Part shown: piece after piece, positions 1 to 64,000 of the stretch | How positions within the stretch are numbered: position 1 is the first letter of the stretch | How the letters are laid out: every line of letters begins with the position of its first letter | DNA from: Tistrella mobilis KA081020-065 | Lineage (GTDB): Bacteria > Pseudomonadota > Alphaproteobacteria > Tistrellales > Tistrellaceae | Direction of reading: 5' to 3' | Length of the DNA stretch: 64,000 nt | NCBI RefSeq assembly: GCF_000264455.2 | Contig: NC_017957.2 | Coordinates: 124,001 to 188,000, forward strand | The notes under the pieces: model-generated | Database searches by the model: none | What the model saw: only the letters and a program-made list of their open reading frames with translations | Told to the model about the DNA's origin: nothing | Program-made: the position numbers and the translations under genes

Positions 1-107
1 GCCGTGGCCCTCGCCGCCCTGGTGCTGGGGGAGGCGGTCAGCCTGCCCCAGATCCTGGGTGTCGCCTGCGTGCTGGCGGCGCTCGCCGCCCTTCAACTTC
101 CGAAGCT

Positions 108-1820
<1,713 letters not shown>

Positions 1821-1894
1821 CGGGGGGAGGGTCCCAGGCACGTTGCGGTTGGCGGAGTGACGCGGGAAGAGGTGGCCGTGCGAAGACGGTGTCT

Positions 1895-3864
1895 TCAGGA
1901 CCGGCGGTGTCTTCCGCGCCCCAGCAGCCAGACCAGATACGGGCCGCCGAGTATGGACGCGAACAGGCCCACCGGCAATTGGTACGGGAAGGCCGCCATG
2001 CGCGCGAGCCAGTCGGCGGCGACCATCAGGGCGATGCCGATCAGGACGGCACCGGCCAGCTGGGCCAGCGGCCGCCTGAGACCGAGCAACCGGGCGGCAT
2101 GAGGGGCGATCAGCCCGACGAAGCCGAGCGGGCCGACATGGAGGGCGGCGGCCGCGGTCAGCAGCGCCGAGAGCAGCACCAGGATCCCGCGGGCACGGCC
2201 GACCCTGAGCCCTGCGGCCTGTGCGACCGCGGAGCCGAGCGGCAGCAGGGCCAGAACCCGGCCGGCCAGCCCTAAGGGCAGGATCAGCAGCAGGGCGGCA
2301 CCCGCCGCGATCCAGGCATCGCCGGGGGTGATGGCGGCGGTGGAGCCGGCCAGCCAGCCCAGAAGTTCGAAGGCACGGAAGCCGCCGGTCGCGATCACCG
2401 CCACCAGCACCGCATTGGCGAGCGCCGCGGTGGCGAGGCCGGCGAGCAGCAGCCGTTCGGCACCGAAACCCGAGCGGCCGGCGATCGCCAGGATGAAGGC
2501 GAGCACCGCGGCAGACCCCGCCGCGGTGCCGGCAAGCCGGGCACCGGTCGAGGGCAGGTCGAGGCCGAGCAGCACCAGGGCCAGCCCCAGCCCTGCCCCC
2601 GCCCCACCCCCAGCACATCGGGGCTGGCGAGCGGGTTGGCGGTGACCCGCTGCATGACAGTGCCGGCTGCCGCGAGCATGGCGCCGGCCGCGGCCGCCAC
2701 CATCACCCGCGGCAGGCGCCAGGGCAGCAGGTCGGCGAAGAGCGTGCCGGTGGCGAGATGGAGGCCCTGGGGCCCGCGGCCGAGGGTCAGGCCGGCGAGG
2801 ACCAGCACCAGGGCGAGCAGAAAGAGCCCGGCCAGTGCCAGACGCGGCCGGGGGTGATGCAGATCCCGCGCGGTGCGGTCGCGCATCGGCGGGCGCTCGA
2901 TCATCCGGAGCCGGGGCAGCAGCCAGAGCAGCAGCGGCCCGCCGAGCAACGCGGTCGCGGCCCCCGTCGGCAGGCCGGCGATGCCCCGGGCTTCGAGCAG
3001 CATCACCGCGCCATCGGTCGCCCAGAGCAGCACCGCGCCGATCACCGGGCTCCAGACCAGCTGGCCGGCGGGGCTGCGCGCGCCCGCCGCCCTTGCGAGG
3101 GCCGGGGCCGCGAGCCCCACGAAGCCGATCACCCCCACCTCCGAGACCACCGAAGCGGCAAGCCCCGCCGCCACCGCGACGGCGGCGAGCCGCACCCGGG
3201 TGAGCGACAGCCCCAGGCTGCGCGCGGCGCCGTCATCCAGCGCGAACAAAGTGAGCGGGCGGACGAGCAATGCGCCTGCGATGATCGCGAGGCCGAGCCG
3301 GAGCGCCAGTCCCATGGCCGGCCCCCAGCTCTGCTGCGCCAGCGAGCCGCCGCCCCAGATGAACAGCGACATCATATAGCGGCCATCGGCGAGGATCGCG
3401 GCGGCGGCGATGGCGCCTGCGATCAGCGTGACCATCATGCCGGCGAGCACGACCGACACCGGCTCCAGCCCGCGCCGCCAGGTCAGCGCCAGCACCAGGG
3501 CGACGGCGGCAAGCCCGCCGGTCGCGGCGATGGCTTCGCGCCCGGTCGCAAGCCAGAGCGGCGCATGGATCGTCGCCAGCACCAGCGCCAGCTGGGCGCC
3601 CGAGGCGATGCCGAGGGTGGCCGGCTCCGCCAGCGGGTTGCGCAGCACCCGTTGCAGCAGGGCACCCGAAAAGCCGAGCGCCGCCCCAGCCAGGATCGAG
3701 ACCAGGATCCGGGGCGCCACACCATCCAGGCGGATGATCGCATCCAGCGCCGGATCGGCCGAAAAGCTGCGGCCGAGGGCGAGCGCCGAAAGCAGCGCCG
3801 CCAATGCCGCAACCCCCAACCAGACCAGCGCGCCCGGGTTGAACAGGCGAAGCCGCTCAGCCAT
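1895..3864 (-). pseudogene. fhuB: FhuB-like siderophore ABC permease (double-length), frameshifted
   Basis: Two adjacent frames together encode a fused FecCD-type permease of about 655 residues, the usual length of FhuB. The first frame (from ATG 3864) reads normally through the first half and into the second half up to the SPDVLGV motif. The match then moves to another frame, which continues in register to 1895 with GLGLALVLLGLDLP and later the FVGLIAPHAAR motif. The switch lies in a G-run (C-run on the plus strand) at about 2590-2612, and one extra G would restore the reading. As written the product is truncated. A homopolymer sequencing error is the simplest explanation; a real mutation or phase-variable tract cannot be excluded. 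The start overlaps the fhuD-like gene by 8 bp, so the genes are translationally coupled. Confidence 0.8.
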
Positions 3865-4741
3865 GGGGCACCATGGCGGCGGCGAGCAGGCGGGCGAAGC
3901 GCGCGGCGGTCGGCAGGGCGCCGAAAGGGTTGACCGGGTCGATGATCAGCACGCGGCCCTCGCGCACCGCCGGCAGGGCCTGCCAGAGCGCCGCCTGCCC
4001 CAGCCGGCGCAGCGTGTCGGGCGGCATCGGCCCGATCAGCGCGATCCAGGCCTCGGGCCGGGCGGCCAGCGCCTCGATGCCGACCGGGGCGGTGCCGCTG
4101 TAACGGGTCTCCGCCCCCCAGGCATTGGCGAGCCCCATCCGCGCCGCCACCTCGCCCGGCAGCGAATCCGGCCCGAAGGCGCTGACATGGGCGGCATCGC
4201 CGGGGGTGACCAGAAAGACCGGCCGGCCGCCAGAAGCTGCCCGCGCTGCCGTTCCCGCGGCGGCAATCACGGCATCGGTATCGGCGATCAGGGCCGCGGC
4301 CGCATCGCCCCGCCCGAGCCGGGCGCCGAGGCTGCGGGCCGCCGCCGCGGCCGCGCCATAAGGCGCCACGCCCGGCCGGTGGATCGACATCGTCTCGACC
4401 GGTGCGATGCGGGCGAGATTGGGGTCGGCCCAGGCATGGAAGGCGGAATTCAGGATCAGATCGGGCGCGGCCAGGCGCAGCAGCTCGAAATTGATCGCCC
4501 CGCGCAGGCCCAGATCGGCGACACCCCGGGGCACCGGCGGCTCGACCACGGTTTCGCGGAACTGGCGGAGTTCGGCCGCCGCCACCGGCAGGATGCCGAG
4601 CGCCAGCACGGTTTCGAGCAGCGCCCAGTCTATGACCGCCAGACGTTCGGGCGTGGCTGCCCGCACCCGCCCGCCTGCGCAGACGGCGAGTGCCGCAGCG
4701 GCCGCGACCATCAGCTTGCGACGGGAGAGATCAGCGGACAT
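3857..4741 (-). CDS. fhuD: FhuD-like periplasmic siderophore-binding protein
   Basis: A 294-residue periplasmic binding protein (PBP2/FecB-FhuD class) for hydroxamate-type iron chelates. The N-terminus, from ATG 4741, has a twin-arginine-like start (LSRRKLM) followed by a hydrophobic stretch ending in VRAATPERLAV, so export by Tat or Sec is likely. The body shows the typical RLAVIDWALLETVLALGI and PDLILN segments of the family. It overlaps the upstream ATPase gene by 11 bp and the downstream permease gene by 8 bp. Together with the TonB receptor these genes give a complete fhuA-C-D-B order. The exact ligand is inferred from gene order and FhuD-like features, not from binding residues. Confidence 0.85.
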   Translation of the reverse strand: MSADLSRRKLMVAAAAALAVCAGGRVRAATPERLAVIDWALLETVLALGILPVAAAELRQFRETVVEPPVPRGVADLGLRGAINFELLRLAAPDLILNSAFHAWADPNLARIAPVETMSIHRPGVAPYGAAAAAARSLGARLGRGDAAAALIADTDAVIAAAGTAARAASGGRPVFLVTPGDAAHVSAFGPDSLPGEVAARMGLANAWGAETRYSGTAPVGIEALAARPEAWIALIGPMPPDTLRRLGQAALWQALPAVREGRVLIIDPVNPFGALPTAARFARLLAAAMVPHG

Positions 4742-5528
4742 AGGCGACCGGTGCCCCGGTATCGGGATGCGGGAAAGTGCCCATGGGCAGGCCATAGATC
4801 CGGCCCAGCACATCGGGCGTCAGGATCTCCGCCGGCCGGCCGCGGGCGGCGATGCGGCCCGCCGCCAGCGCCAGGATCTCGTCGGCGAAACGCGCCGCCA
4901 TGTTCACATCGTGCAGCACCATCACCACGGTCTGGCCGCGGGCGCGGGCCTGGTCGCGGATCAGCCCCAGCATGCCGGCCTGATGCGCGATGTCGAGCGC
5001 CGAGGTCGGCTCGTCGAGCAGCAGGGCCGCGGTGTCCTGGGCCAGCATCATCGCCAGCCAGACCCGCTGACGCTCGCCACCCGACAGCGCATCGACCATG
5101 CGGTCGCGGAAACGCTCGACCCCGGTCACCCGCAGCGCCGCCGCCACTTTCTCGCCATCCCGGGCACTGAACCGACCGAGCGCGCCGTGCCAGGCGAAGC
5201 GGCCCAATGCCACCAGCTCCGCCACGGTCATGCCCTCGGCGGCGGGGGTGAATTGCGGCATATAGGCGACCAGCCGGGCGAAACGGCGCGCGTCATGGTC
5301 CCCGACCGGCCGGCCCTGCAGCCGGATCTGCCCGGCCGCCACCGCCTGCTGCCCGGCCAACGCCCGGATCAGCGTGCTCTTGCCCGACCCGTTCGGCCCC
5401 ACCAGCGCATAGACCTTGCCCGCCGCCAGGCCGACACTCAGCCCGTCGATGATCGCGCGGCCGTCGACGGCGATGGTCACGCCGTCGAGGTCATAAAGCG
5501 CCGGGGGGTGGTGGGGCTGATCGGTCAT
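4731..5528 (-). CDS. fhuC: FhuC-like siderophore ABC transporter ATPase
   Basis: A 265-residue ABC ATPase that energises the FhuB-like permease. Walker A GPNGSGKST is at residues 44-52, and the signature LSGGERQRVWLAMMLAQ and Walker B LLLDEPTSALD follow at roughly 145-175. This is the FepC/FhuC arrangement of iron-chelate importers. The start ATG at 5528 has a GGAGA ribosome site just upstream; a longer in-frame extension to 5648 would run into the TonB receptor gene and is rejected. The gene begins 10 bp before the 3' end of the receptor gene, so the receptor and importer form one transcription unit. Confidence 0.9.
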   Translation of the reverse strand: MTDQPHHPPALYDLDGVTIAVDGRAIIDGLSVGLAAGKVYALVGPNGSGKSTLIRALAGQQAVAAGQIRLQGRPVGDHDARRFARLVAYMPQFTPAAEGMTVAELVALGRFAWHGALGRFSARDGEKVAAALRVTGVERFRDRMVDALSGGERQRVWLAMMLAQDTAALLLDEPTSALDIAHQAGMLGLIRDQARARGQTVVMVLHDVNMAARFADEILALAAGRIAARGRPAEILTPDVLGRIYGLPMGTFPHPDTGAPVAYVR

Positions 5529-5538
5529 CTGGTCTCCG

Positions 5539-7773
5539 TCACCAGTCGAGCGACAGGGTGAGGGTTGCTGTGCGGCCAGCACCATAGCCGCATTGATAGA
5601 CACTGCCGCAGCCGCTGACATACTCCTTGTCCAGCAGGTTGACCACATCGACCGACACGCCCCAGCCTGCCCGGCGATAGCGGATCGCGGCGTCGAGCAC
5701 CGTTGAATCCGGCACCTTGAGCGTGTTGGTCTCGTTGGCCCAGCTCTCGCCGGTATAGCGGATGCCGGCGCCCGCGCTCAGCCCGTCGAGCACGGTGGCC
5801 TGAAAGGCGTGGTCGAGCCAGAGCGAGGCGCTGGTATCGGCCACCAGCACCGGCGTCTTGCCGATCAGCGCCGTGTTGCTGTCTTCCGTGATCTCGACAT
5901 CCTGGAAGGTCGCCTGGCCCAGCAGGCTGAAGCCGCCGCCGAGTTTCGTCCGCGCCTCCAGCTCGATGCCGCGCGAGCGGACTTCGCCGCGCTGGACCTT
6001 GTAATTGATGTTGACCGGATCGGGGACCAGGGCGTTTTCCTTGGTCAGTTCGAAGACCGAGGCGGTGAACAACCCGTCGAATTCGTTGGCCATGTATTTC
6101 ACGCCCGCCTCGTATTGCAGCCCCTTTTCGGGCTCGAAGGGCGTGCCCAGCCGGTCGGCGCCGATCTGCGGGTTGAACACGGTCGCGACGCTGACATAGG
6201 GCGTGACGCCGTTCTCGAATTCATAGCCGAGACCCGCACGACCGCTGAACGCGCCTTCCTCCCCCCGATAATTATAGGCATTGGGTGTCCAGGGGCTGAC
6301 ATAGGCGTCATCGGATTTCGTCCAGACCCGGTCATAGCGGCCGGTCAGGGTCAGGATCCAGTTGCCGTCGATGCGCATCTGGTCCTGCAGATAGGCGCCG
6401 AGCTGGTGCATGCTCAGCTCCTGGTCCAGATAGGTGAAGGCGGCCCCCTGAGGCGCGCCATAGACCGGGTCGGTGACGCTGATCGGCGTGCCCCCGCCCG
6501 ACTTCTGGACATGGTCGATCATGTAATAGCGATAGTCGATGCCACCCAGGATCTTGTGGTCGACCGATCCGGTGGTGACCCGCCATTCGGCCTGGTTGTC
6601 GGCGGCGACCGAATTCACCGTGGTCTCGTGCTCGAAGCCGATGCGGAACAGTTCGTTGCCGGGGGCCGTCGGCTCGGTGCCACCGCCCTCATAGGGGGCG
6701 CCGGGTACACGCCAGCCGTAAGGATAGGGGCCGCGCTCGCGGGTATGGACCCGGCTGTAGCGGAAATTCTGGCGCAGGGTCACGCTGTCCGACGCATCAT
6801 GCTCCACCTCCCAGCCGATCATCGCCTGCTGGCGGCGGTAGAGGTCGACATCCTCTTCCCCGTAATAGAAATCGCGCGGGATCCGCCCGAAGGCCGCCGG
6901 CACCACCGAGCCGACATAGGGCCAGAACCCGCCGGTATGGGTCAGATCCTGATCCTGATACATGCCGAGCAGGGTGACCCGGGTGCTGTCGCCCTTCCAG
7001 GTATAGGAGGGGGCGATGACGCCGCGGAAATCCTCGGACTTGTCAGTCTCCCAATGGCCGCCCGAGACCTTGCCGGTCAGGCGGTAGGAGCTGTTCGCAT
7101 CCAGTGCATCGCCGATGTCGAAGCCCAGATAGGCATTGCCCCAGTTGTTGATGCCGGTCTCGACATGGCGCAGCCGCTCCCCCGTCGGGCGCTTGCTGAC
7201 CAGATTGATCAGCCCGCCGACATTGGCGCCACCATAGAGCGCCGAACTCGCCCCCTTCAGCACGTCGATCCGTTCCAGCAGGAAGGTGTCGATCGAATAG
7301 CCGCCGAAACCGTACTGGTAGAGGCCGAGCCCGTTCATGAATACGCCGGTCTGTCCGGCATCGAAGCCGCGGATCATCAGCCAGTCGGTATCGCTGTCGG
7401 TGCCGAACTGCCCGGCCTTCACGCCGGCGGTATAGCCCAGCACCTCGTCGACCTTGTTGCCCGGCAGATCGTCGAGCTGGCGGCGGCCGACCACCGAGAC
7501 CGATTGCGGGATCTCGGTGATCGCGGCATCGGTCTTGGAGCCGGTGGCGCTGCGGCGCGGCACATAGCCGTCGATCGGACCGTTGGCGGTCTGGATGTCG
7601 TCTTCCACCTGCAACTGCGGCAGAACCACGGCCTCGTCGGCTCTGGCCGCCAGCGGCATGCCCGCCAGCAGGGCCAGCAGAGCGACGCTGCCCTTCAGGC
7701 TGCGATTGAACGGGATGCGCCCGTCGAACGGGATGCGCCCCAAGCGGGTCGGAGAGATGCGGTCGGTGCCCAT
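5539..7773 (-). CDS. TonB-dependent ferric siderophore receptor (FhuA/FoxA type)
   Basis: A 744-residue outer-membrane receptor. A signal peptide is visible with likely cleavage after ARA at about residue 45. It is followed by the plug domain (ITEIPQSVSVVGRRQLDD, GYTAGVKAG, LMIRGFDA, ERIDVLKGASSALYGGANVGGLINLVSKRP) and a beta-barrel that ends in an aromatic residue (SLDW), as barrel-assembly targets do. Start ATG 7773 is preferred over the longer frame because it directly precedes the signal peptide. Just inside, RIPFDGRIPFN is a small duplication. A 21-bp palindrome lies 56-76 bp upstream of the start. This gene heads the fhu-like operon, with the AraC gene upstream in the same direction. 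Confidence 0.92.
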   Translation of the reverse strand: MGTDRISPTRLGRIPFDGRIPFNRSLKGSVALLALLAGMPLAARADEAVVLPQLQVEDDIQTANGPIDGYVPRRSATGSKTDAAITEIPQSVSVVGRRQLDDLPGNKVDEVLGYTAGVKAGQFGTDSDTDWLMIRGFDAGQTGVFMNGLGLYQYGFGGYSIDTFLLERIDVLKGASSALYGGANVGGLINLVSKRPTGERLRHVETGINNWGNAYLGFDIGDALDANSSYRLTGKVSGGHWETDKSEDFRGVIAPSYTWKGDSTRVTLLGMYQDQDLTHTGGFWPYVGSVVPAAFGRIPRDFYYGEEDVDLYRRQQAMIGWEVEHDASDSVTLRQNFRYSRVHTRERGPYPYGWRVPGAPYEGGGTEPTAPGNELFRIGFEHETTVNSVAADNQAEWRVTTGSVDHKILGGIDYRYYMIDHVQKSGGGTPISVTDPVYGAPQGAAFTYLDQELSMHQLGAYLQDQMRIDGNWILTLTGRYDRVWTKSDDAYVSPWTPNAYNYRGEEGAFSGRAGLGYEFENGVTPYVSVATVFNPQIGADRLGTPFEPEKGLQYEAGVKYMANEFDGLFTASVFELTKENALVPDPVNINYKVQRGEVRSRGIELEARTKLGGGFSLLGQATFQDVEITEDSNTALIGKTPVLVADTSASLWLDHAFQATVLDGLSAGAGIRYTGESWANETNTLKVPDSTVLDAAIRYRRAGWGVSVDVVNLLDKEYVSGCGSVYQCGYGAGRTATLTLSLDW

Positions 7774-7828
7774 GCCTTGATCCTGTCGCCCTTTGATCCT
7801 GTCGCCCTGGCCTGCCGGCGTGATCAGT

Positions 7829-7849
7829 TGCGAGTGTATATCACTCGCA
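7829..7849. promoter_or_regulatory. Perfect 21-bp palindrome upstream of the TonB receptor
   Basis: Half-sites TGCGAGTG and CACTCGCA flank a TATAT centre, with perfect dyad symmetry over 21 bp. It lies in the 155-bp gap between the AraC gene and the receptor gene. Length, symmetry and position fit an operator. The TGCGA/TCGCA half-sites resemble alphaproteobacterial Fur-like boxes, though the centre is longer than usual. Binding by the adjacent AraC-type protein is the alternative. Confidence 0.55.
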
Positions 7850-7927
7850 GTCAGGGCCGGGCTTGACCGGATCGGGACGGGTTTGAACGTTTTCGCGACG
7901 AATGGCAGCGGCAGGGCATAAAGGTCG

Positions 7928-8821
7928 TCACGAGACGAGATCGCGCCGCCAGGCGGCGGGGGTGGTACCGGCCACCTGCTTGAAGACACGGGTGAAATGG
8001 GCCTGATCGGAAAAGCCGGTGCGGGCCGCCACCTCGGCCAGCGACACCGCCCCCGCCTGCAGCAGATCCTGTGCGCGGCGGATGCGGGCCTGCATCTGCC
8101 AGTGATGCGGCGCCATGCCGGTGGCGGCCTTGAAGGCCTGGCCCAGATAGGATTGCGACAGCCCCAGCAGATCGGCCAGTTCCTGCAGGCGGATGGCGCG
8201 CAGGCAATTGGCCTCGATGAAATCGGTCACCCGGCGCAGCTGGCGGGGGGTCAGCTGGCTGCGCGGCCGGGCCGCCCGGCGCTGCTGCGCCATCAGGTCG
8301 ATGAACAGCGCCGCCGCCAGCCCGTCGCCATAGAGCGCGTTCAACGGATCGGGGCGCTCCACCTCGGTCGCGATCAGCCGGGCCAGGGCCAGCAGCCGGT
8401 CATCGGTGAAGCCCAGCCGCGGCCGCGCCAGCGCCTCCGGATCCACCGCCTCGCCCATGCGATCTTCCAGCGTCGCCACGTCGAAATGCAGATCCAGATG
8501 GCGCAGGCGGTGCGCGCCCACACCCCGGCCCCAGAGCCGCATGCCGGCCGGCACATAGTTCATCAGCCGTCCGGCCAGCCGCGGGCGGGTGGCGGGCAGG
8601 CCCGGCCGCGGGCCGACCAGGAAATCGCCCGGGCCGGTCCGCTCCAGCGCCACGAACAGACGGGGGTGTTCGCCCACATAGGTGCCGCAGGCATCCGGCA
8701 GGCAGTCCACCTCCCAGACATCGGCGACGATGCCCGACCAGCTGCGGCAGCGCAGATCGCCGATCACCCGGATCCCCTCGATCCGGCTGTCCATTCGCGG
8801 GACGAAACCGCTGCCGGCCAT
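7928..8821 (-). CDS. AraC-family transcriptional regulator of siderophore uptake
   Basis: A 297-residue regulator. The C-terminal 100 residues hold the two helix-turn-helix units of the AraC family (IRLQELADLLGLSQSYLGQAF and VSLAEVAARTGFSDQAHFTRVF, ending TTPAAWRR). The N-terminal part is a diverged ligand-sensing domain, as in MpeR/AlcR/PchR-like siderophore regulators. ATG 8821 is chosen because GGGGAG lies seven bases upstream; a second in-frame ATG exists at 8857. It sits directly upstream of the TonB receptor, so activation of that operon by a bound siderophore is the likely role. A Fur-like site lies upstream of its own promoter region. Confidence 0.85.
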   Translation of the reverse strand: MAGSGFVPRMDSRIEGIRVIGDLRCRSWSGIVADVWEVDCLPDACGTYVGEHPRLFVALERTGPGDFLVGPRPGLPATRPRLAGRLMNYVPAGMRLWGRGVGAHRLRHLDLHFDVATLEDRMGEAVDPEALARPRLGFTDDRLLALARLIATEVERPDPLNALYGDGLAAALFIDLMAQQRRAARPRSQLTPRQLRRVTDFIEANCLRAIRLQELADLLGLSQSYLGQAFKAATGMAPHHWQMQARIRRAQDLLQAGAVSLAEVAARTGFSDQAHFTRVFKQVAGTTPAAWRRDLVS

Positions 8822-8875
8822 GGCATTGCTCCCCGGCTGATGCAGTGCTGCACACATCCGGGCAGTCTAGTGCGG

Positions 8876-8892
8876 TTGCAAATCAGTCGCAA
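8876..8892. promoter_or_regulatory. Fur-like box upstream of the AraC regulator
   Basis: The 17-bp imperfect palindrome TTGCAAATCAGTCGCAA has matching outer arms (TTGC/GCAA) and six of eight pairs matched. It resembles Fur-family boxes of alphaproteobacteria and lies about 55 bp upstream of the AraC start. Iron repression of the regulator is inferred from position and gene content. Confidence 0.45.
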
Positions 8893-8917
8893 GTGTGCCG
8901 GGCAAGCGCGGGCGGCG

Positions 8918-9622
8918 TCATCCCTCGGCGTCGAAACGCGGGAACAGGACGTTGTTTTCCAGATGGATGTGATCCATCAGCTCGGCGACGAAATGGCCGA
9001 GGCCCAGATAGAGCGCGGTCCAGGAACGGCAGGCGCCGGGCGGGGGCGTGAAGCCGCCGGTCATCGCCTCCAGCCGGCGGATCTGCTCGCCGTGATCGTC
9101 GTGTTCCTCGCGCATGACACGCACCGGCTGTGCAACCATGGCCGAGGCGGAGCGGCGCATGGCGGGGAAGAGGATCAGCTCCTCCTTCTTCATATGCATC
9201 TCCAGCAGCCCGGCGGTTTCCCGCAGCAGATCGGCCAGGCCGACCGGCAGGGCGGGGTTGCCGGCATGCACCCGCTCCACCTTCTGTGACAGCAGGATCA
9301 GCTCGGGCAGGTCGCGGCGGTGGGCCTCGTGATAGCAGACCAGGATATGGTCGATCAGCGCGCCGGTTTCGATCGCCGCGGCCGGCACCTCGTCGGGCTC
9401 CAGCCCGGCCAGCCCGGCTTCGATTTCGTCCAGTGCCGCCTCGATCTCGTCCAGCGGCGCCCCGCGCCGTGCGGCGGCTTCCGCCAGCGGCACATCGCCG
9501 CCACAGCAGAAATCCAGCCGATGGCGGCGGAACACCGCGGTGGCACCCGGCAAAGTGGCGGCAATCTCGCCGACGGTGCGGCCGCGGAAGGCGATGGCGG
9601 GTGCGTGATCGGTGAGGGACAT
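8918..9622 (-). CDS. ytfE: Iron-sulfur cluster repair di-iron protein (RIC/YtfE/ScdA)
   Basis: A 234-residue protein that repairs Fe-S clusters damaged by nitric oxide or oxidants. The N-terminal ScdA_N segment carries the paired cysteines in RRHRLDFCCGG. The C-terminal hemerythrin-like four-helix domain shows the metal ligands: His in IDHILVCYHEAHR, His/Glu in MHMKKEELILFP, His in MREEHDDHGEQ, and His/Glu in LMDHIHLENNVLFPRF. ATG 9622 is preceded by GGAGG at good spacing; an upstream in-frame ATG at 9670 lacks this. An NsrR-like operator lies 50-72 bp upstream, which fits nitric-oxide control. It is cytoplasmic and appears monocistronic. Confidence 0.92.
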   Translation of the reverse strand: MSLTDHAPAIAFRGRTVGEIAATLPGATAVFRRHRLDFCCGGDVPLAEAAARRGAPLDEIEAALDEIEAGLAGLEPDEVPAAAIETGALIDHILVCYHEAHRRDLPELILLSQKVERVHAGNPALPVGLADLLRETAGLLEMHMKKEELILFPAMRRSASAMVAQPVRVMREEHDDHGEQIRRLEAMTGGFTPPPGACRSWTALYLGLGHFVAELMDHIHLENNVLFPRFDAEG

Positions 9623-9671
9623 CGGATCATCCTCCGGCTGAACATCTCGTGATCCGGAGTATCCCGCCATG

Positions 9672-9694
9672 AAGATGGATATGAAATATATATT
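9672..9694. promoter_or_regulatory. NsrR-like operator upstream of the RIC gene
   Basis: A 23-bp 11-1-11 element with half-sites AAGATGGATAT and AAATATATATT separated by one G. It matches the layout and much of the sequence of the NsrR consensus (AAGATGCATTT, one base, then its inverse). It lies in an AT-rich island in otherwise GC-rich DNA directly upstream of the ytfE-like gene, a classic NsrR target. Confidence 0.55.
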
Positions 9695-9733
9695 ATAGCC
9701 CTGCGACGATCCGCCCCGCCCCTCGGCCCGCCC

Positions 9734-10591
9734 TCAGCCCAGCTCGAAACTGGTGATGCCGTAGGTGCGGTCGATCGCGATGTCGGGGGCCGGGCCGGTA
9801 TACATGCGCGCGGTTTCGAAGACCGGGGTCATGCCGTGACGGCTGGCCAGCGCCAGTGCTTCGGGCGTGACCGCGGGCGTGTCCAGGAAGACCGGCGCCC
9901 CGGCCGGCACGGCCGCGGTCAGCGCCTGGAACAGCGCCTCGGCCACGGCCGGTCGCTCGGCGAAGAGCGGGCCGATCTTGAAGCCGGTGCGGCAGGGGCG
10001 GATGACGCCATAGCCCTGCAGGCGGCCGTCTTCCACATAGCTGCGCAGCACCGTGCCGGGCTGGTTGATCCAGGCCGAGAGGAACCCCGCACGCGGGGCG
10101 GCGAAGAAGCGGCGGTCCCAGGCCGGCAGGGCCGCGCGCTCGGCCGCGCCGGGGGTGACGATCGCCGGATGCACCGGCCCCGCCACCGTCGCCCGGCCTT
10201 CATGGCGGATATTGCGATGGGCGAGCACGAAGCCCGAGCGGCGGTAATTCTCCTGCTGCGCCACCACCCCGTCCAGCCCGACCAGCCGGCCCTGAAGCCG
10301 GGCCATCAGCGCCTGCCAGATGGCCAGCCCATGGCCGCGGCCGCGCATGTCTGGGCGGACGATGTAGAAGCCGAGGAAGGCGAAATCCGCGCCATAGCGC
10401 ACGCCGGAGATGACGGCGACCGGGGCGCCGTCCAGATGGCCGATCAGGAAGCCTTCGGGGTCTTCGGCCGCGAAGGCGGCGGCATCGTGCAGGCCGGGAT
10501 TCCAGCCCTCGGCCGCCGCCCAGTCCAGCGCCAGACCGATTTCGTCCGGCCGCATCGGCCTGATCTCCAGCATCCCGCCGGGGGTCTGCAT
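9734..10591 (-). CDS. GNAT-family N-acetyltransferase (two-domain)
   Basis: A 285-residue protein with an N-terminal GNAT domain. The acetyl-CoA-binding signature is seen in LGFYIVRPDMRGRGHGLAIWQALMARL (residues about 72-100), and a second half resembles the Acetyltransf_18 domain (RPCRTGFKIGPLFAE). ATG 10591 has a strong GGGAGGG site upstream, so the longer frame to 10657 is not used. It stands between the Fe-S repair gene and the peptide-type ABC operon on the same strand, 62 bp past the ABC ATPase stop, and may be its last gene. The substrate is unknown; detoxification of a transported amine is conceivable but only a guess. Confidence 0.8.
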   Translation of the reverse strand: MQTPGGMLEIRPMRPDEIGLALDWAAAEGWNPGLHDAAAFAAEDPEGFLIGHLDGAPVAVISGVRYGADFAFLGFYIVRPDMRGRGHGLAIWQALMARLQGRLVGLDGVVAQQENYRRSGFVLAHRNIRHEGRATVAGPVHPAIVTPGAAERAALPAWDRRFFAAPRAGFLSAWINQPGTVLRSYVEDGRLQGYGVIRPCRTGFKIGPLFAERPAVAEALFQALTAAVPAGAPVFLDTPAVTPEALALASRHGMTPVFETARMYTGPAPDIAIDRTYGITSFELG

Positions 10592-10653
10592 GCCTGTGCC
10601 CTCCCTCTCGCATTCGTCCCGATGGCAGCTTAGGCTGCTCGTGACGCTGATGG

Positions 10654-11640
10654 TCACACGGGATCGGCCAGCGGTAAATGACAGGCGACCTGGCGCGCAC
10701 CCTGCCCCGCCAGCTGCGGCATCCGTTCCCGGCAGATGGCGGCGGCGCGGGGGCAGCGGCCTTCGAAGCGGCAGCGCTGCGGGTCGGGGTCGATCGGGCT
10801 TGCCGGCTCCCCCGCCAGCCGGCGGCGCGGGGGCGGGGGTGCGCCGGGTGCCGGGATCCGCGGGATGGCGGCGATCAGCCCGGCGGTATAGGGGTGGGCC
10901 GGGGCATCGAACACCCGGGCCGTCGGCCCGGTTTCGATCAACCGGCCCAGATACATCACCGCCACCCGGTCGGTGACCAGCCGCACCACATTCAGGTCGT
11001 GGCTGACGAACAGGCAGGCGAGGCCCAGTTCGGCGCGCAGATCGTGCAGCAGGGTCAGGATCACCGCCTGGATCGAGACGTCGAGCGCCGAGGTCGGCTC
11101 GTCCAGGATCAGCAGATCGGGGCCGGGCGCGATCGCCCGGGCGATGCCGACCCGGGCGAGCTGCCCGCCCGACAGCTGATGCGGCAGCCGGTCGTGCAGG
11201 CTGCGCGGCAGATGCACCCGGTCCAGCGCCCGGCGTGCCGCGGTTTCGGCCGCGGCCCCTTTCAACCCGTTCAGCCGGCGGAGCGGCCGCATCACGGCCT
11301 GGATCGCGGTCAGCCGCGGGTCCAGGCTTTCGCCCGGGTCCTGAAACACCATCTGGATCCGCCGCCGCCAGGGGGCATGGGCCGCGCGCCGCGCCGGCAG
11401 CCGGGCCAGATCCTCGCCGTCGAACAGGATGCGGCCCTGATCGGGATCGGCCAGCCGGGCGACCAGCCCGGCGAGCGTCGACTTGCCACAGCCGCTTTCC
11501 CCCACCAGCCCCAGCGCCTCGCCGCGGCCGAGCGTGAGGGAGACATCCTCCACCGCATGCAGCCAGCCCGCCGGCCGGCCGGCCGCTTCCGGCACGCGGA
11601 AGCGGCGGTGCAGGCCCTGAAGATCCAGCAGCGCCGTCAT
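10654..11640 (-). CDS. Oligopeptide/dipeptide ABC transporter ATPase (OppF/DppF)
   Basis: A 328-residue ABC ATPase with Walker A GESGCGKST, signature LSGGQLARVGIARA and Walker B LLILDEPTSALD. A C-terminal oligopeptide-transporter extension contains the cysteine-bearing RCRFEGRCPRAAAICRE motif of this class. It starts at an ATGA overlap with the preceding ATPase gene. It is the second of two nucleotide-binding subunits of an Opp/Dpp/Nik-type importer encoded by five adjacent genes. Confidence 0.9.
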   Translation of the reverse strand: MTALLDLQGLHRRFRVPEAAGRPAGWLHAVEDVSLTLGRGEALGLVGESGCGKSTLAGLVARLADPDQGRILFDGEDLARLPARRAAHAPWRRRIQMVFQDPGESLDPRLTAIQAVMRPLRRLNGLKGAAAETAARRALDRVHLPRSLHDRLPHQLSGGQLARVGIARAIAPGPDLLILDEPTSALDVSIQAVILTLLHDLRAELGLACLFVSHDLNVVRLVTDRVAVMYLGRLIETGPTARVFDAPAHPYTAGLIAAIPRIPAPGAPPPPRRRLAGEPASPIDPDPQRCRFEGRCPRAAAICRERMPQLAGQGARQVACHLPLADPV

Positions 11641-12449
11641 CGCACCAGATCCCCGATCCGGCTGTCGGGCCCCGGGGTCGCGCGGATCAGCGCCTTTGTG
11701 TAGGGGTCGGCCGGGGCCTGGAACAGCTGCGCGGTCGGGGCCTGTTCCACCACCCGGCCGCGGCGCATCACCAGGATGCGATGGGCGCGTTCCGCCGCCA
11801 CCGCCAGATCATGGGTGATCAGGATCGTGGCCATGCCGCGCGCGTCCGCCAGATCGCCGATCAGGTCCAGGATCACCGCCTGGGTGGTGACGTCGAGCCC
11901 GGTGGTCGGCTCGTCGGCGATCAGCAGCCGCGGGTTGCCGGCAAGGGCAATCGCGATCATCACCCGCTGGCACATGCCGCCCGAAAGCTCGTGCGGGAAG
12001 GCCCGCGCCCGGCGCAGCGGATCGGGGATGCCGACCGCGGTCAGCAGATCCTGCACCCGGGCGGCACGGGCGGCGCGCGTCAGCCGGCGGCCGGCATGAA
12101 CGCCGACCACATCGCCGATGGCATCGCCCACCCGGCGCAGCGGATCCAGCGCCCGGCGCGGGTTCTGGAACACCATCGAGATCGCCCGGCCGCGCAGCGG
12201 CGCCACGGCCGCCTCGCCGCCCGCCAGCAGGTCGACATCGTCGAACAGGACCCGGCCACCCAGGATCGTGGCGGCGGGCGGCAGCAGGCCCAGGATCGAC
12301 AGCGCCGTCACCGATTTGCCCGAGCCGCTTTCGCCCACCAGCGCCAGCGTCTCCCCCGCGCCCAGATCGAAGGAGATGCCGTCGAGCGCCGGGGCGGCGC
12401 CCTTGAAGCCGACCTTCAGGCCGTCGACCCGCAGCAGCGGCGCGGTCAT
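11637..12449 (-). CDS. Oligopeptide/dipeptide ABC transporter ATPase (OppD/DppD)
   Basis: A 270-residue ABC ATPase with Walker A LVGESGSGKSV, signature LSGGMCQRVMIAIALA and Walker B LLIADEPTTGLD. The start ATG at 12449 overlaps the stop of the permease gene (ATGA). The same frame is open far upstream but there it only shadows the permease gene. At 270 residues it is shorter than typical DppD (about 330) and ends soon after the YTKALIRATP segment, so it lacks most of the C-terminal oligopeptide extension. It pairs with the OppF-like ATPase that follows. Confidence 0.88.
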   Translation of the reverse strand: MTAPLLRVDGLKVGFKGAAPALDGISFDLGAGETLALVGESGSGKSVTALSILGLLPPAATILGGRVLFDDVDLLAGGEAAVAPLRGRAISMVFQNPRRALDPLRRVGDAIGDVVGVHAGRRLTRAARAARVQDLLTAVGIPDPLRRARAFPHELSGGMCQRVMIAIALAGNPRLLIADEPTTGLDVTTQAVILDLIGDLADARGMATILITHDLAVAAERAHRILVMRRGRVVEQAPTAQLFQAPADPYTKALIRATPGPDSRIGDLVR

Positions 12450-13342
12450 CGGCGCCTCGGGTCGAGCAGGTCGCGCAGCGCATCGCCCGCCAGGTTGAAG
12501 GCGAAGACCGCGAGCATCAGCGCCAGGCCGGGGAAGGTCGCGACCCACCATTGCCCGGTCATGATGAACTGGGCGCCCTCGGCCGCCAGAATGCCCCATT
12601 CCGGCGCCGGCGGCCGCACGCCCAGGCCGATGAAGGAGAGGCCCGCGGCGTTCAGGATCGCCCAGCCCAGATTGAGCGACACCTGGATCGCCAGCACCGG
12701 CAGCAGGGCCGGCAGCAGCACCTCGACCAGCAGCCTTGCCTCGCCATGGCCGCCCAGCCGCGCCGCCTGCACCCAGGCGGCATCCTTGAGCCCGGCGATG
12801 CCGGCGCGGGCGAAGCGGATATAGAAGGGCAGGTTGATGATCGCGGTCGCCCAGACGATGTTGGCGACCGTATTGCCCAGCGCCGCGACCAGCGCCATGG
12901 CGACCACGAACAGCGGGAAGGCCATGGCGACATCGACCAGCCGCCCGATCCAGCGATCGAGCCGGCCGCCGCGCAGCCCCGAAACGGCGCCGGTCAGCGT
13001 GCCGGCGATACCGGACATGGCAACGGCCGAAAAGGCGATCGCCAGATCGAGCCGGGTAGCGGCGATCACCCGGCTGAAGATGTCGCGGCCCAGCTGGTCG
13101 GTGCCGAACCAATGATCGGCCGAGGGCGGCTCCAGCCCGCGGGTGACGTCGGTGGCGAGCGGATCATAAGGCACCAGCGCCGGGCCGGCGATGGCGGCGG
13201 CCAGCAGCAGCACCACCACCCCCAGCGCCAGAAAGCCCGGCGGATTGGCGCGCATCAGCCGGACGAGCCTGGTGAGGCCGCCCGCAACACCGCCCGTCCC
13301 GCCAGCGGGCGGCGGGCCGCCCAGATGGCGTTCCGCGGTCAT
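12446..13342 (-). CDS. Dipeptide/nickel-type ABC permease (DppC/OppC)
   Basis: A 298-residue inner-membrane permease with an OppC-N region (RLMRANPPGFLALGVVVLLLAAAIAGPALVPYDP, broken here only for description) and the WFGTDQLGRDIFSRVI motif that marks DppC-type subunits. Five to six membrane helices follow, with the EAA loop around VQAARLGGHGEARLLVEVLLP. It overlaps the DppB gene and the DppD gene by 4 bp on each side, so the set is tightly coupled. Confidence 0.9.
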   Translation of the reverse strand: MTAERHLGGPPPAGGTGGVAGGLTRLVRLMRANPPGFLALGVVVLLLAAAIAGPALVPYDPLATDVTRGLEPPSADHWFGTDQLGRDIFSRVIAATRLDLAIAFSAVAMSGIAGTLTGAVSGLRGGRLDRWIGRLVDVAMAFPLFVVAMALVAALGNTVANIVWATAIINLPFYIRFARAGIAGLKDAAWVQAARLGGHGEARLLVEVLLPALLPVLAIQVSLNLGWAILNAAGLSFIGLGVRPPAPEWGILAAEGAQFIMTGQWWVATFPGLALMLAVFAFNLAGDALRDLLDPRRR

Positions 13343-14361
13343 CCGATCCGCCCCACCCGGGGATCGATCAGCCCGTAGAGCAGATCGATCGCCAGGTTGA
13401 CCAGGGTGAAGGCGATGGCCACCAGCAGCACGAAGCCCTGCACCGGGGCGTAATCGGCATTCATCAGCGCATCCAGCGCATAGGAGCCGATGCCCGGCCA
13501 GGCGAAGACCTTTTCGACCAGCACATTGGCGCCCAGCATGTACGAGAACACCATGCCGAGGGTGGTGACCACCGGCACCGCGGCATTGCGCAGCGCGCGG
13601 GTCAGCACCATGCGCCCAGGCAGGCCGGCGGCGCGGGCGGCGGTGACGAAATCGGCCGAGAGCACCTGGATCATGGCACCGCGGGTGATGCGGGCCAGCG
13701 GCGCCACCGCAAACGCGGTCATCGTCAGGCAGGGCAGCACCATGCGCCCCAGCACCGATCCCAGAACCTCCATGTCGCCCGCCAGCAGCGCATCGATGAC
13801 CAGCGATCCGGTCACCACCGGCGGCGGGATCAGCATCACATCCATCCGACCGACCGGCTCCGGCGCCCAGCCGAGTTCGGAATAGAACACATGGATCAGC
13901 AGCAGCCCGACCACGAACGTGGGCAGAGAAGTGCCGGCGGCGGCGATCGCCCGGCAGAGATGGTCGATGACCGATCCCGGCCGGGTCGCCGCCAGAACGC
14001 CCAGTGGCAGCGCCACCAGGATGGCGAGCAGAAAGGCGGTGACGGTCAGCTCCAGCGACGCCGGCAGCCGGGCGGCCAGGTCGTCGACCACCGCCTCGCC
14101 GGTGGTGTAGGACCGGCCCAGATCGCCCCGCAGCACATCGCCCGCATAGATCGCCAGCTGTTCGGGAATGCTGCGATCCAGCCCCATCGACACCCGGATC
14201 GCCTCGATCTCCGCCTGGCCCATGCCGGGGCCGGAAGCGAGGAAGGCGGCCGGATCGGCCGGCAGCAGGCGCATCACCACGAAGGTGAACACCACCGCCC
14301 CCGCCAGAACCGGCAGGGTGGCAAGGCAGCGCCGGCCGATGAAGCCGAGGATGGCGGGCAA
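13339..14361 (-). CDS. Dipeptide/nickel-type ABC permease (DppB/OppB)
   Basis: A 340-residue permease with an N-terminal anchor helix (FIGRRCLATLPVLAGAVVFTFVVMRLL) and the LGLDRS-type loop (RVSMGLDRSIPEQLAIYAGDVLRGDLGRSY) found in DppB proteins. The EAA loop reads ARAAGLPGRMVLTRALRNAAVPVVTTLG, and the end is DLLYGLIDPRVG, the conserved tail of the family. The start ATG 14361 lies 72 bp after the binding-protein gene. It is part of the importer operon. Confidence 0.9.
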   Translation of the reverse strand: MPAILGFIGRRCLATLPVLAGAVVFTFVVMRLLPADPAAFLASGPGMGQAEIEAIRVSMGLDRSIPEQLAIYAGDVLRGDLGRSYTTGEAVVDDLAARLPASLELTVTAFLLAILVALPLGVLAATRPGSVIDHLCRAIAAAGTSLPTFVVGLLLIHVFYSELGWAPEPVGRMDVMLIPPPVVTGSLVIDALLAGDMEVLGSVLGRMVLPCLTMTAFAVAPLARITRGAMIQVLSADFVTAARAAGLPGRMVLTRALRNAAVPVVTTLGMVFSYMLGANVLVEKVFAWPGIGSYALDALMNADYAPVQGFVLLVAIAFTLVNLAIDLLYGLIDPRVGRIG

Positions 14362-14433
14362 GGCGATACTCCGTCGGGATGGATCAAAAGAGGGGATCCG
14401 CGATGCGGATCCACCTCTTTCCCATAGCCTGCC

Positions 14434-16053
14434 TTACGCCTTGCGGTCCAGCGGCCGGAAATCGACCTGGCCGTGGATGTAATAGGTGAAGTCGGTCACC
14501 CCCGGCTTCAGCGCCGCATCGAAAGACGGCAGCCAGAGCGGCATGATCGGCAGTTCGCGGAACACGATGCGGATCGCCTGGCGCATCAGCTCGTCATAGG
14601 CGTCCTTGTCGGTTTCCCAGCGGGCCTTTTCGACCAGGGCGCCCAGTTCCTCGTTCTTGAAGGCGCCGAAATTCCAGCGCCAGTCGCCCTGGAAGAAGAT
14701 CCGGAAGAAATAGTCCGGATCGTTGAACCAGGCCGACGAGCCCTCGACGTAGAACGGCACCTTCTTTTCGGTCAGAAGCGTGCCCCACTGCGCCGCCGGC
14801 ACCTTTTCGATCACCACCTTGATGCCGATCCGGCCCAGCTGTTCCTGCACCAGCAGCGCGATGGGGTCGGCGGTGATCGCATCGGCGACATTGTACGAGA
14901 AGCTGGTCTCGAAGCCGCCTTCATGTCCCGCCTCGGCCAGAAGGGCGCGGGCGCGGTCCAGATCGGTGGCGTAAGGATAGGGCTGCGGGAAGGACGAGGT
15001 TTCGGGCTGGTCCGAAGCCGCGCCGTAAAGCGGCGTGCCGCGGCCGAAGATCGAGCCCTGGAACATGGCGTCATAGGGCAGCGCGAAGGCGATCGCCTGG
15101 CGCACCCGGACATCGTCGAAGGGGGCGGTCTGCGTGTTGAAGGCGACGAAGCGGAAGCTGTTGGTCACCGGCAGCGAAATCAGGTCGACCTTGGGGTCGG
15201 CATCGATCGCCGCCACATCCTTGGGCGGCAGCTGCAGCGCCACATCGGCATCACCCTTGGTCACCGCGGCGACGCGGGCCGGTGCGGCCGGCACCACCTG
15301 CACCACGGCGCGGCGAATGCGGGGCAGATCGCCGCTCTTCCAGTCGTCGAAGCGGTCATAGATCACCTGCTGGCCGGCGGTCCAGTTGGCGACCTTATAG
15401 GCGCCGCCGCCGGCGGCATTGTTGCGCAGCCATTCCTTGCCCCAGGGATCTTCGGCGGTGGCATTGGCCTTGACCGCCTCGGCATTGATCACCGAGGCGA
15501 AGGTCAGCGCCAGATTGGGCATGGTGTAGCGGTCGGCCTTTTCGAACCGCATCCGGAAGGTATGGGCATCCACCACCTCGAACTGATCGGCCGAGGTGAT
15601 CGAGCCGGTGGAGAGCTGGCGCTTGGAGGCCGGCAGGTTGATGCCGCGTTCCAGCGACCAGCGGACATCCTCGGCCGTCACCGGCCGGCCGTCGTGGAAG
15701 GTGGCATCGGGCCGCAGATGGAAGACCAGCACCCGGCCGTCTTCCAGCACCTCCCAGCTTTCGGCCAGCTCGCCCTTGAACTTCAGATAGTCATAGCGAT
15801 AGAGCCCGGGCGCCACCTCGATCCGGTCGAAATTCACCAGCCGGTCGTAGATGTTGGTGAAGGTGCCCAGCGCCGCGCGGTTGACGCCGTCGCCATGGGG
15901 ATCGCGCGAATTCGGCCCGTCCTCGGCCAGCACGCGCAGGGTGATGTCGTCGCCCTCGCGCGCGAAGGCCCGGCCGATCGGCAGCGACACGCCGCCCACC
16001 GACAGGAACAGCCCGGCCAGACCGCCGGTCTTCAGAAAATCACGCCGATCCAT
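14434..16053 (-). CDS. Periplasmic substrate-binding protein (SBP_bac_5; peptide/nickel class)
   Basis: A 539-residue extracytoplasmic binding protein of the DppA/OppA cluster. It begins with a clear twin-arginine signal (DRRDFLKTGGLAGLFLSVGG) cleaved near GRAFA, so it is probably exported folded by Tat. Family marks include TFTNIYDRLV, LAESWEVLEDGRVLVFHLRPDATFHDGRPVTAEDVRWSLER, VRQAIAFALPYDAM and the C-terminal MPLWLP segment. It stands between the permeases and the two flavin-dependent oxidoreductases, suggesting that the imported compound is what those enzymes oxidise. Confidence 0.9.
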   Translation of the reverse strand: MDRRDFLKTGGLAGLFLSVGGVSLPIGRAFAREGDDITLRVLAEDGPNSRDPHGDGVNRAALGTFTNIYDRLVNFDRIEVAPGLYRYDYLKFKGELAESWEVLEDGRVLVFHLRPDATFHDGRPVTAEDVRWSLERGINLPASKRQLSTGSITSADQFEVVDAHTFRMRFEKADRYTMPNLALTFASVINAEAVKANATAEDPWGKEWLRNNAAGGGAYKVANWTAGQQVIYDRFDDWKSGDLPRIRRAVVQVVPAAPARVAAVTKGDADVALQLPPKDVAAIDADPKVDLISLPVTNSFRFVAFNTQTAPFDDVRVRQAIAFALPYDAMFQGSIFGRGTPLYGAASDQPETSSFPQPYPYATDLDRARALLAEAGHEGGFETSFSYNVADAITADPIALLVQEQLGRIGIKVVIEKVPAAQWGTLLTEKKVPFYVEGSSAWFNDPDYFFRIFFQGDWRWNFGAFKNEELGALVEKARWETDKDAYDELMRQAIRIVFRELPIMPLWLPSFDAALKPGVTDFTYYIHGQVDFRPLDRKA

Positions 16054-16103
16054 CTTATCGGGCCTCCCTTGTGTCGGGTATCTCGGGTCGTCTTCCGTCG
16101 TCG

Positions 16104-17285
16104 TCAGCTATAGCCGTCGGGCGGCGGATAGCGCCCGTTCAGGGCGTAATCGCCGACCTCCAGCACCTTGTACACCAGCGGGTCGTGCAAGGTGTGGGTC
16201 CGGGCATCCCGCCAGAACCGGTCGAAAGCATGGCGGTTATGGGTCGCACGGGCCCCCATGGCGTCGTAGATCTTCGTCGCCACGTCAAGGCTCAGGCGGG
16301 CAGAAAATACTTTTAAGGTTGCGACGTCAATGGCCGCATCACCCCGAAGTTGGATATCGAGCACAGGGCGCGCCGCCAGCAGCCGCTCGACCTTTTCCGC
16401 AGCACGGTCCGCCAGCGCCAGCGCCGCCTGCAGCCCGGTCCAGATCTCGCCGAACTGGCTGATCACCAGCGGGTCGTCGGCCGCGCGCTCCCTGCCCGAT
16501 GCCGGCCATGCCCGGGTGCTCTGCCGCACATAGTCGCGTCCGGCCCGGAAGGCGCCAAGGCCAAAGCCCAGATACAGATTGGCGAACATCAGCTGGTTGA
16601 CCGGCACCCGCACCGCCGCGGCGAAGTCGCGGTCGCCCTCGCGCCGGTCGGGCAGCACCTCTGCCGCCGTGACCGGGACGTCTTCCATGGTGAAACCGCT
16701 GCTGTCGGCCCCGGCCAGGCCCAGCGCATCCCAATCCCGATCGCAGCTCAACCCCGGTGCATCGGCGCGCAGCCAGGCGGTGACGGTCTCGCCGGTATCG
16801 GTGCGCCGGCCCCAGACCGACAGCCGCTCGGCAAAGGCGGCCCCGGTGCAGAAGCTCTTGCGGCCATTGACCCGGAAGCCGCCATCGGCGGCCGGCGTGA
16901 TGCGGACATCGTCGTCGCGCGGATTGGCGACCCCCGCCGCCCACAGCCGGTCGCGGCCGATTTCGGCCAGCCGTGCCGCCCGGCGCGGGCCGGCGCCGAT
17001 ATCCTGGTGGATCAGGTTCATCGAATGATAGCCGAACAGCGTGCCGATCGACCCGTCGACGGCGGCCAGCTCCCGCGCCACCGCCACCACCACCGGCCAG
17101 GGCGCGCCGCCGCCGCCGAACTCTTCCGGCAGCACCATGGTGGCGAGCCCGCTCCGCTTCAGCAGCGCGATCTGCGCCAGCGGCGGGGTTCGCGCCCGAT
17201 GGCGCTCGGCCACGTCCCGCGCCAGCTCCGCCGCCACCTCGTCTGCAAGCGCTTCCCATGCCATCCGGTCACGCGGCCCCGTCAT
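16104..17285 (-). CDS. Acyl-CoA dehydrogenase-fold flavin monooxygenase/oxidase (DszC/SfnB-like)
   Basis: A 393-residue protein of the acyl-CoA dehydrogenase fold. The FAD-binding middle domain and C-terminal helical domain are present, but it groups by sequence style with the DszC/SfnB/desulfurisation branch (LPEEFGGGGAPWPVVVAVARELAAVDGSIGTLFGYH; MGARATHNRHAFDRFWRDARTHTLHDPLVYK). The RDARTHTLHDP motif is typical of that reduced-flavin-dependent branch and not of true acyl-CoA dehydrogenases. It starts 4 bp inside the end of the luciferase-family monooxygenase gene, so the pair is translationally coupled. A role in oxygenating a sulfur- or nitrogen-containing compound is likely; the substrate is not known. 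Confidence 0.83.
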   Translation of the reverse strand: MTGPRDRMAWEALADEVAAELARDVAERHRARTPPLAQIALLKRSGLATMVLPEEFGGGGAPWPVVVAVARELAAVDGSIGTLFGYHSMNLIHQDIGAGPRRAARLAEIGRDRLWAAGVANPRDDDVRITPAADGGFRVNGRKSFCTGAAFAERLSVWGRRTDTGETVTAWLRADAPGLSCDRDWDALGLAGADSSGFTMEDVPVTAAEVLPDRREGDRDFAAAVRVPVNQLMFANLYLGFGLGAFRAGRDYVRQSTRAWPASGRERAADDPLVISQFGEIWTGLQAALALADRAAEKVERLLAARPVLDIQLRGDAAIDVATLKVFSARLSLDVATKIYDAMGARATHNRHAFDRFWRDARTHTLHDPLVYKVLEVGDYALNGRYPPPDGYS

Positions 17286-18712
17286 TCGCCCCTCCCCTGC
17301 CCGGCCCTACCTTGCCCGGCCCCGCCCTGCCCGGCCCTACCCTGCCCGGTACGCACGGCCGCCGCCGGATGCCCGGCCCCCAGCCGCGGCCCCCGGCCGA
17401 ACAGCTTCTCGCGCAGCGTGCCCTCGGCATAGCCGGTCTTATAGAGCCGGCGGGCCTGCAATTCCGGCACCAGCAGGTCGGCTGCATCGATGAAACTGCC
17501 CGGCGCCACGGTGCGGACCAGATTGAAACCGTCGATGCCGCTCTCCGCCACCCGCCGGCCGATCTCTTCGGCAACCTCGCCAGCCGATCCGATCAGCGGC
17601 CGGAACCGGCCGCCCAGCGCCAGGCCGGCCAGCAGCCGGCGCACGGTCGGCGGCCCCTCTCCCGCGCTGCCAAGCCCGGCCAGGATGGAGCGGATGGCAT
17701 TGCCGCCGCCGGGCGGGATGGGGATCGGCGCATCCGGGTCCAGGCTGCCGAAATCGATGCCGGTCGCCGCCGACAGCTGGGCCAGCGCCGCCTCGGGCAC
17801 GGCATGGGCGGCATAATCGTGATATTTCTCAACCGCCTCGGCCCGCCTGCGGCCGATCACCGTCTGCAGCGACCCGAAGATCTTCACCGCGGACCGGTCG
17901 CGCCCGGCGGCCGCCAGCCGGTCTTCGATCCGCTGCACGATGGCGCGGGTGCCGGGGCCGCCATCGGCGGGGATGAAGATGCATTCGGCATGGGCGGCGG
18001 CGAAATCCAGCCCGCGCGCCGAAGCCCCGGCCTGGAACAGCACCGGCGTGCGCTGGGGCGAGGGCTCGGCCAGATGGATGGCGTCCAGGCGGAAATAGGG
18101 GCCGTCATGGCGCACCGCCCGCACCTTCGCCGGGTCGGCATAGCGCCGGGCGGCGCGGTCGCGGATCACCGCATCGTCGTCCCAGCTCGCCTCCCACAGC
18201 TTGTAGGCGACCTGCATGAAATCATCGGCGCGGTCATAGCGGTCATCATGCGGCAGCGTGCCGGCGGCACCGGTGGCGCGCGCCGCACTGTCCAGAAAGC
18301 CGGTGACGATGTTCCAGGCCAGCCGCCCGTCGCTCAGATGATCCAGCGTCGACATCCGCCGCGCGAACAGATGCGGCGGCTCGGCCGAGACGTCGGCGGT
18401 GATGCCGAAGCCCAGATGCCGGGTGACGGCAGCCATGGCCGGCACCAGCACCGCCGGATCATTCACCGGCAGCTGTACCGCCCGTTCGATCGCGGTGGCC
18501 GCCCCGCCGCCATGAACGTCGTAAACCCCGGTGACATCGGCCAGAAACAGCCCGTCGAACAGCCCCCGCTCCAGGATCCGCGCCAGCTCCATCCAATAGC
18601 CGATGCGCCGATAGCCGGTCGCCCGATCTTCGGGATGGCTCCACACCCCATGGGCCAGATGGCCGACCGCATTCATCTCGAAAGCATTCAGCAGGACATG
18701 CGGCGGCGCCAA
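17282..18712 (-). CDS. LLM-class FMN-dependent monooxygenase (NtaA/SnaA/DszA family)
   Basis: A 476-residue bacterial-luciferase-fold enzyme that uses FMNH2 and O2. Family marks are AFEMNAVGHLAHGVWSHP, the GLFDGLFLADV strand, LDHLSDGRLAWNIVTG and PVLFQAGASARGLDFAAAHAECIF, all as in DszA/NtaA enzymes. The start is TTG at 18710-18712, supported by GGAGG seven bases upstream. The last 35 residues are a Gly/Gln/Arg/Ala-rich tail encoded by 15-bp tandem repeats (17296 onward) and are not part of the family. It heads a seven-gene operon with the DszC-like enzyme and a peptide-type importer. Confidence 0.87.
   Translation of the reverse strand: MAPPHVLLNAFEMNAVGHLAHGVWSHPEDRATGYRRIGYWMELARILERGLFDGLFLADVTGVYDVHGGGAATAIERAVQLPVNDPAVLVPAMAAVTRHLGFGITADVSAEPPHLFARRMSTLDHLSDGRLAWNIVTGFLDSAARATGAAGTLPHDDRYDRADDFMQVAYKLWEASWDDDAVIRDRAARRYADPAKVRAVRHDGPYFRLDAIHLAEPSPQRTPVLFQAGASARGLDFAAAHAECIFIPADGGPGTRAIVQRIEDRLAAAGRDRSAVKIFGSLQTVIGRRRAEAVEKYHDYAAHAVPEAALAQLSAATGIDFGSLDPDAPIPIPPGGGNAIRSILAGLGSAGEGPPTVRRLLAGLALGGRFRPLIGSAGEVAEEIGRRVAESGIDGFNLVRTVAPGSFIDAADLLVPELQARRLYKTGYAEGTLREKLFGRGPRLGAGHPAAAVRTGQGRAGQGGAGQGRAGQGRGE
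17296..17350. repeat. 15-bp tandem repeat encoding the tail of the LLM monooxygenase
   Basis: Three and a half units of a 15-bp motif (CCTGCCCGGCCCTAC, with small changes) run from 17296 to about 17350. On the coding strand they give repeated GQGRA-type pentapeptides at the extreme C-terminus of the monooxygenase. Slippage is the likely origin. Confidence 0.75.
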
Positions 18713-18895
18713 GACCGATCCTCCGGAGGGGCGGGATATCGTCCTGTGAGATTATTTTGTCAAAATGATTCGCGCAACGGGAGATGATCTCGCGGCTGAA
18801 GATCATGGCCGGCGGGCGGGCGGCCGGGGGCGGCCACACCAGCGGCCGGCACGGTGTCCCATCGCCGGGATCCCGAACCCGGCGGCCTCGATCCG
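18713..18895. other. Intergenic stretch upstream of the monooxygenase operon
   Basis: No gene is visible. The stretch holds the GGAGG site for the TTG start of the LLM gene and a short AT-rich island (about 18740-18775) that is the best place for its promoter. Toward the right it becomes plain GC-rich DNA leading into the CRISPR array. Confidence 0.5.
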
Positions 18896-19127
18896 CCGCA
18901 ACAGGTCGCGGCCCCGAAAGGGGGCGACAAATCTTGATCCGGTTGGCGCCGGAGCCGTGGGGGTTTCAATCCACGCACCCGCAAGGGTGCGACCCCGGCT
19001 TCAGGGGGCCGATGACCGAGGCACAGCGCGTTTCAATCCACGCACCCGCAAGGGTGCGACCCAGTCGCGCCCACCCGCACGCCGACCGCGGCGACGGTTT
19101 CAATCCACGCACCCGCAAGGGTGCGAC
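18896..19127 (-). CRISPR. Orphan mini-CRISPR array, type I-C-like repeat
   Basis: Three identical 31-bp repeats at 18963-18993, 19030-19060 and 19097-19127 have an exact 67-bp period and two unrelated 36-bp spacers. Read on the plus strand each begins GTTTCAATCCACGC and ends GGGTGCGAC, with a perfect 7-bp stem (CGCACCC/GGGTGCG) and GCAA loop. The reverse strand therefore ends in ATTGAAAC, the hallmark 3' handle of type I-C-like repeats, so transcription should run leftward. A decayed fourth copy ends at 18928 (GCCCCGAAAGGGGGCGAC), almost exactly one period to the left, as expected for the trailer end. An AT-rich leader candidate follows on the right (about 19130-19265). No cas gene is in the window. 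Confidence 0.93.
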
Positions 19128-19397
19128 CCCCACCCCCTCTTAATATCCTGAATCCGGCTCCGGAAAAAGGCGATCCGCGCGAACCTCGTCTGGACGTCAT
19201 ACCCGGGAATGAACATGCATATATTGTGTAATTTAATCCATTGAAATCCTGATAATATTTTTCCCGCGAACCTCCCGGGTTTTTTACGGGAGCTTGAGGT
19301 TCGCGGGCGCGGCGGTGCAGGTCCGCGATCGCCCCGGATGGCCATGGCGACCGGCCAGCCGGCGGACTACAAAACCAGAGGATGGCGGATACAAGCG
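19128..19397 (-). other. Putative CRISPR leader and adjacent inverted repeat region
   Basis: This gap between the last CRISPR repeat and the LysR gene is markedly AT-rich at 19200-19265. That is the expected place and composition for the leader of an array transcribed leftward. The block CGCGAACCTC occurs at 19178-19187 and again inside the hairpin at 19263-19307. No coding region is supported. Confidence 0.5.
19263..19307. repeat. Long inverted repeat with nested inner stem
   Basis: Outer arms CCCGCGAACCTC (19263-19274) and GAGGTTCGCGGG (19296-19307) are perfect 12-bp inverses. The loop can form an alternative inner stem (TCCCG/CGGGA) around a T6 tract. It lies between the LysR stop and the CRISPR leader. 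No T-run follows on either side in the right place, so a simple intrinsic terminator is doubtful. Confidence 0.6.
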
Positions 19398-20315
19398 TCA
19401 ACCCGGCTGGCCGGGCCGGCCGCCGGGGGCGGCCCGTGCGGCGATCAGCTGGTCGATGTTCTCAAGGAAGGTGTGCAGCACCGGCGAGGGATTGTCCGCC
19501 CGATAGCCGGCCGCGATCCCGATCACCGGCGGGTTGCCGGCAAGCGGCCGGCTGACCAGCGATCGCGGCAGCAGGGGCTCCACATAGGCCGGCAGCAGGG
19601 TGACGCCGCCGGTGGAGGCCACCAGCGAAATGCCGGTGGCGATGCCGTCCAGCAGATGCCTGGGCCGGACCACCACCCCGCGATCACGCAGATAGCGGGT
19701 CACGATGTCGCGCAGTACATGGGGCGTGCCGGTATAGCCGATGAACGAGGCCGGGTCGATGTCGCGGACATCGATCGCCGGCCGGGCCGCCAGCGGATGG
19801 TCGCGCGGCAGGATCACCAGGATCGGCTCGTGCGCGATGACCTTGTAGGTGACGTCGGGCTGCGGCTCCACCCGGCAGACGCCGAGATCGATCTCGCCGC
19901 GCTGGATGGCGGCCCCGATCTCGGGCGAGAAGTCGCTCATCACCCGGAAATCGATGTCCTTCAGCTGCCCGCGCAGCAGATGGCTGACATGGGACAGCCA
20001 CTCCACCTCCTGCCCGGTCAGGAAGCCGACCGCGAAACCGGGCTTGGGCGGGCGTGCCGCGCGCCGTGCCGCCGCCACCGCATCCGCCGCCGATTGCAGG
20101 GCCCGCCGGGCATGCTCAAGAAAGGCCTGTCCGGCGGGGGTCAGCTCCACGCCGCGGGCGCTGCGGATGAAGAGCGTGGCGCCGACCTCCTGCTCCAGAT
20201 CCCGCAACTGGCGACTCAAGGACGGCTGGGCGGTGTGCAGGCGCCGTTCGGCGGCCACCGTCAGGCTGCCCTCTTCGGCCACGGCCACGAAATAGCGGAG
20301 GTGACGCAGTTCCAT
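19398..20315 (-). CDS. LysR-family transcriptional regulator
   Basis: A 305-residue LysR-type regulator. The N-terminal winged helix reads MELRHLRYFVAVAEEGSLT, then AAERRLHTAQPSLSRQLRDLE, and the C-terminal half is the periplasmic-binding-like effector domain (VGFLTGQEVEWLSHV; GEIDLGVCRV; VILPRDHPLA). The start ATG at 20315 is the standard LysR start. It is divergent from the SDR gene with a 136-bp shared promoter region, so it most likely controls that gene. Helix residues resemble the CatR/CbbR/HcaR-like group, but the effector is unknown. Confidence 0.9.
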   Translation of the reverse strand: MELRHLRYFVAVAEEGSLTVAAERRLHTAQPSLSRQLRDLEQEVGATLFIRSARGVELTPAGQAFLEHARRALQSAADAVAAARRAARPPKPGFAVGFLTGQEVEWLSHVSHLLRGQLKDIDFRVMSDFSPEIGAAIQRGEIDLGVCRVEPQPDVTYKVIAHEPILVILPRDHPLAARPAIDVRDIDPASFIGYTGTPHVLRDIVTRYLRDRGVVVRPRHLLDGIATGISLVASTGGVTLLPAYVEPLLPRSLVSRPLAGNPPVIGIAAGYRADNPSPVLHTFLENIDQLIAARAAPGGRPGQPG

Positions 20316-20451
20316 GTCATCCCATGCCTATGAAGTATGGCTGGTACATATAACAGGTCGTTCTCCACCAGCAAAGTCGCGGGTATGAAAAGGGAGACGG
20401 AGACCCCATACACCTGCCTGTCGGGCATGACCCGACATCCGGAGGCATAAC

Positions 20452-21222
20452 ATGACCACGACCCGGGCCACGCCCACCATCTCGATCGTCACCGGCGGCA
20501 GCCGCGGCCTTGGCCGCAACACCGCCCTCAGCATCGCCCGCCGCGGCGGCGACGTCATCCTCACCTATCGCAGCCAGCTTGCCGAAGCCGAGGCCGTGCT
20601 GGCCGAGATCCGCGCGCTGGGGCGCCGGGCGGCAACGGTTCAGCTGGACACCGCCGACATCGCCGGCTTCCCCGGTTTCGTCGACCGGATCCGCACCATC
20701 CTGGCCGACTGGGGTCGCGACCGGGTCGATCATCTGGTCAACAATGCCGGCCATGGCGAGATGGTCGCTTTCGCCGAAACCACCGAGGCGCAGTTCGACC
20801 GGATCTTCGACGTCCATGTGAAGGGCGTCTTCTTCCTGACCCAGGCCCTGCTGCCTCTGATCGCCGATGGCGGCAGGATCGTGAATTTCTCGTCCGGCCT
20901 GACGCGGGTCTCCTTTCCGGGCTTCGCCGCCTATTCGGCGGCCAAGGGCGCGGTGGAAATCCTGACCGTCTATCTGGCGAAGGAACTGGGCCATCGCGGC
21001 ATCACCGCCAACACCATCGCCCCCGGCGCCATCGAGACCGACTTCCTGGGCGGTGCGGTGCGCGACACCCCGGCCTATAACGAGGCCTTCGCCGGGATGA
21101 CCGCGCTCGGCCGCGTGGGTGTGCCCGACGATATCGGCCCGGCGGTGGCGAGCCTGCTCGGCCCCGACAACCGCTGGGTCAATGCCCAGCGCATCGAAGT
21201 TTCGGGCGGTCAGACCATCTGA
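20452..21222 (+). CDS. Short-chain dehydrogenase/reductase (SDR)
   Basis: A 256-residue classical SDR oxidoreductase using NAD(P)H. The cofactor motif TGGSRGLG is at residues 14-21, NNAG at about 97-100, and the catalytic Ser region (VNFSSG) leads to Y161-SAA-K165 (YSAAK). An Arg after the glycine motif favours NADPH. The end has the typical VNAQRIEVSGGQ. It is divergent from the LysR gene, and its stop directly abuts the stop of the convergent hydrolase gene (21222/21223). Substrate unknown. Confidence 0.9.
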   Translation: MTTTRATPTISIVTGGSRGLGRNTALSIARRGGDVILTYRSQLAEAEAVLAEIRALGRRAATVQLDTADIAGFPGFVDRIRTILADWGRDRVDHLVNNAGHGEMVAFAETTEAQFDRIFDVHVKGVFFLTQALLPLIADGGRIVNFSSGLTRVSFPGFAAYSAAKGAVEILTVYLAKELGHRGITANTIAPGAIETDFLGGAVRDTPAYNEAFAGMTALGRVGVPDDIGPAVASLLGPDNRWVNAQRIEVSGGQTI

Positions 21223-22146
21223 TCAGCCCTCGCCGATCACGGCCACCCGGTGGATCGCCGCCACCACGCGGCCGTATACCCAGGGCGGCAGGTCATGGCC
21301 CAGCCCCTCGATTTCGAGCAGAATGGCCCCCGGGATCGCCGCCGCGGTGTCGTGGCCGGCCGCGGGCGGGATCAGCGGGTCGTCGGTGCTGTGAACGACC
21401 AGGCTGGGCGCGGTGATCCCGGCAAGCCGGCTGCGGCGGTCGCCGGCGGCGATCATCGCGGCCAGCTGACGCGCGGTGCCGCCGGGGGCGCGGCCGCGGC
21501 GAAGCTCGTCCAGCATCAGGGCGCGATGGGTGGCCGGATCGAAAGGCTGCCCCGTGCCGGCGATGCGGCGGGCGAAGGCCAGGCCATGGGCCAGGAAGCC
21601 CTCGGGATCGATGGCGGGATCCGGCGCCGGGCCGAGCAGCAGGCCCAGAACATCCGGCGCCGGTCCGGCGACGGTCGGATTGCCGGTGCCCGACATGATC
21701 GAGGTGAGCGAGCGCACCCGATGCCCGTATTCGCTCGCCAGGATCTGCGCGATCATGCCGCCCATCGACCGGCCGACGACATGCGCCCGCCCGATACCCA
21801 ACGCATCCAGCAGCCCCACGGCATCATTCGCCATATCCTCAAGGGTATAGGGCAGATCCGGCCGCTGCCCGGCCCCGAGCGCCCGGATCAGCGCGCCCAT
21901 GTCCGGCGGCGGGTAGTGGTCGAGATGGGAGGAACAGCCGGTATCGCGGTTGTCGAAGCGGATCACCCGCCAGCCGCGCGCCGCCAGCGCCCGGCAGAAC
22001 GGCACCGTCCAGCGGATCATCTGCGTGCCCAGCCCGGCGATCAGCAGGATCGCCGGATGGTCCGGATCGCCGAAGCTCTCCCAGGCGATATCGACCGCGC
22101 CGATCCGCGCGATCGCTTCCACCCGTGTCTCGTGATGACCGGCCAT
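21223..22146 (-). CDS. Alpha/beta hydrolase
   Basis: A 307-residue alpha/beta hydrolase. The nucleophile elbow GRSMGG lies near residue 125, after LLIAGLGTQMIRW (oxyanion region) and FDNRDTGCSSHLD. The acid is in VVHSTDDPLIPP and the catalytic His in IEGLGHDLPP near the C-terminus. The FDNRDTG.S motif is shared with esterases and carbon-carbon hydrolases near fatty-acid or polyketide genes. The gene is divergent from the VOC/acyl-CoA dehydrogenase operon and shares with it a 241-bp region containing a perfect palindrome, so a lipid or alicyclic acid pathway is plausible. Confidence 0.87.
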   Translation of the reverse strand: MAGHHETRVEAIARIGAVDIAWESFGDPDHPAILLIAGLGTQMIRWTVPFCRALAARGWRVIRFDNRDTGCSSHLDHYPPPDMGALIRALGAGQRPDLPYTLEDMANDAVGLLDALGIGRAHVVGRSMGGMIAQILASEYGHRVRSLTSIMSGTGNPTVAGPAPDVLGLLLGPAPDPAIDPEGFLAHGLAFARRIAGTGQPFDPATHRALMLDELRRGRAPGGTARQLAAMIAAGDRRSRLAGITAPSLVVHSTDDPLIPPAAGHDTAAAIPGAILLEIEGLGHDLPPWVYGRVVAAIHRVAVIGEG

Positions 22147-22216
22147 GATCCTGCTCCGCCGTGACGCATGTCCTGCACCGGCGGATGTCTAGCCGGGGGC
22201 GGCTGTGCTGTCAATA

Positions 22217-22228
22217 TTACCCGGGTAA
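22217..22228. promoter_or_regulatory. Palindromic operator between hydrolase and acyl-CoA dehydrogenase operon
   Basis: TTACCCGGGTAA is a perfect 12-bp palindrome in the AT-richest part of a 241-bp divergent intergenic region. TetR-family acyl-CoA regulators often use such sites. No regulator gene is adjacent, so the binding protein is unknown. Confidence 0.4.
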
Positions 22229-22387
22229 AATTCTGTGACGCCCGACCCCCGTATCAAACCGCCGGGCGAAGATCACCTCACCTCCCGTCTTGGCTCGCGG
22301 CCCGAAACCATGGATGATCGTCAGTCGAGGGATGTCGCCCGACCGCTGGTCGCAAGATGAGAACGTCCCCAGGGAGGATTTCGAACA

Positions 22388-23218
22388 ATGTTTCACCGAT
22401 TGCGGCAGATCTGCCTGGTGGCGCAGGATCTGGATCCGGTGGTGGCGGAGCTTTGCGACGTCTTCGATGTTGCGGTCTGCCACAGGGATCCCGAGGTCGG
22501 GATGTTCGGGCTGCACAACGCGCTGATGCCGGTCGGCCACGGCTTCATCGAGGTGGTGGCGCCGCTGGCACCGGGCAAGGCAGCGGCGGCCGAGCGGCAT
22601 CTGGAGCGGCGCGGCGGCGATGGCGGCTATATGGTCATCACCGATACCGACGACCTGACGCGCTGGGAACCGCATCTGGCGGCGACGGGCGTGCGCATCG
22701 CAGCACCGCTGGAAATGGGCGCTTATCGCGGCTTGCAGCTGCATCCGCGCGACACCGGCGGCGCGCTGCTGGAGATCAACACCACCCGCGGCAATACGGG
22801 CCCCGACGGTACCGCGATCGACGACCCCTATGGCCCGGCCGGGCCCGACTGGCGGGCGCATCTGCGGACCGGCACCGTCACCGGCATCACCGGCGCCCGG
22901 TTGCAGACCGCCGATCCCGAACGGCTGGGCCGGCGCTGGGCGGAGATTCTGCGCCGCGACCTCAGATCCGACAGCGATGGGCCCGACAGCGATGGGCCCG
23001 ACAGCGATGGACCCGGCGGCGGTAGCTTCGTCCTCGACCTCGACAATGCCCGGATCCGCTTCGAGCCCGACCGCGACGGCCGCGGCGAGGGGCTGGGCGG
23101 GGTGGATCTGGCGGTGGTCGATGCCGACGGCCTGCGCCGGCGGGCCGCCGCGCGCGGCCTGCCGGTCGCGGGCGATCATGTCGTGATCGGCGGCCTGCGC
23201 TTCCATATCGGGGGCTGA
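22388..23218 (+). CDS. VOC/glyoxalase-like domain protein
   Basis: A 276-residue protein of the vicinal-oxygen-chelate fold, with a Glyoxalase_3-type N-terminal half (FHRLRQICLVAQDLDPVVAELCDVF; LPVGHGFIEVVAPLAPG-like strand; LLEINTTRG) and a weaker second half. GGGAGG lies about nine bases before ATG 22388. Residues about 195-209 are a DSDGP triplet repeat from a 15-bp tandem repeat, placed in the linker between the two halves. It is first in an operon with two acyl-CoA dehydrogenases. A role as epimerase/dioxygenase-like enzyme or accessory protein in that pathway is possible. Confidence 0.75.
   Translation: MFHRLRQICLVAQDLDPVVAELCDVFDVAVCHRDPEVGMFGLHNALMPVGHGFIEVVAPLAPGKAAAAERHLERRGGDGGYMVITDTDDLTRWEPHLAATGVRIAAPLEMGAYRGLQLHPRDTGGALLEINTTRGNTGPDGTAIDDPYGPAGPDWRAHLRTGTVTGITGARLQTADPERLGRRWAEILRRDLRSDSDGPDSDGPDSDGPGGGSFVLDLDNARIRFEPDRDGRGEGLGGVDLAVVDADGLRRRAAARGLPVAGDHVVIGGLRFHIGG
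22970..23014 (+). repeat. 15-bp tandem repeat inside the VOC gene
   Basis: Three in-frame copies of GACAGCGATGGGCCC (the last with one change) encode DSDGP three times in the linker between the two VOC halves. Confidence 0.9.
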
Positions 23219-23266
23219 GGCCCCCTCCCCCTTCTCTGTTCCTCTGCTCCCCCGGAAAGTCCGACC

Positions 23267-24451
23267 ATGGATCTGAACTATACCGCCGAGCAGGACATGC
23301 TCCGTGACAGCGTGACGCGCGTGATGCGCGACGCCGGTTCCTTCGCCGATCGTCAGAAACGGGTCGCCCTGGCCTGGCAGGCAGGCGCCGGTGCCGCCGA
23401 GGCCCGCGCCGCCCAGGCAGGGCCCTTCTGGCAGCGTTTCGCCGAACTGGGCTGGCTGGCGGTGCCCTTTGCCGAGGCCGATGGCGGCATCGGCGGCGGT
23501 GCAGTCGATTTCGGCATCGTGATGGAAGGGATCGGCCGGGCGCTGGCGATCGAGCCCTTGCTGCCCACCGTGCTGGCGGCACGGCTGGTGGCGGCAACGG
23601 GCGATCCGGCGCAGAAATCCGCCTGGCTCGCCCCGGTGCTCGACGGCCGACGGCGCCTGGCCTTCGCCTTCGCCGAGCGCCAGGCCCGCTATGACCTGAC
23701 CGATTGCGCCACCACCGCCCGGCAGGCGGATGGCGACTGGGTTCTGGACGGGCGCAAGGCGGTGGTGATCGGCGGCCATGCCGCCGACGGCTTCGTGGTG
23801 GTCGCCCGCACCGCCGGAGCGCGCACCGATGCGGACGGGTTGTCGCTGTTCCTGGTGGCAGCCGATGCGCCGGGCGTGGAGGTGATCGCTTATCGCACCA
23901 ACGACGCCACGGGCGCGGCCGATCTGGTGCTGACCGGGGCGGTCCTTCCCGCAGATGCCCTGCTGGGCACGGCGGGTGCCGCCGCCGGCCCGATCGAGGC
24001 CACGGTCGATTTCGCCATCGCGGCGGTCGCGGCCGAGGCGGTGGGTGCGATGACGGCGCTCTGCGAGCAGACGCTCGACTACCTCAAGACCCGTAAACAG
24101 TTCGGCCGGCCGCTGGGCGACAACCAGGTTCTGCAGCACCGCATGGTCGACATGGTGATCGCGACCGAAGAGGCGCGCTCGGCCGCCCTTCACGGCGCGC
24201 TGATGGCGGAAGATCCCGACCCGGCGGCCCGGTCGCGGGCGCTGTCGCTGACCAAGATCGAAATCGGCCGCACGGCAACGAAGGTGGGCCAGGAGGCGGT
24301 GCAGCTGCACGGCGCCATGGGGGTCACCGCGGAACTGGCGATCGGCCATTATTTCAAGCGCCTGACAGCGATCGCCGCCAGTTTCGGCGATGCCGACTGG
24401 CATATCCGGCGCATCGCCCGCATCGACGCCGCCGCCCGATCTGCCGCCTGA
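23267..24451 (+). CDS. Acyl-CoA dehydrogenase, small-subunit type
   Basis: A 394-residue FAD-dependent acyl-CoA dehydrogenase. N-terminal helices (MDLNYTAEQDMLRDSVTRVMRD), a middle FAD domain and the C-terminal segment LKTRKQFGRPLGDNQVLQHRMVDM and VQLHGAMGVTAELAIGHYFKRL are all visible. It lacks an obvious catalytic Glu in the last segment, and together with the next gene resembles pimeloyl-CoA/steroid-type alpha2beta2 dehydrogenases in which one subunit carries the base. It is 48 bp past the VOC gene and 31 bp before the larger partner. Oxidation of a branched or cyclic acyl-CoA is likely. Confidence 0.87.
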   Translation: MDLNYTAEQDMLRDSVTRVMRDAGSFADRQKRVALAWQAGAGAAEARAAQAGPFWQRFAELGWLAVPFAEADGGIGGGAVDFGIVMEGIGRALAIEPLLPTVLAARLVAATGDPAQKSAWLAPVLDGRRRLAFAFAERQARYDLTDCATTARQADGDWVLDGRKAVVIGGHAADGFVVVARTAGARTDADGLSLFLVAADAPGVEVIAYRTNDATGAADLVLTGAVLPADALLGTAGAAAGPIEATVDFAIAAVAAEAVGAMTALCEQTLDYLKTRKQFGRPLGDNQVLQHRMVDMVIATEEARSAALHGALMAEDPDPAARSRALSLTKIEIGRTATKVGQEAVQLHGAMGVTAELAIGHYFKRLTAIAASFGDADWHIRRIARIDAAARSAA

Positions 24452-24482
24452 CCCGGCCCGCCGCCCGAACCGGAGACGCCCC

Positions 24483-25682
24483 ATGGACATCAAGCTTTCG
24501 CCCGAAGATCAGGCCTTCGCCGACGAGGTGCGCCGCTTCATCCGCGACAATCTGCCGGCGGATATCGCCGACAAGGTGCGCCGCGACATCCATCTCGCCA
24601 AAGACGATTACATGCGCTGGCAGCAGATTCTGGGCCGCAAGGGCTGGCATGTGATGACCTGGCCCGAGGCCCATGGCGGGCCGGGCTGGACCATCACCCG
24701 GCGCTATCTGTTCGAGGTGATCTCGGCCGAGATGGACTGCCCGCTGATCCAGCCCTTCGGGCCGCGCATGGCCGGGCCGGTGATCTTCACCTTCGGCAAT
24801 GACGACCAGCGCGCCCGCTTCCTGCCCGGCATCCGCGACAGCACGGTGTGGTGGTGCCAGGGCTATTCCGAACCCCAATCGGGATCGGATCTCGCCTCGC
24901 TGGCGACGCGGGCCGAGGATCGGGGCGACCATTATCTCGTCAACGGCCAGAAGATCTGGACCACCTATGCCCATTACGCCGACTGGATGTTCTGCCTGGT
25001 CCGCACCTCGAAGGAAGACCGGCCGCAGAAGGGCATTTCCTTTCTGCTGATCGACATGACCACCCCCGGCATCACGGTGCAGCCGATCCCGATGCTGGAG
25101 GGCACCCATTCCTTCAACACCGTGTTCTTCGAAGACGTGAAGGTGCCGAAAGAGAACCTGATCGGCGTCGAGGGCAAGGGCTGGACCTATGCCAAATTCC
25201 TGCTGGAGCATGAGCGGGTCGACAATGCCGCGATCGGCGTCACCAAGGCGGCGCTGCGCCGGGTGAAAGAGATCGCCGCCGCCGAGCCCGGCGAGGGCGG
25301 CCGGCCGCTGATCGAAGACCCGCTGTTCCACGCCCGGCTGACCGCGGTGGAAGCACAGCTGATGTCGCTGGAACTGGCGGCGCTGCGCACGCTGTCGGCC
25401 GTGGCGTCCGGCGGCTCACCCGGCCCCGCCTCGTCGCTGCTCAAGATCCGCGGCACCGAGATTGCCCAGCGGATCAGCGAGCTGGGCTCGGAAGCGGTCG
25501 GCTGGTATGCCCTGCCCTGGCAGCCGGAGGTGCTCGACGGCAGCTCCAACGAGGAACCGATCGGGCCGGCGCATGCGGGGCCGGCCGCCAATGCCTATCT
25601 GTGGCGGCGCTGCATGTCGATCTATGGCGGCAGCAACGAGATCCAGCGCAACATCATCGCCAAGCAGATGCTCGGGCTCTGA
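24483..25682 (+). CDS. Acyl-CoA dehydrogenase, large-subunit type
   Basis: A 399-residue acyl-CoA dehydrogenase starting at ATG 24483 with GGAG upstream. Family marks include WCQGYSEPQSGSDLASL (FAD/substrate loop), KIWTTYAHYADWMFCLVRT and SIYGGSNEIQRNIIAKQMLGL. The insert around WYALPWQPEVLDGSSNEEPIGP is typical of the pimeloyl-CoA dehydrogenase large-subunit type. It is the third gene of the operon and probably forms a heterotetramer with the preceding protein. An in-frame extension to 24390 overlaps the previous gene and is rejected. Confidence 0.88.
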   Translation: MDIKLSPEDQAFADEVRRFIRDNLPADIADKVRRDIHLAKDDYMRWQQILGRKGWHVMTWPEAHGGPGWTITRRYLFEVISAEMDCPLIQPFGPRMAGPVIFTFGNDDQRARFLPGIRDSTVWWCQGYSEPQSGSDLASLATRAEDRGDHYLVNGQKIWTTYAHYADWMFCLVRTSKEDRPQKGISFLLIDMTTPGITVQPIPMLEGTHSFNTVFFEDVKVPKENLIGVEGKGWTYAKFLLEHERVDNAAIGVTKAALRRVKEIAAAEPGEGGRPLIEDPLFHARLTAVEAQLMSLELAALRTLSAVASGGSPGPASSLLKIRGTEIAQRISELGSEAVGWYALPWQPEVLDGSSNEEPIGPAHAGPAANAYLWRRCMSIYGGSNEIQRNIIAKQMLGL

Positions 25683-25721
25683 CGGCACCGGAGGCGCAGG
25701 CGGGTGGTCCCATCAAGCGAG

Positions 25722-25772
25722 ACCCGACCTCAGGCCAGGCCCGACCTCAGGCCAGGCCCGACCTCAGGCCAG
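25722..25772. repeat. 17-bp tandem repeat at the 3' end of the parB-like gene
   Basis: Three copies of a 17-bp unit (GCCCGACCTCAGGCCAG, first copy with one change) at 25722-25738, 25739-25755 and 25756-25772. The last unit contains the stop codon of the small partition gene. It sits in the 81-bp gap between two convergent genes. Confidence 0.85.
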
Positions 25773-26210
25773 ACTCTTCGGGTCCACCTTGCCTTCCTTC
25801 AGCAGCAGCTCCAGCGCCGCGACCGCGCGTTCGAAGGTGCGGGTCTTGGTCCATTCCCGCTCGGCGGCGATCTGGTCGAGCAGGGCCGCCGTGCGGGCAT
25901 TGACGCGCAGGCTGACCGCCACCGTCGGCGGCCCGGGCGGGCGGCCGCGCGGGCGCGGGGCATAGTCGTCGGCGACGGTGCGCGGATCGGTCGGACGCAG
26001 ATCGGTCGGGCGCGGATCGGAGACATCCCGCGGATCGCGGCTGCGGAAGCCGGATTGTTCGGCCAGGGGCCGCACCAGTTCGCGGGTCAGACGCGGATCG
26101 TCGGCATGGCGCCGGCCGGGACGGAAATCGCTCAGATCGCCCAGCGGATCGGAGACCGCATCCTCGGCGGCCTCGGCCCCGAACAGGCTCGGACGCTTGC
26201 GCTCGCTCAT
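25764..26210 (-). CDS. Small partition protein (ParB-like, C-terminal ribbon-helix-helix)
   Basis: A 148-residue protein coupled to parA by a 4-bp ATGA overlap. The first 90 residues are polar and probably disordered, rich in D/R/P with RPTD repeats. The C-terminal part (VAVSLRVNARTAALLDQIAAE, then REWTKTRTFERAVAALELLL) looks like a ribbon-helix-helix DNA-binding fold. This is the usual layout for the centromere-binding partner of a short ParA (type Ib). It probably binds the 31-bp repeats upstream of repA and the copy upstream of parA. The identification rests on context and fold impression, not on a diagnostic motif. Confidence 0.65.
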   Translation of the reverse strand: MSERKRPSLFGAEAAEDAVSDPLGDLSDFRPGRRHADDPRLTRELVRPLAEQSGFRSRDPRDVSDPRPTDLRPTDPRTVADDYAPRPRGRPPGPPTVAVSLRVNARTAALLDQIAAEREWTKTRTFERAVAALELLLKEGKVDPKSLA

Positions 26211-26914
26211 GCCCCCTGCCCTCCTGCAACGGCCGCCGCCTGCGCCTCGGCCTCGTTTTCACGCAACAGCTGGATGACCGCGGCGGCATAGGCGCGGGCA
26301 TTCTCGATCGCCTTGTCGACGCCGGCCACCTCCTTGCGGTCCAGCGCTTCCAGAGTGCCGCCATAGGCGAGGAAGGCGTCGAAGGCGCCCCGTTCGATCA
26401 GCTCCACCGGCAGGATCTTCACCCCCGCCGCCTCCAGATCCTCGACGATGGCGCGCAGCGCCCGCGAGCGGATCGCGGCGCTGGTGCGGGTCAACAGCAC
26501 GCTGTGCGGGATGCGCCGACGGAAGGCCTTTTCCTGGCGTTTCACCAGCTGGATCGCCCGCACCGCCTGCTTCCCGTCCAGCTGCTTGGCCTGCAAGGGG
26601 ATCAGCACGAGATCCGCCCGGCCGATCGCATAGGCGACCACGGTCGAGGCCGTGCCTTCCAGATCGACCAGCACGAAGGCATGGGTCTCGGCCGCGGCAT
26701 CGATGGTCTCGACGATGTTGTGCTCGCCGATATCGCCCAGCACGGTCAGGTTGTCGGGCTTGCCCGGCAGGGCCGCCCAGTCGGTGATCGGGTGGTTCGG
26801 ATCGGCATCGATCACCGCCACTTTGGTGCGCGCCGCAAGCTCCGTGCCCAGGACCAGCGCCGAGGTGGTCTTGCCCGCCCCGCCCTTCGGATTCGCGAAT
26901 GCGATGATCGCCAT
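26207..26914 (-). CDS. parA: ParA-family partition ATPase (short, type Ib/VirC1-like)
   Basis: A 235-residue Walker-type ATPase for plasmid partition. The deviant Walker A KGGAGKTT is at residues 10-17 with the signature lysine K10; VIDADPNHPITDW follows, and FVLVDLEGTAS is the Walker B-like strand. It has no N-terminal DNA-binding domain, as in short ParA proteins. ATG 26914 follows GGAGGGGAG. The longer in-frame extension to 27061 has no family similarity. It is translated together with the small RHH protein. A variant of the 31-bp dispersed repeat lies about 157 bp upstream, consistent with autoregulation. Confidence 0.92.
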   Translation of the reverse strand: MAIIAFANPKGGAGKTTSALVLGTELAARTKVAVIDADPNHPITDWAALPGKPDNLTVLGDIGEHNIVETIDAAAETHAFVLVDLEGTASTVVAYAIGRADLVLIPLQAKQLDGKQAVRAIQLVKRQEKAFRRRIPHSVLLTRTSAAIRSRALRAIVEDLEAAGVKILPVELIERGAFDAFLAYGGTLEALDRKEVAGVDKAIENARAYAAAVIQLLRENEAEAQAAAVAGGQGA

Positions 26915-27070
26915 GGGAAACTCCCCTCCGGCCCGCCGGGGCCGCCTGTTCCAGCCGCAAAAGATCCGCTGCAAAAGACCGGCCGGCGCCAGCCCGGCCG
27001 ATCCCGTTGCCGCATCATAGCGCGCCGGGCGGCTGGAACAAGCGGGAACCAGCTTCCGCAAGATGTTTCC

Positions 27071-27102
27071 TGATTGATCTGGTTTTTTCTGGCTGAAAAT
27101 AG
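27071..27102 (+). repeat. Variant copy of the 31-bp dispersed repeat upstream of parA
   Basis: This copy reads TGATTGATCTGG, then a T6 tract, then TCTGGCTGAAAATAG. It aligns end to end with the nine repeats at 30220-32014 (GATTGCGC...TCTGGCAGGAAATAG). It lies between parA and the toxin gene, where a par operator/centromere would be expected. Confidence 0.7.
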
Positions 27103-27115
27103 AAGCGTATGGGTT

Positions 27116-27394
27116 CTATCTGTTTTCCCGCACATGTCGAACGCGCAGGATCACGACCATGCCGACGACGACCTCGTAGCGGACTTCCCACCATCTGACA
27201 ATGATACGCCGCACGTCACGCTGACCGAAGCCGGCAAGGCGTGCTCCGATGTGCGAAAACTGGCCGAGACGTTCCGTCGCTTCAATCATCGCCAATGCGA
27301 TGGCTTGCGCTGCGGTCGGATTCCGGACGACAAGAAGCTCCGACAGCCTCTCAAGATCACTTGCTGCTCGTGCTGTCCAGAGAATGTCCGCCAT
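27116..27394 (-). CDS. RelE/ParE-family toxin
   Basis: A 92-residue toxin. It begins ILWTARAASDLERLSELL, as ParE/RelE toxins do, then has AMIEATERLGQFSHIGARLAGFGQRDVRRI and ends VVVGMVVILRVRHVREN, matching the YRI...I.I..I.H.R strand pattern. It acts on gyrase or on translating ribosomes; the basic and aromatic C-terminus favours the ParE group. It starts 18 bp after the antitoxin stop. Location next to parA suggests a plasmid-stabilising role. Confidence 0.88.
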   Translation of the reverse strand: MADILWTARAASDLERLSELLVVRNPTAAQAIALAMIEATERLGQFSHIGARLAGFGQRDVRRIIVRWWEVRYEVVVGMVVILRVRHVRENR

Positions 27395-27412
27395 GCGGCC
27401 GCCGATATGATA

Positions 27413-27688
27413 TCAGTCGCGGCCACGCGGGCGAGGCAGGGGAATGGCCGCCTCCGTGCCCAGGCGGCGTGCCCACTCCTTCATCTCGTCATGGGGCACC
27501 AGCTCACCGGCGTCGACCTCTGCAAGAGCCTCCAGAGTCTCCTGATATGCCTGCTCTTCCGATGAGATCAGGATTTCAATGGCCTCCTCCAGCACATCGT
27601 CGCGCGACCTTCCCTGACGTCCGGCCAGGACATCAAGACGGGCCACCAGATCGGCCGGCAGATCTGCCGTGACTGTGCGCATGGGCAT
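27413..27688 (-). CDS. Ribbon-helix-helix antitoxin (CopG/ParD-like)
   Basis: A 91-residue protein with an N-terminal RHH domain (MRTVTADLPADLVARLDVLAGRQ, then GRSRDDVLEEAIEILI) followed by an acidic toxin-binding tail (EDAGELVPHDEMKEWARRLG-like). The start ATG 27688 has GGAGG seven bases upstream. It precedes the toxin gene, the standard order, and should repress its own promoter and neutralise the toxin. Confidence 0.87.
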   Translation of the reverse strand: MPMRTVTADLPADLVARLDVLAGRQGRSRDDVLEEAIEILISSEEQAYQETLEALAEVDAGELVPHDEMKEWARRLGTEAAIPLPRPRGRD

Positions 27689-27756
27689 CGCTGAGCCTCC
27701 GTGAACGCGGCACTGCGCGTTGATCATAGCGCCGCCGATGCCCCCGGTCGACAGAC

Positions 27757-28572
27757 TCAGACCGACGCCATACCGCAGATCGCAAAAGGATCGATCGCAT
27801 CGAAATCGGCCGCGACCGGCACGCCCAAGTCGTCGGGCGTGATCGGGCTGCCGGGGGCGCGGCTGCGGTCCAGGCGGATGACCGCCATGCCGGCGCTGCG
27901 GGCGGCGGCGATTTCGCCCGGGTGGTCGGACAGGAACAGGATCTCACGCGGGGGCCGGCCCAGTGCTGCTGCGATCCTCGTATAGGAGCCGGCCTCCACC
28001 TTCAGCCCGGTGGTGGTGTCGAAATTATGCGAGAACAAGGGGTTGAGGTCGCCCGCCTCGGTATGGCCGAACAGCAGCAGCTGGGCTGCGACCGAGCCCG
28101 AGGAATAGACCGCGAGCGTAACCCCCGCCGCATGCCAGCGGCCCAGCGCCGCCGCGACCTCGGGATAGAGATGGGCGCGCAGCGTGCCGTCGGCATAGCC
28201 GTCGGCCCAGATCAGCCCCTGCAGGGTTTTGAGCGGGGTGATCTTGGCGTCGGCATCGATCCAGGCGATCAGCCGGTCGGCCAGGGCGTCGATCTCCCCG
28301 TCCCTGCCCGCCTCGACGCGCCCGCCGGTGGGCGCCGGCAGAGCGCCGCCTTCGGCGCGGATGCGGGCGCGGACGTCGTCGAGGGCGGCCGCGACCTCGG
28401 GCAGATGGGCGTTAGCGTGCAGGAAATCACGCAGCCGCGCGCGGGCGAAGGGAAACAGCACCTCGGACACGAAGGCGATGTCGGTGGTGGTGCCCTCGAT
28501 ATCGGTCAGGACCACCGGTCCGCCATGCGAACCGGTTTCAGGCTGGCCGGCTGCGGTCCGATCACTCGCCAT
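27757..28572 (-). CDS. mtnC: Enolase-phosphatase E1 (methionine salvage)
   Basis: A 271-residue HAD-superfamily enzyme that enolises and dephosphorylates 2,3-diketo-5-methylthiopentyl-1-phosphate to acireductone. HAD motif I is DIEGTT at residues 24-29. Motif II is in LAVYSSGSVAAQ, and the Lys/Asp motifs are in DTTTGLKVEAGSY and ILFLSDHPGEI. It overlaps the acireductone dioxygenase gene by 11 bp. The start ATG at 28572 gives a somewhat long N-terminus, and the core begins near residue 19. Confidence 0.93.
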   Translation of the reverse strand: MASDRTAAGQPETGSHGGPVVLTDIEGTTTDIAFVSEVLFPFARARLRDFLHANAHLPEVAAALDDVRARIRAEGGALPAPTGGRVEAGRDGEIDALADRLIAWIDADAKITPLKTLQGLIWADGYADGTLRAHLYPEVAAALGRWHAAGVTLAVYSSGSVAAQLLLFGHTEAGDLNPLFSHNFDTTTGLKVEAGSYTRIAAALGRPPREILFLSDHPGEIAAARSAGMAVIRLDRSRAPGSPITPDDLGVPVAADFDAIDPFAICGMASV

Positions 28573-29107
28573 GACGCGGGAAGCCCTCTGCGATCGGGCT
28601 GCCGGTGAAGCGTGCCACCCAGCCTTCCGGGTTGGTGAACAGGCGGATCGCGGCGAAACGCGGCGCGGGGCCCATGTCGAACCAGTGCGGCGTGCCGGCG
28701 GGCACCGAAATCAGGTCGTCGCGGCAGCAGAGCGTGCGGAACACCCGGCCGCCCAGATGCAGGTAGAAGGTCCCCTCGCCTTCGACGAAGAAGCGCACCT
28801 CGTCTTCGGCATGGGTGTGCTCGTCCAGAAACTTGCGGCGCAGCACCGGGTGGTCGGGGTTGTCGGGGGTGAGACGGATGACGTCGGCGGTGACATAGCC
28901 GCCCTCGGCCTTCAGCCGTGCAATCTCTGGCGCATAGGCGCCCAGGATCTCGGCCGCATCGCTTTCGATGCCGAGGGCATGGCGCGCGTCCCACCTTTCG
29001 AAACGCACGCCGACCTCGGCCAGCAGACGCGCGATCGCCGCCGCATCATCGGTATCGGCGATCACCTGTGCGGGATCGGTTTCGGCATGAACGACCAGAC
29101 GGCTCAT
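28562..29107 (-). CDS. mtnD: Acireductone dioxygenase
   Basis: A 181-residue cupin (ARD) that oxidises acireductone to 2-keto-4-methylthiobutyrate and formate (Fe form). Metal ligands are visible: H-T-H at about 92 and 94 and E98 in EHTHAEDEVRFFVEG, and a further His in GTPHWFDMG near residue 137. The length matches the family. It starts in a 4-bp overlap with mtnB and ends inside mtnC, so mtnB-mtnD-mtnC is one coupled operon. Confidence 0.95.
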   Translation of the reverse strand: MSRLVVHAETDPAQVIADTDDAAAIARLLAEVGVRFERWDARHALGIESDAAEILGAYAPEIARLKAEGGYVTADVIRLTPDNPDHPVLRRKFLDEHTHAEDEVRFFVEGEGTFYLHLGGRVFRTLCCRDDLISVPAGTPHWFDMGPAPRFAAIRLFTNPEGWVARFTGSPIAEGFPRHGE

Positions 29108-29733
29108 CCGGCAATCCTCCGCAGTTCAAGAGACAGGGAAAACAGGGCGTCGAAGGCATCGAGATGGCGTTCAGCATCGGCCGGCGTCGCACCCCAGGCA
29201 TAGATGCCGTGGCCGGCGAGCAGATAGCCGGGCGCCGCCACCTGCCCCCCGGGCCGGGGTGTAGCCAGATGCGCCGATACCCGCCCGGCGAGCGCAACCG
29301 TGTCCTGATCATTGGGGAAGACCGGCACGGTCACGGTCACGTCATGAGTGGTGATGCCGGCGAAGGCCTTCTGCAGCTCCCACCCCGCCAGCGCCAGCAC
29401 GCCATCGCCTGCGCGCAGATGCGAGATCAGCATCGAGGCCGGGCTGTGGACATGGAAGATGGCGCCGATCGCCGGATCGTCGCGATAGAGCGCCTGGTGC
29501 AGCGGCGTCTCGGCCGAGGTGCCGGCCGGCGCGGGGCCGTCGATCGCGACCTCGGCCAGATCCGCTGGCACGAGCCGGCCCTTGTCGCGGCCCGACCGGG
29601 TGACCAGCATCCGGCCTCCGTCCAGCCGCACCGAGAAATTGCCCGAGGTCGCAGGCACCCAACCGCGCGCAGCCGCCGCGCGGCCCGCCTGGATCACGGC
29701 CGCCGCCGCCTCGTCAAAACCCATCCCGCCCAT
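29104..29733 (-). CDS. mtnB: Methylthioribulose-1-phosphate dehydratase
   Basis: A 209-residue class II aldolase-fold enzyme that dehydrates methylthioribulose-1-phosphate. Zinc ligands appear in IFHVHSPASMLIS and in LAGHGIYAWG, and GNFSVRLDGGRMLVTRSGRDKG is the substrate-binding strand. It is first in the operon. The first steps (mtnP/mtnN, mtnK, mtnA) are not in the window and must be elsewhere in the genome if the pathway is complete. Confidence 0.93.
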   Translation of the reverse strand: MGGMGFDEAAAAVIQAGRAAAARGWVPATSGNFSVRLDGGRMLVTRSGRDKGRLVPADLAEVAIDGPAPAGTSAETPLHQALYRDDPAIGAIFHVHSPASMLISHLRAGDGVLALAGWELQKAFAGITTHDVTVTVPVFPNDQDTVALAGRVSAHLATPRPGGQVAAPGYLLAGHGIYAWGATPADAERHLDAFDALFSLSLELRRIAG

Positions 29734-29767
29734 GGCGTGTTATTGTCTCCGGCAATGGTCACTCACA

Positions 29768-29792
29768 CCCGGCCGGCCTCTTCCGGGCCGGG
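29768..29792. repeat. GC-rich hairpin in the mtnB leader
   Basis: CCCGGCCGG and CCGGGCCGGG form a near-perfect stem with a CCTCTT loop, 35-60 bp upstream of mtnB. It could be an attenuator or a simple leader hairpin; no T-run follows. Confidence 0.4.
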
Positions 29793-29805
29793 CGGACGCG
29801 ACACC

Positions 29806-29832
29806 ATCCTAGACAAGGGGGGTGAAGTTCAA
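29806..29832 (-). promoter_or_regulatory. Possible sigma-70-type promoter for mtnBDC
   Basis: On the minus strand TTGAAC (29827-29832) and TAGGAT (29806-29811) are separated by 15 bases. The elements are recognisable, but the spacer is short. Confidence 0.3.
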
Positions 29833-30219
29833 AACGAAAAATCGCTGTTCATCGATCTTATTACACAGTTAGAATATGTTATTCGCCCTCTACCCTTCCC
29901 TTCCCGCCCCGCACGCCGCGGCGCCACACCTCGCTTGCGCGCGGAAGACGGGGATTGTTGACGAGGATGGTTGATGGTCGGGACCGATAATCCGTACCGG
30001 GCATCAACCCGCTGCATGACCCCGGTTATCGACCTTGATGCCGTGTTTTCGCAGCCATGCCCGATGCCTCGCGGGGCCTTTTACAGCCGATGAGAGCGGC
30101 CGTCCAGAGCGGGACCCGGCCAGGTTGGGGACCGTCAGATGTGGGACGAACAGATCGGGGCCCATCAGAGCAGGCACTGGCCGGCCGCGGCGGTACCCGG
30201 CCCGGTCTTGATCATTCAT

Positions 30220-32014
30220 GATTGCGCAAGATGGATCTGGCGAGAAATGGCCCGATGACGCGGCCTCACGACGGCGGAGAGCGACGGCACCGCGGATCCC
30301 GGCCACTTTCCGCCGCACCCGGCGTCCAACGGAACAGGACGGGACCAACCGCCGCATCGCCGCTCTCTCGCCGGATCTGGCCTGCGCCGGCCCCCCTTCG
30401 GCCAGACAGGGCCGGACGGGCCCCCCCTTCCAAGGCACTCTGCGGGTGCCAACCACCGGCGGGGCCATTCGGCCGGGGTGGCGGCCGTCAGTCACGCTTG
30501 CCAGTTCCAGATTGCGCAATATAGATCTGGCTGGAAACGGGGTGGTGCGGCAAGCCCCGGCGCCCCCTGGCCTCAGCCGTATCATGGCCAGATCCAGGCG
30601 GTGCAAGACCGTTCCGGGCACCAACGCCCGCGCCTGCCGCACCATAGGGGTGCCGATGACGGGTCGGCACAGAGAGCTTCCGCCATCCTCGCCAATTCCA
30701 GATTGCGCAGGATAGATCTGGCAGGAAATAGCATGGTCCAGCCAGCCCGACGCCTGCCGTGCCAGGCTGGTGGGCCGGTGGGCTGATCGGGCGCGGCGGG
30801 ATCCGCCATGCTCCGGCCGATACCTGCCCGCGCAGAGCTGTCATGGCTGAGCAGGGCCGTACCCAACGCGGCCTGCAGGTGCCGTAGACGAGCCGGGCCT
30901 TCAGGTCTGCGCGGAAGACCGCGACGATCCCCACCCATGCCCGAGGAGGGGCGGAGCCCGGCGTCCACATCCAGGCAGCGAGGCGCCAGGCTTACCGTGT
31001 TCGCCGGACGAGTGGGCGCGGCTGGGGCGCCGAGGTCGCGGAGGTCGCAACTATCACCGGAAATCTTGATTGCGCCAGAAAGATCTGGCTGGAAACAGCC
31101 TCATACAGCCACCCACCATCCGCGCCCTGGGGACCACTGCGGATGCCCGGACCCCATGGCCAACGAAAGGAGGGAGGGGGCGGGGCGGCAGTCATATCCC
31201 GCCGGATCGCCGCCTGAGCCTGGTGGCGGCGCCCGGTCCCGCGCCCCCGTCCGCGCCGGCTGCCGGTCTGTTCATCCTGTCGGGTCGGAGAGCAGGGGCG
31301 GCGAGGGGAGGGGTCTGTCTGCCAGTTCCTGATTGCGCAAGATGGATCTGGCAGGAAATAGCCTTATGAGGGCACGCGCTTTCGGCCGTCGGAGGTGACG
31401 CGCAGATGGGGGAGGGGGCTGGATCGGTGATCGTCCCTTATCTCCTTGTATTTCTTTGCAATTCTGGCGAGAAAATAGCGGAACGGACGACGACGACCGG
31501 CGCGGCCGAAGCAAGAGGCAAGCCTCTGCCATTTCTTGCAGGAACATGATTGCGCCAGATATTTCTGGCAGGAAATAGCAGCTTAAAGCGTTCATCCAGG
31601 GCAGGGGTGGACCGCAGTCAGGGGCGGAGCGGCCGGCTGCGGCGCTCGCCAGATCAAGATTGCGCAATGTTAATCTGGCTGGATCAGGCCTTCTTCTACC
31701 ATGTGGGCGTGCCGTGAGAGACCGGCACTGCCACACTGGCCGGGCAGGCGGGCGGCCGGGCAGGCCAGACGGTGACACTGGGCCCGGGCAGGCACCAGCC
31801 TGAACGAGATTGCGCCAGCTTTTTCCAGATTGATCCTGCCGTAATTCCGGCGCCCGGCCTGCCGGTCGATCCATCCGGATCCTGGCGCATCCCGCCTGAT
31901 CCCGCCTGATCCCGCCGGATCCCGACAGATCCGGCGGGATGCGGCAGGTAGGAGATGGTTGTTGCCTGCGTCAGCTCTTTCCTGATTGCGCAATATTTTT
32001 CTGGCAGGAAATGG
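30220..32014 (+). repeat. Nine dispersed 31-bp direct repeats (candidate centromere/control iterons)
   Basis: Copies start at 30220, 30510, 30701, 31068, 31331, 31548, 31658, 31808 and 31984, all in the same orientation. The shared left part is GATTGCGC(A/C)(A/G), and the right part is (A/T)TCTGGC(A/T)GGAAA(T/C)(A/G)G; the middle is variable and AT-rich. The copies at 31658 and 31808 are the most diverged. Spacing is irregular (110-367 bp), and the DNA between copies is unrelated, so only the 31-bp blocks are conserved. A tenth variant lies upstream of parA at 27071. This suggests a binding site for a partition or replication protein. Confidence 0.88.
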
Positions 32015-32146
32015 ACGCTGCGGCGGCGAAAGCGGCGTGCCGGGGCCAACTCGCCGGCGGCACCGGCTGCCGAGACGTGGTAGTCTGGCCGCGGACACAC
32101 CACCGCCAGCAGATGGGGGCGGCCACCCCCGGCCGCCCGGAGACGC

Positions 32147-33436
32147 ATGAAGCGACCGACCAAACGGACGGATACCCAGATCGACCTGTTCGTCGCACTG
32201 CCGGGCACCATCCCGACTTACGACCAGCAGGACACGATGGAGCTGCCCTTCTTCTCGCTGGCCAAGCCGACGCCGACCTCGCGCCGGTCTTCGATCGACT
32301 ACCGGGCGACGGACGGCAATACCGAGATCCATATCAACGTCACCGCGCCCGAGAGCATCGGCGTCGCCACGATCTGGGATGCCGACATCCTGATCTGGGC
32401 CGCCAGCCAGCTGCGCGCGGCGCTGGACCGGGGCGAGCCGACCTCTCCGACCATCCGGGTCTCGCTGTACGAATTGCTGCGCGGCATCGGCCGGCCGACC
32501 GGCGGCGACGAATACCGCCGCATCCTGAAGGCGCTGGAACGGCTGAACGCCACCTTCATCCGCACCAATGTCCGCAGCGGCCGCCGCCGCGACCCCAAGG
32601 GCTTCCACTGGCTGGAGAGCTATTCGGCCCCGCTGGACGAAAACGGCCGCTCGCTCGGCATCGAATTCACCATCGCGGACTGGCTGTACAAGGGCATCGT
32701 GACCGACCGGCTGGTGCTGAGCATCGACCGGTCGTATTTCCAGCTGTCGGGCGGCATCGAACGCTGGCTTTATCGCCTGATCCGGCGCTATTCCACCGCC
32801 AACACCCAGGGCTATGTGCTGCCGCTGCGCTTCCTGCACGAGACCAGCGGCACAACCCAGCGCTATGCCGATTTCGCGAAGGAACTGCGCCGCACCATCG
32901 CCCGCCAGCGCCTGCCCGGCTATTGGCTGGATCTGCGCACGCAGGAAGGCGTGGGCGAGGTGCTGTACTTCGTGGCGCGCGAACACCTGGCCCCGGTCCT
33001 GCCGGCGCCAGAGGTGGAGGCGAACGGCCGCAAGCGCCGCAAGGCACCGGCACCGGCGCCCGAAACCGCCACCGACGCGCTGATGGAAACAACGGTGGAA
33101 ATCCTGCAACCGCCGGCCAGGTCCCGGCGCAAGGCCGCCGCATCCGCAGATCACGCCGCCAACGCCGCGGCGGGCGAGGGGCCCAAGCCCCGAACCCGAC
33201 GCAAGACCACAGCCGCACCGGCCGATACGCCGCCCGCAGGGGCCGAAACCCCGACAGACCGGCCGCTGACCGCCGATCTGCTCGACCAGGCGGTTCAGGC
33301 CGCGGCAAAACCCGCCCGCAAGCCGCGCAGCACAGGCCGCAAGACCGCCGGTGCCGGGGCAACCGCCCCGAAAAAACCCGCCGCAACGCGCAAACCGCGC
33401 GCAACCACCACCGCGAAGGGGGCGAAACCCCGATAG
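32147..33436 (+). CDS. repA: Plasmid replication initiator, RPA family (RepA)
   Basis: A 429-residue initiator of the RPA/RepA family found on alphaproteobacterial plasmids. Family marks are IDLFVALPG, MELPFFSLAK, IWDADILIWAASQL, YELLRGIGRPTGGDEYRRILKALERLNATFIRT and LSIDRSYFQLSGGIERWLYRLIRRY. The conserved domain covers residues about 10-290; the last 130 residues are a low-complexity Ala/Lys/Arg/Pro-rich tail. GGAGA precedes ATG 32147. Two 19-bp iterons lie within the 3' end of the gene (33239 and 33418), the second covering the stop codon. It probably binds these and the downstream iterons to start replication. Confidence 0.92.
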   Translation: MKRPTKRTDTQIDLFVALPGTIPTYDQQDTMELPFFSLAKPTPTSRRSSIDYRATDGNTEIHINVTAPESIGVATIWDADILIWAASQLRAALDRGEPTSPTIRVSLYELLRGIGRPTGGDEYRRILKALERLNATFIRTNVRSGRRRDPKGFHWLESYSAPLDENGRSLGIEFTIADWLYKGIVTDRLVLSIDRSYFQLSGGIERWLYRLIRRYSTANTQGYVLPLRFLHETSGTTQRYADFAKELRRTIARQRLPGYWLDLRTQEGVGEVLYFVAREHLAPVLPAPEVEANGRKRRKAPAPAPETATDALMETTVEILQPPARSRRKAAASADHAANAAAGEGPKPRTRRKTTAAPADTPPAGAETPTDRPLTADLLDQAVQAAAKPARKPRSTGRKTAGAGATAPKKPAATRKPRATTTAKGAKPR

Positions 33437-34347
33437 GGTAGGGGACGCGCCGACCGGCGCCATAACGGCAGGGATGACGGCGTAAGCCCTTGATCATCAA
33501 GACAAGATGGCGCGGGCGCGAGCCGGCCGCCGCTGCGGCCAGGGCGCCGATACGCCATGGCGGGACGACACAACCCGACAGGCCCGCCCGACACGACACC
33601 CCGGCAGCACGGCACGCCTGCGGATAGCACAACCGGCACAACCCTTTGAACCATAGGCAGCTTCCGGGCACCACCTCTGCGCCGGGGGGCGAAACCCCGA
33701 TAGAGCGGCGCCGGCCGCCACGCCCCCTGCGCGCAGGGCAGAACGAGGATACGCCCCCCATACGCAGTCGCCGGCGGCCGGAATTGTGGTCGCCAGGGGC
33801 CGAAACCCCGATAGCACGCGCGTCGGAACCGGCTTTCGGGGGGCCGAAACCCCGAGAGTCAGGGCCAGGGGAGGGCGGTTCACGGGGGCCGAAACCCCGG
33901 CAATTCCGCCAGTTCGGGGGGTAAAACCCCGTGTCATGGCCGGGCGAGGGCCACAGCCACGCCCCCGGGGCCGTGTCGGCAGCCGATCCGCCGGCCGGGC
34001 ATCGGGCAGACGAAACCTCTCTGTTGCCGCATTTTTTTTGCCAGGGGCCGAAACCCCGACTCCGACAGCACCGGCCCGCAGCCACCAGCCACGCCCCGGA
34101 AAACCGGTATCCCACAAGCCGATTCGGGGTTTCGGCCCCCAAGCGTCCCAGAGACGCCAGACCGACCCACCACGGCCCGGACCGCGGGAGTCCGGCAGGA
34201 ATCCACGGCTCCCGCAGGGGACAGCGCGGCGCGGCTCTCATACCTCTGCCATCAGAGGCCGAACACACCCGCAGCAGGGCGTTTCAAATGCAGCGAAGAC
34301 TCCGGGGGCCGAAACCCCGATTCCCCTGGGGGCCGAAACCCCGATGA
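33239..34347. other. Iteron array, probable replication origin (oriV)
   Basis: Eleven copies of a 19-bp element with consensus GGGGCCGAAACCCCGATAG. Direct copies start at 33239, 33418, 33685, 33796, 33840, 33885, 33917 (degenerate), 34044, 34305 and 34329; one inverted copy spans 34121-34139. The core GGGG..GAAACCCCG is nearly invariant. Each core is itself a short inverted repeat (GGGG/CCCC). The array begins inside repA and continues through more than 900 bp of non-coding DNA with a T8 tract at about 34032-34039, a typical layout for an iteron-regulated origin next to its initiator. Confidence 0.87.
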
Positions 34348-34774
34348 TTATTTGCAGAAACCATGTATTGGGGGCTTGACAGACGCGGGAAGGCGTCCGG
34401 ACTCGGCTTGACTCCAGGCTTTGGGGTGCGTTTCTCTTGTTTCTGACCGGAGTTGGGCCGGTTTTCTCATGCAGGCCGTGAGTCGTTCTGCTCCGACCGC
34501 AGATCACGAATGCAGGCCACGAACAGGGAGATGCGCCGATCATGACCCCGAAATGAGATAGTCCCGTTTACGAAGCCGCTTTGGGCGACACCGCAAACGG
34601 GACCGACCTCGACTGACAGACTGGCATTCGCCGCCCTATCAGCACCGTGACAAGTCTGATTCTAGGCGTAAGTGCTACTGTTTTCAAGCGCCGACAAGGC
34701 GTTGACGGTCTTCCTTTGCTTGTCGTCCGGATGTGACACCGCGGATCACCAGATCCGGCCGGGAGTGTTTTGTC
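33437..34774. other. 1.3-kb non-coding region downstream of repA
   Basis: This region contains most of the iterons up to 34347, then about 400 bp without a gene. The latter holds a TTGACA hexamer near 34376 and an inverted repeat at 34561-34603. Long frames on the minus strand here run through the iterons and are not considered genes. Confidence 0.65.
34561..34603. repeat. Inverted repeat between oriV and the winged-helix gene
   Basis: GTCCCGTTT (34561-34569) and AAACGGGAC (34595-34603) are perfect 9-bp inverses around a 25-base loop. It may be part of a small regulatory RNA, an operator pair or the end of a decayed mobile element; nothing decides between these. Confidence 0.5.
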
Positions 34775-35935
34775 GTGTCCGACATCTTTGAACCGACCCG
34801 CCTCGGCTGGCTGCAAAGCGTGCAGCGCAGCCGGGAGACGGATGTTTATGGCCTGGCGCTGGCCGCCAGTCTGAGCGTGCTGGCCGGCAGCGACCATGTC
34901 GTGCGCGCCAGCCTGCGCGAACTGGCCGAAACCGCCCGCATCAGCCCCAAAACCGCCGGCGACCGCCTGCAACGCCTGGCCGAAGACGGTCTGCTGACCC
35001 TGGTCGACACCGGCGCCACCGGCGGCCATCAGCCGCGGCGCTTCTATCGGCTCGCCATGGCCGGCGTTGTTCCAGGCAGCCGGGGGCATGATGCCCGGGA
35101 GGCGGCGGCCATCCCCGCGGCCATGGCGACGCCGAAGCCCACGGCATTGGCGGCAGACCCGGCGCCGATCGTCGATCCGATGATCCGGCTGGTCAGCCGC
35201 ATCCAGCAGACGGCCGCGGCCCCGGGCTGGAAACGGGTGAAGGCGGCCGCCGCGGTGGCCGCCGCCGTCGAGGCCGCCGGCCTCGATGCGGTGGAAGACT
35301 TCGCCGACCGTCTGGGGGCCGGCCCGAAACGCCCGGCCTATGACATCGCCGTCGCCCTGTCGCAGCTGGCCGCCACCGCACCGACCACTGCACCGGCAGC
35401 CACCGGCGATGCCGGCCAACGCGACGACGACGCGCGGCACGAGACCGGGGCCGCCCCCGAGGAGAGACGATTCGAGGATGGGCGATCCGAAGACAGACGA
35501 TCCGGGGATGGGCAGACCCCGCCCCCTGCACCGCCGCTGCCCGCCGCCTATCGGGCCGAAGCCGAAAGCCTGGTGGTCCTGGCCGGGCTCGACCCGGCGC
35601 GCCGGCGCACGCTGGACGCGCTGGTGACCGCAAGCGGCCGCCCGGCCCCCTGCTGGGGCCTGCGCGACATGACCGTCACCGCCATCGGCCGGGCCCTGGC
35701 CGAGGCCGATCACGGCCATATCGTCATCCCCCCATCCGTCGCGGATCTCCGCCACGACCTGCGCCCCAGACCCGCCTGCCAGACCACCCTGGCGCCCATA
35801 GGACTCACCAGGAACAGGACTCTTCCTTCAAGACCATATCCGGACTCGGATTCGGAGCCGGGGTTGATGAGAATGGCAGGACGGCTTGCCGGCACGTCCG
35901 GTGGCGAGATGGTCGGACAGCGGGTCACGGGGTGA
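34775..35935 (+). CDS. Winged-helix DNA-binding protein of unknown function (plasmid backbone)
   Basis: A 386-residue protein starting at GTG 34775 with GGGAG nine bases upstream. Residues about 35-105 look like a winged helix (HVVRASLRELAETARISPKTAGDRLQRL, then AEDGLLTLVDTG). The rest is Ala/Pro-rich with a polar linker (a short EDGRSEDRRSGDG repeat near residue 235) and no recognisable domain. It lies between the iteron origin and the giant STAND gene, ending 43 bp before it, so the two may be cotranscribed. It could be a copy-control or partition accessory protein, or the regulator of the defence gene. I do not recognise the family. Confidence 0.65.
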   Translation: MSDIFEPTRLGWLQSVQRSRETDVYGLALAASLSVLAGSDHVVRASLRELAETARISPKTAGDRLQRLAEDGLLTLVDTGATGGHQPRRFYRLAMAGVVPGSRGHDAREAAAIPAAMATPKPTALAADPAPIVDPMIRLVSRIQQTAAAPGWKRVKAAAAVAAAVEAAGLDAVEDFADRLGAGPKRPAYDIAVALSQLAATAPTTAPAATGDAGQRDDDARHETGAAPEERRFEDGRSEDRRSGDGQTPPPAPPLPAAYRAEAESLVVLAGLDPARRRTLDALVTASGRPAPCWGLRDMTVTAIGRALAEADHGHIVIPPSVADLRHDLRPRPACQTTLAPIGLTRNRTLPSRPYPDSDSEPGLMRMAGRLAGTSGGEMVGQRVTG

Positions 35936-35978
35936 GGCGGATGATGTGGCCCGGCAGGGTGATCGAGGTGATGGTGCC

Positions 35979-38900
35979 GTGAAGGACAGCCTGCTTGGTG
36001 CATCGGCCTCGGGCGCCGGGGATGATTTCCACCACCGCTGGGTGGCCCGGGAAGTGCTGCAGCTGCTGGACCCCGACAGTCCGGTTGCCGGTATCACCGT
36101 CGAGGGTCTGCCCGGGGATGCGGTTCACCAAGGCCTTGGAGAGCATGGCCAGGCGGTGGACGTTACCTTGAGGCTGAGCGACGGCAGCTTTCGCTATCTC
36201 CAGCTCAAATACTCGGCAAGTCATCCGGAACAGGCCTGGAGCTGGGCGCGGCTGCTGACGCCCAAAAACCCCCGCAAGCCCGAAAGCAGCGTTCTGGGCA
36301 AGCTTGCCGGGCTGACGACGGCCGGCGAACTGCAGGGGTGCTTCTCCATCGTCACCAACCAGCCGCTTGCCGGGGAGGTCGCGCGCGAAGTCGAGGCATT
36401 GCGGGGCGAGGGGCCGGTCGAGGCGGCGGTCGAAGCACGCGGGCAAGAGCTTTGCGAAAAACTGACGCTGGATGCCGACCAGCTGCGCCGCTTTCTCAGG
36501 GCCTGGGATCTGGCGGGCTTCGGCGAGGTTTCACGCCTGCGCTTGCAGACGGAGGTTATCGCCCGGCTTGCGACGAGCATCGATGGCGATGCGCGGTCCG
36601 ATGCCGATTATTTCCGGCAGAAGATCATGGAGCTGATGCTGCCCGAGGGACGGCAAGAGCCGGAGATCACGCGGGAAACGGTGCTGAGCTGGCTGGGGAT
36701 CGGGACCGAGGCGGATCTGTTTCCGGCACCGTCACGGATCATCCCGCCGGAACACCTGATCACGCGCCGGGTGGCGCGTACGCTGGTGGAGAAACTGACC
36801 GCACCGGCTGAACGGCCCTTGCGGATCCATGCCGATGGCGGCTGCGGCAAGACCAGTCTGGTGACCGCGCTTGGGGGGTTGCTACCCCCAGGATCGGAGG
36901 TCTTCGTCTATGATTGTTATGGCGGCGGGCTGTTCCTGGCGAGCGATGCCGGTCGCCACCGGCCGGAGCAGGCCTTCATCCAGATCGGCAACGAGATGGC
37001 GGCGCGGCTGCGCACGCCCTTCGTCATCCGGCGCCAGACGATCAGCGCCGAGCCGTTCAGGGTTTTTCATCGCCGGGTGACGGCGGCATCCCGGATCCTG
37101 GCGGACCGGGATCCGGCGGCGCGGCTGGTGCTGGTCTTCGATGCGGTCGACAATGCCCGCAAGGCGGCGGAGCATTGGAGGGACGACTGCTTTCTCGATC
37201 CCCTTCAGGCGGCAAGCGGCTGGCCCGACAATGTCCGCATCGTGGTGACCTGCCGGACCGCCCGGCTGGACGAGGTGGGGCCGGCCTGGCGCTATGAAGA
37301 CTTTCTGATCGAGCCCTTCGATGAGGCCGAGACCCGCAGCTTCGTGGCGCTACGGCAACCGGCATGGCCGGTGGCTGTCGCCGACCGGCTGTTCGACCTG
37401 ACCGGCGGCAATCCGCGGCGCCTGGCCTATGCGGTGGACGGCCTCAAGGAGGATGGGGCAGGGCAGGCGGTCGAGCGTCTGCTGCCGCGGGAACCGGGGC
37501 TGGATCCGCTGTTCCGGAAGCGGATCAGGGAAGCGGGGATCCGGTTTGCCGACGAGCGGCTGGTGTGGCGGGTGCTGGGCGCGCTCGCCCGTTTGCCCCG
37601 GCCGGTGCCGGGCGAGATCCTGGCGGCGGTCACCGGCCTGACGGCCCCGGATATTCAGGACATCGCCACCGATACCGGCGGTCTGACCCATCATCCGGGC
37701 GGCTGGTCGTTCACCGACGAGGATTTCGAACATGTCGTCGGGATCGAAACGGCCGCCGACGGACCGGCGCTGCTTTCTGCCGCCGCAGATCTGATCCAGG
37801 CCCGGGCCGGGCAGGATGCCTGGGCCGCCCGGGCGCTGGGTCAGGTGCTGGTCGGCGCGGATCGCCTCGATGCGCTCTATGATCTGGTCAGGGGAGATCC
37901 GGCCTTTCCGGACGACATGTCGGAGGGGACCAAGGCCTATGTGAAGACGCAGCGCCTTGCCCTCGCCATCCGGGCCTGCCGTGCGCGCGACGATATCGAT
38001 CAGGCGACCCTGCTGCTGATCGCGCAGGCAGAAGGGCTGCATCGGCAGAGGCTGCTGAACGAGCTGATCCTGGGCAATCTGGATCTGGCGTGTCGGTTTG
38101 AGCGGGAAACGGCGGAGCGGCTGGTTCTGTCTGATCCGACGCACCGGGAACATCGTGCGCGACTTGATGTCGAACTGGCGGCAGCCCTGGCGGAGACCGA
38201 CAAGATCGCAGCACGCCGCCATGAATTGTGGTGGGAGATCTATCTCAGATACCACCGGGACAGGCTCGACGGTCGTGACGTCAACGACGAGATGCTTGCG
38301 GCCGAGTACCGGTTCAACCGCGACATATCGGGTCAGGAAATGGCCTTGCGCCGCCTGAGGCGCTGGCGCCCGCTCACAGCTCTGACGGGGGTGTTCCGCA
38401 TCCTCGCCGAACAGGATGCCGGGTGGCGACCGCAGGTCCTGCTGGAGGTCATGGACGGGAAACGCTGGCCACCGGTCATTCTGGCCCCGCTGATGACGGC
38501 TGCGCTGCTTGCGGGGATCGGCTTCGACGATCCGATCCTCCGTGCGACCTTGCGGCGGCTGGCCGGGGCGAGCCGTGCCCGCTGGTCGTCCCAATCCGGC
38601 AACAGACCCCGCAACCAACCGCTCCTCGCCACGGATGAGGCCGTCCTGTTCCTGTGCGAACGGGCGGTGATCGATCCTGGCCTCCACGACACGGTGCGGA
38701 CCATTATCGATAAGGCGTTTCCGCGGCCGGATGTCGACGACGAGGAAGCGCTTTCTGGAGTCCGGGCGAAGGCCGTGCACTATGCCCGGATGTTTGCTCT
38801 GCGCGAAGTGCTCGACGGCAGCCCGGTAGATATCGAAACCTGGCTCATTCCCGAGAAGGAGATGCCAACGTCGCACCCTGCTGGCCAACGACAGCACCAT

Positions 38901-41900
38901 CACGATGATGAGCCAAGCCGGGAGCAGTTCTTGAGCGACCATCGTAACAGGGCATTGATTTCTCTGATCAGGCCTTGGGGTGGCGCGCGTGCAACGATGT
39001 CGTTTTTTACCCGGGAGGCGGATACCGATGCTGCGTGGGCGACTTTCACTTCGGCGATGCACGCCGAACACCCAAATGAAATGACGCTTCATCGGGACGC
39101 CGTCTGCCTGCTCCTTCGCGCCCATATACTGCATCAATGTCTGGGTGGCACGGACGTTACAACCCTCTTCGAGGGCATGTGGAGGCTGCTGAAGAGTTGG
39201 CAGGTCTCGCTGACCGACGTCCAGATCGATCTCGTCCGGTCGCTGACCCTGACACCTCAGGGCCATGACGCGGCGGCGGCCCTGCTCTCGATCCTGGAAA
39301 CATCGCTGCCGGGGGCGTTCGGTTCGGCGAAACACCTGTCGGACGCGCAGGCTGACTGCGCCCGGGCCGCCCTGCCTATTGATCCCGATCTGGCACAGCA
39401 TTTCTTCGCTGAAGCGATCAGAAGTACTGAAAAGGTCGATATCGAGGCGGCGGCGGAGCTGGCCGCCGCCTCGGCGGTCAGCCGGGCGGGGCTGGGCGGG
39501 ACGCGGGCGGACCGCCTGAGGCTTGCGCAGCGGCTGGGGGATGCCGCCGGGGCCACGGCCGTGGCGCTCGCCTGGGACGGCTTTCCCTGGGCGGATGTCA
39601 TCACCGGCATCGCTGCGGCGGATCTCGGGGTCGGCCTGGCCGCTGCCGCCCGCTGGCACGATCTCGGGGAGGTGGCGTATGAGACCACCATCCCGGCTCT
39701 GCTGACCAGCCGGGCGGGCGAGGCCCTGGGCCTGACCCGCCGATATGCGCTCGCCTGTCTGGCGGGTGATGACTGCCCGACTCTTGCCCGGATCGCCGGC
39801 GGAACCCCGGTGCCCGAGAGCATCATCGCCCGCGAGCTGCACGACGCTCTGATCTCCGGAGACCCCGCGCAGGCAATGGCGACCTTCGAGCAGATCGGCG
39901 GCCTGCCGGGCGCGGCCGCGAGCCCGTCCCGGCTGGCGGCCCAGGACTGGTACGAGCAGATGCAATCCTGGAATTTGTCGGGGGCGAGTGGGGCGGCCTC
40001 CACGCCTTCAGATCCGCCCGCAGACCCGCCGCTGACGACAGCCGAGGCGGTGAGGGCGGCCCTGGCAGAACCGATGATCGACTATGTCCGGCTTGCCGCG
40101 CGGGTCGGCGGGCGCCATCTCCGGGTGGGTTTTCTGGAGGCCGCCGTGGCCAGTGCCGCGCCGCGCGGAGATCTGTGGATCGTATTGCCCCGGATCATCA
40201 AGAGGTGGCGGGATTATGCACCGGTCGCCAACTGGGCGCGCGAGAACCTGATCCCCCATCTGCCGGACGCGCTGCCCACTCTTCTCGCATGGACCGGTCA
40301 GAACCCGCGCGGCATCGAAAACCTGCTGCAGGCGACGGGCCTGCCGCCGGAGGCGCAGGCCGAGGGGCTTCTGGACGCGATCGCCCGCAATGCCGACCAT
40401 CTCTCGGCCGACAGCCTGTTCACGCTGATCGGCGTTCTGGCCGCCCGGGTCCGCCCCGAAACCCGCAACAGCCTGGCCGGCGATCTGATCACGCGCATCG
40501 CCGGGCGCGTGGGGCGTGAGCCGCGGGTCGTTCTCTTCGGCCAGGAGGTGCCGGAAGATCCGACCCTCTGCCTTGCCCGCCTGATCTTTGCCGCCATGGG
40601 CGACATGGACGGCCGGGTGCGCTGGCGTGCGGCCCATGCGGCGCTGATCCTGATCGAGGATGGCGACCCGGTGGTGGCGCCCTTGATTGCGCAGCTGGCA
40701 GTGGAGGCGGAACCGGTCTTCTCAAGCCGGGATTTCTACGTCTATGCCGCCCGCGAACAGCTGTTATGGACCCTCTGGCGCGGGGCGCAAACGGCGCCCG
40801 CGGTGATCGCCCCCCATGCGCCGGAGATCCTGGCGCATCTGCGCGGCACCAGCCATCTGATGGCGCGCGAGGCGGGGCGGCGGTTGCTGCTTGGCCTGGC
40901 TGAGCGCGGCCATATCGGTCTGGGCGATGCGGATCGGCTGTGGCTCGATGGTCTGAATCGGAGGGCGTTGCCGCGCAGCCCGGGGAAGGGGGGTGCGGCG
41001 GGCGGCCGGCTTCACGACGGGAAGACGCGCGCGTTCAGCTTCGACATCACCGACACCATACCCTATTGGTACAGAGGCCCCGCGGCCTTCTTCGGTCTGG
41101 AGATGGACGCGTTTCTGGACCGGGTGGAGGCCTGGATTGACGGCCGGTGGGGATATGGTGGAGCCGGTCATCACGGACGGGAGGCGCGGACGAAGCGTCT
41201 CAACAGCGCGTCTTTGGGAGCCTCGTCACACAGCCAGGGCGTGCGACCGCTTTTGGCGCCGCTCTCCAGATATCTGGAATGGCACGGCATGATGTGTGCC
41301 CTGGGCGAGTTGATCGGGACCCGGCCGCTCGTTGCAGACACAGGCATGTATGGGGACTTCGACGACTGGTGCGACGGCCATCTGCCGACGATCGGGCCGT
41401 TCTGGCTCAGCGATCTGCGCACCCCGCCGCCCATGGAGCCGCGTTTCTGGGGCGTGTTGCCGGACGGTGACGTGGCTGCGAATCGTGTCTCTGGGAACGA
41501 CATGTGGCCGCACTCAGTCCATGACGCCGTGTTGACCCGGGAACTCTGCGCGGCCGATGGGGGGCGTGTCGTCGCGGGGGATTTCACACTGCGCTGGCAG
41601 GTACATCAGCAGCGTGTCAGCATTCGCTCGGCTCTGGTTGCGCATGACCGGGCGGCTGATGTCGCGCACCTCATGCTTCAGGCAGACAGCCACATGGATT
41701 TCATCGTGCCTGGCGTCGGAGATCATCCGGGTAAGCCGTTCAGCGAGCGCTTCACAGGCTGGCTCCGGTACGACGACTCCGATGTCCGTGGGGATGAACA
41801 TGACGAGGCCCGCGGCGATATCTCCGGCATAGCTGCCGCGCCCTGCCATCCGGCCCTCCCGCTGGTTCACGACCCCCGCGCCGCGGCCTTCGTGGATAGC

Positions 41901-42170
41901 GGGGGGCGGCCGTTGATGTGGCTTGCGCAGTGGTCTTCCGCCGGCCGGTCGGGCAGCTCGGGCTGGCGCCTGACGGCCGGGACCGAGGCGCTGGACCGGC
42001 TGGTGCAGACCAGCGGGATGACCCTGCTGACCTGTGTCGAAATCAGGCGGACGTATTCAGGCGACGACCGTCGTACAGAGCCGCCGCCGACATATTGGGC
42101 CGTCTGGCTTCACGAAGCCGATGGCGGGCTGCGATATGTCGGCCAGTCCTGCACCCGCCGATCCCCTTGA
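35979..42170 (+). CDS. Giant STAND NTPase with N-terminal nuclease-like domain (Avs-like defence candidate)
   Basis: About 2063 residues from GTG 35979, which has GAGG ten bases upstream; in-frame starts exist up to 35886. Residues 1-90 match the dsDNA-nuclease (DUF4297/Cap4) pattern of the PD-(D/E)XK fold: E42 in ITVEGLPGD, D61 in QAVDVTLRLSDGS, then Q75-L-K77. A P-loop (HADGGCGKTS) lies near 284-293, a Walker B-like strand (RLVLVFDAVDNA) near 378-390 and a sensor-type VVTCRTARLDEV near 425, the layout of STAND/NACHT ATPases. The remaining 1500 residues are helical repeats and a distinct C-terminal region, with no catalytic motif that I recognise. No membrane segment is visible. By analogy to Avs proteins, a phage protein would be sensed by the C-terminal part and trigger DNA cleavage; this is inference. 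Confidence 0.82.
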   Translation: MKDSLLGASASGAGDDFHHRWVAREVLQLLDPDSPVAGITVEGLPGDAVHQGLGEHGQAVDVTLRLSDGSFRYLQLKYSASHPEQAWSWARLLTPKNPRKPESSVLGKLAGLTTAGELQGCFSIVTNQPLAGEVAREVEALRGEGPVEAAVEARGQELCEKLTLDADQLRRFLRAWDLAGFGEVSRLRLQTEVIARLATSIDGDARSDADYFRQKIMELMLPEGRQEPEITRETVLSWLGIGTEADLFPAPSRIIPPEHLITRRVARTLVEKLTAPAERPLRIHADGGCGKTSLVTALGGLLPPGSEVFVYDCYGGGLFLASDAGRHRPEQAFIQIGNEMAARLRTPFVIRRQTISAEPFRVFHRRVTAASRILADRDPAARLVLVFDAVDNARKAAEHWRDDCFLDPLQAASGWPDNVRIVVTCRTARLDEVGPAWRYEDFLIEPFDEAETRSFVALRQPAWPVAVADRLFDLTGGNPRRLAYAVDGLKEDGAGQAVERLLPREPGLDPLFRKRIREAGIRFADERLVWRVLGALARLPRPVPGEILAAVTGLTAPDIQDIATDTGGLTHHPGGWSFTDEDFEHVVGIETAADGPALLSAAADLIQARAGQDAWAARALGQVLVGADRLDALYDLVRGDPAFPDDMSEGTKAYVKTQRLALAIRACRARDDIDQATLLLIAQAEGLHRQRLLNELILGNLDLACRFERETAERLVLSDPTHREHRARLDVELAAALAETDKIAARRHELWWEIYLRYHRDRLDGRDVNDEMLAAEYRFNRDISGQEMALRRLRRWRPLTALTGVFRILAEQDAGWRPQVLLEVMDGKRWPPVILAPLMTAALLAGIGFDDPILRATLRRLAGASRARWSSQSGNRPRNQPLLATDEAVLFLCERAVIDPGLHDTVRTIIDKAFPRPDVDDEEALSGVRAKAVHYARMFALREVLDGSPVDIETWLIPEKEMPTSHPAGQRQHHHDDEPSREQFLSDHRNRALISLIRPWGGARATMSFFTREADTDAAWATFTSAMHAEHPNEMTLHRDAVCLLLRAHILHQCLGGTDVTTLFEGMWRLLKSWQVSLTDVQIDLVRSLTLTPQGHDAAAALLSILETSLPGAFGSAKHLSDAQADCARAALPIDPDLAQHFFAEAIRSTEKVDIEAAAELAAASAVSRAGLGGTRADRLRLAQRLGDAAGATAVALAWDGFPWADVITGIAAADLGVGLAAAARWHDLGEVAYETTIPALLTSRAGEALGLTRRYALACLAGDDCPTLARIAGGTPVPESIIARELHDALISGDPAQAMATFEQIGGLPGAAASPSRLAAQDWYEQMQSWNLSGASGAASTPSDPPADPPLTTAEAVRAALAEPMIDYVRLAARVGGRHLRVGFLEAAVASAAPRGDLWIVLPRIIKRWRDYAPVANWARENLIPHLPDALPTLLAWTGQNPRGIENLLQATGLPPEAQAEGLLDAIARNADHLSADSLFTLIGVLAARVRPETRNSLAGDLITRIAGRVGREPRVVLFGQEVPEDPTLCLARLIFAAMGDMDGRVRWRAAHAALILIEDGDPVVAPLIAQLAVEAEPVFSSRDFYVYAAREQLLWTLWRGAQTAPAVIAPHAPEILAHLRGTSHLMAREAGRRLLLGLAERGHIGLGDADRLWLDGLNRRALPRSPGKGGAAGGRLHDGKTRAFSFDITDTIPYWYRGPAAFFGLEMDAFLDRVEAWIDGRWGYGGAGHHGREARTKRLNSASLGASSHSQGVRPLLAPLSRYLEWHGMMCALGELIGTRPLVADTGMYGDFDDWCDGHLPTIGPFWLSDLRTPPPMEPRFWGVLPDGDVAANRVSGNDMWPHSVHDAVLTRELCAADGGRVVAGDFTLRWQVHQQRVSIRSALVAHDRAADVAHLMLQADSHMDFIVPGVGDHPGKPFSERFTGWLRYDDSDVRGDEHDEARGDISGIAAAPCHPALPLVHDPRAAAFVDSGGRPLMWLAQWSSAGRSGSSGWRLTAGTEALDRLVQTSGMTLLTCVEIRRTYSGDDRRTEPPPTYWAVWLHEADGGLRYVGQSCTRRSP

Positions 42171-44158
42171 CCCACCGCCCCCACCCCGGCACAACGGATC
42201 GGGCACAGACACCAGACAGCGAGGGCCGGTTCCTGACGACGGGAGAGAGGGGCGGCAGGCAGGGGGAGGGCCGGCGGCGCATCCGCAGCCTGGGCCTCCA
42301 GGCCCTGGGGCTTGCCGGGGTTGCGGTGGCGGCCCTGGTGACGGCGCTGGTGCATGGCCATGTCACCCGCAGCAATCTGCACGATCTGCGCGAGCGGAGC
42401 CTGAACACGTTGCGGCTGACCGAGGCCACCTTGCGCGGGCAGCTGCTGCGTTTCGACCGGCTGCCGGGGCTGCTGGCCGATGAGCGGACGATCCGGGCGC
42501 TGCTGCTGAGGCCAGGGGATCCCGGGCTGGCCGATCAGGCCAACCGGTATCTGAAGGACACCGCCACCCGGCTGGGGGCATCGGATCTCTATCTGATGAC
42601 CCGCGACGGCGAGACCATCGCTGCCAGCAATTACGACCAGCCGCAATCCTTCGTCGGCGGCAATTTCGCCTTCCGCCCCTATTTCCGCGATGCGCTGACG
42701 CAGGGCGAGGGCCGGTTCTTCGCGCTGGGCACCACCTCCAACAAGCGCGGCTATTATGTCGGCGCGCCGGTGGTGGTCTACGACCGGGCGGCAGGGCTGC
42801 GGGCGCTGGGCGTGCTGGTCATCAAGGTCGATCTGGACGATATCGAACGCGCCTGGGCCGGCAATGATCCGCGGATCATCGTCACCGACCCCGAAGGCAT
42901 CGTGTTCATGTCCAACCGGCCCGACTGGCTCTATCGCGGTCTCGGCCGACGCAGCGCCGAGGACATGGCCCGGTCGCGCGCCACCCGGCGCTATGCCGAC
43001 CAGGAGGTGGGCGAGATTCCGGTGATCGCCCGGCGCCATCTGGAGCTGGGCAGTCTGGAAGGGGGGCGCGACGCCGGGGCGGATCTGATCTGGGTTGCCA
43101 CTGAAGGTGGTGGAGAAAACGAATATCTCGCGGTTAAGACGCAGATGCCGGATGCCGACTGGACGGTGATGGTGTTGAGCGCCACCGCGGCCGCGCGGCT
43201 GGATGCGCTGGTCTTTGCGATCGCCGCCCTGCTGGCCATGGGGGTCACGGGCACCGGCGGCATGCTGGTCTGGCAGCGCCGCCGTCAGCTGGCCGAGCGG
43301 CTGGCGGTGCAGCAGGCGACGCAGGCCGAACTGGAGAGGCGGGTGACCGCGCGCACCGCCGAACTCGCTCGCACCAACCGTGCGCTGGAAGAGGAGGTCG
43401 AGGAACGCATCGCCGCCGAGGCCCGGCTGCGCGAGACCCAGAGCGAGCTGATCCAGGCCGGCAAACTGGCGGCGCTGGGCCAGATGTCGGCGGCGCTCAG
43501 CCATGAGTTCAACCAGCCACTGTCGGCCGCGCGCAATTATGCCGAAAATGCCGGCCTGTTCCTGGCACGCGGCGAGTTGGCCGAGGTGGAGGCCAATCTG
43601 GGCCGCATTCAGGAGATGATCGACCGCACCACCCGGATCAGCCGCCATCTGCGCGATTTCGCCCGCAAGCCCGATCAGGCGCTGCGCCCGGTGGCGCTGG
43701 CGCCGACCATCGCCGCGGTGCAGGAACTGCTGGGCTGGCGGCTGCGCCAGGCCGGCGCCGAATTGATCGTGGACCTGGACGATCCGGATCTGGCAGTGAC
43801 CGCGGGGGCGGTGCGGCTGCAACAGGTGCTGGTCAACCTGCTGACCAATGCGCTGGACGCGACCGCCGATGCCGCCGATCGCCGGCTGCATCTTCAGGCC
43901 CGGCGCGTGGCCGGGGGCCGTGTCGAGCTGCGGCTGCGCGATCACGGGCCGGGCGTGCCGGTGCAGCTGCGCGCGCGGATCTTCGACCCGTTCTTTTCGA
44001 CCAAAGAGGTCGGCAAGGGGCTGGGGCTCGGCCTGTCGATCTCCTACAACATCGTCAGCGATTTCGATGGCGTGCTGGAGGTGCAGGATCATCCGGGCGG
44101 CGGCGCCGAATTCGTGGTCCGCCTGCACGAGGCCGATCGGGAAGGGGAGGGAACATGA
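42167..44158 (+). CDS. DctB-like sensor histidine kinase (start uncertain)
   Basis: A membrane histidine kinase paired with the response regulator that follows (4-bp overlap). It shows a first membrane helix (LGLQALGLAGVAVAALVTAL), a dCache-like periplasmic sensor (DLYLMTRDGETIAASNY, FVGGNFAFRPYFRDAL) and a second helix near LVFAIAALLAMGVTGTGG. A coiled coil follows, then the H-box ALSHEFNQPLSAARNYAEN, N-box LVNLLTNALDA and the G-boxes. No ATG, GTG or TTG occurs between 42170 and the first helix. The only ordinary in-frame start is TTG 42167, which overlaps the stop of the STAND gene (TTGA). A non-standard start near 42280, after GGGGGAGG, is the alternative. Confidence 0.85.
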   Translation: MTHRPHPGTTDRAQTPDSEGRFLTTGERGGRQGEGRRRIRSLGLQALGLAGVAVAALVTALVHGHVTRSNLHDLRERSLNTLRLTEATLRGQLLRFDRLPGLLADERTIRALLLRPGDPGLADQANRYLKDTATRLGASDLYLMTRDGETIAASNYDQPQSFVGGNFAFRPYFRDALTQGEGRFFALGTTSNKRGYYVGAPVVVYDRAAGLRALGVLVIKVDLDDIERAWAGNDPRIIVTDPEGIVFMSNRPDWLYRGLGRRSAEDMARSRATRRYADQEVGEIPVIARRHLELGSLEGGRDAGADLIWVATEGGGENEYLAVKTQMPDADWTVMVLSATAAARLDALVFAIAALLAMGVTGTGGMLVWQRRRQLAERLAVQQATQAELERRVTARTAELARTNRALEEEVEERIAAEARLRETQSELIQAGKLAALGQMSAALSHEFNQPLSAARNYAENAGLFLARGELAEVEANLGRIQEMIDRTTRISRHLRDFARKPDQALRPVALAPTIAAVQELLGWRLRQAGAELIVDLDDPDLAVTAGAVRLQQVLVNLLTNALDATADAADRRLHLQARRVAGGRVELRLRDHGPGVPVQLRARIFDPFFSTKEVGKGLGLGLSISYNIVSDFDGVLEVQDHPGGGAEFVVRLHEADREGEGT

Positions 44159-45513
44159 CCGCAGGCCGCGTGCTGGTGGTGGACGACGATGCCGATCTGC
44201 TGGGCTCGGTGCTGCAGTCGATGAAGCTCGCCGGGCTTGCCGCCCAGGGCTTCGGTGGCGGGCTGGAGGCGCTGGAGCATATTTCGGGCGGGTTCGACGG
44301 TGTTGTCGTCACCGACATCCGCATGCCGGATCTGGACGGGATGAGCCTGATGACCCGGATCCGCGAGATCGACCCCGACATTCCGGTCATCCTGGTCACC
44401 GGCCATGGCGATGTGCCGCTGGCGGTGCGGGCGATGCGCGAAGGCGCGCACGACTTCATCGAGAAACCGTTTTCCGGCGCGCATCTGGCCAGCCTTGCCG
44501 CCCGGGCGCTGGATTTCCGGCAGCTGGTGCTGGACAACCGCCGCCTGCGGGCGGTGGCCGGGCAGGCCGACGATCTGGAAACCCGGCTGGTCGGCCGGTC
44601 GGCGGCGATGATCGATCTGCGCCGGCGGATCCGCACCATCGGCCCCACCGATGCCGATGTGCTGATCGAGGGCCCGACCGGTGCCGGCAAGGATCTGGTG
44701 GCACGCACCCTGCACGACCTGTCGCCGCGCCGCGACCGGCCCTTCGTCGCCATCGCCTGTTCGGCCCTGCCGGCCACGATGATCGAATCGGAGCTGTTCG
44801 GCCATGATCCGGGCGCCTTTCCGGGGGCGATCCGCGCACGCATGGGCCGGTTCGAACATGCCCGCGGCGGCACCATCCTGCTCGACGATATCGGGGCGAT
44901 GCCGATCGATCTTCAGGCCCGTTTGCTCAGGGTGATCGAAGAGCGGATGATGACGCCGATGGGCAGCAACAGCCCGATCCCGCTGGATGTGCGCTTCATG
45001 GCCACCAGCCGCACGCCGCTCGACCACGAGGTGGAAGCCGGGCGCTTCCGGCCGGATCTGCTCTACCGGCTGAATGTCGTCAGCCTGCGCGTGCCGGCGC
45101 TCGCCGAACGGCCCGAAGACGTGCCCGCTTTGTTCGACCGGCTGCTGGCCGAGGCTCATGCCCGCCACCGCCTGCCCGACCGGCCGGCCTCTCCGGATCT
45201 TCTGGCCGAAATGGCGCGGCGCGACTGGCCGGGCAATGTCCGCGAGCTGCGCAATGCCGCCGAGCGGGTGGCGCTGGGCCTGGCCGATCCGGCCGCGGCG
45301 CCGGCCGGCGGGGAGGGCGGGGCGGCACCGACGCTCGCCGATCTGATGGCCGAGCATGAACGCCGGATCCTGATCGATGCGCTGATCCGCCATCGCGGCG
45401 TGCTGAAGCCGGTCTACGAGACGCTCGGCCTGTCGTGCAAGACGCTCTACGACAAGCTGGTCCGCCACGGCATCGACAAGACCCGGTTCGTGGGCAGCGA
45501 CGAGGGCATGTAA
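44155..45513 (+). CDS. DctD-like response regulator, AAA+ type
   Basis: A 452-residue regulator with receiver domain (VLVVDDDADLLGSV; phosphoacceptor Asp in VVVTDIRMPDLDGM), AAA+ domain (Walker A EGPTGAGKD; Walker B GGTILLDDI; arginine-finger region FRPDLLYRLNVV) and a C-terminal Fis-type helix-turn-helix (RGVLKPVYETLGLSCKTLYDKL). The sigma-54 contact loop, normally GAFTGA, reads GAFPGA, and Walker B has D-D in place of D-E. These changes raise the question whether it still works with sigma-54. It overlaps the kinase gene (ATGA) and probably controls the TRAP genes downstream. Confidence 0.9.
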   Translation: MTAGRVLVVDDDADLLGSVLQSMKLAGLAAQGFGGGLEALEHISGGFDGVVVTDIRMPDLDGMSLMTRIREIDPDIPVILVTGHGDVPLAVRAMREGAHDFIEKPFSGAHLASLAARALDFRQLVLDNRRLRAVAGQADDLETRLVGRSAAMIDLRRRIRTIGPTDADVLIEGPTGAGKDLVARTLHDLSPRRDRPFVAIACSALPATMIESELFGHDPGAFPGAIRARMGRFEHARGGTILLDDIGAMPIDLQARLLRVIEERMMTPMGSNSPIPLDVRFMATSRTPLDHEVEAGRFRPDLLYRLNVVSLRVPALAERPEDVPALFDRLLAEAHARHRLPDRPASPDLLAEMARRDWPGNVRELRNAAERVALGLADPAAAPAGGEGGAAPTLADLMAEHERRILIDALIRHRGVLKPVYETLGLSCKTLYDKLVRHGIDKTRFVGSDEGM

Positions 45514-45540
45514 CCCCGGCTACACACCGCCCGGCGGATC

Positions 45541-45558
45541 TGGGTAGATTTCTACCCA
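45541..45558. promoter_or_regulatory. Palindrome upstream of the TRAP transporter genes
   Basis: TGGGTAGA and TCTACCCA are perfect 8-bp inverses separated by TT, 28 bp past the regulator's stop and 118 bp upstream of the TAXI protein start. It is a good candidate binding site for the DctD-like regulator. I see no convincing -24/-12 promoter next to it. Confidence 0.55.
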
Positions 45559-45675
45559 TCTCTGGAAAAATCCTGAGATTTCATGAAGCTGGAGATGTCC
45601 GGGCGGTTGTCCGCGCCCGGCCGTTCCCGCAACAGTTCTTCCCGAAAGCACAAACACGATACGGGAGGAAAGCAG

Positions 45676-46662
45676 ATGCGTTTCACCGGATTTGCCGCCA
45701 TGGCCGCGGCCGCCCTGATTGCCGGCACCGCCCTTGTGGCGCCGGCCGCGGCCGAGGATCGCAAGGACTGGCCGTCTGAGATCACCATCGGCACCGCCAG
45801 CCAGGGCGGTACCTATTTCGTCTATGGCAACGGGCTTGCCGCCTTCATCGGCGAGGCGCTGAAGGTCAATGCCTCGGGCGAGGTGACCGGTGGCCCGGTC
45901 CAGAACGCCACCCTGGTCCAGACCGGCGAGCACGCCATCGGGCTGATGACCATGGGCCCGGCGCGCGAGGCCTGGACGGGCAAGAGCGAACTGGCGCCGG
46001 GGCTTGAGCACAGCGAGCTGCGCGCCCTGTTCCCGATGTACATGACCCCCTTCCAGGGCATCGCCATGACCGGATCGGGCGTCGGCAGCGTCACCGAACT
46101 CGGGGGCAAGCGGGTCGCCGTCGGCCCCGCCGGCGGCACGCCCGGCACCTATTGGCCGCGCTTCCTGGAGACGCTGGGGGTCAAGGCCGACGTGTCCTAT
46201 GCCGGCGCATCCGATGCGGCGGGGCAGTTGAAGGACGGGCTGATCGACGGCTTCGTCTTTGCGGCCGGCGTGCCGATTTCGGCCTTCAGCCAGCTGGCGG
46301 CCGAGGCGGATGTGAAGATGTTCGGCTTCACCGATGCCGAATTGGCCCGCCTCCTTGAGGCCCATCCCGAGGTGAGCGCGCTGACCATCCCCGCCGGCAC
46401 CTATCCGGGCCACGATTATCCGCAGAACACCGTGGCGATGTGGAACTTCGCGGTCGTGCATGCCGACATGCCCGACAGCCTGGCCTACGAGATCGTGAAG
46501 CTGGTGATGGAGAACAACGACCGGATGCGCCAGATCCACGCCTCGGCCGCCGACACCGTGCTGGAGAATGTCGACAAGAACGGCTTCCTGCCCTTCCACC
46601 CGGGGGCGGTGCGCTATTACGAGGAAAAGGGTCTCGTCATCCGCGACGGGCTGAAGGGCTGA
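45676..46662 (+). CDS. TAXI-type TRAP transporter solute-binding protein
   Basis: A 328-residue periplasmic binding protein of the TAXI family (TRAP-associated extracytoplasmic immunogenic protein). The signal peptide (MRFTGFAAMAAAALIAGTAL) is cleaved near residue 26. The TIGTASQGGTYFVYG strand, VGPAGGTPGTYWPRFLE and GLIDGFVFAAGVP are typical. Start ATG 45676 has GGGAGGA upstream; the longer frame to 45583 only adds leader DNA. It delivers a carboxylate or similar small anion to the fused permease downstream. The ligand is unknown. Confidence 0.92.
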   Translation: MRFTGFAAMAAAALIAGTALVAPAAAEDRKDWPSEITIGTASQGGTYFVYGNGLAAFIGEALKVNASGEVTGGPVQNATLVQTGEHAIGLMTMGPAREAWTGKSELAPGLEHSELRALFPMYMTPFQGIAMTGSGVGSVTELGGKRVAVGPAGGTPGTYWPRFLETLGVKADVSYAGASDAAGQLKDGLIDGFVFAAGVPISAFSQLAAEADVKMFGFTDAELARLLEAHPEVSALTIPAGTYPGHDYPQNTVAMWNFAVVHADMPDSLAYEIVKLVMENNDRMRQIHASAADTVLENVDKNGFLPFHPGAVRYYEEKGLVIRDGLKG

Positions 46663-46764
46663 TCCCGAAGCCGGCCGCACCCCGAGCGGCCCGGATGCTT
46701 ATGCCTCCGGGTCCCGGGGTGCCGGCCGGCGCGTTTCTTGGGGGATAAGAAGGGGGAAAGCCCG

Positions 46765-48939
46765 ATGTCGTCATCCGCACCGATGGCGCCCGGCGGCGCT
46801 GCCGACAGCATCGCCGACGGGGTCGATGCCGAGGTGATTGCCGGCAATCAGCGCGTGTTCACCGGCCGTATGGGCCTGATCATCGCCGCGGCCTGCATTC
46901 TCTATACCGGCATGCACATCTATTCGATGAATGTGCAGCCGATCGAAACCTGGGTCTATCGCCTGCTGCATGTGTCGGGCGGGCTGATGCTGGGCTTCCT
47001 GCTGTTCGCATCCCGGCCGCTGCGCGACGATGCGCCGGCAGGGCAGAGTTACCGGCTGACCGAAAAGCTGCTGCTGGCGGCGGCGGCCGCGGGCATTCTG
47101 GTGGCAGCCGGCCAGCTGGCGGCCATGTTCCTGGCCGATGACCGGGTCGTGACCGGGGCGCTGGCGACGAAACATCTCTATACCTTCGGTTATCCGCTGA
47201 TCGCCGGCACGGCGCTTGCCCTGCTCGCATCCTGGATGGCACCGGCGCGCGGACGGGGGCGGCTCGGGGCCGCCGATACCCTGCTGGCCCTGGCGGCGGT
47301 GGTGGTCGGCGGCTACATCATCGGCCATGCCGATTTCCTGCGCATCCGTGCCCAGGTCTTCCCCCATGTCAACGACATGTGGGCGGCGGTGGCCGGCATC
47401 CTGCTGATCCTGGAACTGACACGCCGCCTGGCCGGGATGGCGCTGGTGGTGATCGTGGGCCTGTTCCTGGCCTATGGCTTCGTCGGCCCCTGGCTGCCGG
47501 GGGTGCTGAACCATCGCGGCTATGCGCCCGGGCGGTTCTTCGCCTTCATCTACACCGACAACGGCATTCTGGGCCCGACCACGGCGATCTCGTCGACCTA
47601 TATCATCCTGTTCATCGCCTTTGCGGCCTTCCTGCAGGCGAGCCGGGTGGGCGAGTATTTCGTGAACTTCGCCTTCGCCGCCGCCGGTGCCATGCGCGGC
47701 GGGCCGGCCAAGGTGGCGGTCTTCGCCTCGGGGCTGATGGGCATGATCAACGGCACCTCGGCGGGCAATGTGGTCTCCACCGGATCGCTGACCATTCCGT
47801 TGATGAAGAAGGTGGGCTACCGCCCGCAGACCGCGGCGTCGGTGGAGGCGGCGGCCAGTTCCGGCGGCCAGATCATGCCGCCGATCATGGGCGCCGGCGC
47901 CTTCATCATGGCCGAGATCACCGGCATCCCCTATACCGAGATCGTGATCGCCGCCGCCATCCCGGCGCTGCTCTATTTCCTGTCGGTCTATTTCATGGTC
48001 GACAAAGAGGCGCTGCGCAACGGCATGCAGGGCCTGCCGCGCGACCAGCTGCCGCGCTTTTCGGCCCTGGCCCGCCGGGCCTTCCTGTTCCTGCCGATCG
48101 TCATCCTGGTGGTGGCGCTGTTCCTGGGCTATTCGGTGATCCGCGCCGGCACCGTCGCCATGGCGGCGGCGGCCGTGGTCAGCTGGTTCACCCCCCATCG
48201 CATGCTGCTGCGCGAGGTGCTTTATGCGCTGGAACTGACGGCGCGGATGTCGCTGCAGCTGGTGGCGGTCTGTGCCGCGGCCGGCGTGATCGTCGGCGTG
48301 ATCGCGCTCACCGGCATCGGCACCCGCTTCTCGTCGATGCTGCTGGGGCTGGCGGGGGAAAGCCAGTTCGTCGCACTGGTCTTCGCCATGCTGGTCTCGA
48401 TCATCCTGGGCATGGGCATGCCGACCACGGCGGCCTATGCGGTGGCGGCGGCGGTGATCGCGCCCGGGCTGATCCGCATGGGCATCGAGCCGCTGACCGC
48501 GCATTTCTTCATCTTCTACTATGCGGTCATGTCGGCGATCACCCCGCCGGTGGCGCTCGCCTCTTATGCCGGGGCGGCGATCGCGCAGTCCGACCCGATG
48601 AAGACCTCGGTCGAAAGCTTCAAGATCGGCCTTGCCGCCTTCATCGTGCCGTTCATCTTCTTCTACAACGCGCCGATGCTGATGCAGGGCAGCTGGTTCG
48701 AGGTGGCGCATGTCTTCGTCACCGCCACCATCGGCATCTATCTGCTGGCCTCGGGCGTGCAGGGCTGGCTGTTCGGCCGGCTGGGCTGGCCGCTGCGCAT
48801 CATCGCCATGGCGGCCGCCCTGGCCATGATCTCGGGCGGCTGGGTTTCTGATGCCATCGGCTTCGCCGCCGGCGCGGCCATCTTCCTGGTCCAGCGCGCC
48901 CGCCCCGCCGCGGTAACACCCGCCCGCCGCACCGGCTGA
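46765..48939 (+). CDS. TRAP transporter permease, fused 4TM/12TM subunits
   Basis: A 724-residue inner-membrane protein combining the small (DctQ-like) and large (DctM-like) TRAP subunits, the standard form for TAXI systems. The N-terminal third has four to six helices. The DctM domain includes GLMGMINGTSAGNVVSTGSLTIPLMKK, AAASSGGQIMPPIMGAGAFIMAE and GMGMPTTAAYAVAAAVIAPGL, the sodium/substrate motifs of the family. ATG 46765 follows GGGGGAAAG; an upstream in-frame TTG at 46738 is less likely. The operon ends at a strong hairpin. Confidence 0.92.
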   Translation: MSSSAPMAPGGAADSIADGVDAEVIAGNQRVFTGRMGLIIAAACILYTGMHIYSMNVQPIETWVYRLLHVSGGLMLGFLLFASRPLRDDAPAGQSYRLTEKLLLAAAAAGILVAAGQLAAMFLADDRVVTGALATKHLYTFGYPLIAGTALALLASWMAPARGRGRLGAADTLLALAAVVVGGYIIGHADFLRIRAQVFPHVNDMWAAVAGILLILELTRRLAGMALVVIVGLFLAYGFVGPWLPGVLNHRGYAPGRFFAFIYTDNGILGPTTAISSTYIILFIAFAAFLQASRVGEYFVNFAFAAAGAMRGGPAKVAVFASGLMGMINGTSAGNVVSTGSLTIPLMKKVGYRPQTAASVEAAASSGGQIMPPIMGAGAFIMAEITGIPYTEIVIAAAIPALLYFLSVYFMVDKEALRNGMQGLPRDQLPRFSALARRAFLFLPIVILVVALFLGYSVIRAGTVAMAAAAVVSWFTPHRMLLREVLYALELTARMSLQLVAVCAAAGVIVGVIALTGIGTRFSSMLLGLAGESQFVALVFAMLVSIILGMGMPTTAAYAVAAAVIAPGLIRMGIEPLTAHFFIFYYAVMSAITPPVALASYAGAAIAQSDPMKTSVESFKIGLAAFIVPFIFFYNAPMLMQGSWFEVAHVFVTATIGIYLLASGVQGWLFGRLGWPLRIIAMAAALAMISGGWVSDAIGFAAGAAIFLVQRARPAAVTPARRTG

Positions 48940-48983
48940 GCCGCCTGCACGGGGGTTGAGACGAGACGGAGGCTTGAGACGAT

Positions 48984-49017
48984 ACCGCCCGCAGCCGGGG
49001 GTCCGGCTGCGGGCGGT
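48984..49017. terminator. Strong hairpin between convergent operons
   Basis: ACCGCCCGCAGCCGG and its exact inverse form a 15-bp stem with a GGGT loop. It lies 45 bp past the TRAP permease stop and 31 bp before the carboxyltransferase stop on the other strand. It probably ends transcription from both sides although no T-run is present. Confidence 0.7.
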
Positions 49018-49033
49018 CCGTCGGTCCGGCGGT

Positions 49034-49061
49034 TCAGAACCGGAACATCAGAACCGGAACA
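49034..49061. repeat. 14-bp tandem duplication over the carboxyltransferase stop codon
   Basis: TCAGAACCGGAACA is present twice in tandem. The second copy contains the stop and last codons of the gene; the first lies just beyond it. Confidence 0.9.
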
Positions 49062-50655
49062 CCCCATAGCCCTTGCGTTCCAGCGGCGCATTTGCCGCCG
49101 CCGACAGCGCGATGCCGAGCGCGTTGCGGGTGTCGACGGGGTCGAGCATGCCGTCATCCCAGATTTCCGAGGTCGAATACCAGGACGAGGTCTGGATCTC
49201 GTAGTCGCGGCGGGTGTCGGCGATCACCGCTTCCAGCAGCTCCGGATCGGCCGCGGCGCCGTTGCGGGCCAGCTGACGGGCCTTGACCTCGGCCAGGGTC
49301 CGGCCGGCCTGCTCGCCGCCCATCACCCCGATCTGGTGGCCGGGCCACGAGAACAGGAAGCGGGCGTCATAGGCGCGGCCGCACATGCCGTAATTGCCGG
49401 CCCCGAACGAGGCATTGCACATCACCGTCAGCTTGGGCACATGGCTGCAGCTCTGTGCCATGATCATCTTGGCGCCGTCCTTGGTGATGCCGGCGGCCTC
49501 GTAATCGCGGCCGACCATATAGCCGGTGATGTTCTGCAGGAACAGCAGAGGCGTATCGTTTTGATTGCACAATTCGATAAAATGGGCACCTTTGAGTGTG
49601 CTCTCATTGAACAGCACGCCGTTATTGGCCAGGATGCCGACCCGATAGCCCCAGAGATTGGCGAAGCCGCAGACCAGGGTCGGGCCATAGGCCGGCTGGT
49701 ATTCGTGGAAGCGGCTGCCATCGACCAGGCGCGCGATCACCTCGCGCATGTCGAAGCCCTTTTTGATGTCGTCGGGCAGGATGCCGTACAGCTCGTCCGG
49801 GTCGTAGGCGGGCGGTTCCGGCGTATCCACCGCGGCGATCCATTTGCGCGGGGCATCCCAGCGCGCCACGATCTCGCGGCCGATGGCGATGGCCTCGGCC
49901 TCGCTCGCGGCCGGATAGTCGCAGGTGCCGCTGACGCTGGTGTGCATGTCGGCGCCGCCCAGCTCGTCGACGCCGACGATTTCGCCGGTGGCCGCCTTGA
50001 CCAGCGGCGGGCCTGCCAGGAACACCGCGCCGGTGCCGCGGACGATGACGTTGTAGTCGCTGAGCGCCGGCACATAGGCGCCGCCGGCGGTGCAGTGGCC
50101 GAAGACCAGCGCCAGCTGCTTCACCCCCATCCGGCTCAGGATCGACTGGTTGCGGAAGATCCGCCCCGCCATCTGTTTGTCGGGGAAGACCTCGGACTGG
50201 CGCGGCAGGAAGCCGCCGGCCGAATCGCAGAGATGCACCACCGGCAGCCGGTTCTCGATCGCGATGTCGAGCGCGCGGACGATCTTCTTCACCGTCAGCG
50301 GGTACCAGGCGCCGCCCTTGATCGAGGCGTCGTCGGCATGGATCATCACCTCGCGGCCCGAGACGATGCCGATGCCGGTGATGCTGCTCGCTCCCGGGCT
50401 CTCGCCGTCATAGGCAAGCCCGGCGGCGAGCGTCGACAGTTCCAGGAAGGGCGTGCCCGGATCCAGCAGCCGTTCCAGCCGTTCGCGCGGCAGCATCTTG
50501 CCCTGGCGCTCCAGCCGGCGGAGATCGGTTTCGGGCCGCTGGTGGCGGGCGGCATGCTGGCGGTCGCGCAATTCCGCGACCAGTGCCCGGTTGCGGGCAT
50601 AGCGGCGGCGGAACTCCTCGGACTGGCCGTCGATCGCCGATCTGATGAAGCTCAT
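49048..50655 (-). CDS. mccB: Acyl-CoA carboxylase beta subunit (methylcrotonyl-CoA carboxylase type)
   Basis: A 535-residue carboxyltransferase of the MCC/geranoyl-CoA carboxylase group, the right length for MccB/LiuB/AtuC. Visible marks are GGAWYPLTVKKIVRALDIA, LCDSAGGFLPRQ, FGHCTAGGAYVPALSDYN, FLAGPPLVKAATGE, LLFLQNITGYMVGRDYEAAGI, FSWPGHQIGVMGGEQA and the terminal GVFRF. It transfers carboxyl from biotin to 3-methylcrotonyl-CoA or a longer homologue. It overlaps the biotin-carrier gene by 4 bp. Presence of isovaleryl-CoA dehydrogenase in the region favours leucine/isovalerate breakdown; acyclic terpenes are the alternative. Confidence 0.9.
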   Translation of the reverse strand: MSFIRSAIDGQSEEFRRRYARNRALVAELRDRQHAARHQRPETDLRRLERQGKMLPRERLERLLDPGTPFLELSTLAAGLAYDGESPGASSITGIGIVSGREVMIHADDASIKGGAWYPLTVKKIVRALDIAIENRLPVVHLCDSAGGFLPRQSEVFPDKQMAGRIFRNQSILSRMGVKQLALVFGHCTAGGAYVPALSDYNVIVRGTGAVFLAGPPLVKAATGEIVGVDELGGADMHTSVSGTCDYPAASEAEAIAIGREIVARWDAPRKWIAAVDTPEPPAYDPDELYGILPDDIKKGFDMREVIARLVDGSRFHEYQPAYGPTLVCGFANLWGYRVGILANNGVLFNESTLKGAHFIELCNQNDTPLLFLQNITGYMVGRDYEAAGITKDGAKMIMAQSCSHVPKLTVMCNASFGAGNYGMCGRAYDARFLFSWPGHQIGVMGGEQAGRTLAEVKARQLARNGAAADPELLEAVIADTRRDYEIQTSSWYSTSEIWDDGMLDPVDTRNALGIALSAAANAPLERKGYGVFRF

Positions 50656-51185
50656 GGAACCATCTTTCGCAAGGGGGCGGCATCACCGGCCGCGTCGACG
50701 GGCTGAAGCGAGACCAGCAGGTCGCCGCGCGAGAAGGCGGCGTCCGCGCCGAGATGCACCTCTGCGACCACGCCCTCGCGGGGGGCGGCGAGGGTGGTCT
50801 GCAGTTTCATGCTCTCGATGGTGACGAGCGGCGCGCCGCGGTCGACCGTATCGCCCGCGGCGCAATGCACCGCCACCACCATGCCCGGCATCTCGGCGCG
50901 AACTTCGTCGGCTGCCGCCCCTGCGGCCGCGTCGCCACCCCGCCGGTCATCGACCGTCAGGCGATGGCAGCGGCCGTCGAGGCGCAGGAAGACGTCGTCG
51001 CCGGCCACGTGGACCCAGCCGCGGACCGGGCGGCCGTCGACTTCGAGCGCGAACCGTCCGGGACCGGCGGTGGCGGTATCCAGCACCTCGTGAACCACGC
51101 CGTCGACGCTCAGCCTCAGGCCGGGCCGACGGGCGGCGACGTCCAGCGCATGGTCGCGGCCGTCCAGGGACATATGCATCGGCAT
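50652..51185 (-). CDS. mccA: Biotin carboxyl carrier segment of the acyl-CoA carboxylase alpha subunit
   Basis: A 177-residue protein corresponding to the C-terminal part of an MccA-type alpha subunit. A BT-like beta domain (HALDVAARRPGLRLSVDGVVHEVL) is followed by a biotinyl domain (EMPGMVVAVHCAAGDTVDRGAPLVTIESMKLQTTL) with the biotin lysine in ESMK. AAGGA lies seven bases before ATG 51185. It is in the same frame as the biotin carboxylase gene upstream, and only one TGA at 51264-51266 separates the two, so this may be the tail of a single interrupted mccA. A 22-bp direct repeat flanks the break. Confidence 0.85.
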   Translation of the reverse strand: MPMHMSLDGRDHALDVAARRPGLRLSVDGVVHEVLDTATAGPGRFALEVDGRPVRGWVHVAGDDVFLRLDGRCHRLTVDDRRGGDAAAGAAADEVRAEMPGMVVAVHCAAGDTVDRGAPLVTIESMKLQTTLAAPREGVVAEVHLGADAAFSRGDLLVSLQPVDAAGDAAPLRKMVP

Positions 51186-51256
51186 CGATATATCCTTCAC
51201 ACCCTTGGCCGATGCCGCCGCGCCGGTGCGCTGGTATGCATCGACATCGATGTATC
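51173..51256. repeat. 22-bp direct repeat at the mccA break
   Basis: Two copies (51173-51194 and 51235-51256) of an element starting TATGCATCG and ending TATC differ at two positions and are 62 bp apart. One covers the start codon of the biotin-carrier gene; the other lies just after the stop of the biotin carboxylase gene. The intervening DNA is not duplicated. Confidence 0.85.
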
Positions 51257-51263
51257 TCTGTGG

Positions 51264-52739
51264 TCAGTTCCGCCAGAAGCCGATCGAGCCATGCGGCTCC
51301 GGCGTCTCGCGGATCAGGGTGCGCAGCACCGGATGGGCGAGGGCTGCCGCGATCACCGCCCCGGCCGCGGTGGCAGGCCCCGTTTCCGGCAGGGCCAGAT
51401 CCGCGCCATGGGTGTCGAGAAAGCCGGTATCGACGGCCCCCGACAGGAAGGCCGGGTGGCGCAGGATCCGCGCCAGATGGTCGACATTGGTGGCAACCCC
51501 CAGGATCGCGGTCTCGTCCAGCGCCCGGGCCAGCCGGGCGGCGGCGGTGGCACGGTCGGGGCCGTGGACGATGATCTTGGCCAGCATCGAATCGAAGGCC
51601 GCCGTCACCTCCTGGCCGCGGGCGATGCCGCCGTCGATGCGCAGCCCGGGCAGGCGCGGCAGATCGAGCAGGCCGATCCGGCCGGTCGCCGGGCGGAAGC
51701 CGGCCTGGGGCTCCTCGGCGCAGATCCGGCACTCGATCGCATGGCCTTCGGGCATCATGTCACCCTGAGTGAAGCGCAGGCCCCCGCCGGCGGCGATGTG
51801 CAGCTGTTCGGCGACGAGGTCGATGCCCAGCACCATCTCGGTCACCGGATGCTCAACCTGCAACCGCGTGTTCATTTCCAGGAAGTAGAAGGCGCCGTCC
51901 GGGGCCAGGACGAATTCGACCGTGCCGGCATTGCGGTAATTCGCCGCCGATGCCAGATCGACCGCCGCCCGGCAGATCGCATCGCGCAGCGCCGGCGCCA
52001 GGCCGGGGGCGGGGGTCTCTTCGACGATCTTCTGGTGGCGGCGCTGGATCGAGCAGTCACGCTCGCCCAGATGCACCACCCGGCCGGTGCCGTCGCCCAG
52101 CACCTGCACCTCGACATGGCGGGGCCGGTCGATCAGCCGTTCGGCATAGATCCGGTCGTCGCCGAAATAGCGCAGGGCCTCGCCCGCCGCGATCCGTGCC
52201 GCCTCGGCCAGTTCGCCGGCGCTGCGCACGATCTTCATACCCTTGCCGCCGCCGCCGGCCGAAGCCTTGATCAGCATGGGAAAGCCGACGATGCGGGCGG
52301 CCCGGTCGAGAAAACCGGCGGGATCATCCTCGCGGATCACGCTCGGCGCCACCGGCACGCCGGCCGCGCGGGCGAATTCGCGGGAGCGGATCTTGTCGCC
52401 CATCAGCCGCATCACCCCGGCATCGGGGCCGATGAACACCAGCCCGGCGGCGGCGACCGCCTCGGCGAAACCGGCATTCTCGGACAGGAAGCCATAGCCG
52501 GGATGCACCGCCTGCGCACCGGTCACCCGGCAGGCCTCGATGATCGCCGCCGCGTCCAGATAGGCCGCGGCCGGGGTGGCACCCCGGATCTCCACCGCCT
52601 GATCGGCCAGGGCGACATGGGGCGCGTTGCGGTCGACATGATGGTGGATGGCGACGCTGCGGATGCCCTGCTCCTTCAGCGTGCGCAGGATCCGGCAGGC
52701 GATCTCGCCGCGATTGGCGACCAGAACGGTGGTGAACAT
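51264..52739 (-). CDS. mccA: Biotin carboxylase part of acyl-CoA carboxylase alpha subunit
   Basis: A 491-residue ATP-grasp biotin carboxylase. Marks are VANRGEIACRILRTLKEQG, VHPGYGFLSENAGFAEA, KASAGGGGKGMKIV near residue 165, HVEVQVLGDGTGRVVHLGERDCSIQRRHQK, FYFLEMNTRLQVEHPVTEMV and the RICAEEP loop. It ends GSIGFWRN, at the point where MccA-type proteins (about 660 residues) continue into the BT and biotinyl domains, which are here encoded by the next reading frame. Either the subunit is naturally split in two, or a nonsense mutation has broken it. Confidence 0.9.
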   Translation of the reverse strand: MFTTVLVANRGEIACRILRTLKEQGIRSVAIHHHVDRNAPHVALADQAVEIRGATPAAAYLDAAAIIEACRVTGAQAVHPGYGFLSENAGFAEAVAAAGLVFIGPDAGVMRLMGDKIRSREFARAAGVPVAPSVIREDDPAGFLDRAARIVGFPMLIKASAGGGGKGMKIVRSAGELAEAARIAAGEALRYFGDDRIYAERLIDRPRHVEVQVLGDGTGRVVHLGERDCSIQRRHQKIVEETPAPGLAPALRDAICRAAVDLASAANYRNAGTVEFVLAPDGAFYFLEMNTRLQVEHPVTEMVLGIDLVAEQLHIAAGGGLRFTQGDMMPEGHAIECRICAEEPQAGFRPATGRIGLLDLPRLPGLRIDGGIARGQEVTAAFDSMLAKIIVHGPDRATAAARLARALDETAILGVATNVDHLARILRHPAFLSGAVDTGFLDTHGADLALPETGPATAAGAVIAAALAHPVLRTLIRETPEPHGSIGFWRN

Positions 52740-52745
52740 CGGGGA

Positions 52746-53666
52746 TCAGTCTCCGGATTTCTGGTTGGCCGATCCTGCACGGGCGAGCAGCGCCTCGGCC
52801 TGGACCAGATGCGGCCGGTCGAGCATGCGGCCGTCGAGCCCGACCGTGCCGGCTCCGGGTGCGGCGGCGAAGGCATCGACGATCCGCCGCGCCGCGGCGA
52901 TCGCCGCCGCATCGGGGGTGAAGGCGGCATTGATCGGCCCGACCTGATCGGGATGAATGGCGATCTTGGCGCGGAAGCCGGCATGGGCGGCGGCACGTGC
53001 CGCGGCGGTGAGCCCGGCCTCGTCGCGATAATCGGCGTGGAGCGTGTCGACCGGATCGGCCCCCGCCGCCACCGCCGCCAGCAGGCAGAGATGGCGGACG
53101 GTCAGGTAGAGCGGGTCGAGCCCGCCCGCGGCATCGCGGTTGGAAACCGCCCCCAATGCGGCCGACAGATCCTCCGCCCCCCAGGTCATCGCCCGCAGCC
53201 TGGGCAGCGGCCCGCCGGCATAGCTGCCGAGGGAGAGCACCGCCGCCGGCGTCTCGGTTGCGACCGAGAAGATGCGGGTCGACCCGGTCTCCAGGCCGAA
53301 CGCCGCTTCGAAGGCATCCAGATGATGGCCGAGGCGGACGACCTCGGCCCGGTCGCGGGCCTTGGGCAGCATGATGCCCCGGGGGGCCCCCGGCATCACC
53401 GCCGCCAGATCCCGGAGACCCGCCTCCCCATCGAGAGCCGCCCCCCCATCCAGCGGATTGATCCGGACCCATAATTCCGGCCCTGCCCCCCGGCTCCGAT
53501 GCTCCGTCAGCGCCTCGCGCAGCATGGCCCGTGCGGCGGGCTTGCGCTCGGCCGTGACTGAATCCTCAAGGTCCAGGATCAGCGCATCGGCGCCGCTCTC
53601 CAGCGCCCGGGCCAGTTTACGCGGCGCATCGGCGGGCACGAAGAGGTAAGAGCGCGCCCCGGTCAT
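52746..53666 (-). CDS. CitE/HpcH-family acyl-CoA lyase
   Basis: A 306-residue TIM-barrel lyase of the CitE/malyl-CoA lyase family. Family marks are [62 protein letters not shown] and the terminal [19 protein letters not shown]. Such enzymes split 3-hydroxyacyl-CoAs such as citramalyl-CoA or HMG-CoA. ATG 53666 overlaps the maoC stop by 4 bp. Within a leucine-type cluster it may replace HMG-CoA lyase, as proposed for the mycobacterial citE-maoC-fadE19-accA1-accD1 cluster. Confidence 0.88.
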
Positions 53667-54133
53667 GCCACCTCCGCCGTGCGGGGCGAGGCCCGCTTCA
53701 TCAGGGCGAAGCGCCGGCAGGTCGCGACCATCTCGCCGCGCTGGTTGAAGCATTTATGCTCGAACACCGCGACCCCGGCATCGGGGCGGGAGCGGCTGTC
53801 GCGCAGCTCCACCACCTCGGTCGTCGCGCGCAGCGTGTCACCGACATGAACCGGCTTCGGAAACTTCACCCCCTCCATGCCCAGATTGGCCACCGTGGTG
53901 CCGAGCGTGGTGTCGCCGACCGACACCCCCAGCATCAGGCCGAAGGTGAAGATGCTGTTGACCAGGATCCGGCCGAACTCGGTGCCCTTGCAGAATTCGG
54001 CATCCAGGTGCAGCGGCTGCGGATTATGGGTCAGCGTGGTGATCAGAAGGTTGTCGGTCTCGGTGACGGTGCGGGTCACGGCGTGCTCGAAGCGCTGGCC
54101 GACCGTGAACTCCTCGAAGAACAGTCCGGACAT
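53663..54133 (-). CDS. MaoC-like (R)-specific enoyl-CoA hydratase
   Basis: A 156-residue hot-dog-fold hydratase. The hydratase motif appears as [21 protein letters not shown] (broken Asp...Asn...His pattern), followed by [19 protein letters not shown] and [19 protein letters not shown]. It resembles mesaconyl-/itaconyl-CoA hydratases and the mycobacterial leucine-cluster MaoC. It is the first gene of a maoC-citE-mccA-mccB operon, with a TetR-type operator 60-82 bp upstream. The likely role is hydration of the carboxylated product, standing in for methylglutaconyl-CoA hydratase. Confidence 0.86.
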
Positions 54134-54192
54134 GGGGGTGTGGCTTCCTCGGCTGACGGGGCACCGGGGGTCGCTCCGGCCTCTGCCCGCAT

Positions 54193-54215
54193 TAAAGTGA
54201 GTGATATTTACTTTA
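54193..54215. promoter_or_regulatory. TetR-type operator copy 1 (between maoC and SDR)
   Basis: A 23-bp imperfect palindrome with outer arms TAAAGT and ACTTTA and inner AGTGAGT...ATTTACT. It lies in the AT-rich divergent promoter region. Closely related copies occur at 63627-63649 and 63788-63810. Confidence 0.7.
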
Positions 54216-54315
54216 TGTGGCGCTCATTCAGAGGTCAATCCCGCTTGATTGGCTTGAAAGCAATGATTTTTGAGGGGATTATATTTATGAATCAAATTTC
54301 CTTTTGGAGGATGGC

Positions 54316-55137
54316 ATGCAGAGTCCCGCTCCCGGTGGCCATTTCGCCCCCGGTCTCTTCACCGGCCGCACGGCCCTGGTCTCGGGCGCGGGCTCGGGCC
54401 TCGGCCGGGCGATCGCGCTCGCCTTCGCCCGGCTCGGCGCCGATCTCGTGATCTGCGGCCGCCGGGCGGCGCCGCTGGAGGAGACCGCGGCGGCGCTGCG
54501 CGATCTGGGCGCGCGGGTGCTGGTCCATCCGATGACCATCCGCGACCCCGATCGGGTCTCGGAGCTGTTCGGGGCGGCGGGCGAGTGCTTCGGCGGCATC
54601 GATGTCCTGGTCAACAATGCCGGCGGCCAGTTCCCTCAGGCGGCGATCGACATGTCGCCCAAGGGCTGGAATGCGGTGATCGACACCAATCTCAACGGCA
54701 GCTGGTACATGATGCAGGCGGCCGCCCGGGCCTGGCGCGATGCCGCACGGCCCGGCTCGATCGTCAACATCACCGCGCCGATCTGGCGCGGCATGCCCGG
54801 TGTCGCCCATACCTGCGCCGCCCGGGCGGGGGTGGTGTTCCTGTCGAAGACGCTGGCGGTGGAATGGGCGCCGCTCGCGATCCGGGTGAACTGCATCGCC
54901 GCAGGCGTGATCGAAAGCGAGGGCATGGCCGCCTATACGCCCGAGGTGCAGCGGGCCTTCGACCGGTCCAACCCGATGATGCGCAAGGGACGGGTAGAGG
55001 AGGTGGCCGATGCCTGCTGCTTCCTGGCCGGCCCCACCGCCGGCTATGTCACCGGCGAAGTGCTGAACGTCGATGGCGGTCAGCAGATGTGGGGCGAGCT
55101 GTGGACGGCGGGGCGGCCGGATTATTTCGCGGACTGA
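54316..55137 (+). CDS. SDR-family oxidoreductase (2,4-dienoyl-CoA reductase-like)
   Basis: A 273-residue SDR. The cofactor motif ALVSGAGSGLGRAIALAFARLG is near residue 20, the CGRR that follows indicates NADPH, and VLVNNAGGQFP is near 100. The usual YxxxK catalytic pair is altered: the region reads VAHTCAARAGVVFLSKTL, as in the peroxisomal 2,4-dienoyl-CoA reductase branch, where Tyr is also absent. ATG 54316 has GGAGG five bases upstream. It is divergent from maoC and the only rightward gene of the acyl-CoA region. It may reduce an unsaturated acyl-CoA intermediate. Confidence 0.87.
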   Translation: MQSPAPGGHFAPGLFTGRTALVSGAGSGLGRAIALAFARLGADLVICGRRAAPLEETAAALRDLGARVLVHPMTIRDPDRVSELFGAAGECFGGIDVLVNNAGGQFPQAAIDMSPKGWNAVIDTNLNGSWYMMQAAARAWRDAARPGSIVNITAPIWRGMPGVAHTCAARAGVVFLSKTLAVEWAPLAIRVNCIAAGVIESEGMAAYTPEVQRAFDRSNPMMRKGRVEEVADACCFLAGPTAGYVTGEVLNVDGGQQMWGELWTAGRPDYFAD

Positions 55138-55221
55138 GCAGTTTAATGGTCCGGGCGGTTCAATGGTCCGGGCGGATGGGCGGCGGCGGCCGGTGCCGTT
55201 GCCGGCCGTCGCCGGCGCGTT

Positions 55222-56433
55222 CTATTTCAGCAGTTCGCCCGCGATGATCAGCTTGCGGATCTCGGTCGTCCCGGCGCCGATTTCGAGCAGTTTGGAGGCA
55301 CGGTAAAGGCGGTTGATCTCGGTCTCGCGCATATAGCCGGCACCGCCGAAGATCTGCACCGCCTCGCTCACCACCCTGGTGCAGCCCTCGGCCGCATAGA
55401 GGATCGCACCGGCGGTCAGCTTGTGGATCTCGCCGCGGCCGCCTTCGTCATGTTCCATGCGGTTGGCCTCGTCGAGCACCCGATAGCAGAAGCTGCGCAT
55501 GGTCTCGACCGTCACATACATCTCGGCCAGCTTGGCCTGGACCATCTGGAACGAGCCGATGGTGCGGCCGAACTGCTGGCGGGTGCGGGCATAGTCGAGC
55601 GCCAGATCGAAGGCGCGCTCGGCCATGCCGAGATTGATCATCGCGACCACGATCCGCTCCAGGTCGAGCCCGCTCATCACCACCGCGACGCCCTGGTTCT
55701 CGGTGCCGACCAGGTTCTCCGCCGGTACCCGGCAGTCGTCGAACACCAGTTCCGCCGTGGTGCTGCCGCGGAACCCCATCTTGTCGAGCTTCTGGGCGAC
55801 CGAGAAACCGGGGGTGCCCTTTTCGACCACGAAGGCCGAGATGCCTTTGGCGCCAAGCTCGGGCGCCGTCTTGGCATAGACCAGCACCAGGTCGGCGACG
55901 GGGCCGTTGGTGATGTAGAGCTTGGTGCCGTTCAGCACGTAATGGTCGCCCTCGCGCCGGGCGGTGGTGCGCATCGATCCCAGCGCATCCGAACCGGCGC
56001 CGGGCTCGGTCAACCCCAGCGCGCCGATCTTCGTGCCGGCGCAGAGCCCGGGCAGGACCCGGGCCTTCACCGCCGCGTCGGCATTGCGCAGGATGTTGTT
56101 CAGGCAGAGGTTTTCATGCGCCACATAGCTGAGCGAGATGGCATGGTTCCACCGGGCCAGCCCCTGGGCGATCAGGCCCGAGGCGAAGAGGTCGCTTTCG
56201 GCACCGCCCAGCTCCGCCGGCGCGGTCACGCCCAGAAAGCCCATCTCGCCCAGCCGCGGCATCACCTGGGGCGGCCACCATTCCTCGTCGTCCATGCGCT
56301 GCTGCAGCGGGTAGAGCTCGTTGCGGGCAAAACGGTCGGCATGGTCCAGGATCTCCTGCCGCTCGGGCGACAGCGTCCAGCCGGAGACCGGCGGGTGGTT
56401 GGGGATGGCGTCGATCACGGTCACGGTCTGCAA
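55222..56433 (-). CDS. ivd: Isovaleryl-CoA dehydrogenase
   Basis: A 403-residue FAD-dependent acyl-CoA dehydrogenase. The catalytic Glu of the isovaleryl-CoA branch is seen in SGLDLERIVVA. The position that carries Glu in short/medium-chain enzymes is Gly here (LEIGAGTTEIRK), as in IVD. Other marks are ALGLTEPGAGSDALGSM, LYITNGPVADLVLVYAKT and RTRQQFGRTIGSFQMVQAKLAEMY. It is the last gene of the leftward Liv operon, 14 bp after livF. It oxidises isovaleryl-CoA to 3-methylcrotonyl-CoA, the substrate of the carboxylase encoded nearby. Confidence 0.9.
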   Translation of the reverse strand: MQTVTVIDAIPNHPPVSGWTLSPERQEILDHADRFARNELYPLQQRMDDEEWWPPQVMPRLGEMGFLGVTAPAELGGAESDLFASGLIAQGLARWNHAISLSYVAHENLCLNNILRNADAAVKARVLPGLCAGTKIGALGLTEPGAGSDALGSMRTTARREGDHYVLNGTKLYITNGPVADLVLVYAKTAPELGAKGISAFVVEKGTPGFSVAQKLDKMGFRGSTTAELVFDDCRVPAENLVGTENQGVAVVMSGLDLERIVVAMINLGMAERAFDLALDYARTRQQFGRTIGSFQMVQAKLAEMYVTVETMRSFCYRVLDEANRMEHDEGGRGEIHKLTAGAILYAAEGCTRVVSEAVQIFGGAGYMRETEINRLYRASKLLEIGAGTTEIRKLIIAGELLK

Positions 56434-56447
56434 TCTCCTTCGCGGCG

Positions 56448-57236
56448 TCAGCTCAGCCAGCGCTTGCGCCGGCGGTAATGTTTCACCCGGGCGTAGTCGA
56501 CGCTGCCGCCGCCGCCCAGATAGAAGTCGCGGATGTCGGGGTTGTCGCGCAGCTCCGCCGCCGGCCCGCTCATCACCACCCGGCCGTTCTCGATCAGATA
56601 GCCATGGGCGGCGATGGCCAGGGCGGCATCGGCATTCTGTTCCACCAGCAGCACGCCCATGCCGGTCTCGGCGGCGATATGGGCGATGGTGTCGAAGATC
56701 TCGTCGACCAGATGCGGGGCAAGGCCAAGGCTCGGTTCGTCGAGCATGATCAGCCGCGGTGCGGTCATCAGCGCCCGGCCGATGGCGAGCATCTGCTGCT
56801 CGCCGCCCGAGAGATAGCCGGCCTCCGACCGTGCCCGCTGCCGCAGCCGGGGGAAACGCTCCATCACCTCCTCGGCCCTGTGGGCGGCGGCGCGGCGGTC
56901 GCCATGCATGGTGGTGGCGGCCATCAGGTTTTCCATGGGCGTCAGATGCGGAAACACCCGGCGGCCTTCCAGGACATGGACGATGCCGAGCCGCACCCGT
57001 TCCGCCGGGGCGAGGCCGGTGACGTCGCGCCCGTCGAAGGTGAGCGTGCCCTTGGTCACCAGCCCGCGTTCGGGCTTGAGCAGCCCGCTCACCGCCTTGA
57101 GCGTGGTGCTCTTGCCGGCGCCGTTGGCCCCGAGCAGGGCGACGATGCCCTGCCCGGGAACCTGGAGCGACACCCCGGTCACCGCCATGAACACCCGGTC
57201 GTAGACGACCTCGACATTGTTCAGGCCGAGCAGCAT
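56448..57236 (-). CDS. livF: Branched-chain amino acid-type ABC transporter ATPase (LivF)
   Basis: A 262-residue ABC ATPase of the LivF class with Walker A LLGANGAGKSTTLKAVSGLL, signature YLSGGEQQMLAIGRALM and Walker B LIMLDEPSLGLAPHLV. GIVHVLEGRRVFPHLTPMENL is the LivF Q-loop region. It is one of two ATPases of the Liv-type importer. The basic, aromatic C-terminal tail (HYRRRKRWLS) is longer than usual. Confidence 0.92.
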   Translation of the reverse strand: MLLGLNNVEVVYDRVFMAVTGVSLQVPGQGIVALLGANGAGKSTTLKAVSGLLKPERGLVTKGTLTFDGRDVTGLAPAERVRLGIVHVLEGRRVFPHLTPMENLMAATTMHGDRRAAAHRAEEVMERFPRLRQRARSEAGYLSGGEQQMLAIGRALMTAPRLIMLDEPSLGLAPHLVDEIFDTIAHIAAETGMGVLLVEQNADAALAIAAHGYLIENGRVVMSGPAAELRDNPDIRDFYLGGGGSVDYARVKHYRRRKRWLS

Positions 57237-57243
57237 GGGGCGG

Positions 57244-58524
57244 TCACTCCCCGGTCTTGCGGTAGTGCTCGGCCTCGGCGCGGACCAGCTTCCAGACCAG
57301 GTCCTGATGGGCCGCGAACCAGTCGGTCTTCGCCACCCAGCGCGTGCCGTCCCAGGCCGCCATCCGGCCGGCGCCGCCGCCCTGATGATCTTCGGGCGTC
57401 AGCGTGGTCGGCGGCAGCAGCCCCTCGGCGTCGAAATCGCGAATGCTGGTCAGCCCGGCATTCAGCCGCTCTGCGGTCAGCGGCAGGGTCGGATCGGCGG
57501 CGAGCGCCAGCCGCACCCCTTCCACCACCATCGCCATCATGCCGACGCCCATATTGTAATAGGCGGTGCCGACCTTCTCTTCGGGGCCGGCGCCTTTGCC
57601 CTTGGCCACCACCTCGGCCAGGATGTCGGCGATGATCTTCGGCTCGCGGCCGCTGGCCACCGCCTCGAATTTCAGCACGCCTTTGGCCTGTTCGCGGCCG
57701 ACGATTTCGGCGTCCGATTCCGACAGCCAGACGCCGGTCGCCAGGCGGTCGCGGGGGATGCCGTTGCGCACGGCTTCCCGCAGGGCCACGGTCTGGCCGA
57801 TGCCGCCGCCCCAGATGATCGTCCAGTCGGGCCGGAAGCGCCGGACCTGGGTCCAGACCGCCGACTGTTCGCTGCCGGGGGAGGGGTAGGGGAAGGTGCC
57901 GAGTTCGAAACCGTCGGCCTCGGCCAATGCGTTCAGCACCGGCAGCGGTTCACGACCGAAAGGCGAGTCGATATATACGTATGCGAGCTTCTTGCCCTTG
58001 AGGCCACCCTCGCTCACCTGGTTCATGTAAGACACGACCGCGGCGGCCTGCGACCAGTACATGGGCGACATCGGGATCACCCAGGGGAAGGTGGTGCCGT
58101 CGGCGGCGTCGCTGCGGCCGCTGAAGGTGGTCAGCAGGTTCATATGATCGGCCATCGCCCGCGGCACCAGTGCGCGCGACACCGGGGTGGACAGGGCATC
58201 GACGGTCAGCACCCCGGCCTTTTTCAGTCGTTCATAGGCCTCGATGCCGCGCTGGGGCTGGTTGCCGTGGTCCAGGACCAGCGCCTCGAAGGTGACCCCG
58301 CCGACCCCGCCGCGGCCATTGACCAGCGACAGATAATCCCGCTGACCCTGGTTGTATTCCGAGGTCACGAATGTGTAGACCGCGGTGAAATCCTGCGGCA
58401 TGCCGAATTTCACCACCGTGTCGGCATCCTGGGCAGCGGCCGATCCCGCCACCAGCGCCGCCCCGAGCCCGAGCGTCAGACCAAGCCCAAGCCCGAGTCC
58501 CGCCATACGACTGAGCACGCCCAT
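57244..58524 (-). CDS. Liv-type ABC transporter substrate-binding protein
   Basis: A 426-residue periplasmic protein (Peripla_BP_6/LivK-like) with a signal peptide (GLGLGLTLGLGAALVAGSAAA) cleaved near residue 32. Family marks are FVTSEYNQGQRDYLSLVNGRGGVGG, VDALSTPVSRALVP, WVIPMSPMYWSQAAAVVSYM and LAYVYIDSPFGREPLP. The gene order suggests a ligand that is activated by the acyl-CoA synthetase, such as a branched or aromatic carboxylate rather than an amino acid. Confidence 0.88.
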   Translation of the reverse strand: MGVLSRMAGLGLGLGLTLGLGAALVAGSAAAQDADTVVKFGMPQDFTAVYTFVTSEYNQGQRDYLSLVNGRGGVGGVTFEALVLDHGNQPQRGIEAYERLKKAGVLTVDALSTPVSRALVPRAMADHMNLLTTFSGRSDAADGTTFPWVIPMSPMYWSQAAAVVSYMNQVSEGGLKGKKLAYVYIDSPFGREPLPVLNALAEADGFELGTFPYPSPGSEQSAVWTQVRRFRPDWTIIWGGGIGQTVALREAVRNGIPRDRLATGVWLSESDAEIVGREQAKGVLKFEAVASGREPKIIADILAEVVAKGKGAGPEEKVGTAYYNMGVGMMAMVVEGVRLALAADPTLPLTAERLNAGLTSIRDFDAEGLLPPTTLTPEDHQGGGAGRMAAWDGTRWVAKTDWFAAHQDLVWKLVRAEAEHYRKTGE

Positions 58525-58594
58525 GTCGCTCCTCCCCTATAAGATGTAGCTAGATCGTCTTTTGGTTGTGGATCCCGACGGCAGGCCGGCCATT

Positions 58595-59668
58595 TCAACC
58601 GAAGTGACGGAATGGCCAGACCATCAGGTACTTGCGGATGTTGTCGTAGATCTTCGCCAGCCCCAGCGGCTCGGCGAGCAGGAAGCCGATGATCAGCGCG
58701 CCATAGGCGGCCAGCGGGATATGGGCGACCAGTTCCTGCGACAGGTCGAGCCCGGCGGCCTCCACCACCCCCAGCACCGCCATGTTCAGGATCAGCGGTA
58801 CCGCGAAGATGAAGGCGGCCCCCAGAACGCTGCCCAGCACGCTGCCGAGCCCGCCCACGATCACCATCGCCACCAGCTGGATCGAGACGTCGAGATGGAA
58901 CTGTTCCGGGGTGATCGCCCGGTAATAGCAGAAGGCGAGGATCGCGCCGGCGACACCACCGATGAACGACGCGGTCCAGAAGGCCGACAGCTTGTAGCGG
59001 AACACGTTCACGCCGATGACCTCGGCCGCATAATCCTTGTCGCGGATCGTGGCCAGCGCCCGGCCATAGCCGGTGCGGCGGACATTCAGCAGGAAGGAGG
59101 CGGTCAGGATCGCGACGGCGAGCGCCACCCACCAGCGCCCGGCATCGCCTGCGATCGGGATCACCCCCAGCAGCACCACCGGCGGCGCCTGCAGGGTCGC
59201 CTGGGCGCCGCCGCTGATCGCCGGCACATGGGAGATGGCGAAATCGACGATGTACTGCATGGCCAGCGTCGAGATGGCGAGATAGAGCCCCTTGACCCTG
59301 AGCGCCGCGGCGCCGAACAGGCTGCCGATCGCCGCTGCGGCGAGGCCGCCGCCGATCACCGCCAGTTCGAAGGGCAGCCCCGCCCGCGCCAGATGGATCG
59401 AGGCATAGGCGCCGATCGCCATCACCGCGGCATAGCCCAGATGGATCTGGCCCGCGCCACCCATCAGCAGGTTCAACCCCATGGCCGCGGTCGCCCAGAT
59501 CACCATCGGCAGTGCCCAGGCGGTGAGATAGAGCGGCGTCAGCCACCAGGGGGCGGCGATCGCCAGCACTGCCAGCAGCAGGATCAGCCGGCGGTCGAAA
59601 GCCAGCGGCCAGAGCCGGCGATCGGCGGCATAGCTGGTGTGGCGCACGCCTGCGCGACGGTAGAACAT
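58595..59668 (-). CDS. livM: Branched-chain amino acid-type ABC permease (LivM)
   Basis: A 357-residue permease with eight to ten membrane helices. Family marks are MVIWATAAMGLNLLMGGAGQIHLGYAAVMAIGAYA, LRVKGLYLAISTLAMQYIV and ATIRDKDYAAEVIGVNVFRYKLSAFWTASFIGGVAGA, and VAMVIVGGLGSVLGSVLGA closes the core. It starts 5 bp after the livH stop. The motifs are those of LivM, and the ligand is as discussed for the binding protein. Confidence 0.92.
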   Translation of the reverse strand: MFYRRAGVRHTSYAADRRLWPLAFDRRLILLLAVLAIAAPWWLTPLYLTAWALPMVIWATAAMGLNLLMGGAGQIHLGYAAVMAIGAYASIHLARAGLPFELAVIGGGLAAAAIGSLFGAAALRVKGLYLAISTLAMQYIVDFAISHVPAISGGAQATLQAPPVVLLGVIPIAGDAGRWWVALAVAILTASFLLNVRRTGYGRALATIRDKDYAAEVIGVNVFRYKLSAFWTASFIGGVAGAILAFCYYRAITPEQFHLDVSIQLVAMVIVGGLGSVLGSVLGAAFIFAVPLILNMAVLGVVEAAGLDLSQELVAHIPLAAYGALIIGFLLAEPLGLAKIYDNIRKYLMVWPFRHFG

Positions 59669-59673
59669 CGCCC

Positions 59674-60561
59674 TCAGACCCTTTCGATATGCACGCGGCC
59701 GAACAGGCCATAGGGCCGGACCAGCACGGTGAGCAGGATGATCATGGCCGCCACCACATCGCGGGTGCCGCCGCCGACCACGGGGTCGAGCAGGCCGCCG
59801 ACCAGGCTTTCGGCAACGCCGACCACCAGCCCGGCGACCAGCAGGCCGGGCACGCTGTCGAGCCCGCCCAGGATCGCCACCGCCAGCCCCTTGACCAGGA
59901 ACAGCGACAGCGTCCAGTCCACCCCTTGCACCGAGCCCCAGAGGATGCCGGCAGAGGCGGCGGTGACGCCGGAAATGCCCCAGGCGAGCGCGATCGCATG
60001 CTCGACCCGGATGCCCACCGACCAGGCGGCGACCTGATCGTCGGAAACCGCGCGCAGCACGATGCCCTGCAAGGTGCCGAAGAAGACGACCGCCGCCAGG
60101 ATCAGCGCCAGCGACACCGCGCCACCGACGAGATAGGCGGTGTTGATCAGCATCGGCCCCAGGAAGACCGGATCCTGGCCGATGCCAAGATCCAGCCGTT
60201 TGACATCGGCCCCCCAGATGCCCGGCACCACGCCGCGGAGCATGATTTCCACGCCCAGCGTCACCATGATCACCATGATCGGTGCCTCGCCGGTCATCCG
60301 GCGCAGCACCACCCGTTCCAGCGCCAGGCCCAGGGCGAACATCGCCGCCAGCACCACCGGCACGGCCGCCCAGCCGGGCAGGCCGGCCATCGATGCCGCC
60401 GCCCAGGCGACATAGCCGCCGGTCATGGCCAGCGCCCCCTGGGCCAGGTTCACCACGCCGGAGGCCTTGTAGATCAGCACGATGCCGAGCCCGACCAGGG
60501 CATAGAACAACCCGACCAGGGCGCCGTTGATCGCAAGCTCGCCTGCAAAGGCCATGTCCAT
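59674..60561 (-). CDS. livH: Branched-chain amino acid-type ABC permease (LivH)
   Basis: A 295-residue permease. ALVGLGIVLIYKASGVVNLAQGALAM near the N-terminus, LRAVSDDQVAAWSVGIRVEHAIALAWGISGVTAASAGIL and LAVAILGGLDSVPGLLVAGLVVGVAESL are the LivH signatures. It follows the acyl-CoA synthetase stop by one base, so translation is probably coupled. Confidence 0.92.
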   Translation of the reverse strand: MDMAFAGELAINGALVGLFYALVGLGIVLIYKASGVVNLAQGALAMTGGYVAWAAASMAGLPGWAAVPVVLAAMFALGLALERVVLRRMTGEAPIMVIMVTLGVEIMLRGVVPGIWGADVKRLDLGIGQDPVFLGPMLINTAYLVGGAVSLALILAAVVFFGTLQGIVLRAVSDDQVAAWSVGIRVEHAIALAWGISGVTAASAGILWGSVQGVDWTLSLFLVKGLAVAILGGLDSVPGLLVAGLVVGVAESLVGGLLDPVVGGGTRDVVAAMIILLTVLVRPYGLFGRVHIERV

Positions 60562-60562
60562 C

Positions 60563-62533
60563 TCAGCCGACCTCCTTCAGGCGGATGCGCCGGCGGATGG
60601 TGCCTTCGGCGCCGGTCTCGTAGGTGATGGCGATCTCGATCTCGACCGCGTCGGCGGTGCCGTAGAGCGCGTCGATCAGGGCTGCATAGCGGGTCTCGAT
60701 CAGCTTGCGGCGCAGCTTGCGGGTGCGGGTGATCTCGCCGTCATCGGCGTCGAAATCCTTGTGCAGATCGGCGAAGCGCCGCACCCGCTGCCCGGGCTCC
60801 AGCCCGGCATTGGCCTCAGATACAACTGAAGAGATCAAATCAACAACTTCTGGGTGCTGGGACAGCTCGGCATAAGAGGTCCAGGGGATGCCCTGGCCCT
60901 GGGCCCATTGCCCGACCGCCTGCTCGTCGATGCAGATCAGCGCCGCCAGATGCGGCCGGCCGTCGCCGAACACCGCGGCATTGCGCACGAAGCGGCTGAA
61001 TTTCAGCCGGTTCTCGACATGGCCGGCAATGAAGCGGGTGCCGTCGGCGGTTCGGCGCAGATCGCCCATCCGGCCCAGCACCACCAACTCGCCCCGGGCG
61101 TCCAGATGGCCGGCATCGCCGGTGTGCAGCCAGCGGCGACCCTGGGGATCGGTTTCGACCACGGTGTCGCCGCCGCCCAGATAGCCGCCGAACACCGACC
61201 CCGCCCCGATCAGGATCTCGCCCGCCTCCGACAGGCGCAGCTCCACCCCCGGCAGCGGCCGGCCGACGGTATGAGGCGAGGCGTCGTCTCCGGTCTGGCA
61301 GACCACCAGGGCGCAGCTTTCGGTCTGGCCGTAGAACTGGCGCAGATCGATGCCCAGGGCCCGGAAGAACAGATAGGTGTCCTCGCCGATCGACTCGCCC
61401 CCGGTGTAGGCCCGGCCGGCCCGCGACAGCCCCAGATGATCCTTGACCGGCGCATAGACCAGCGGTTCGCCCAGCGCGCGCAGCAGGCGGCGGCCGGCAG
61501 AGGGGCGGCGTCCGGCCAGGCGGTCGCGCTCGATCCGGGTCGCCAGCCCGATGAAGCGGTCATAGATCCAGCGCTTGACCGGCGTGCTCTCGGCCATGCC
61601 GACCTGGACCCGGGTCAGCATCAGATCCCAGGCCCTGGGCGCCGCCAGATACAGGGTCGGTGCCACCTCGCGCAGGTCGCGGGCGACGGTTTCCTGCCGC
61701 TCGGGCACATTGACCACGAAGCGCAGCGCCATGGCGCCGGCGATGCTGAACACGAAATCGCCCACCCAGGCCATGGGCAGATAGGCGATGTGCTCGTCGC
61801 CCTCGCGGAAGCAGCCGGCGGCAGCGGCGGCCGTCACGGCGGCCAGCGCCTGGGCGTGGGTGATGGGGATGCCTTTGGGTGCGCCGGTGGTGCCCGAGGA
61901 ATGCAGCAGCACCGCAACGTCGCCGCCATCGGCCCGCCCGGCCAGCGCCCCGGCCAGGGCCGGATCGGCATCGAGCAGGGCCCGCCCGCGCGCCGCCACA
62001 TCGTCCAGCGCCACCAGCCCGGCTTCGGCATAGCCGGTGATGCCGCGCGGATCGTCGTAGATGATGATCTCGGGCAGGCCGGTCGCGCTGCGCAGCGCCA
62101 GCAGCTTGTCGGTCTGTTCCTGATCCTCGGCCAGCGCGAAGCGCGGCCGGGCGGTGCGGGTGAAATGCTCAAGCTCGCCCGGCGGCACGTCGGGGAAGAC
62201 CGGGGCGGCAAATCCGCCCAGGGTCATCGCCGCCACCGTGCCGAAATAGAGCGCCGCGCGGTTGTCGCCCAGCACCGCCAGCGCCTCGCCGGGGCCGAAG
62301 CCCAGCGCGTCCAGCCCGGCCGCGATCTCCATCACCCGGCGGTGATAGTCGCGCCAGCTCCACACCCGCCAGATGCCGCGCTCCCGTTCGCGCAGCGCCG
62401 GTCGGTCGCCATGGTCGCGGGCATTCACTGCCAGGATCGCGGGCACCGCCGGCCCGTTCCGGCCAGGGGCATGTCCGGCCGGCATGGCCCGGGCGGGGGC
62501 GATGTCCGCTGTCGCCATCCGTTCAGGCCGCAC
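60563..62533 (-). CDS. AMP-forming acyl-CoA synthetase
   Basis: A 656-residue ANL-superfamily ligase. The P-loop-like LLHSSGTTGAPKGIPITH, the A5 motif FYGQTESCALVV and the A7 motif WLHTGDAGHLDARGELVVLGRMGD are all present. The size and sequence style fit the long-chain/FadD15-like class associated with Liv-type transporters. It lies between livG and livH in the same operon, overlapping livG by 11 bp, so it probably activates the transported acid to its CoA thioester. Confidence 0.9.
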   Translation of the reverse strand: MRPERMATADIAPARAMPAGHAPGRNGPAVPAILAVNARDHGDRPALRERERGIWRVWSWRDYHRRVMEIAAGLDALGFGPGEALAVLGDNRAALYFGTVAAMTLGGFAAPVFPDVPPGELEHFTRTARPRFALAEDQEQTDKLLALRSATGLPEIIIYDDPRGITGYAEAGLVALDDVAARGRALLDADPALAGALAGRADGGDVAVLLHSSGTTGAPKGIPITHAQALAAVTAAAAAGCFREGDEHIAYLPMAWVGDFVFSIAGAMALRFVVNVPERQETVARDLREVAPTLYLAAPRAWDLMLTRVQVGMAESTPVKRWIYDRFIGLATRIERDRLAGRRPSAGRRLLRALGEPLVYAPVKDHLGLSRAGRAYTGGESIGEDTYLFFRALGIDLRQFYGQTESCALVVCQTGDDASPHTVGRPLPGVELRLSEAGEILIGAGSVFGGYLGGGDTVVETDPQGRRWLHTGDAGHLDARGELVVLGRMGDLRRTADGTRFIAGHVENRLKFSRFVRNAAVFGDGRPHLAALICIDEQAVGQWAQGQGIPWTSYAELSQHPEVVDLISSVVSEANAGLEPGQRVRRFADLHKDFDADDGEITRTRKLRRKLIETRYAALIDALYGTADAVEIEIAITYETGAEGTIRRRIRLKEVG

Positions 62534-63335
62534 GGGACCGCCCCTTTCCCAGATAGGCCGCGACCACGGCCGGCCGGGCGATCACCTCGTGCGGGTCGCC
62601 TTCGGCGATCGGCTCGCCATAGGTCAGCACCAGCAGCCGGTCGGTCAGGGCGGTCACCACGTCCATGTGGTGTTCGATCAGCAGCACCGCGGTGCCGAAG
62701 GCGTCGCGGGCATCCAGGATGAAGCGGGCCATGTATTCCTTCTCTTCCTGGTTCATGCCGGCCATGGGCTCGTCCAGGATCAGCAGCCGGGGTTCGGCGG
62801 CCAGTGCCCGCGCCAGTTCCACCCGCTTCTGCAGGCCGAGCGGGATCACCTCCACCGGCTGGTCGCGCACGTCCTGGAGCTGCAGGAAATCGATCACCTC
62901 TTCCACCACTGCCCGGTGGCGGATTTCGGCCGGTCTGGCCCAGAAGGGATAGAACAGCGCCGGCAGTGCCCCCGGCCGCATGTGCAGGTGACGGCCGACC
63001 AGGATGTTGTCGAGCACGCTCATGCCCCGGAACAGCGCCAGGTTCTGGAAGGTGCGGGCGATGCCCAGCCGGGCGATGCGGTGCGGCTTCAGCCCGCGGA
63101 GATCGCGGCCGGCGAAGCGCACCTGGCCGGCATCGGGCGGATAGAAGCCGGTGATGGCGTTGACCATGGTGGTCTTGCCGCTGCCATTGGGGCCGACCAG
63201 GCCGAAGATCTGGCCGGGATGGATGGCGATCGAGACGGATTTGAGCGCCTTCAGCCCGCCGAAGGACCGCTCGATCCGGTCGCAGACCAGCAGCGGCGTG
63301 GGGGCGGAAGACGAGGTCGGGTCGGCTGGGGTCAT
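62523..63335 (-). CDS. livG: Branched-chain amino acid-type ABC transporter ATPase (LivG)
   Basis: A 270-residue ABC ATPase of the LivG class. Walker A is GPNGSGKTTMVNAITGF, the Q-loop region ARTFQNLALFRGMSVLDNILVGRH is typical, and Walker B is LLILDEPMAGMNQEEKEYM. The signature is weak (PLGLQKRVELARALA in place of LSGGQ), as is common in LivG. It is the first gene of the leftward operon. Two operator copies lie upstream, at 63627 and 63788. Confidence 0.92.
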   Translation of the reverse strand: MTPADPTSSSAPTPLLVCDRIERSFGGLKALKSVSIAIHPGQIFGLVGPNGSGKTTMVNAITGFYPPDAGQVRFAGRDLRGLKPHRIARLGIARTFQNLALFRGMSVLDNILVGRHLHMRPGALPALFYPFWARPAEIRHRAVVEEVIDFLQLQDVRDQPVEVIPLGLQKRVELARALAAEPRLLILDEPMAGMNQEEKEYMARFILDARDAFGTAVLLIEHHMDVVTALTDRLLVLTYGEPIAEGDPHEVIARPAVVAAYLGKGRSRAA

Positions 63336-63802
63336 CGGTCCGGGTGGCCCTCTGCGACGGCCGCGGCGGGACGGGCGTTCGGGTGACGCCGCCCCCCGGT
63401 GGCATGGGGGTGCAAGGACGGGGCCGGCGGCGGCGCAGGCGGCCGTGCCGGTCGAAGGTATGTGGCAGTCGAAGGCGTGCCGGGGTCGAAGGCGCGTCGG
63501 GTGCGATCGAAGATCGTGCCCCGGTGGGGCATGGCTGCCCGGGATGGCGCACGGTTTCTTCCTGGTGCCGGCGCCTCCCTGGTGCCGGTGTGCCGGTTTT
63601 GCCTGTGTTTGTTGTCCGGCGACCGTTTTAGTGAACGATACTCACTTTTTAGAGTCAACACGAAAGCGGCTCATGACGCCGGCATGAGTGCCTTCGTCTG
63701 ATGAATTCGTGTTATTTTGCAATGCAAGACGATATGTTGCGGCCGCACAGGGCGGGCCGGCCCGGCACGATCGCCGGCCGGGAACAGGTCAGTAAATATG
63801 AC
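63336..63802. other. 467-bp intergenic region upstream of livG
   Basis: No gene is visible. The left half is GC-rich. The right half (63625-63730) is AT-rich and holds the operator at 63627-63649, so the livG promoter should lie here. The second operator (63788-63810) overlaps the TetR stop. Confidence 0.6.
63627..63649. promoter_or_regulatory. TetR-type operator copy 2 (upstream of livG)
   Basis: A 23-bp element containing AGTGAAC and ACTCACTTTT. It aligns with the copies at 54193 and 63788 (shared core AGTRAA...ACTCACTT). It lies about 290 bp upstream of livG in the AT-rich part of the gap. Confidence 0.6.
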
Positions 63803-63810
63803 TCACTTAC
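63788..63810. promoter_or_regulatory. TetR-type operator copy 3 (at the end of the tetR gene)
   Basis: A 23-bp element containing AGTAAATATG and ACTCACTT, nearly identical in its core to copy 1 read on the opposite strand. It overlaps the stop codon of the TetR gene. Confidence 0.6.
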
Positions 63811-64000
63811 TTGGGGCTGCCGCCTCGATCCGTGCCACCACCGCTTCCAGCCGGTCGAGCAGCGGCACCGCGGGGTCGGTGGTGCCGGCCGGGCGCATGC
63901 CCTGGATCAGCACATCGGTCAGGGCATCGGCAACGGCGGCAACTTCGATCCGGCCGCGGCCGCTCAGCGCCCGCCAGGCGACGTGTTCCAGTGTGCCGAA
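63803..64000 (-). CDS. TetR/AcrR-family regulator, C-terminal fragment
   Basis: Only the last 65 codons are in the window; the gene continues past the right edge. The residues FGTLEHVAWRALSGRGRIEVAA, then VADALTDVLIQGMRP fit the C-terminal ligand domain of TetR regulators of fatty-acid and acyl-CoA genes. The sequence ends RIEAAAPSK. It is upstream of, and in the same direction as, the livG operon. Together with the three palindromes it is the best candidate for local repressor. Confidence 0.65.
   Translation of the reverse strand, partial: FGTLEHVAWRALSGRGRIEVAAVADALTDVLIQGMRPAGTTDPAVPLLDRLEAVVARIEAAAPSK

What the first reader, a model, noticed from the sequence alone, without database searches (positions are those of the whole stretch)
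35979..42170. Giant nuclease-STAND NTPase gene embedded in the plasmid backbone: candidate Avs-like defence system
One gene of about 2063 codons has an E...D...QxK nuclease-like N-terminus (E42, D61, Q75/K77), a P-loop near residue 284 with a STAND-type Walker B near 380, and about 1500 further residues with no recognised domain. This is the architecture of Avs anti-phage sensors, in which target recognition by the C-terminus triggers the nuclease. The C-terminal third, including aromatic stretches such as TDTIPYWYRG and DFDDWCDGHLP, does not recall any Avs1-4 sensor that I know, so a new sensor type is possible. The gene sits between the iteron origin and a transporter operon.
Basis: partly seen in the sequence, partly recalled or inferred. 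Interest (0 to 1): 0.87.

Follow-up and report, generated by a model that had tools for sequence, protein, structure and literature searches.

The report
Divergent Avs3 phage sensor lacking partner
This giant plasmid gene is a distant version of Avs3, a known bacterial anti-phage sensor thought to destroy DNA when it meets a phage protein; this branch lacks the usual partner gene and seems to swap pieces of its sensor between strains.

Summary
In detail: one intact 2063-codon gene at 35979-42170, with invariant E42/D61/K77 nuclease residues and a STAND NTPase. The Avs reading is right; the "new sensor type" reading is not. The protein is homologous to Avs3a along its length (PADLOC 3e-116; SeAvs3, PDB 8dgc, 1e-79), and its C-terminal third alone matches SeAvs3 1484-2050 at 5e-25. 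The TDTIPYWYRG and DFDDWCDGHLP stretches fall on conserved Avs3 positions. It is still unusual. (1) It belongs to a strongly supported clade in which no separate Avs3b gene was found: two Sphingobium relatives have a C-terminal tail resembling the Avs3b N-terminus, the window gene and its same-species relative have nothing. (2) Between these two same-species alleles, two segments (residues about 716-1082 and 1864-1953) differ at 66-69% of codons against 15-17% elsewhere, with high or saturated synonymous divergence: a mosaic of diverged alleles, perhaps of the target-contacting surface. Most likely mechanism: a phage terminase-type protein binds the helical/C-terminal sensor, the NTPase oligomerises, the nuclease degrades DNA. 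Ligand, activity and the effect of lacking Avs3b are untested. New variant of a known kind.

The parts
35979..42170 (+). avs3a-like gene, 2063 codons, GTG start
35979..36548 (+). residues 1-190, Cap4/PD-(D/E)XK-type nuclease domain with E42 (36102), D61 (36159), Q75 (36201), K77 (36207)
   Evidence: conservation; profile-profile match to Avs3a N-termini E 1.3e-22; Pfam Cap4_nuclease matches 1 of 19 family members, not this one
36729..37778 (+). residues 251-600, STAND NTPase; Walker A about 285-292 with K291, Walker B to D388
38124..39224 (+). mosaic block 1, residues 716-1082, helical repeat part of the sensor
   Evidence: 251 of 364 codons differ from the same-species allele; dS per 50-codon window 0.58-1.60 or saturated; helical in the model
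40341..42128 (+). residues 1455-2050, conserved Avs3 C-terminal region
   Evidence: E 5.4e-25 to SeAvs3; E 6.2e-54 profile-profile
41568..41837 (+). mosaic block 2, residues 1864-1953, with beta strands in a low-confidence model
   Evidence: 59 of 90 codons differ; dS 0.52-0.63
32147..33436 (+). RepA-type replication initiator (context)
   Evidence: PF10134
30206..34345 (+). two iteron-like direct-repeat families (D1 30206-32012, D5 33238-34345; context)
34733..35935 (+). 400-aa gene with a sub-threshold winged-helix match, next to avs3a (context)
   Evidence: found in 3 of 3 genus genomes
42284..44158 (+). Cache-type sensor histidine kinase directly downstream, where other Avs3 loci carry avs3b (exact start not determined)
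   Evidence: no Avs3b match

Best explanation
A single-gene relative of Avs3 (AVAST type III) without Avs3b. Inferred mechanism: during infection a phage DNA-packaging protein, most likely the large terminase subunit, is bound by the helical superhelix and C-terminal domain; ATP-dependent oligomerisation of the STAND module brings the N-terminal Cap4-like nucleases together, and they degrade phage and host DNA, stopping the infection at the cost of the cell. Shown here: full-length homology to Avs3a, conserved nuclease and NTPase residues, no detectable Avs3b, an Avs3b-like tail in the Sphingobium sister lineage, and a mosaic of two sensor segments between alleles. Inferred from SeAvs3 and other Avs proteins: ligand, oligomerisation, DNA cleavage, cell death.
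For: Sequence: PADLOC Avs3a 3.1e-116, NCBIfam Avs3a 7.1e-140, SeAvs3 1.1e-79 in two stretches, 3-1228 and 1464-2030. All 19 family members match Avs3a in both libraries, nothing else in NCBIfam at 0.001, and in PADLOC 3 of 19 also match LmuA weakly (best 4.1e-5). Profile-profile E: nuclease 1.3e-22, STAND 8.2e-46, block 1 1.8e-6, middle 2.1e-9, C-terminus 6.2e-54 (no decoy comparison was run). Fold: 8dgc is the first Foldseek match in a library of 350,542 chains for both halves, E 1.8e-27 and 9.1e-18; VIA Z 20.9 over 783 residues and 15.7 over 576, in register (247-1130 with 246-1132; 1000-2056 with 994-2082), next best 15.6 and 10.6. Catalytic residues conserved. No stop inside in either strain; overall dN 0.105, dS 0.242. 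Three relatives lie near defence genes. Literature, passages only: PMC12931631 states that Avs1-Avs4 nucleases cleave phage and host genomes on recognising terminase, portal or Ksap1; PMC12799240 reports activation of an Avs1 system by terminase.
Against: NCBIfam score 467.8 is far under the equivalog cut-off of 2800. Avs3b was not found in the locus or the genome. No defence gene among 10 neighbours scanned; of the two flanking genes one has only a Csa3 match at 0.04. Residues 716-1440, where ligand choice may lie, are the least conserved part of the family. The same-species relative has H where the family mostly has Y1696. The models are weak (pLDDT 68.4 and 57.3; residues 1-57 under 50), with TM-scores to 8dgc of only 0.14-0.28. 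VIA did not align residues 1-246, so the nuclease fold rests on sequence. No experiment.
Confidence: 0.82

Rival explanations
1. A defence sensor of the Avs3 fold whose C-terminal part recognises something other than terminase (a weaker form of the first reader's new sensor type: same fold, new ligand).
For: Only 20-21% identity to the two-gene Avs3a of Klebsiella and Janthinobacterium; residues 716-1440 are the least conserved part of the family; sensor segments differ sharply between alleles.
Against: The C-terminus is clearly Avs3 and its signature residues are largely kept.
Confidence: 0.25
2. A decaying Avs3 that lost its partner Avs3b and no longer works.
For: No Avs3b found in locus or genome; the C-terminus ends roughly 70 residues before that of the Sphingobium relatives.
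Against: Intact frame in two strains with the same end, catalytic residues kept, dN/dS 0.20-0.53 in the mosaic blocks where it can be computed, and Sphingobium relatives without a separate Avs3b.
Confidence: 0.1
3. A non-defence STAND regulator of the neighbouring plasmid or transporter genes.
For: The gene lies between replication and transporter genes, without defence neighbours.
Against: Nuclease residues conserved; for this protein the only PADLOC and NCBIfam match is Avs3a; relatives lie in other contexts, three of them near defence genes.
Confidence: 0.03

Closest known systems
SeAvs3 / Avs3a of AVAST type III (PDB 8dgc, Avs3 bound to phage PhiV-1 terminase)
   Same: Nuclease-STAND-superhelix-C-terminal domain in the same order and register; same catalytic residues.
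   Different: About 20% identity to the Klebsiella Avs3a; no Avs3b gene found; two segments mosaic between alleles; ligand unknown.
Sphingobium Avs3-like proteins L003, L004
   Same: 44-45% identity over the full length; no separate Avs3b (whole genome checked for L004 only).
   Different: Have an extra C-terminal tail of roughly 70 residues that matches the Avs3b N-terminus over 49 residues (L004) and 20 residues (L003); L004 also has a downstream Mrr-type gene.
Rhizobium sp. BT03 Avs3-like, L006
   Same: 26% identity over the full length; in the sister branch of the tree (100/99).
   Different: Has a separate overlapping avs3b.

Membership tests
Avs3 (AVAST type III) | N-terminal Cap4/PD-(D/E)XK nuclease | tested here: met
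   E42, D61, K77 in 19 of 19 and Q75 in 18 of 19; profile-profile E 1.3e-22 to Avs3a N-termini. By homology and motif only: Pfam Cap4 matches 1 of 19 members, not this one, and the model is poor at residues 1-57.
Avs3 (AVAST type III) | STAND NTPase with Walker A and B | tested here: met
Avs3 (AVAST type III) | C-terminal sensor homologous to that of SeAvs3 | tested here: met
   E 5.4e-25 for residues 1465-2030; VIA Z 15.7, rmsd 22.2, 576 aligned
Avs3 (AVAST type III) | NCBIfam equivalog cut-off for Avs3a (2800 bits) | tested here: not met
   467.8 bits; so not filed as an Avs3a equivalog, only as an Avs3-like variant
Avs3 (AVAST type III) | Partner gene avs3b (its being part of the type is recalled, and seen in L006-L009) | tested here: not met
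   0 matches in G000, G001, G002 and the L004 genome, while the two records known to carry it match; no open frame for it before the histidine kinase gene
Avs3 (AVAST type III) | Recognition of the large terminase and DNA degradation | not testable with these tools
   needs co-expression and biochemistry
Avs1, Avs2, Avs4 or Avs5 | Match to their own models rather than Avs3a | tested here: inconclusive
   Only Avs3a matched this protein at E 1 or better in PADLOC and NCBIfam; that these libraries hold models of the other types is recalled, not checked

The most novel reading that the evidence does not exclude
An Avs3 lineage that no longer needs Avs3b (separate gene, then a fused N-terminal piece, then none) and whose ligand specificity is exchanged between strains by recombination of two distant cassettes (residues 716-1082 and 1864-1953) that together form the target-contacting surface, in the manner of NLR allelic series.
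Probability: 0.3. Interest if true: 0.65.

Novelty: new variant of a known kind. Interest (0 to 1): 0.47.

Why it matters
If right, it gives a natural experiment on two points of Avs3: what the partner protein Avs3b does (one lineage keeps only a fused piece of it, the next nothing), and which parts of the 1500-residue sensor choose the ligand (two same-species alleles differ mostly in two segments, so exchanging them is a direct test). As a report of a new Avs type it would be wrong.

Tried and rejected
Rejected: a new sensor fold. Rejected: a hidden Avs3b in the downstream frames of the window (three forward frames printed; Avs3b profile over six-frame open frames of 60 residues or more). 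Doubted: simple positive selection as the cause of the two variable blocks, since synonymous divergence is raised as well; seven 50-codon windows outside the blocks do have dN/dS above 1 (1.05-1.81), on 1-4 synonymous changes each. Rejected: tRNA-Ala at 33675 as an integration site; it is 94 bases long and overlaps an iteron copy.

Led nowhere: Gao et al. 2022 (recalled reference) is not held, so the terminase-contacting residues of SeAvs3 could not be mapped onto the blocks. Viral contigs gave one full-length relative (L030, fetched again as L039) and one partial (L029), none with the Klebsiella query. The enclosing order holds 3 genomes. Paper searches: 'avs3b' hits 2 unrelated papers, four spellings of type III AVAST 0, 'avs3' 32 papers, mostly unrelated by title; some searches were broader listings. 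Most subscription papers are not held, so this is no proof of absence.

Rows dropped: of 17 plasmid records 11 were fetched and 8 used; H2 (same organism as H3), H9, H10, H14, H15, H17 were not fetched, and L026 (gene interrupted), L028 (TIR protein, other architecture) and L040 (no annotation) were left out. Of the other loci L029 (partial), L037 (contig end, 558 aa) and L038 (38 profile positions) were left out of the alignment of 19. L036 and L027 have little downstream DNA (295 and 1089 bases), so avs3b is not fully excluded there. The mosaic rests on two alleles. One 50-codon window outside the blocks (201-250) also has high dS, 0.65.
Full report
Observation. The frame at 35979-42170 is a single intact gene of 2063 codons. 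The window lies in a 692-kb contig (C2, 124001-188000) of a 6.5-Mb, 5-contig genome. No call names the host or its class. Upstream are a RepA-type initiator (PF10134), two iteron-like repeat families (8 copies at 30206-32012, 9 copies at 33238-34345) and a 400-aa gene; downstream a Cache histidine kinase, a sigma54 regulator, a TAXI-type (NMT1_3) binding protein and a DctM transporter gene.

Identity. Pfam gives only sub-threshold P-loop matches. For this protein PADLOC gives Avs3a alone (3.1e-116), NCBIfam Avs3a alone (467.8 bits against a cut-off of 2800), and the PDB SeAvs3 8dgc alone at E 1 or better (1.1e-79, two stretches). The C-terminal 609 residues alone find SeAvs3 1484-2050 at 5.4e-25, next match 0.65. 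Profile-profile comparison of the window clade (4 sequences) with 7 Avs3a proteins that have a separate Avs3b aligns every part: E 1.3e-22 nuclease, 8.2e-46 STAND, 1.8e-6 block 1, 2.1e-9 middle, 6.2e-54 C-terminus (parts were cut from a joint alignment and no decoys were compared). Two AlphaFold2 models from alignments of 4 sequences (residues 1-1130, pLDDT 68.4; residues 1000-2063, pLDDT 57.3) both have 8dgc as first Foldseek match (1.8e-27; 9.1e-18). VIA places residues 247-1130 on 246-1132 (Z 20.9, rmsd 31.6, 783 aligned) and 1000-2056 on 994-2082 (Z 15.7, rmsd 22.2, 576 aligned). The large rmsd shows that the overall curvature of these models is not to be trusted; the register is what counts.

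Motifs. In an alignment of 19 relatives, E42, D61 and K77 are invariant and Q75 is kept in 18 of 19; G288, G290, K291, D388 and D391 are invariant. Y1696 and W1697 of the TDTIPYWYRG stretch are kept in 16 of 19 each (the same-species relative has H at 1696), and W1797 of DFDDWCDGHLP in 17 of 19.

Relatives. In a scan of genome contigs 6 stretches matched and 2 are relatives, both Sphingobium, 44-45% identical over the full length. Of 385 genomes of the class, 3 have a match (own, a same-species genome G001, and G175); with a family profile, 8 of 398 genomes of the phylum, own included. 17 plasmid records match, all under 60% identity. The third genome of the genus, G002, has no match: its plasmid aligns with the window through repA and the 400-aa gene up to 35881, then differs, and its nearest histidine kinase is only 39% identical and on another contig. 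The segment is therefore accessory; a precise empty site was not shown.

Avs3b. Other Avs3 loci carry avs3b overlapping the 3' end of avs3a (annotated in L008 and L009; PADLOC in L006 and L007). A profile from 7 such proteins finds a separate Avs3b in 11 of the 19 loci of the tree; 7 of these 11 are the sequences it was built from, and L030, L032, L033 and L034 are new. The window and its same-species relative have none, and a whole-genome search found none in G000, G001, G002 or the L004 genome while both records known to carry it matched (the 14 well-known control genomes do not ring, in this call or). The two Sphingobium proteins run on past the window protein's end, and their last 160 residues match the Avs3b N-terminal domain at 18.3 bits (L003, 20 residues aligned) and 16.6 bits (L004, 49 residues aligned); the best of 1000 shuffled tails scores 5.6, and no other tail exceeds 5.9. 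In the tree the window and same-species genes (100/100) and the two Sphingobium genes (90/91) form one clade (100/100), sister to Rhizobium L006 and G643, which have a separate Avs3b (100/99). The simplest story is separate gene, then fused and trimmed, then lost. Against a tidy series: L035, the next branch outward, shows no Avs3b in 1479 downstream bases, and a further branch (L027, L023, L036) shows none either, L036 and L027 with little downstream DNA. The tree needs 3 changes of the no-Avs3b state and is not rooted, so loss may have happened several times and direction is inferred.

Mosaic. Window and G001 proteins are 83% identical. Segmentation of codon differences gives five parts: 1-715 (123 of 711 codons differ, 17%), 716-1082 (251 of 364, 69%), 1083-1863 (129 of 781, 17%), 1864-1953 (59 of 90, 66%), 1954-2063 (16 of 110, 15%). 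Per 50 codons, dS is 0.52-1.60 or saturated inside the blocks and 0.02-0.27 outside, one window (201-250) excepted at 0.65; five neighbouring genes have dS 0.05-0.19. dN/dS inside the blocks is 0.20-0.53 where it can be computed; seven windows outside exceed 1 on few synonymous changes. G+C at third positions drops from about 0.80 to 0.73 and 0.63 in block 1 and to 0.71 and 0.77 in block 2 (window and relative). Over the 17 kb that align in one piece, no 250-base window outside these blocks falls under 80% identity; the iteron region beside that piece does in part. High synonymous divergence in sharply bounded segments points to exchange with a diverged allele rather than fast substitution alone. 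Neither allele is clearly nearer to Sphingobium in the blocks (differences of at most 3 points), so the donor is unknown. Block 1 is helical and among the least conserved parts of the family (7% of equal windows are lower); block 2 is of average conservation (61%). That the blocks touch the ligand is a guess.

Mechanism. From work on Avs proteins (passages of PMC12931631, and of PMC12799240; the SeAvs3-terminase complex by its PDB title only), the most likely action is ligand binding by the C-terminal two thirds, STAND oligomerisation, nuclease activation and loss of phage and host DNA. Nothing of this was tested here.

Context. Defence genes lie near three relatives: Upx upstream of L004 (3.8e-168) and an RmrA-model match downstream of L003 (7.8e-49), among 10 neighbours scanned there, and an annotated McrC gene near L007. 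In the window, 0 of 10 scanned neighbours match PADLOC at 0.001.

Novelty. Filed as an Avs3-like variant, not as an Avs3a equivalog, since the equivalog score and the partner gene were tested and not met. In the held library I found no paper on Avs3b, which says little because most subscription papers are not held.

Noticed in passing
window 30206-34345: Two unrelated iteron-like families flank repA: 8 copies of a 43-nt unit upstream, 9 copies of an 18-nt GGGGCCGAAACCCCGAT-type repeat downstream. The upstream region aligns at only 72-79% between same-species plasmids while the RepA proteins are 98% identical.
   Followed up: partly
L004:16443-17609: An Mrr-type restriction endonuclease gene (PF04471, E 1e-7) starts 25 bases after the Avs3-like gene of Sphingobium xanthum, a possible extra effector.
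   Followed up: no
L030:297-7242 (IMG/VR contig of 44.5 kb): A full-length Avs3a with a separate Avs3b, next to the Klebsiella gene in the tree, lies on a contig held in a viral collection.
   Followed up: no
L027, L023, L036: A second deep Avs3a branch (100/100) without a detected Avs3b; downstream DNA is short for L036 and L027.
   Followed up: partly
window 33675-33768: ARAGORN tRNA-Ala call of 94 bases overlapping an iteron copy; probably spurious.
   Followed up: partly
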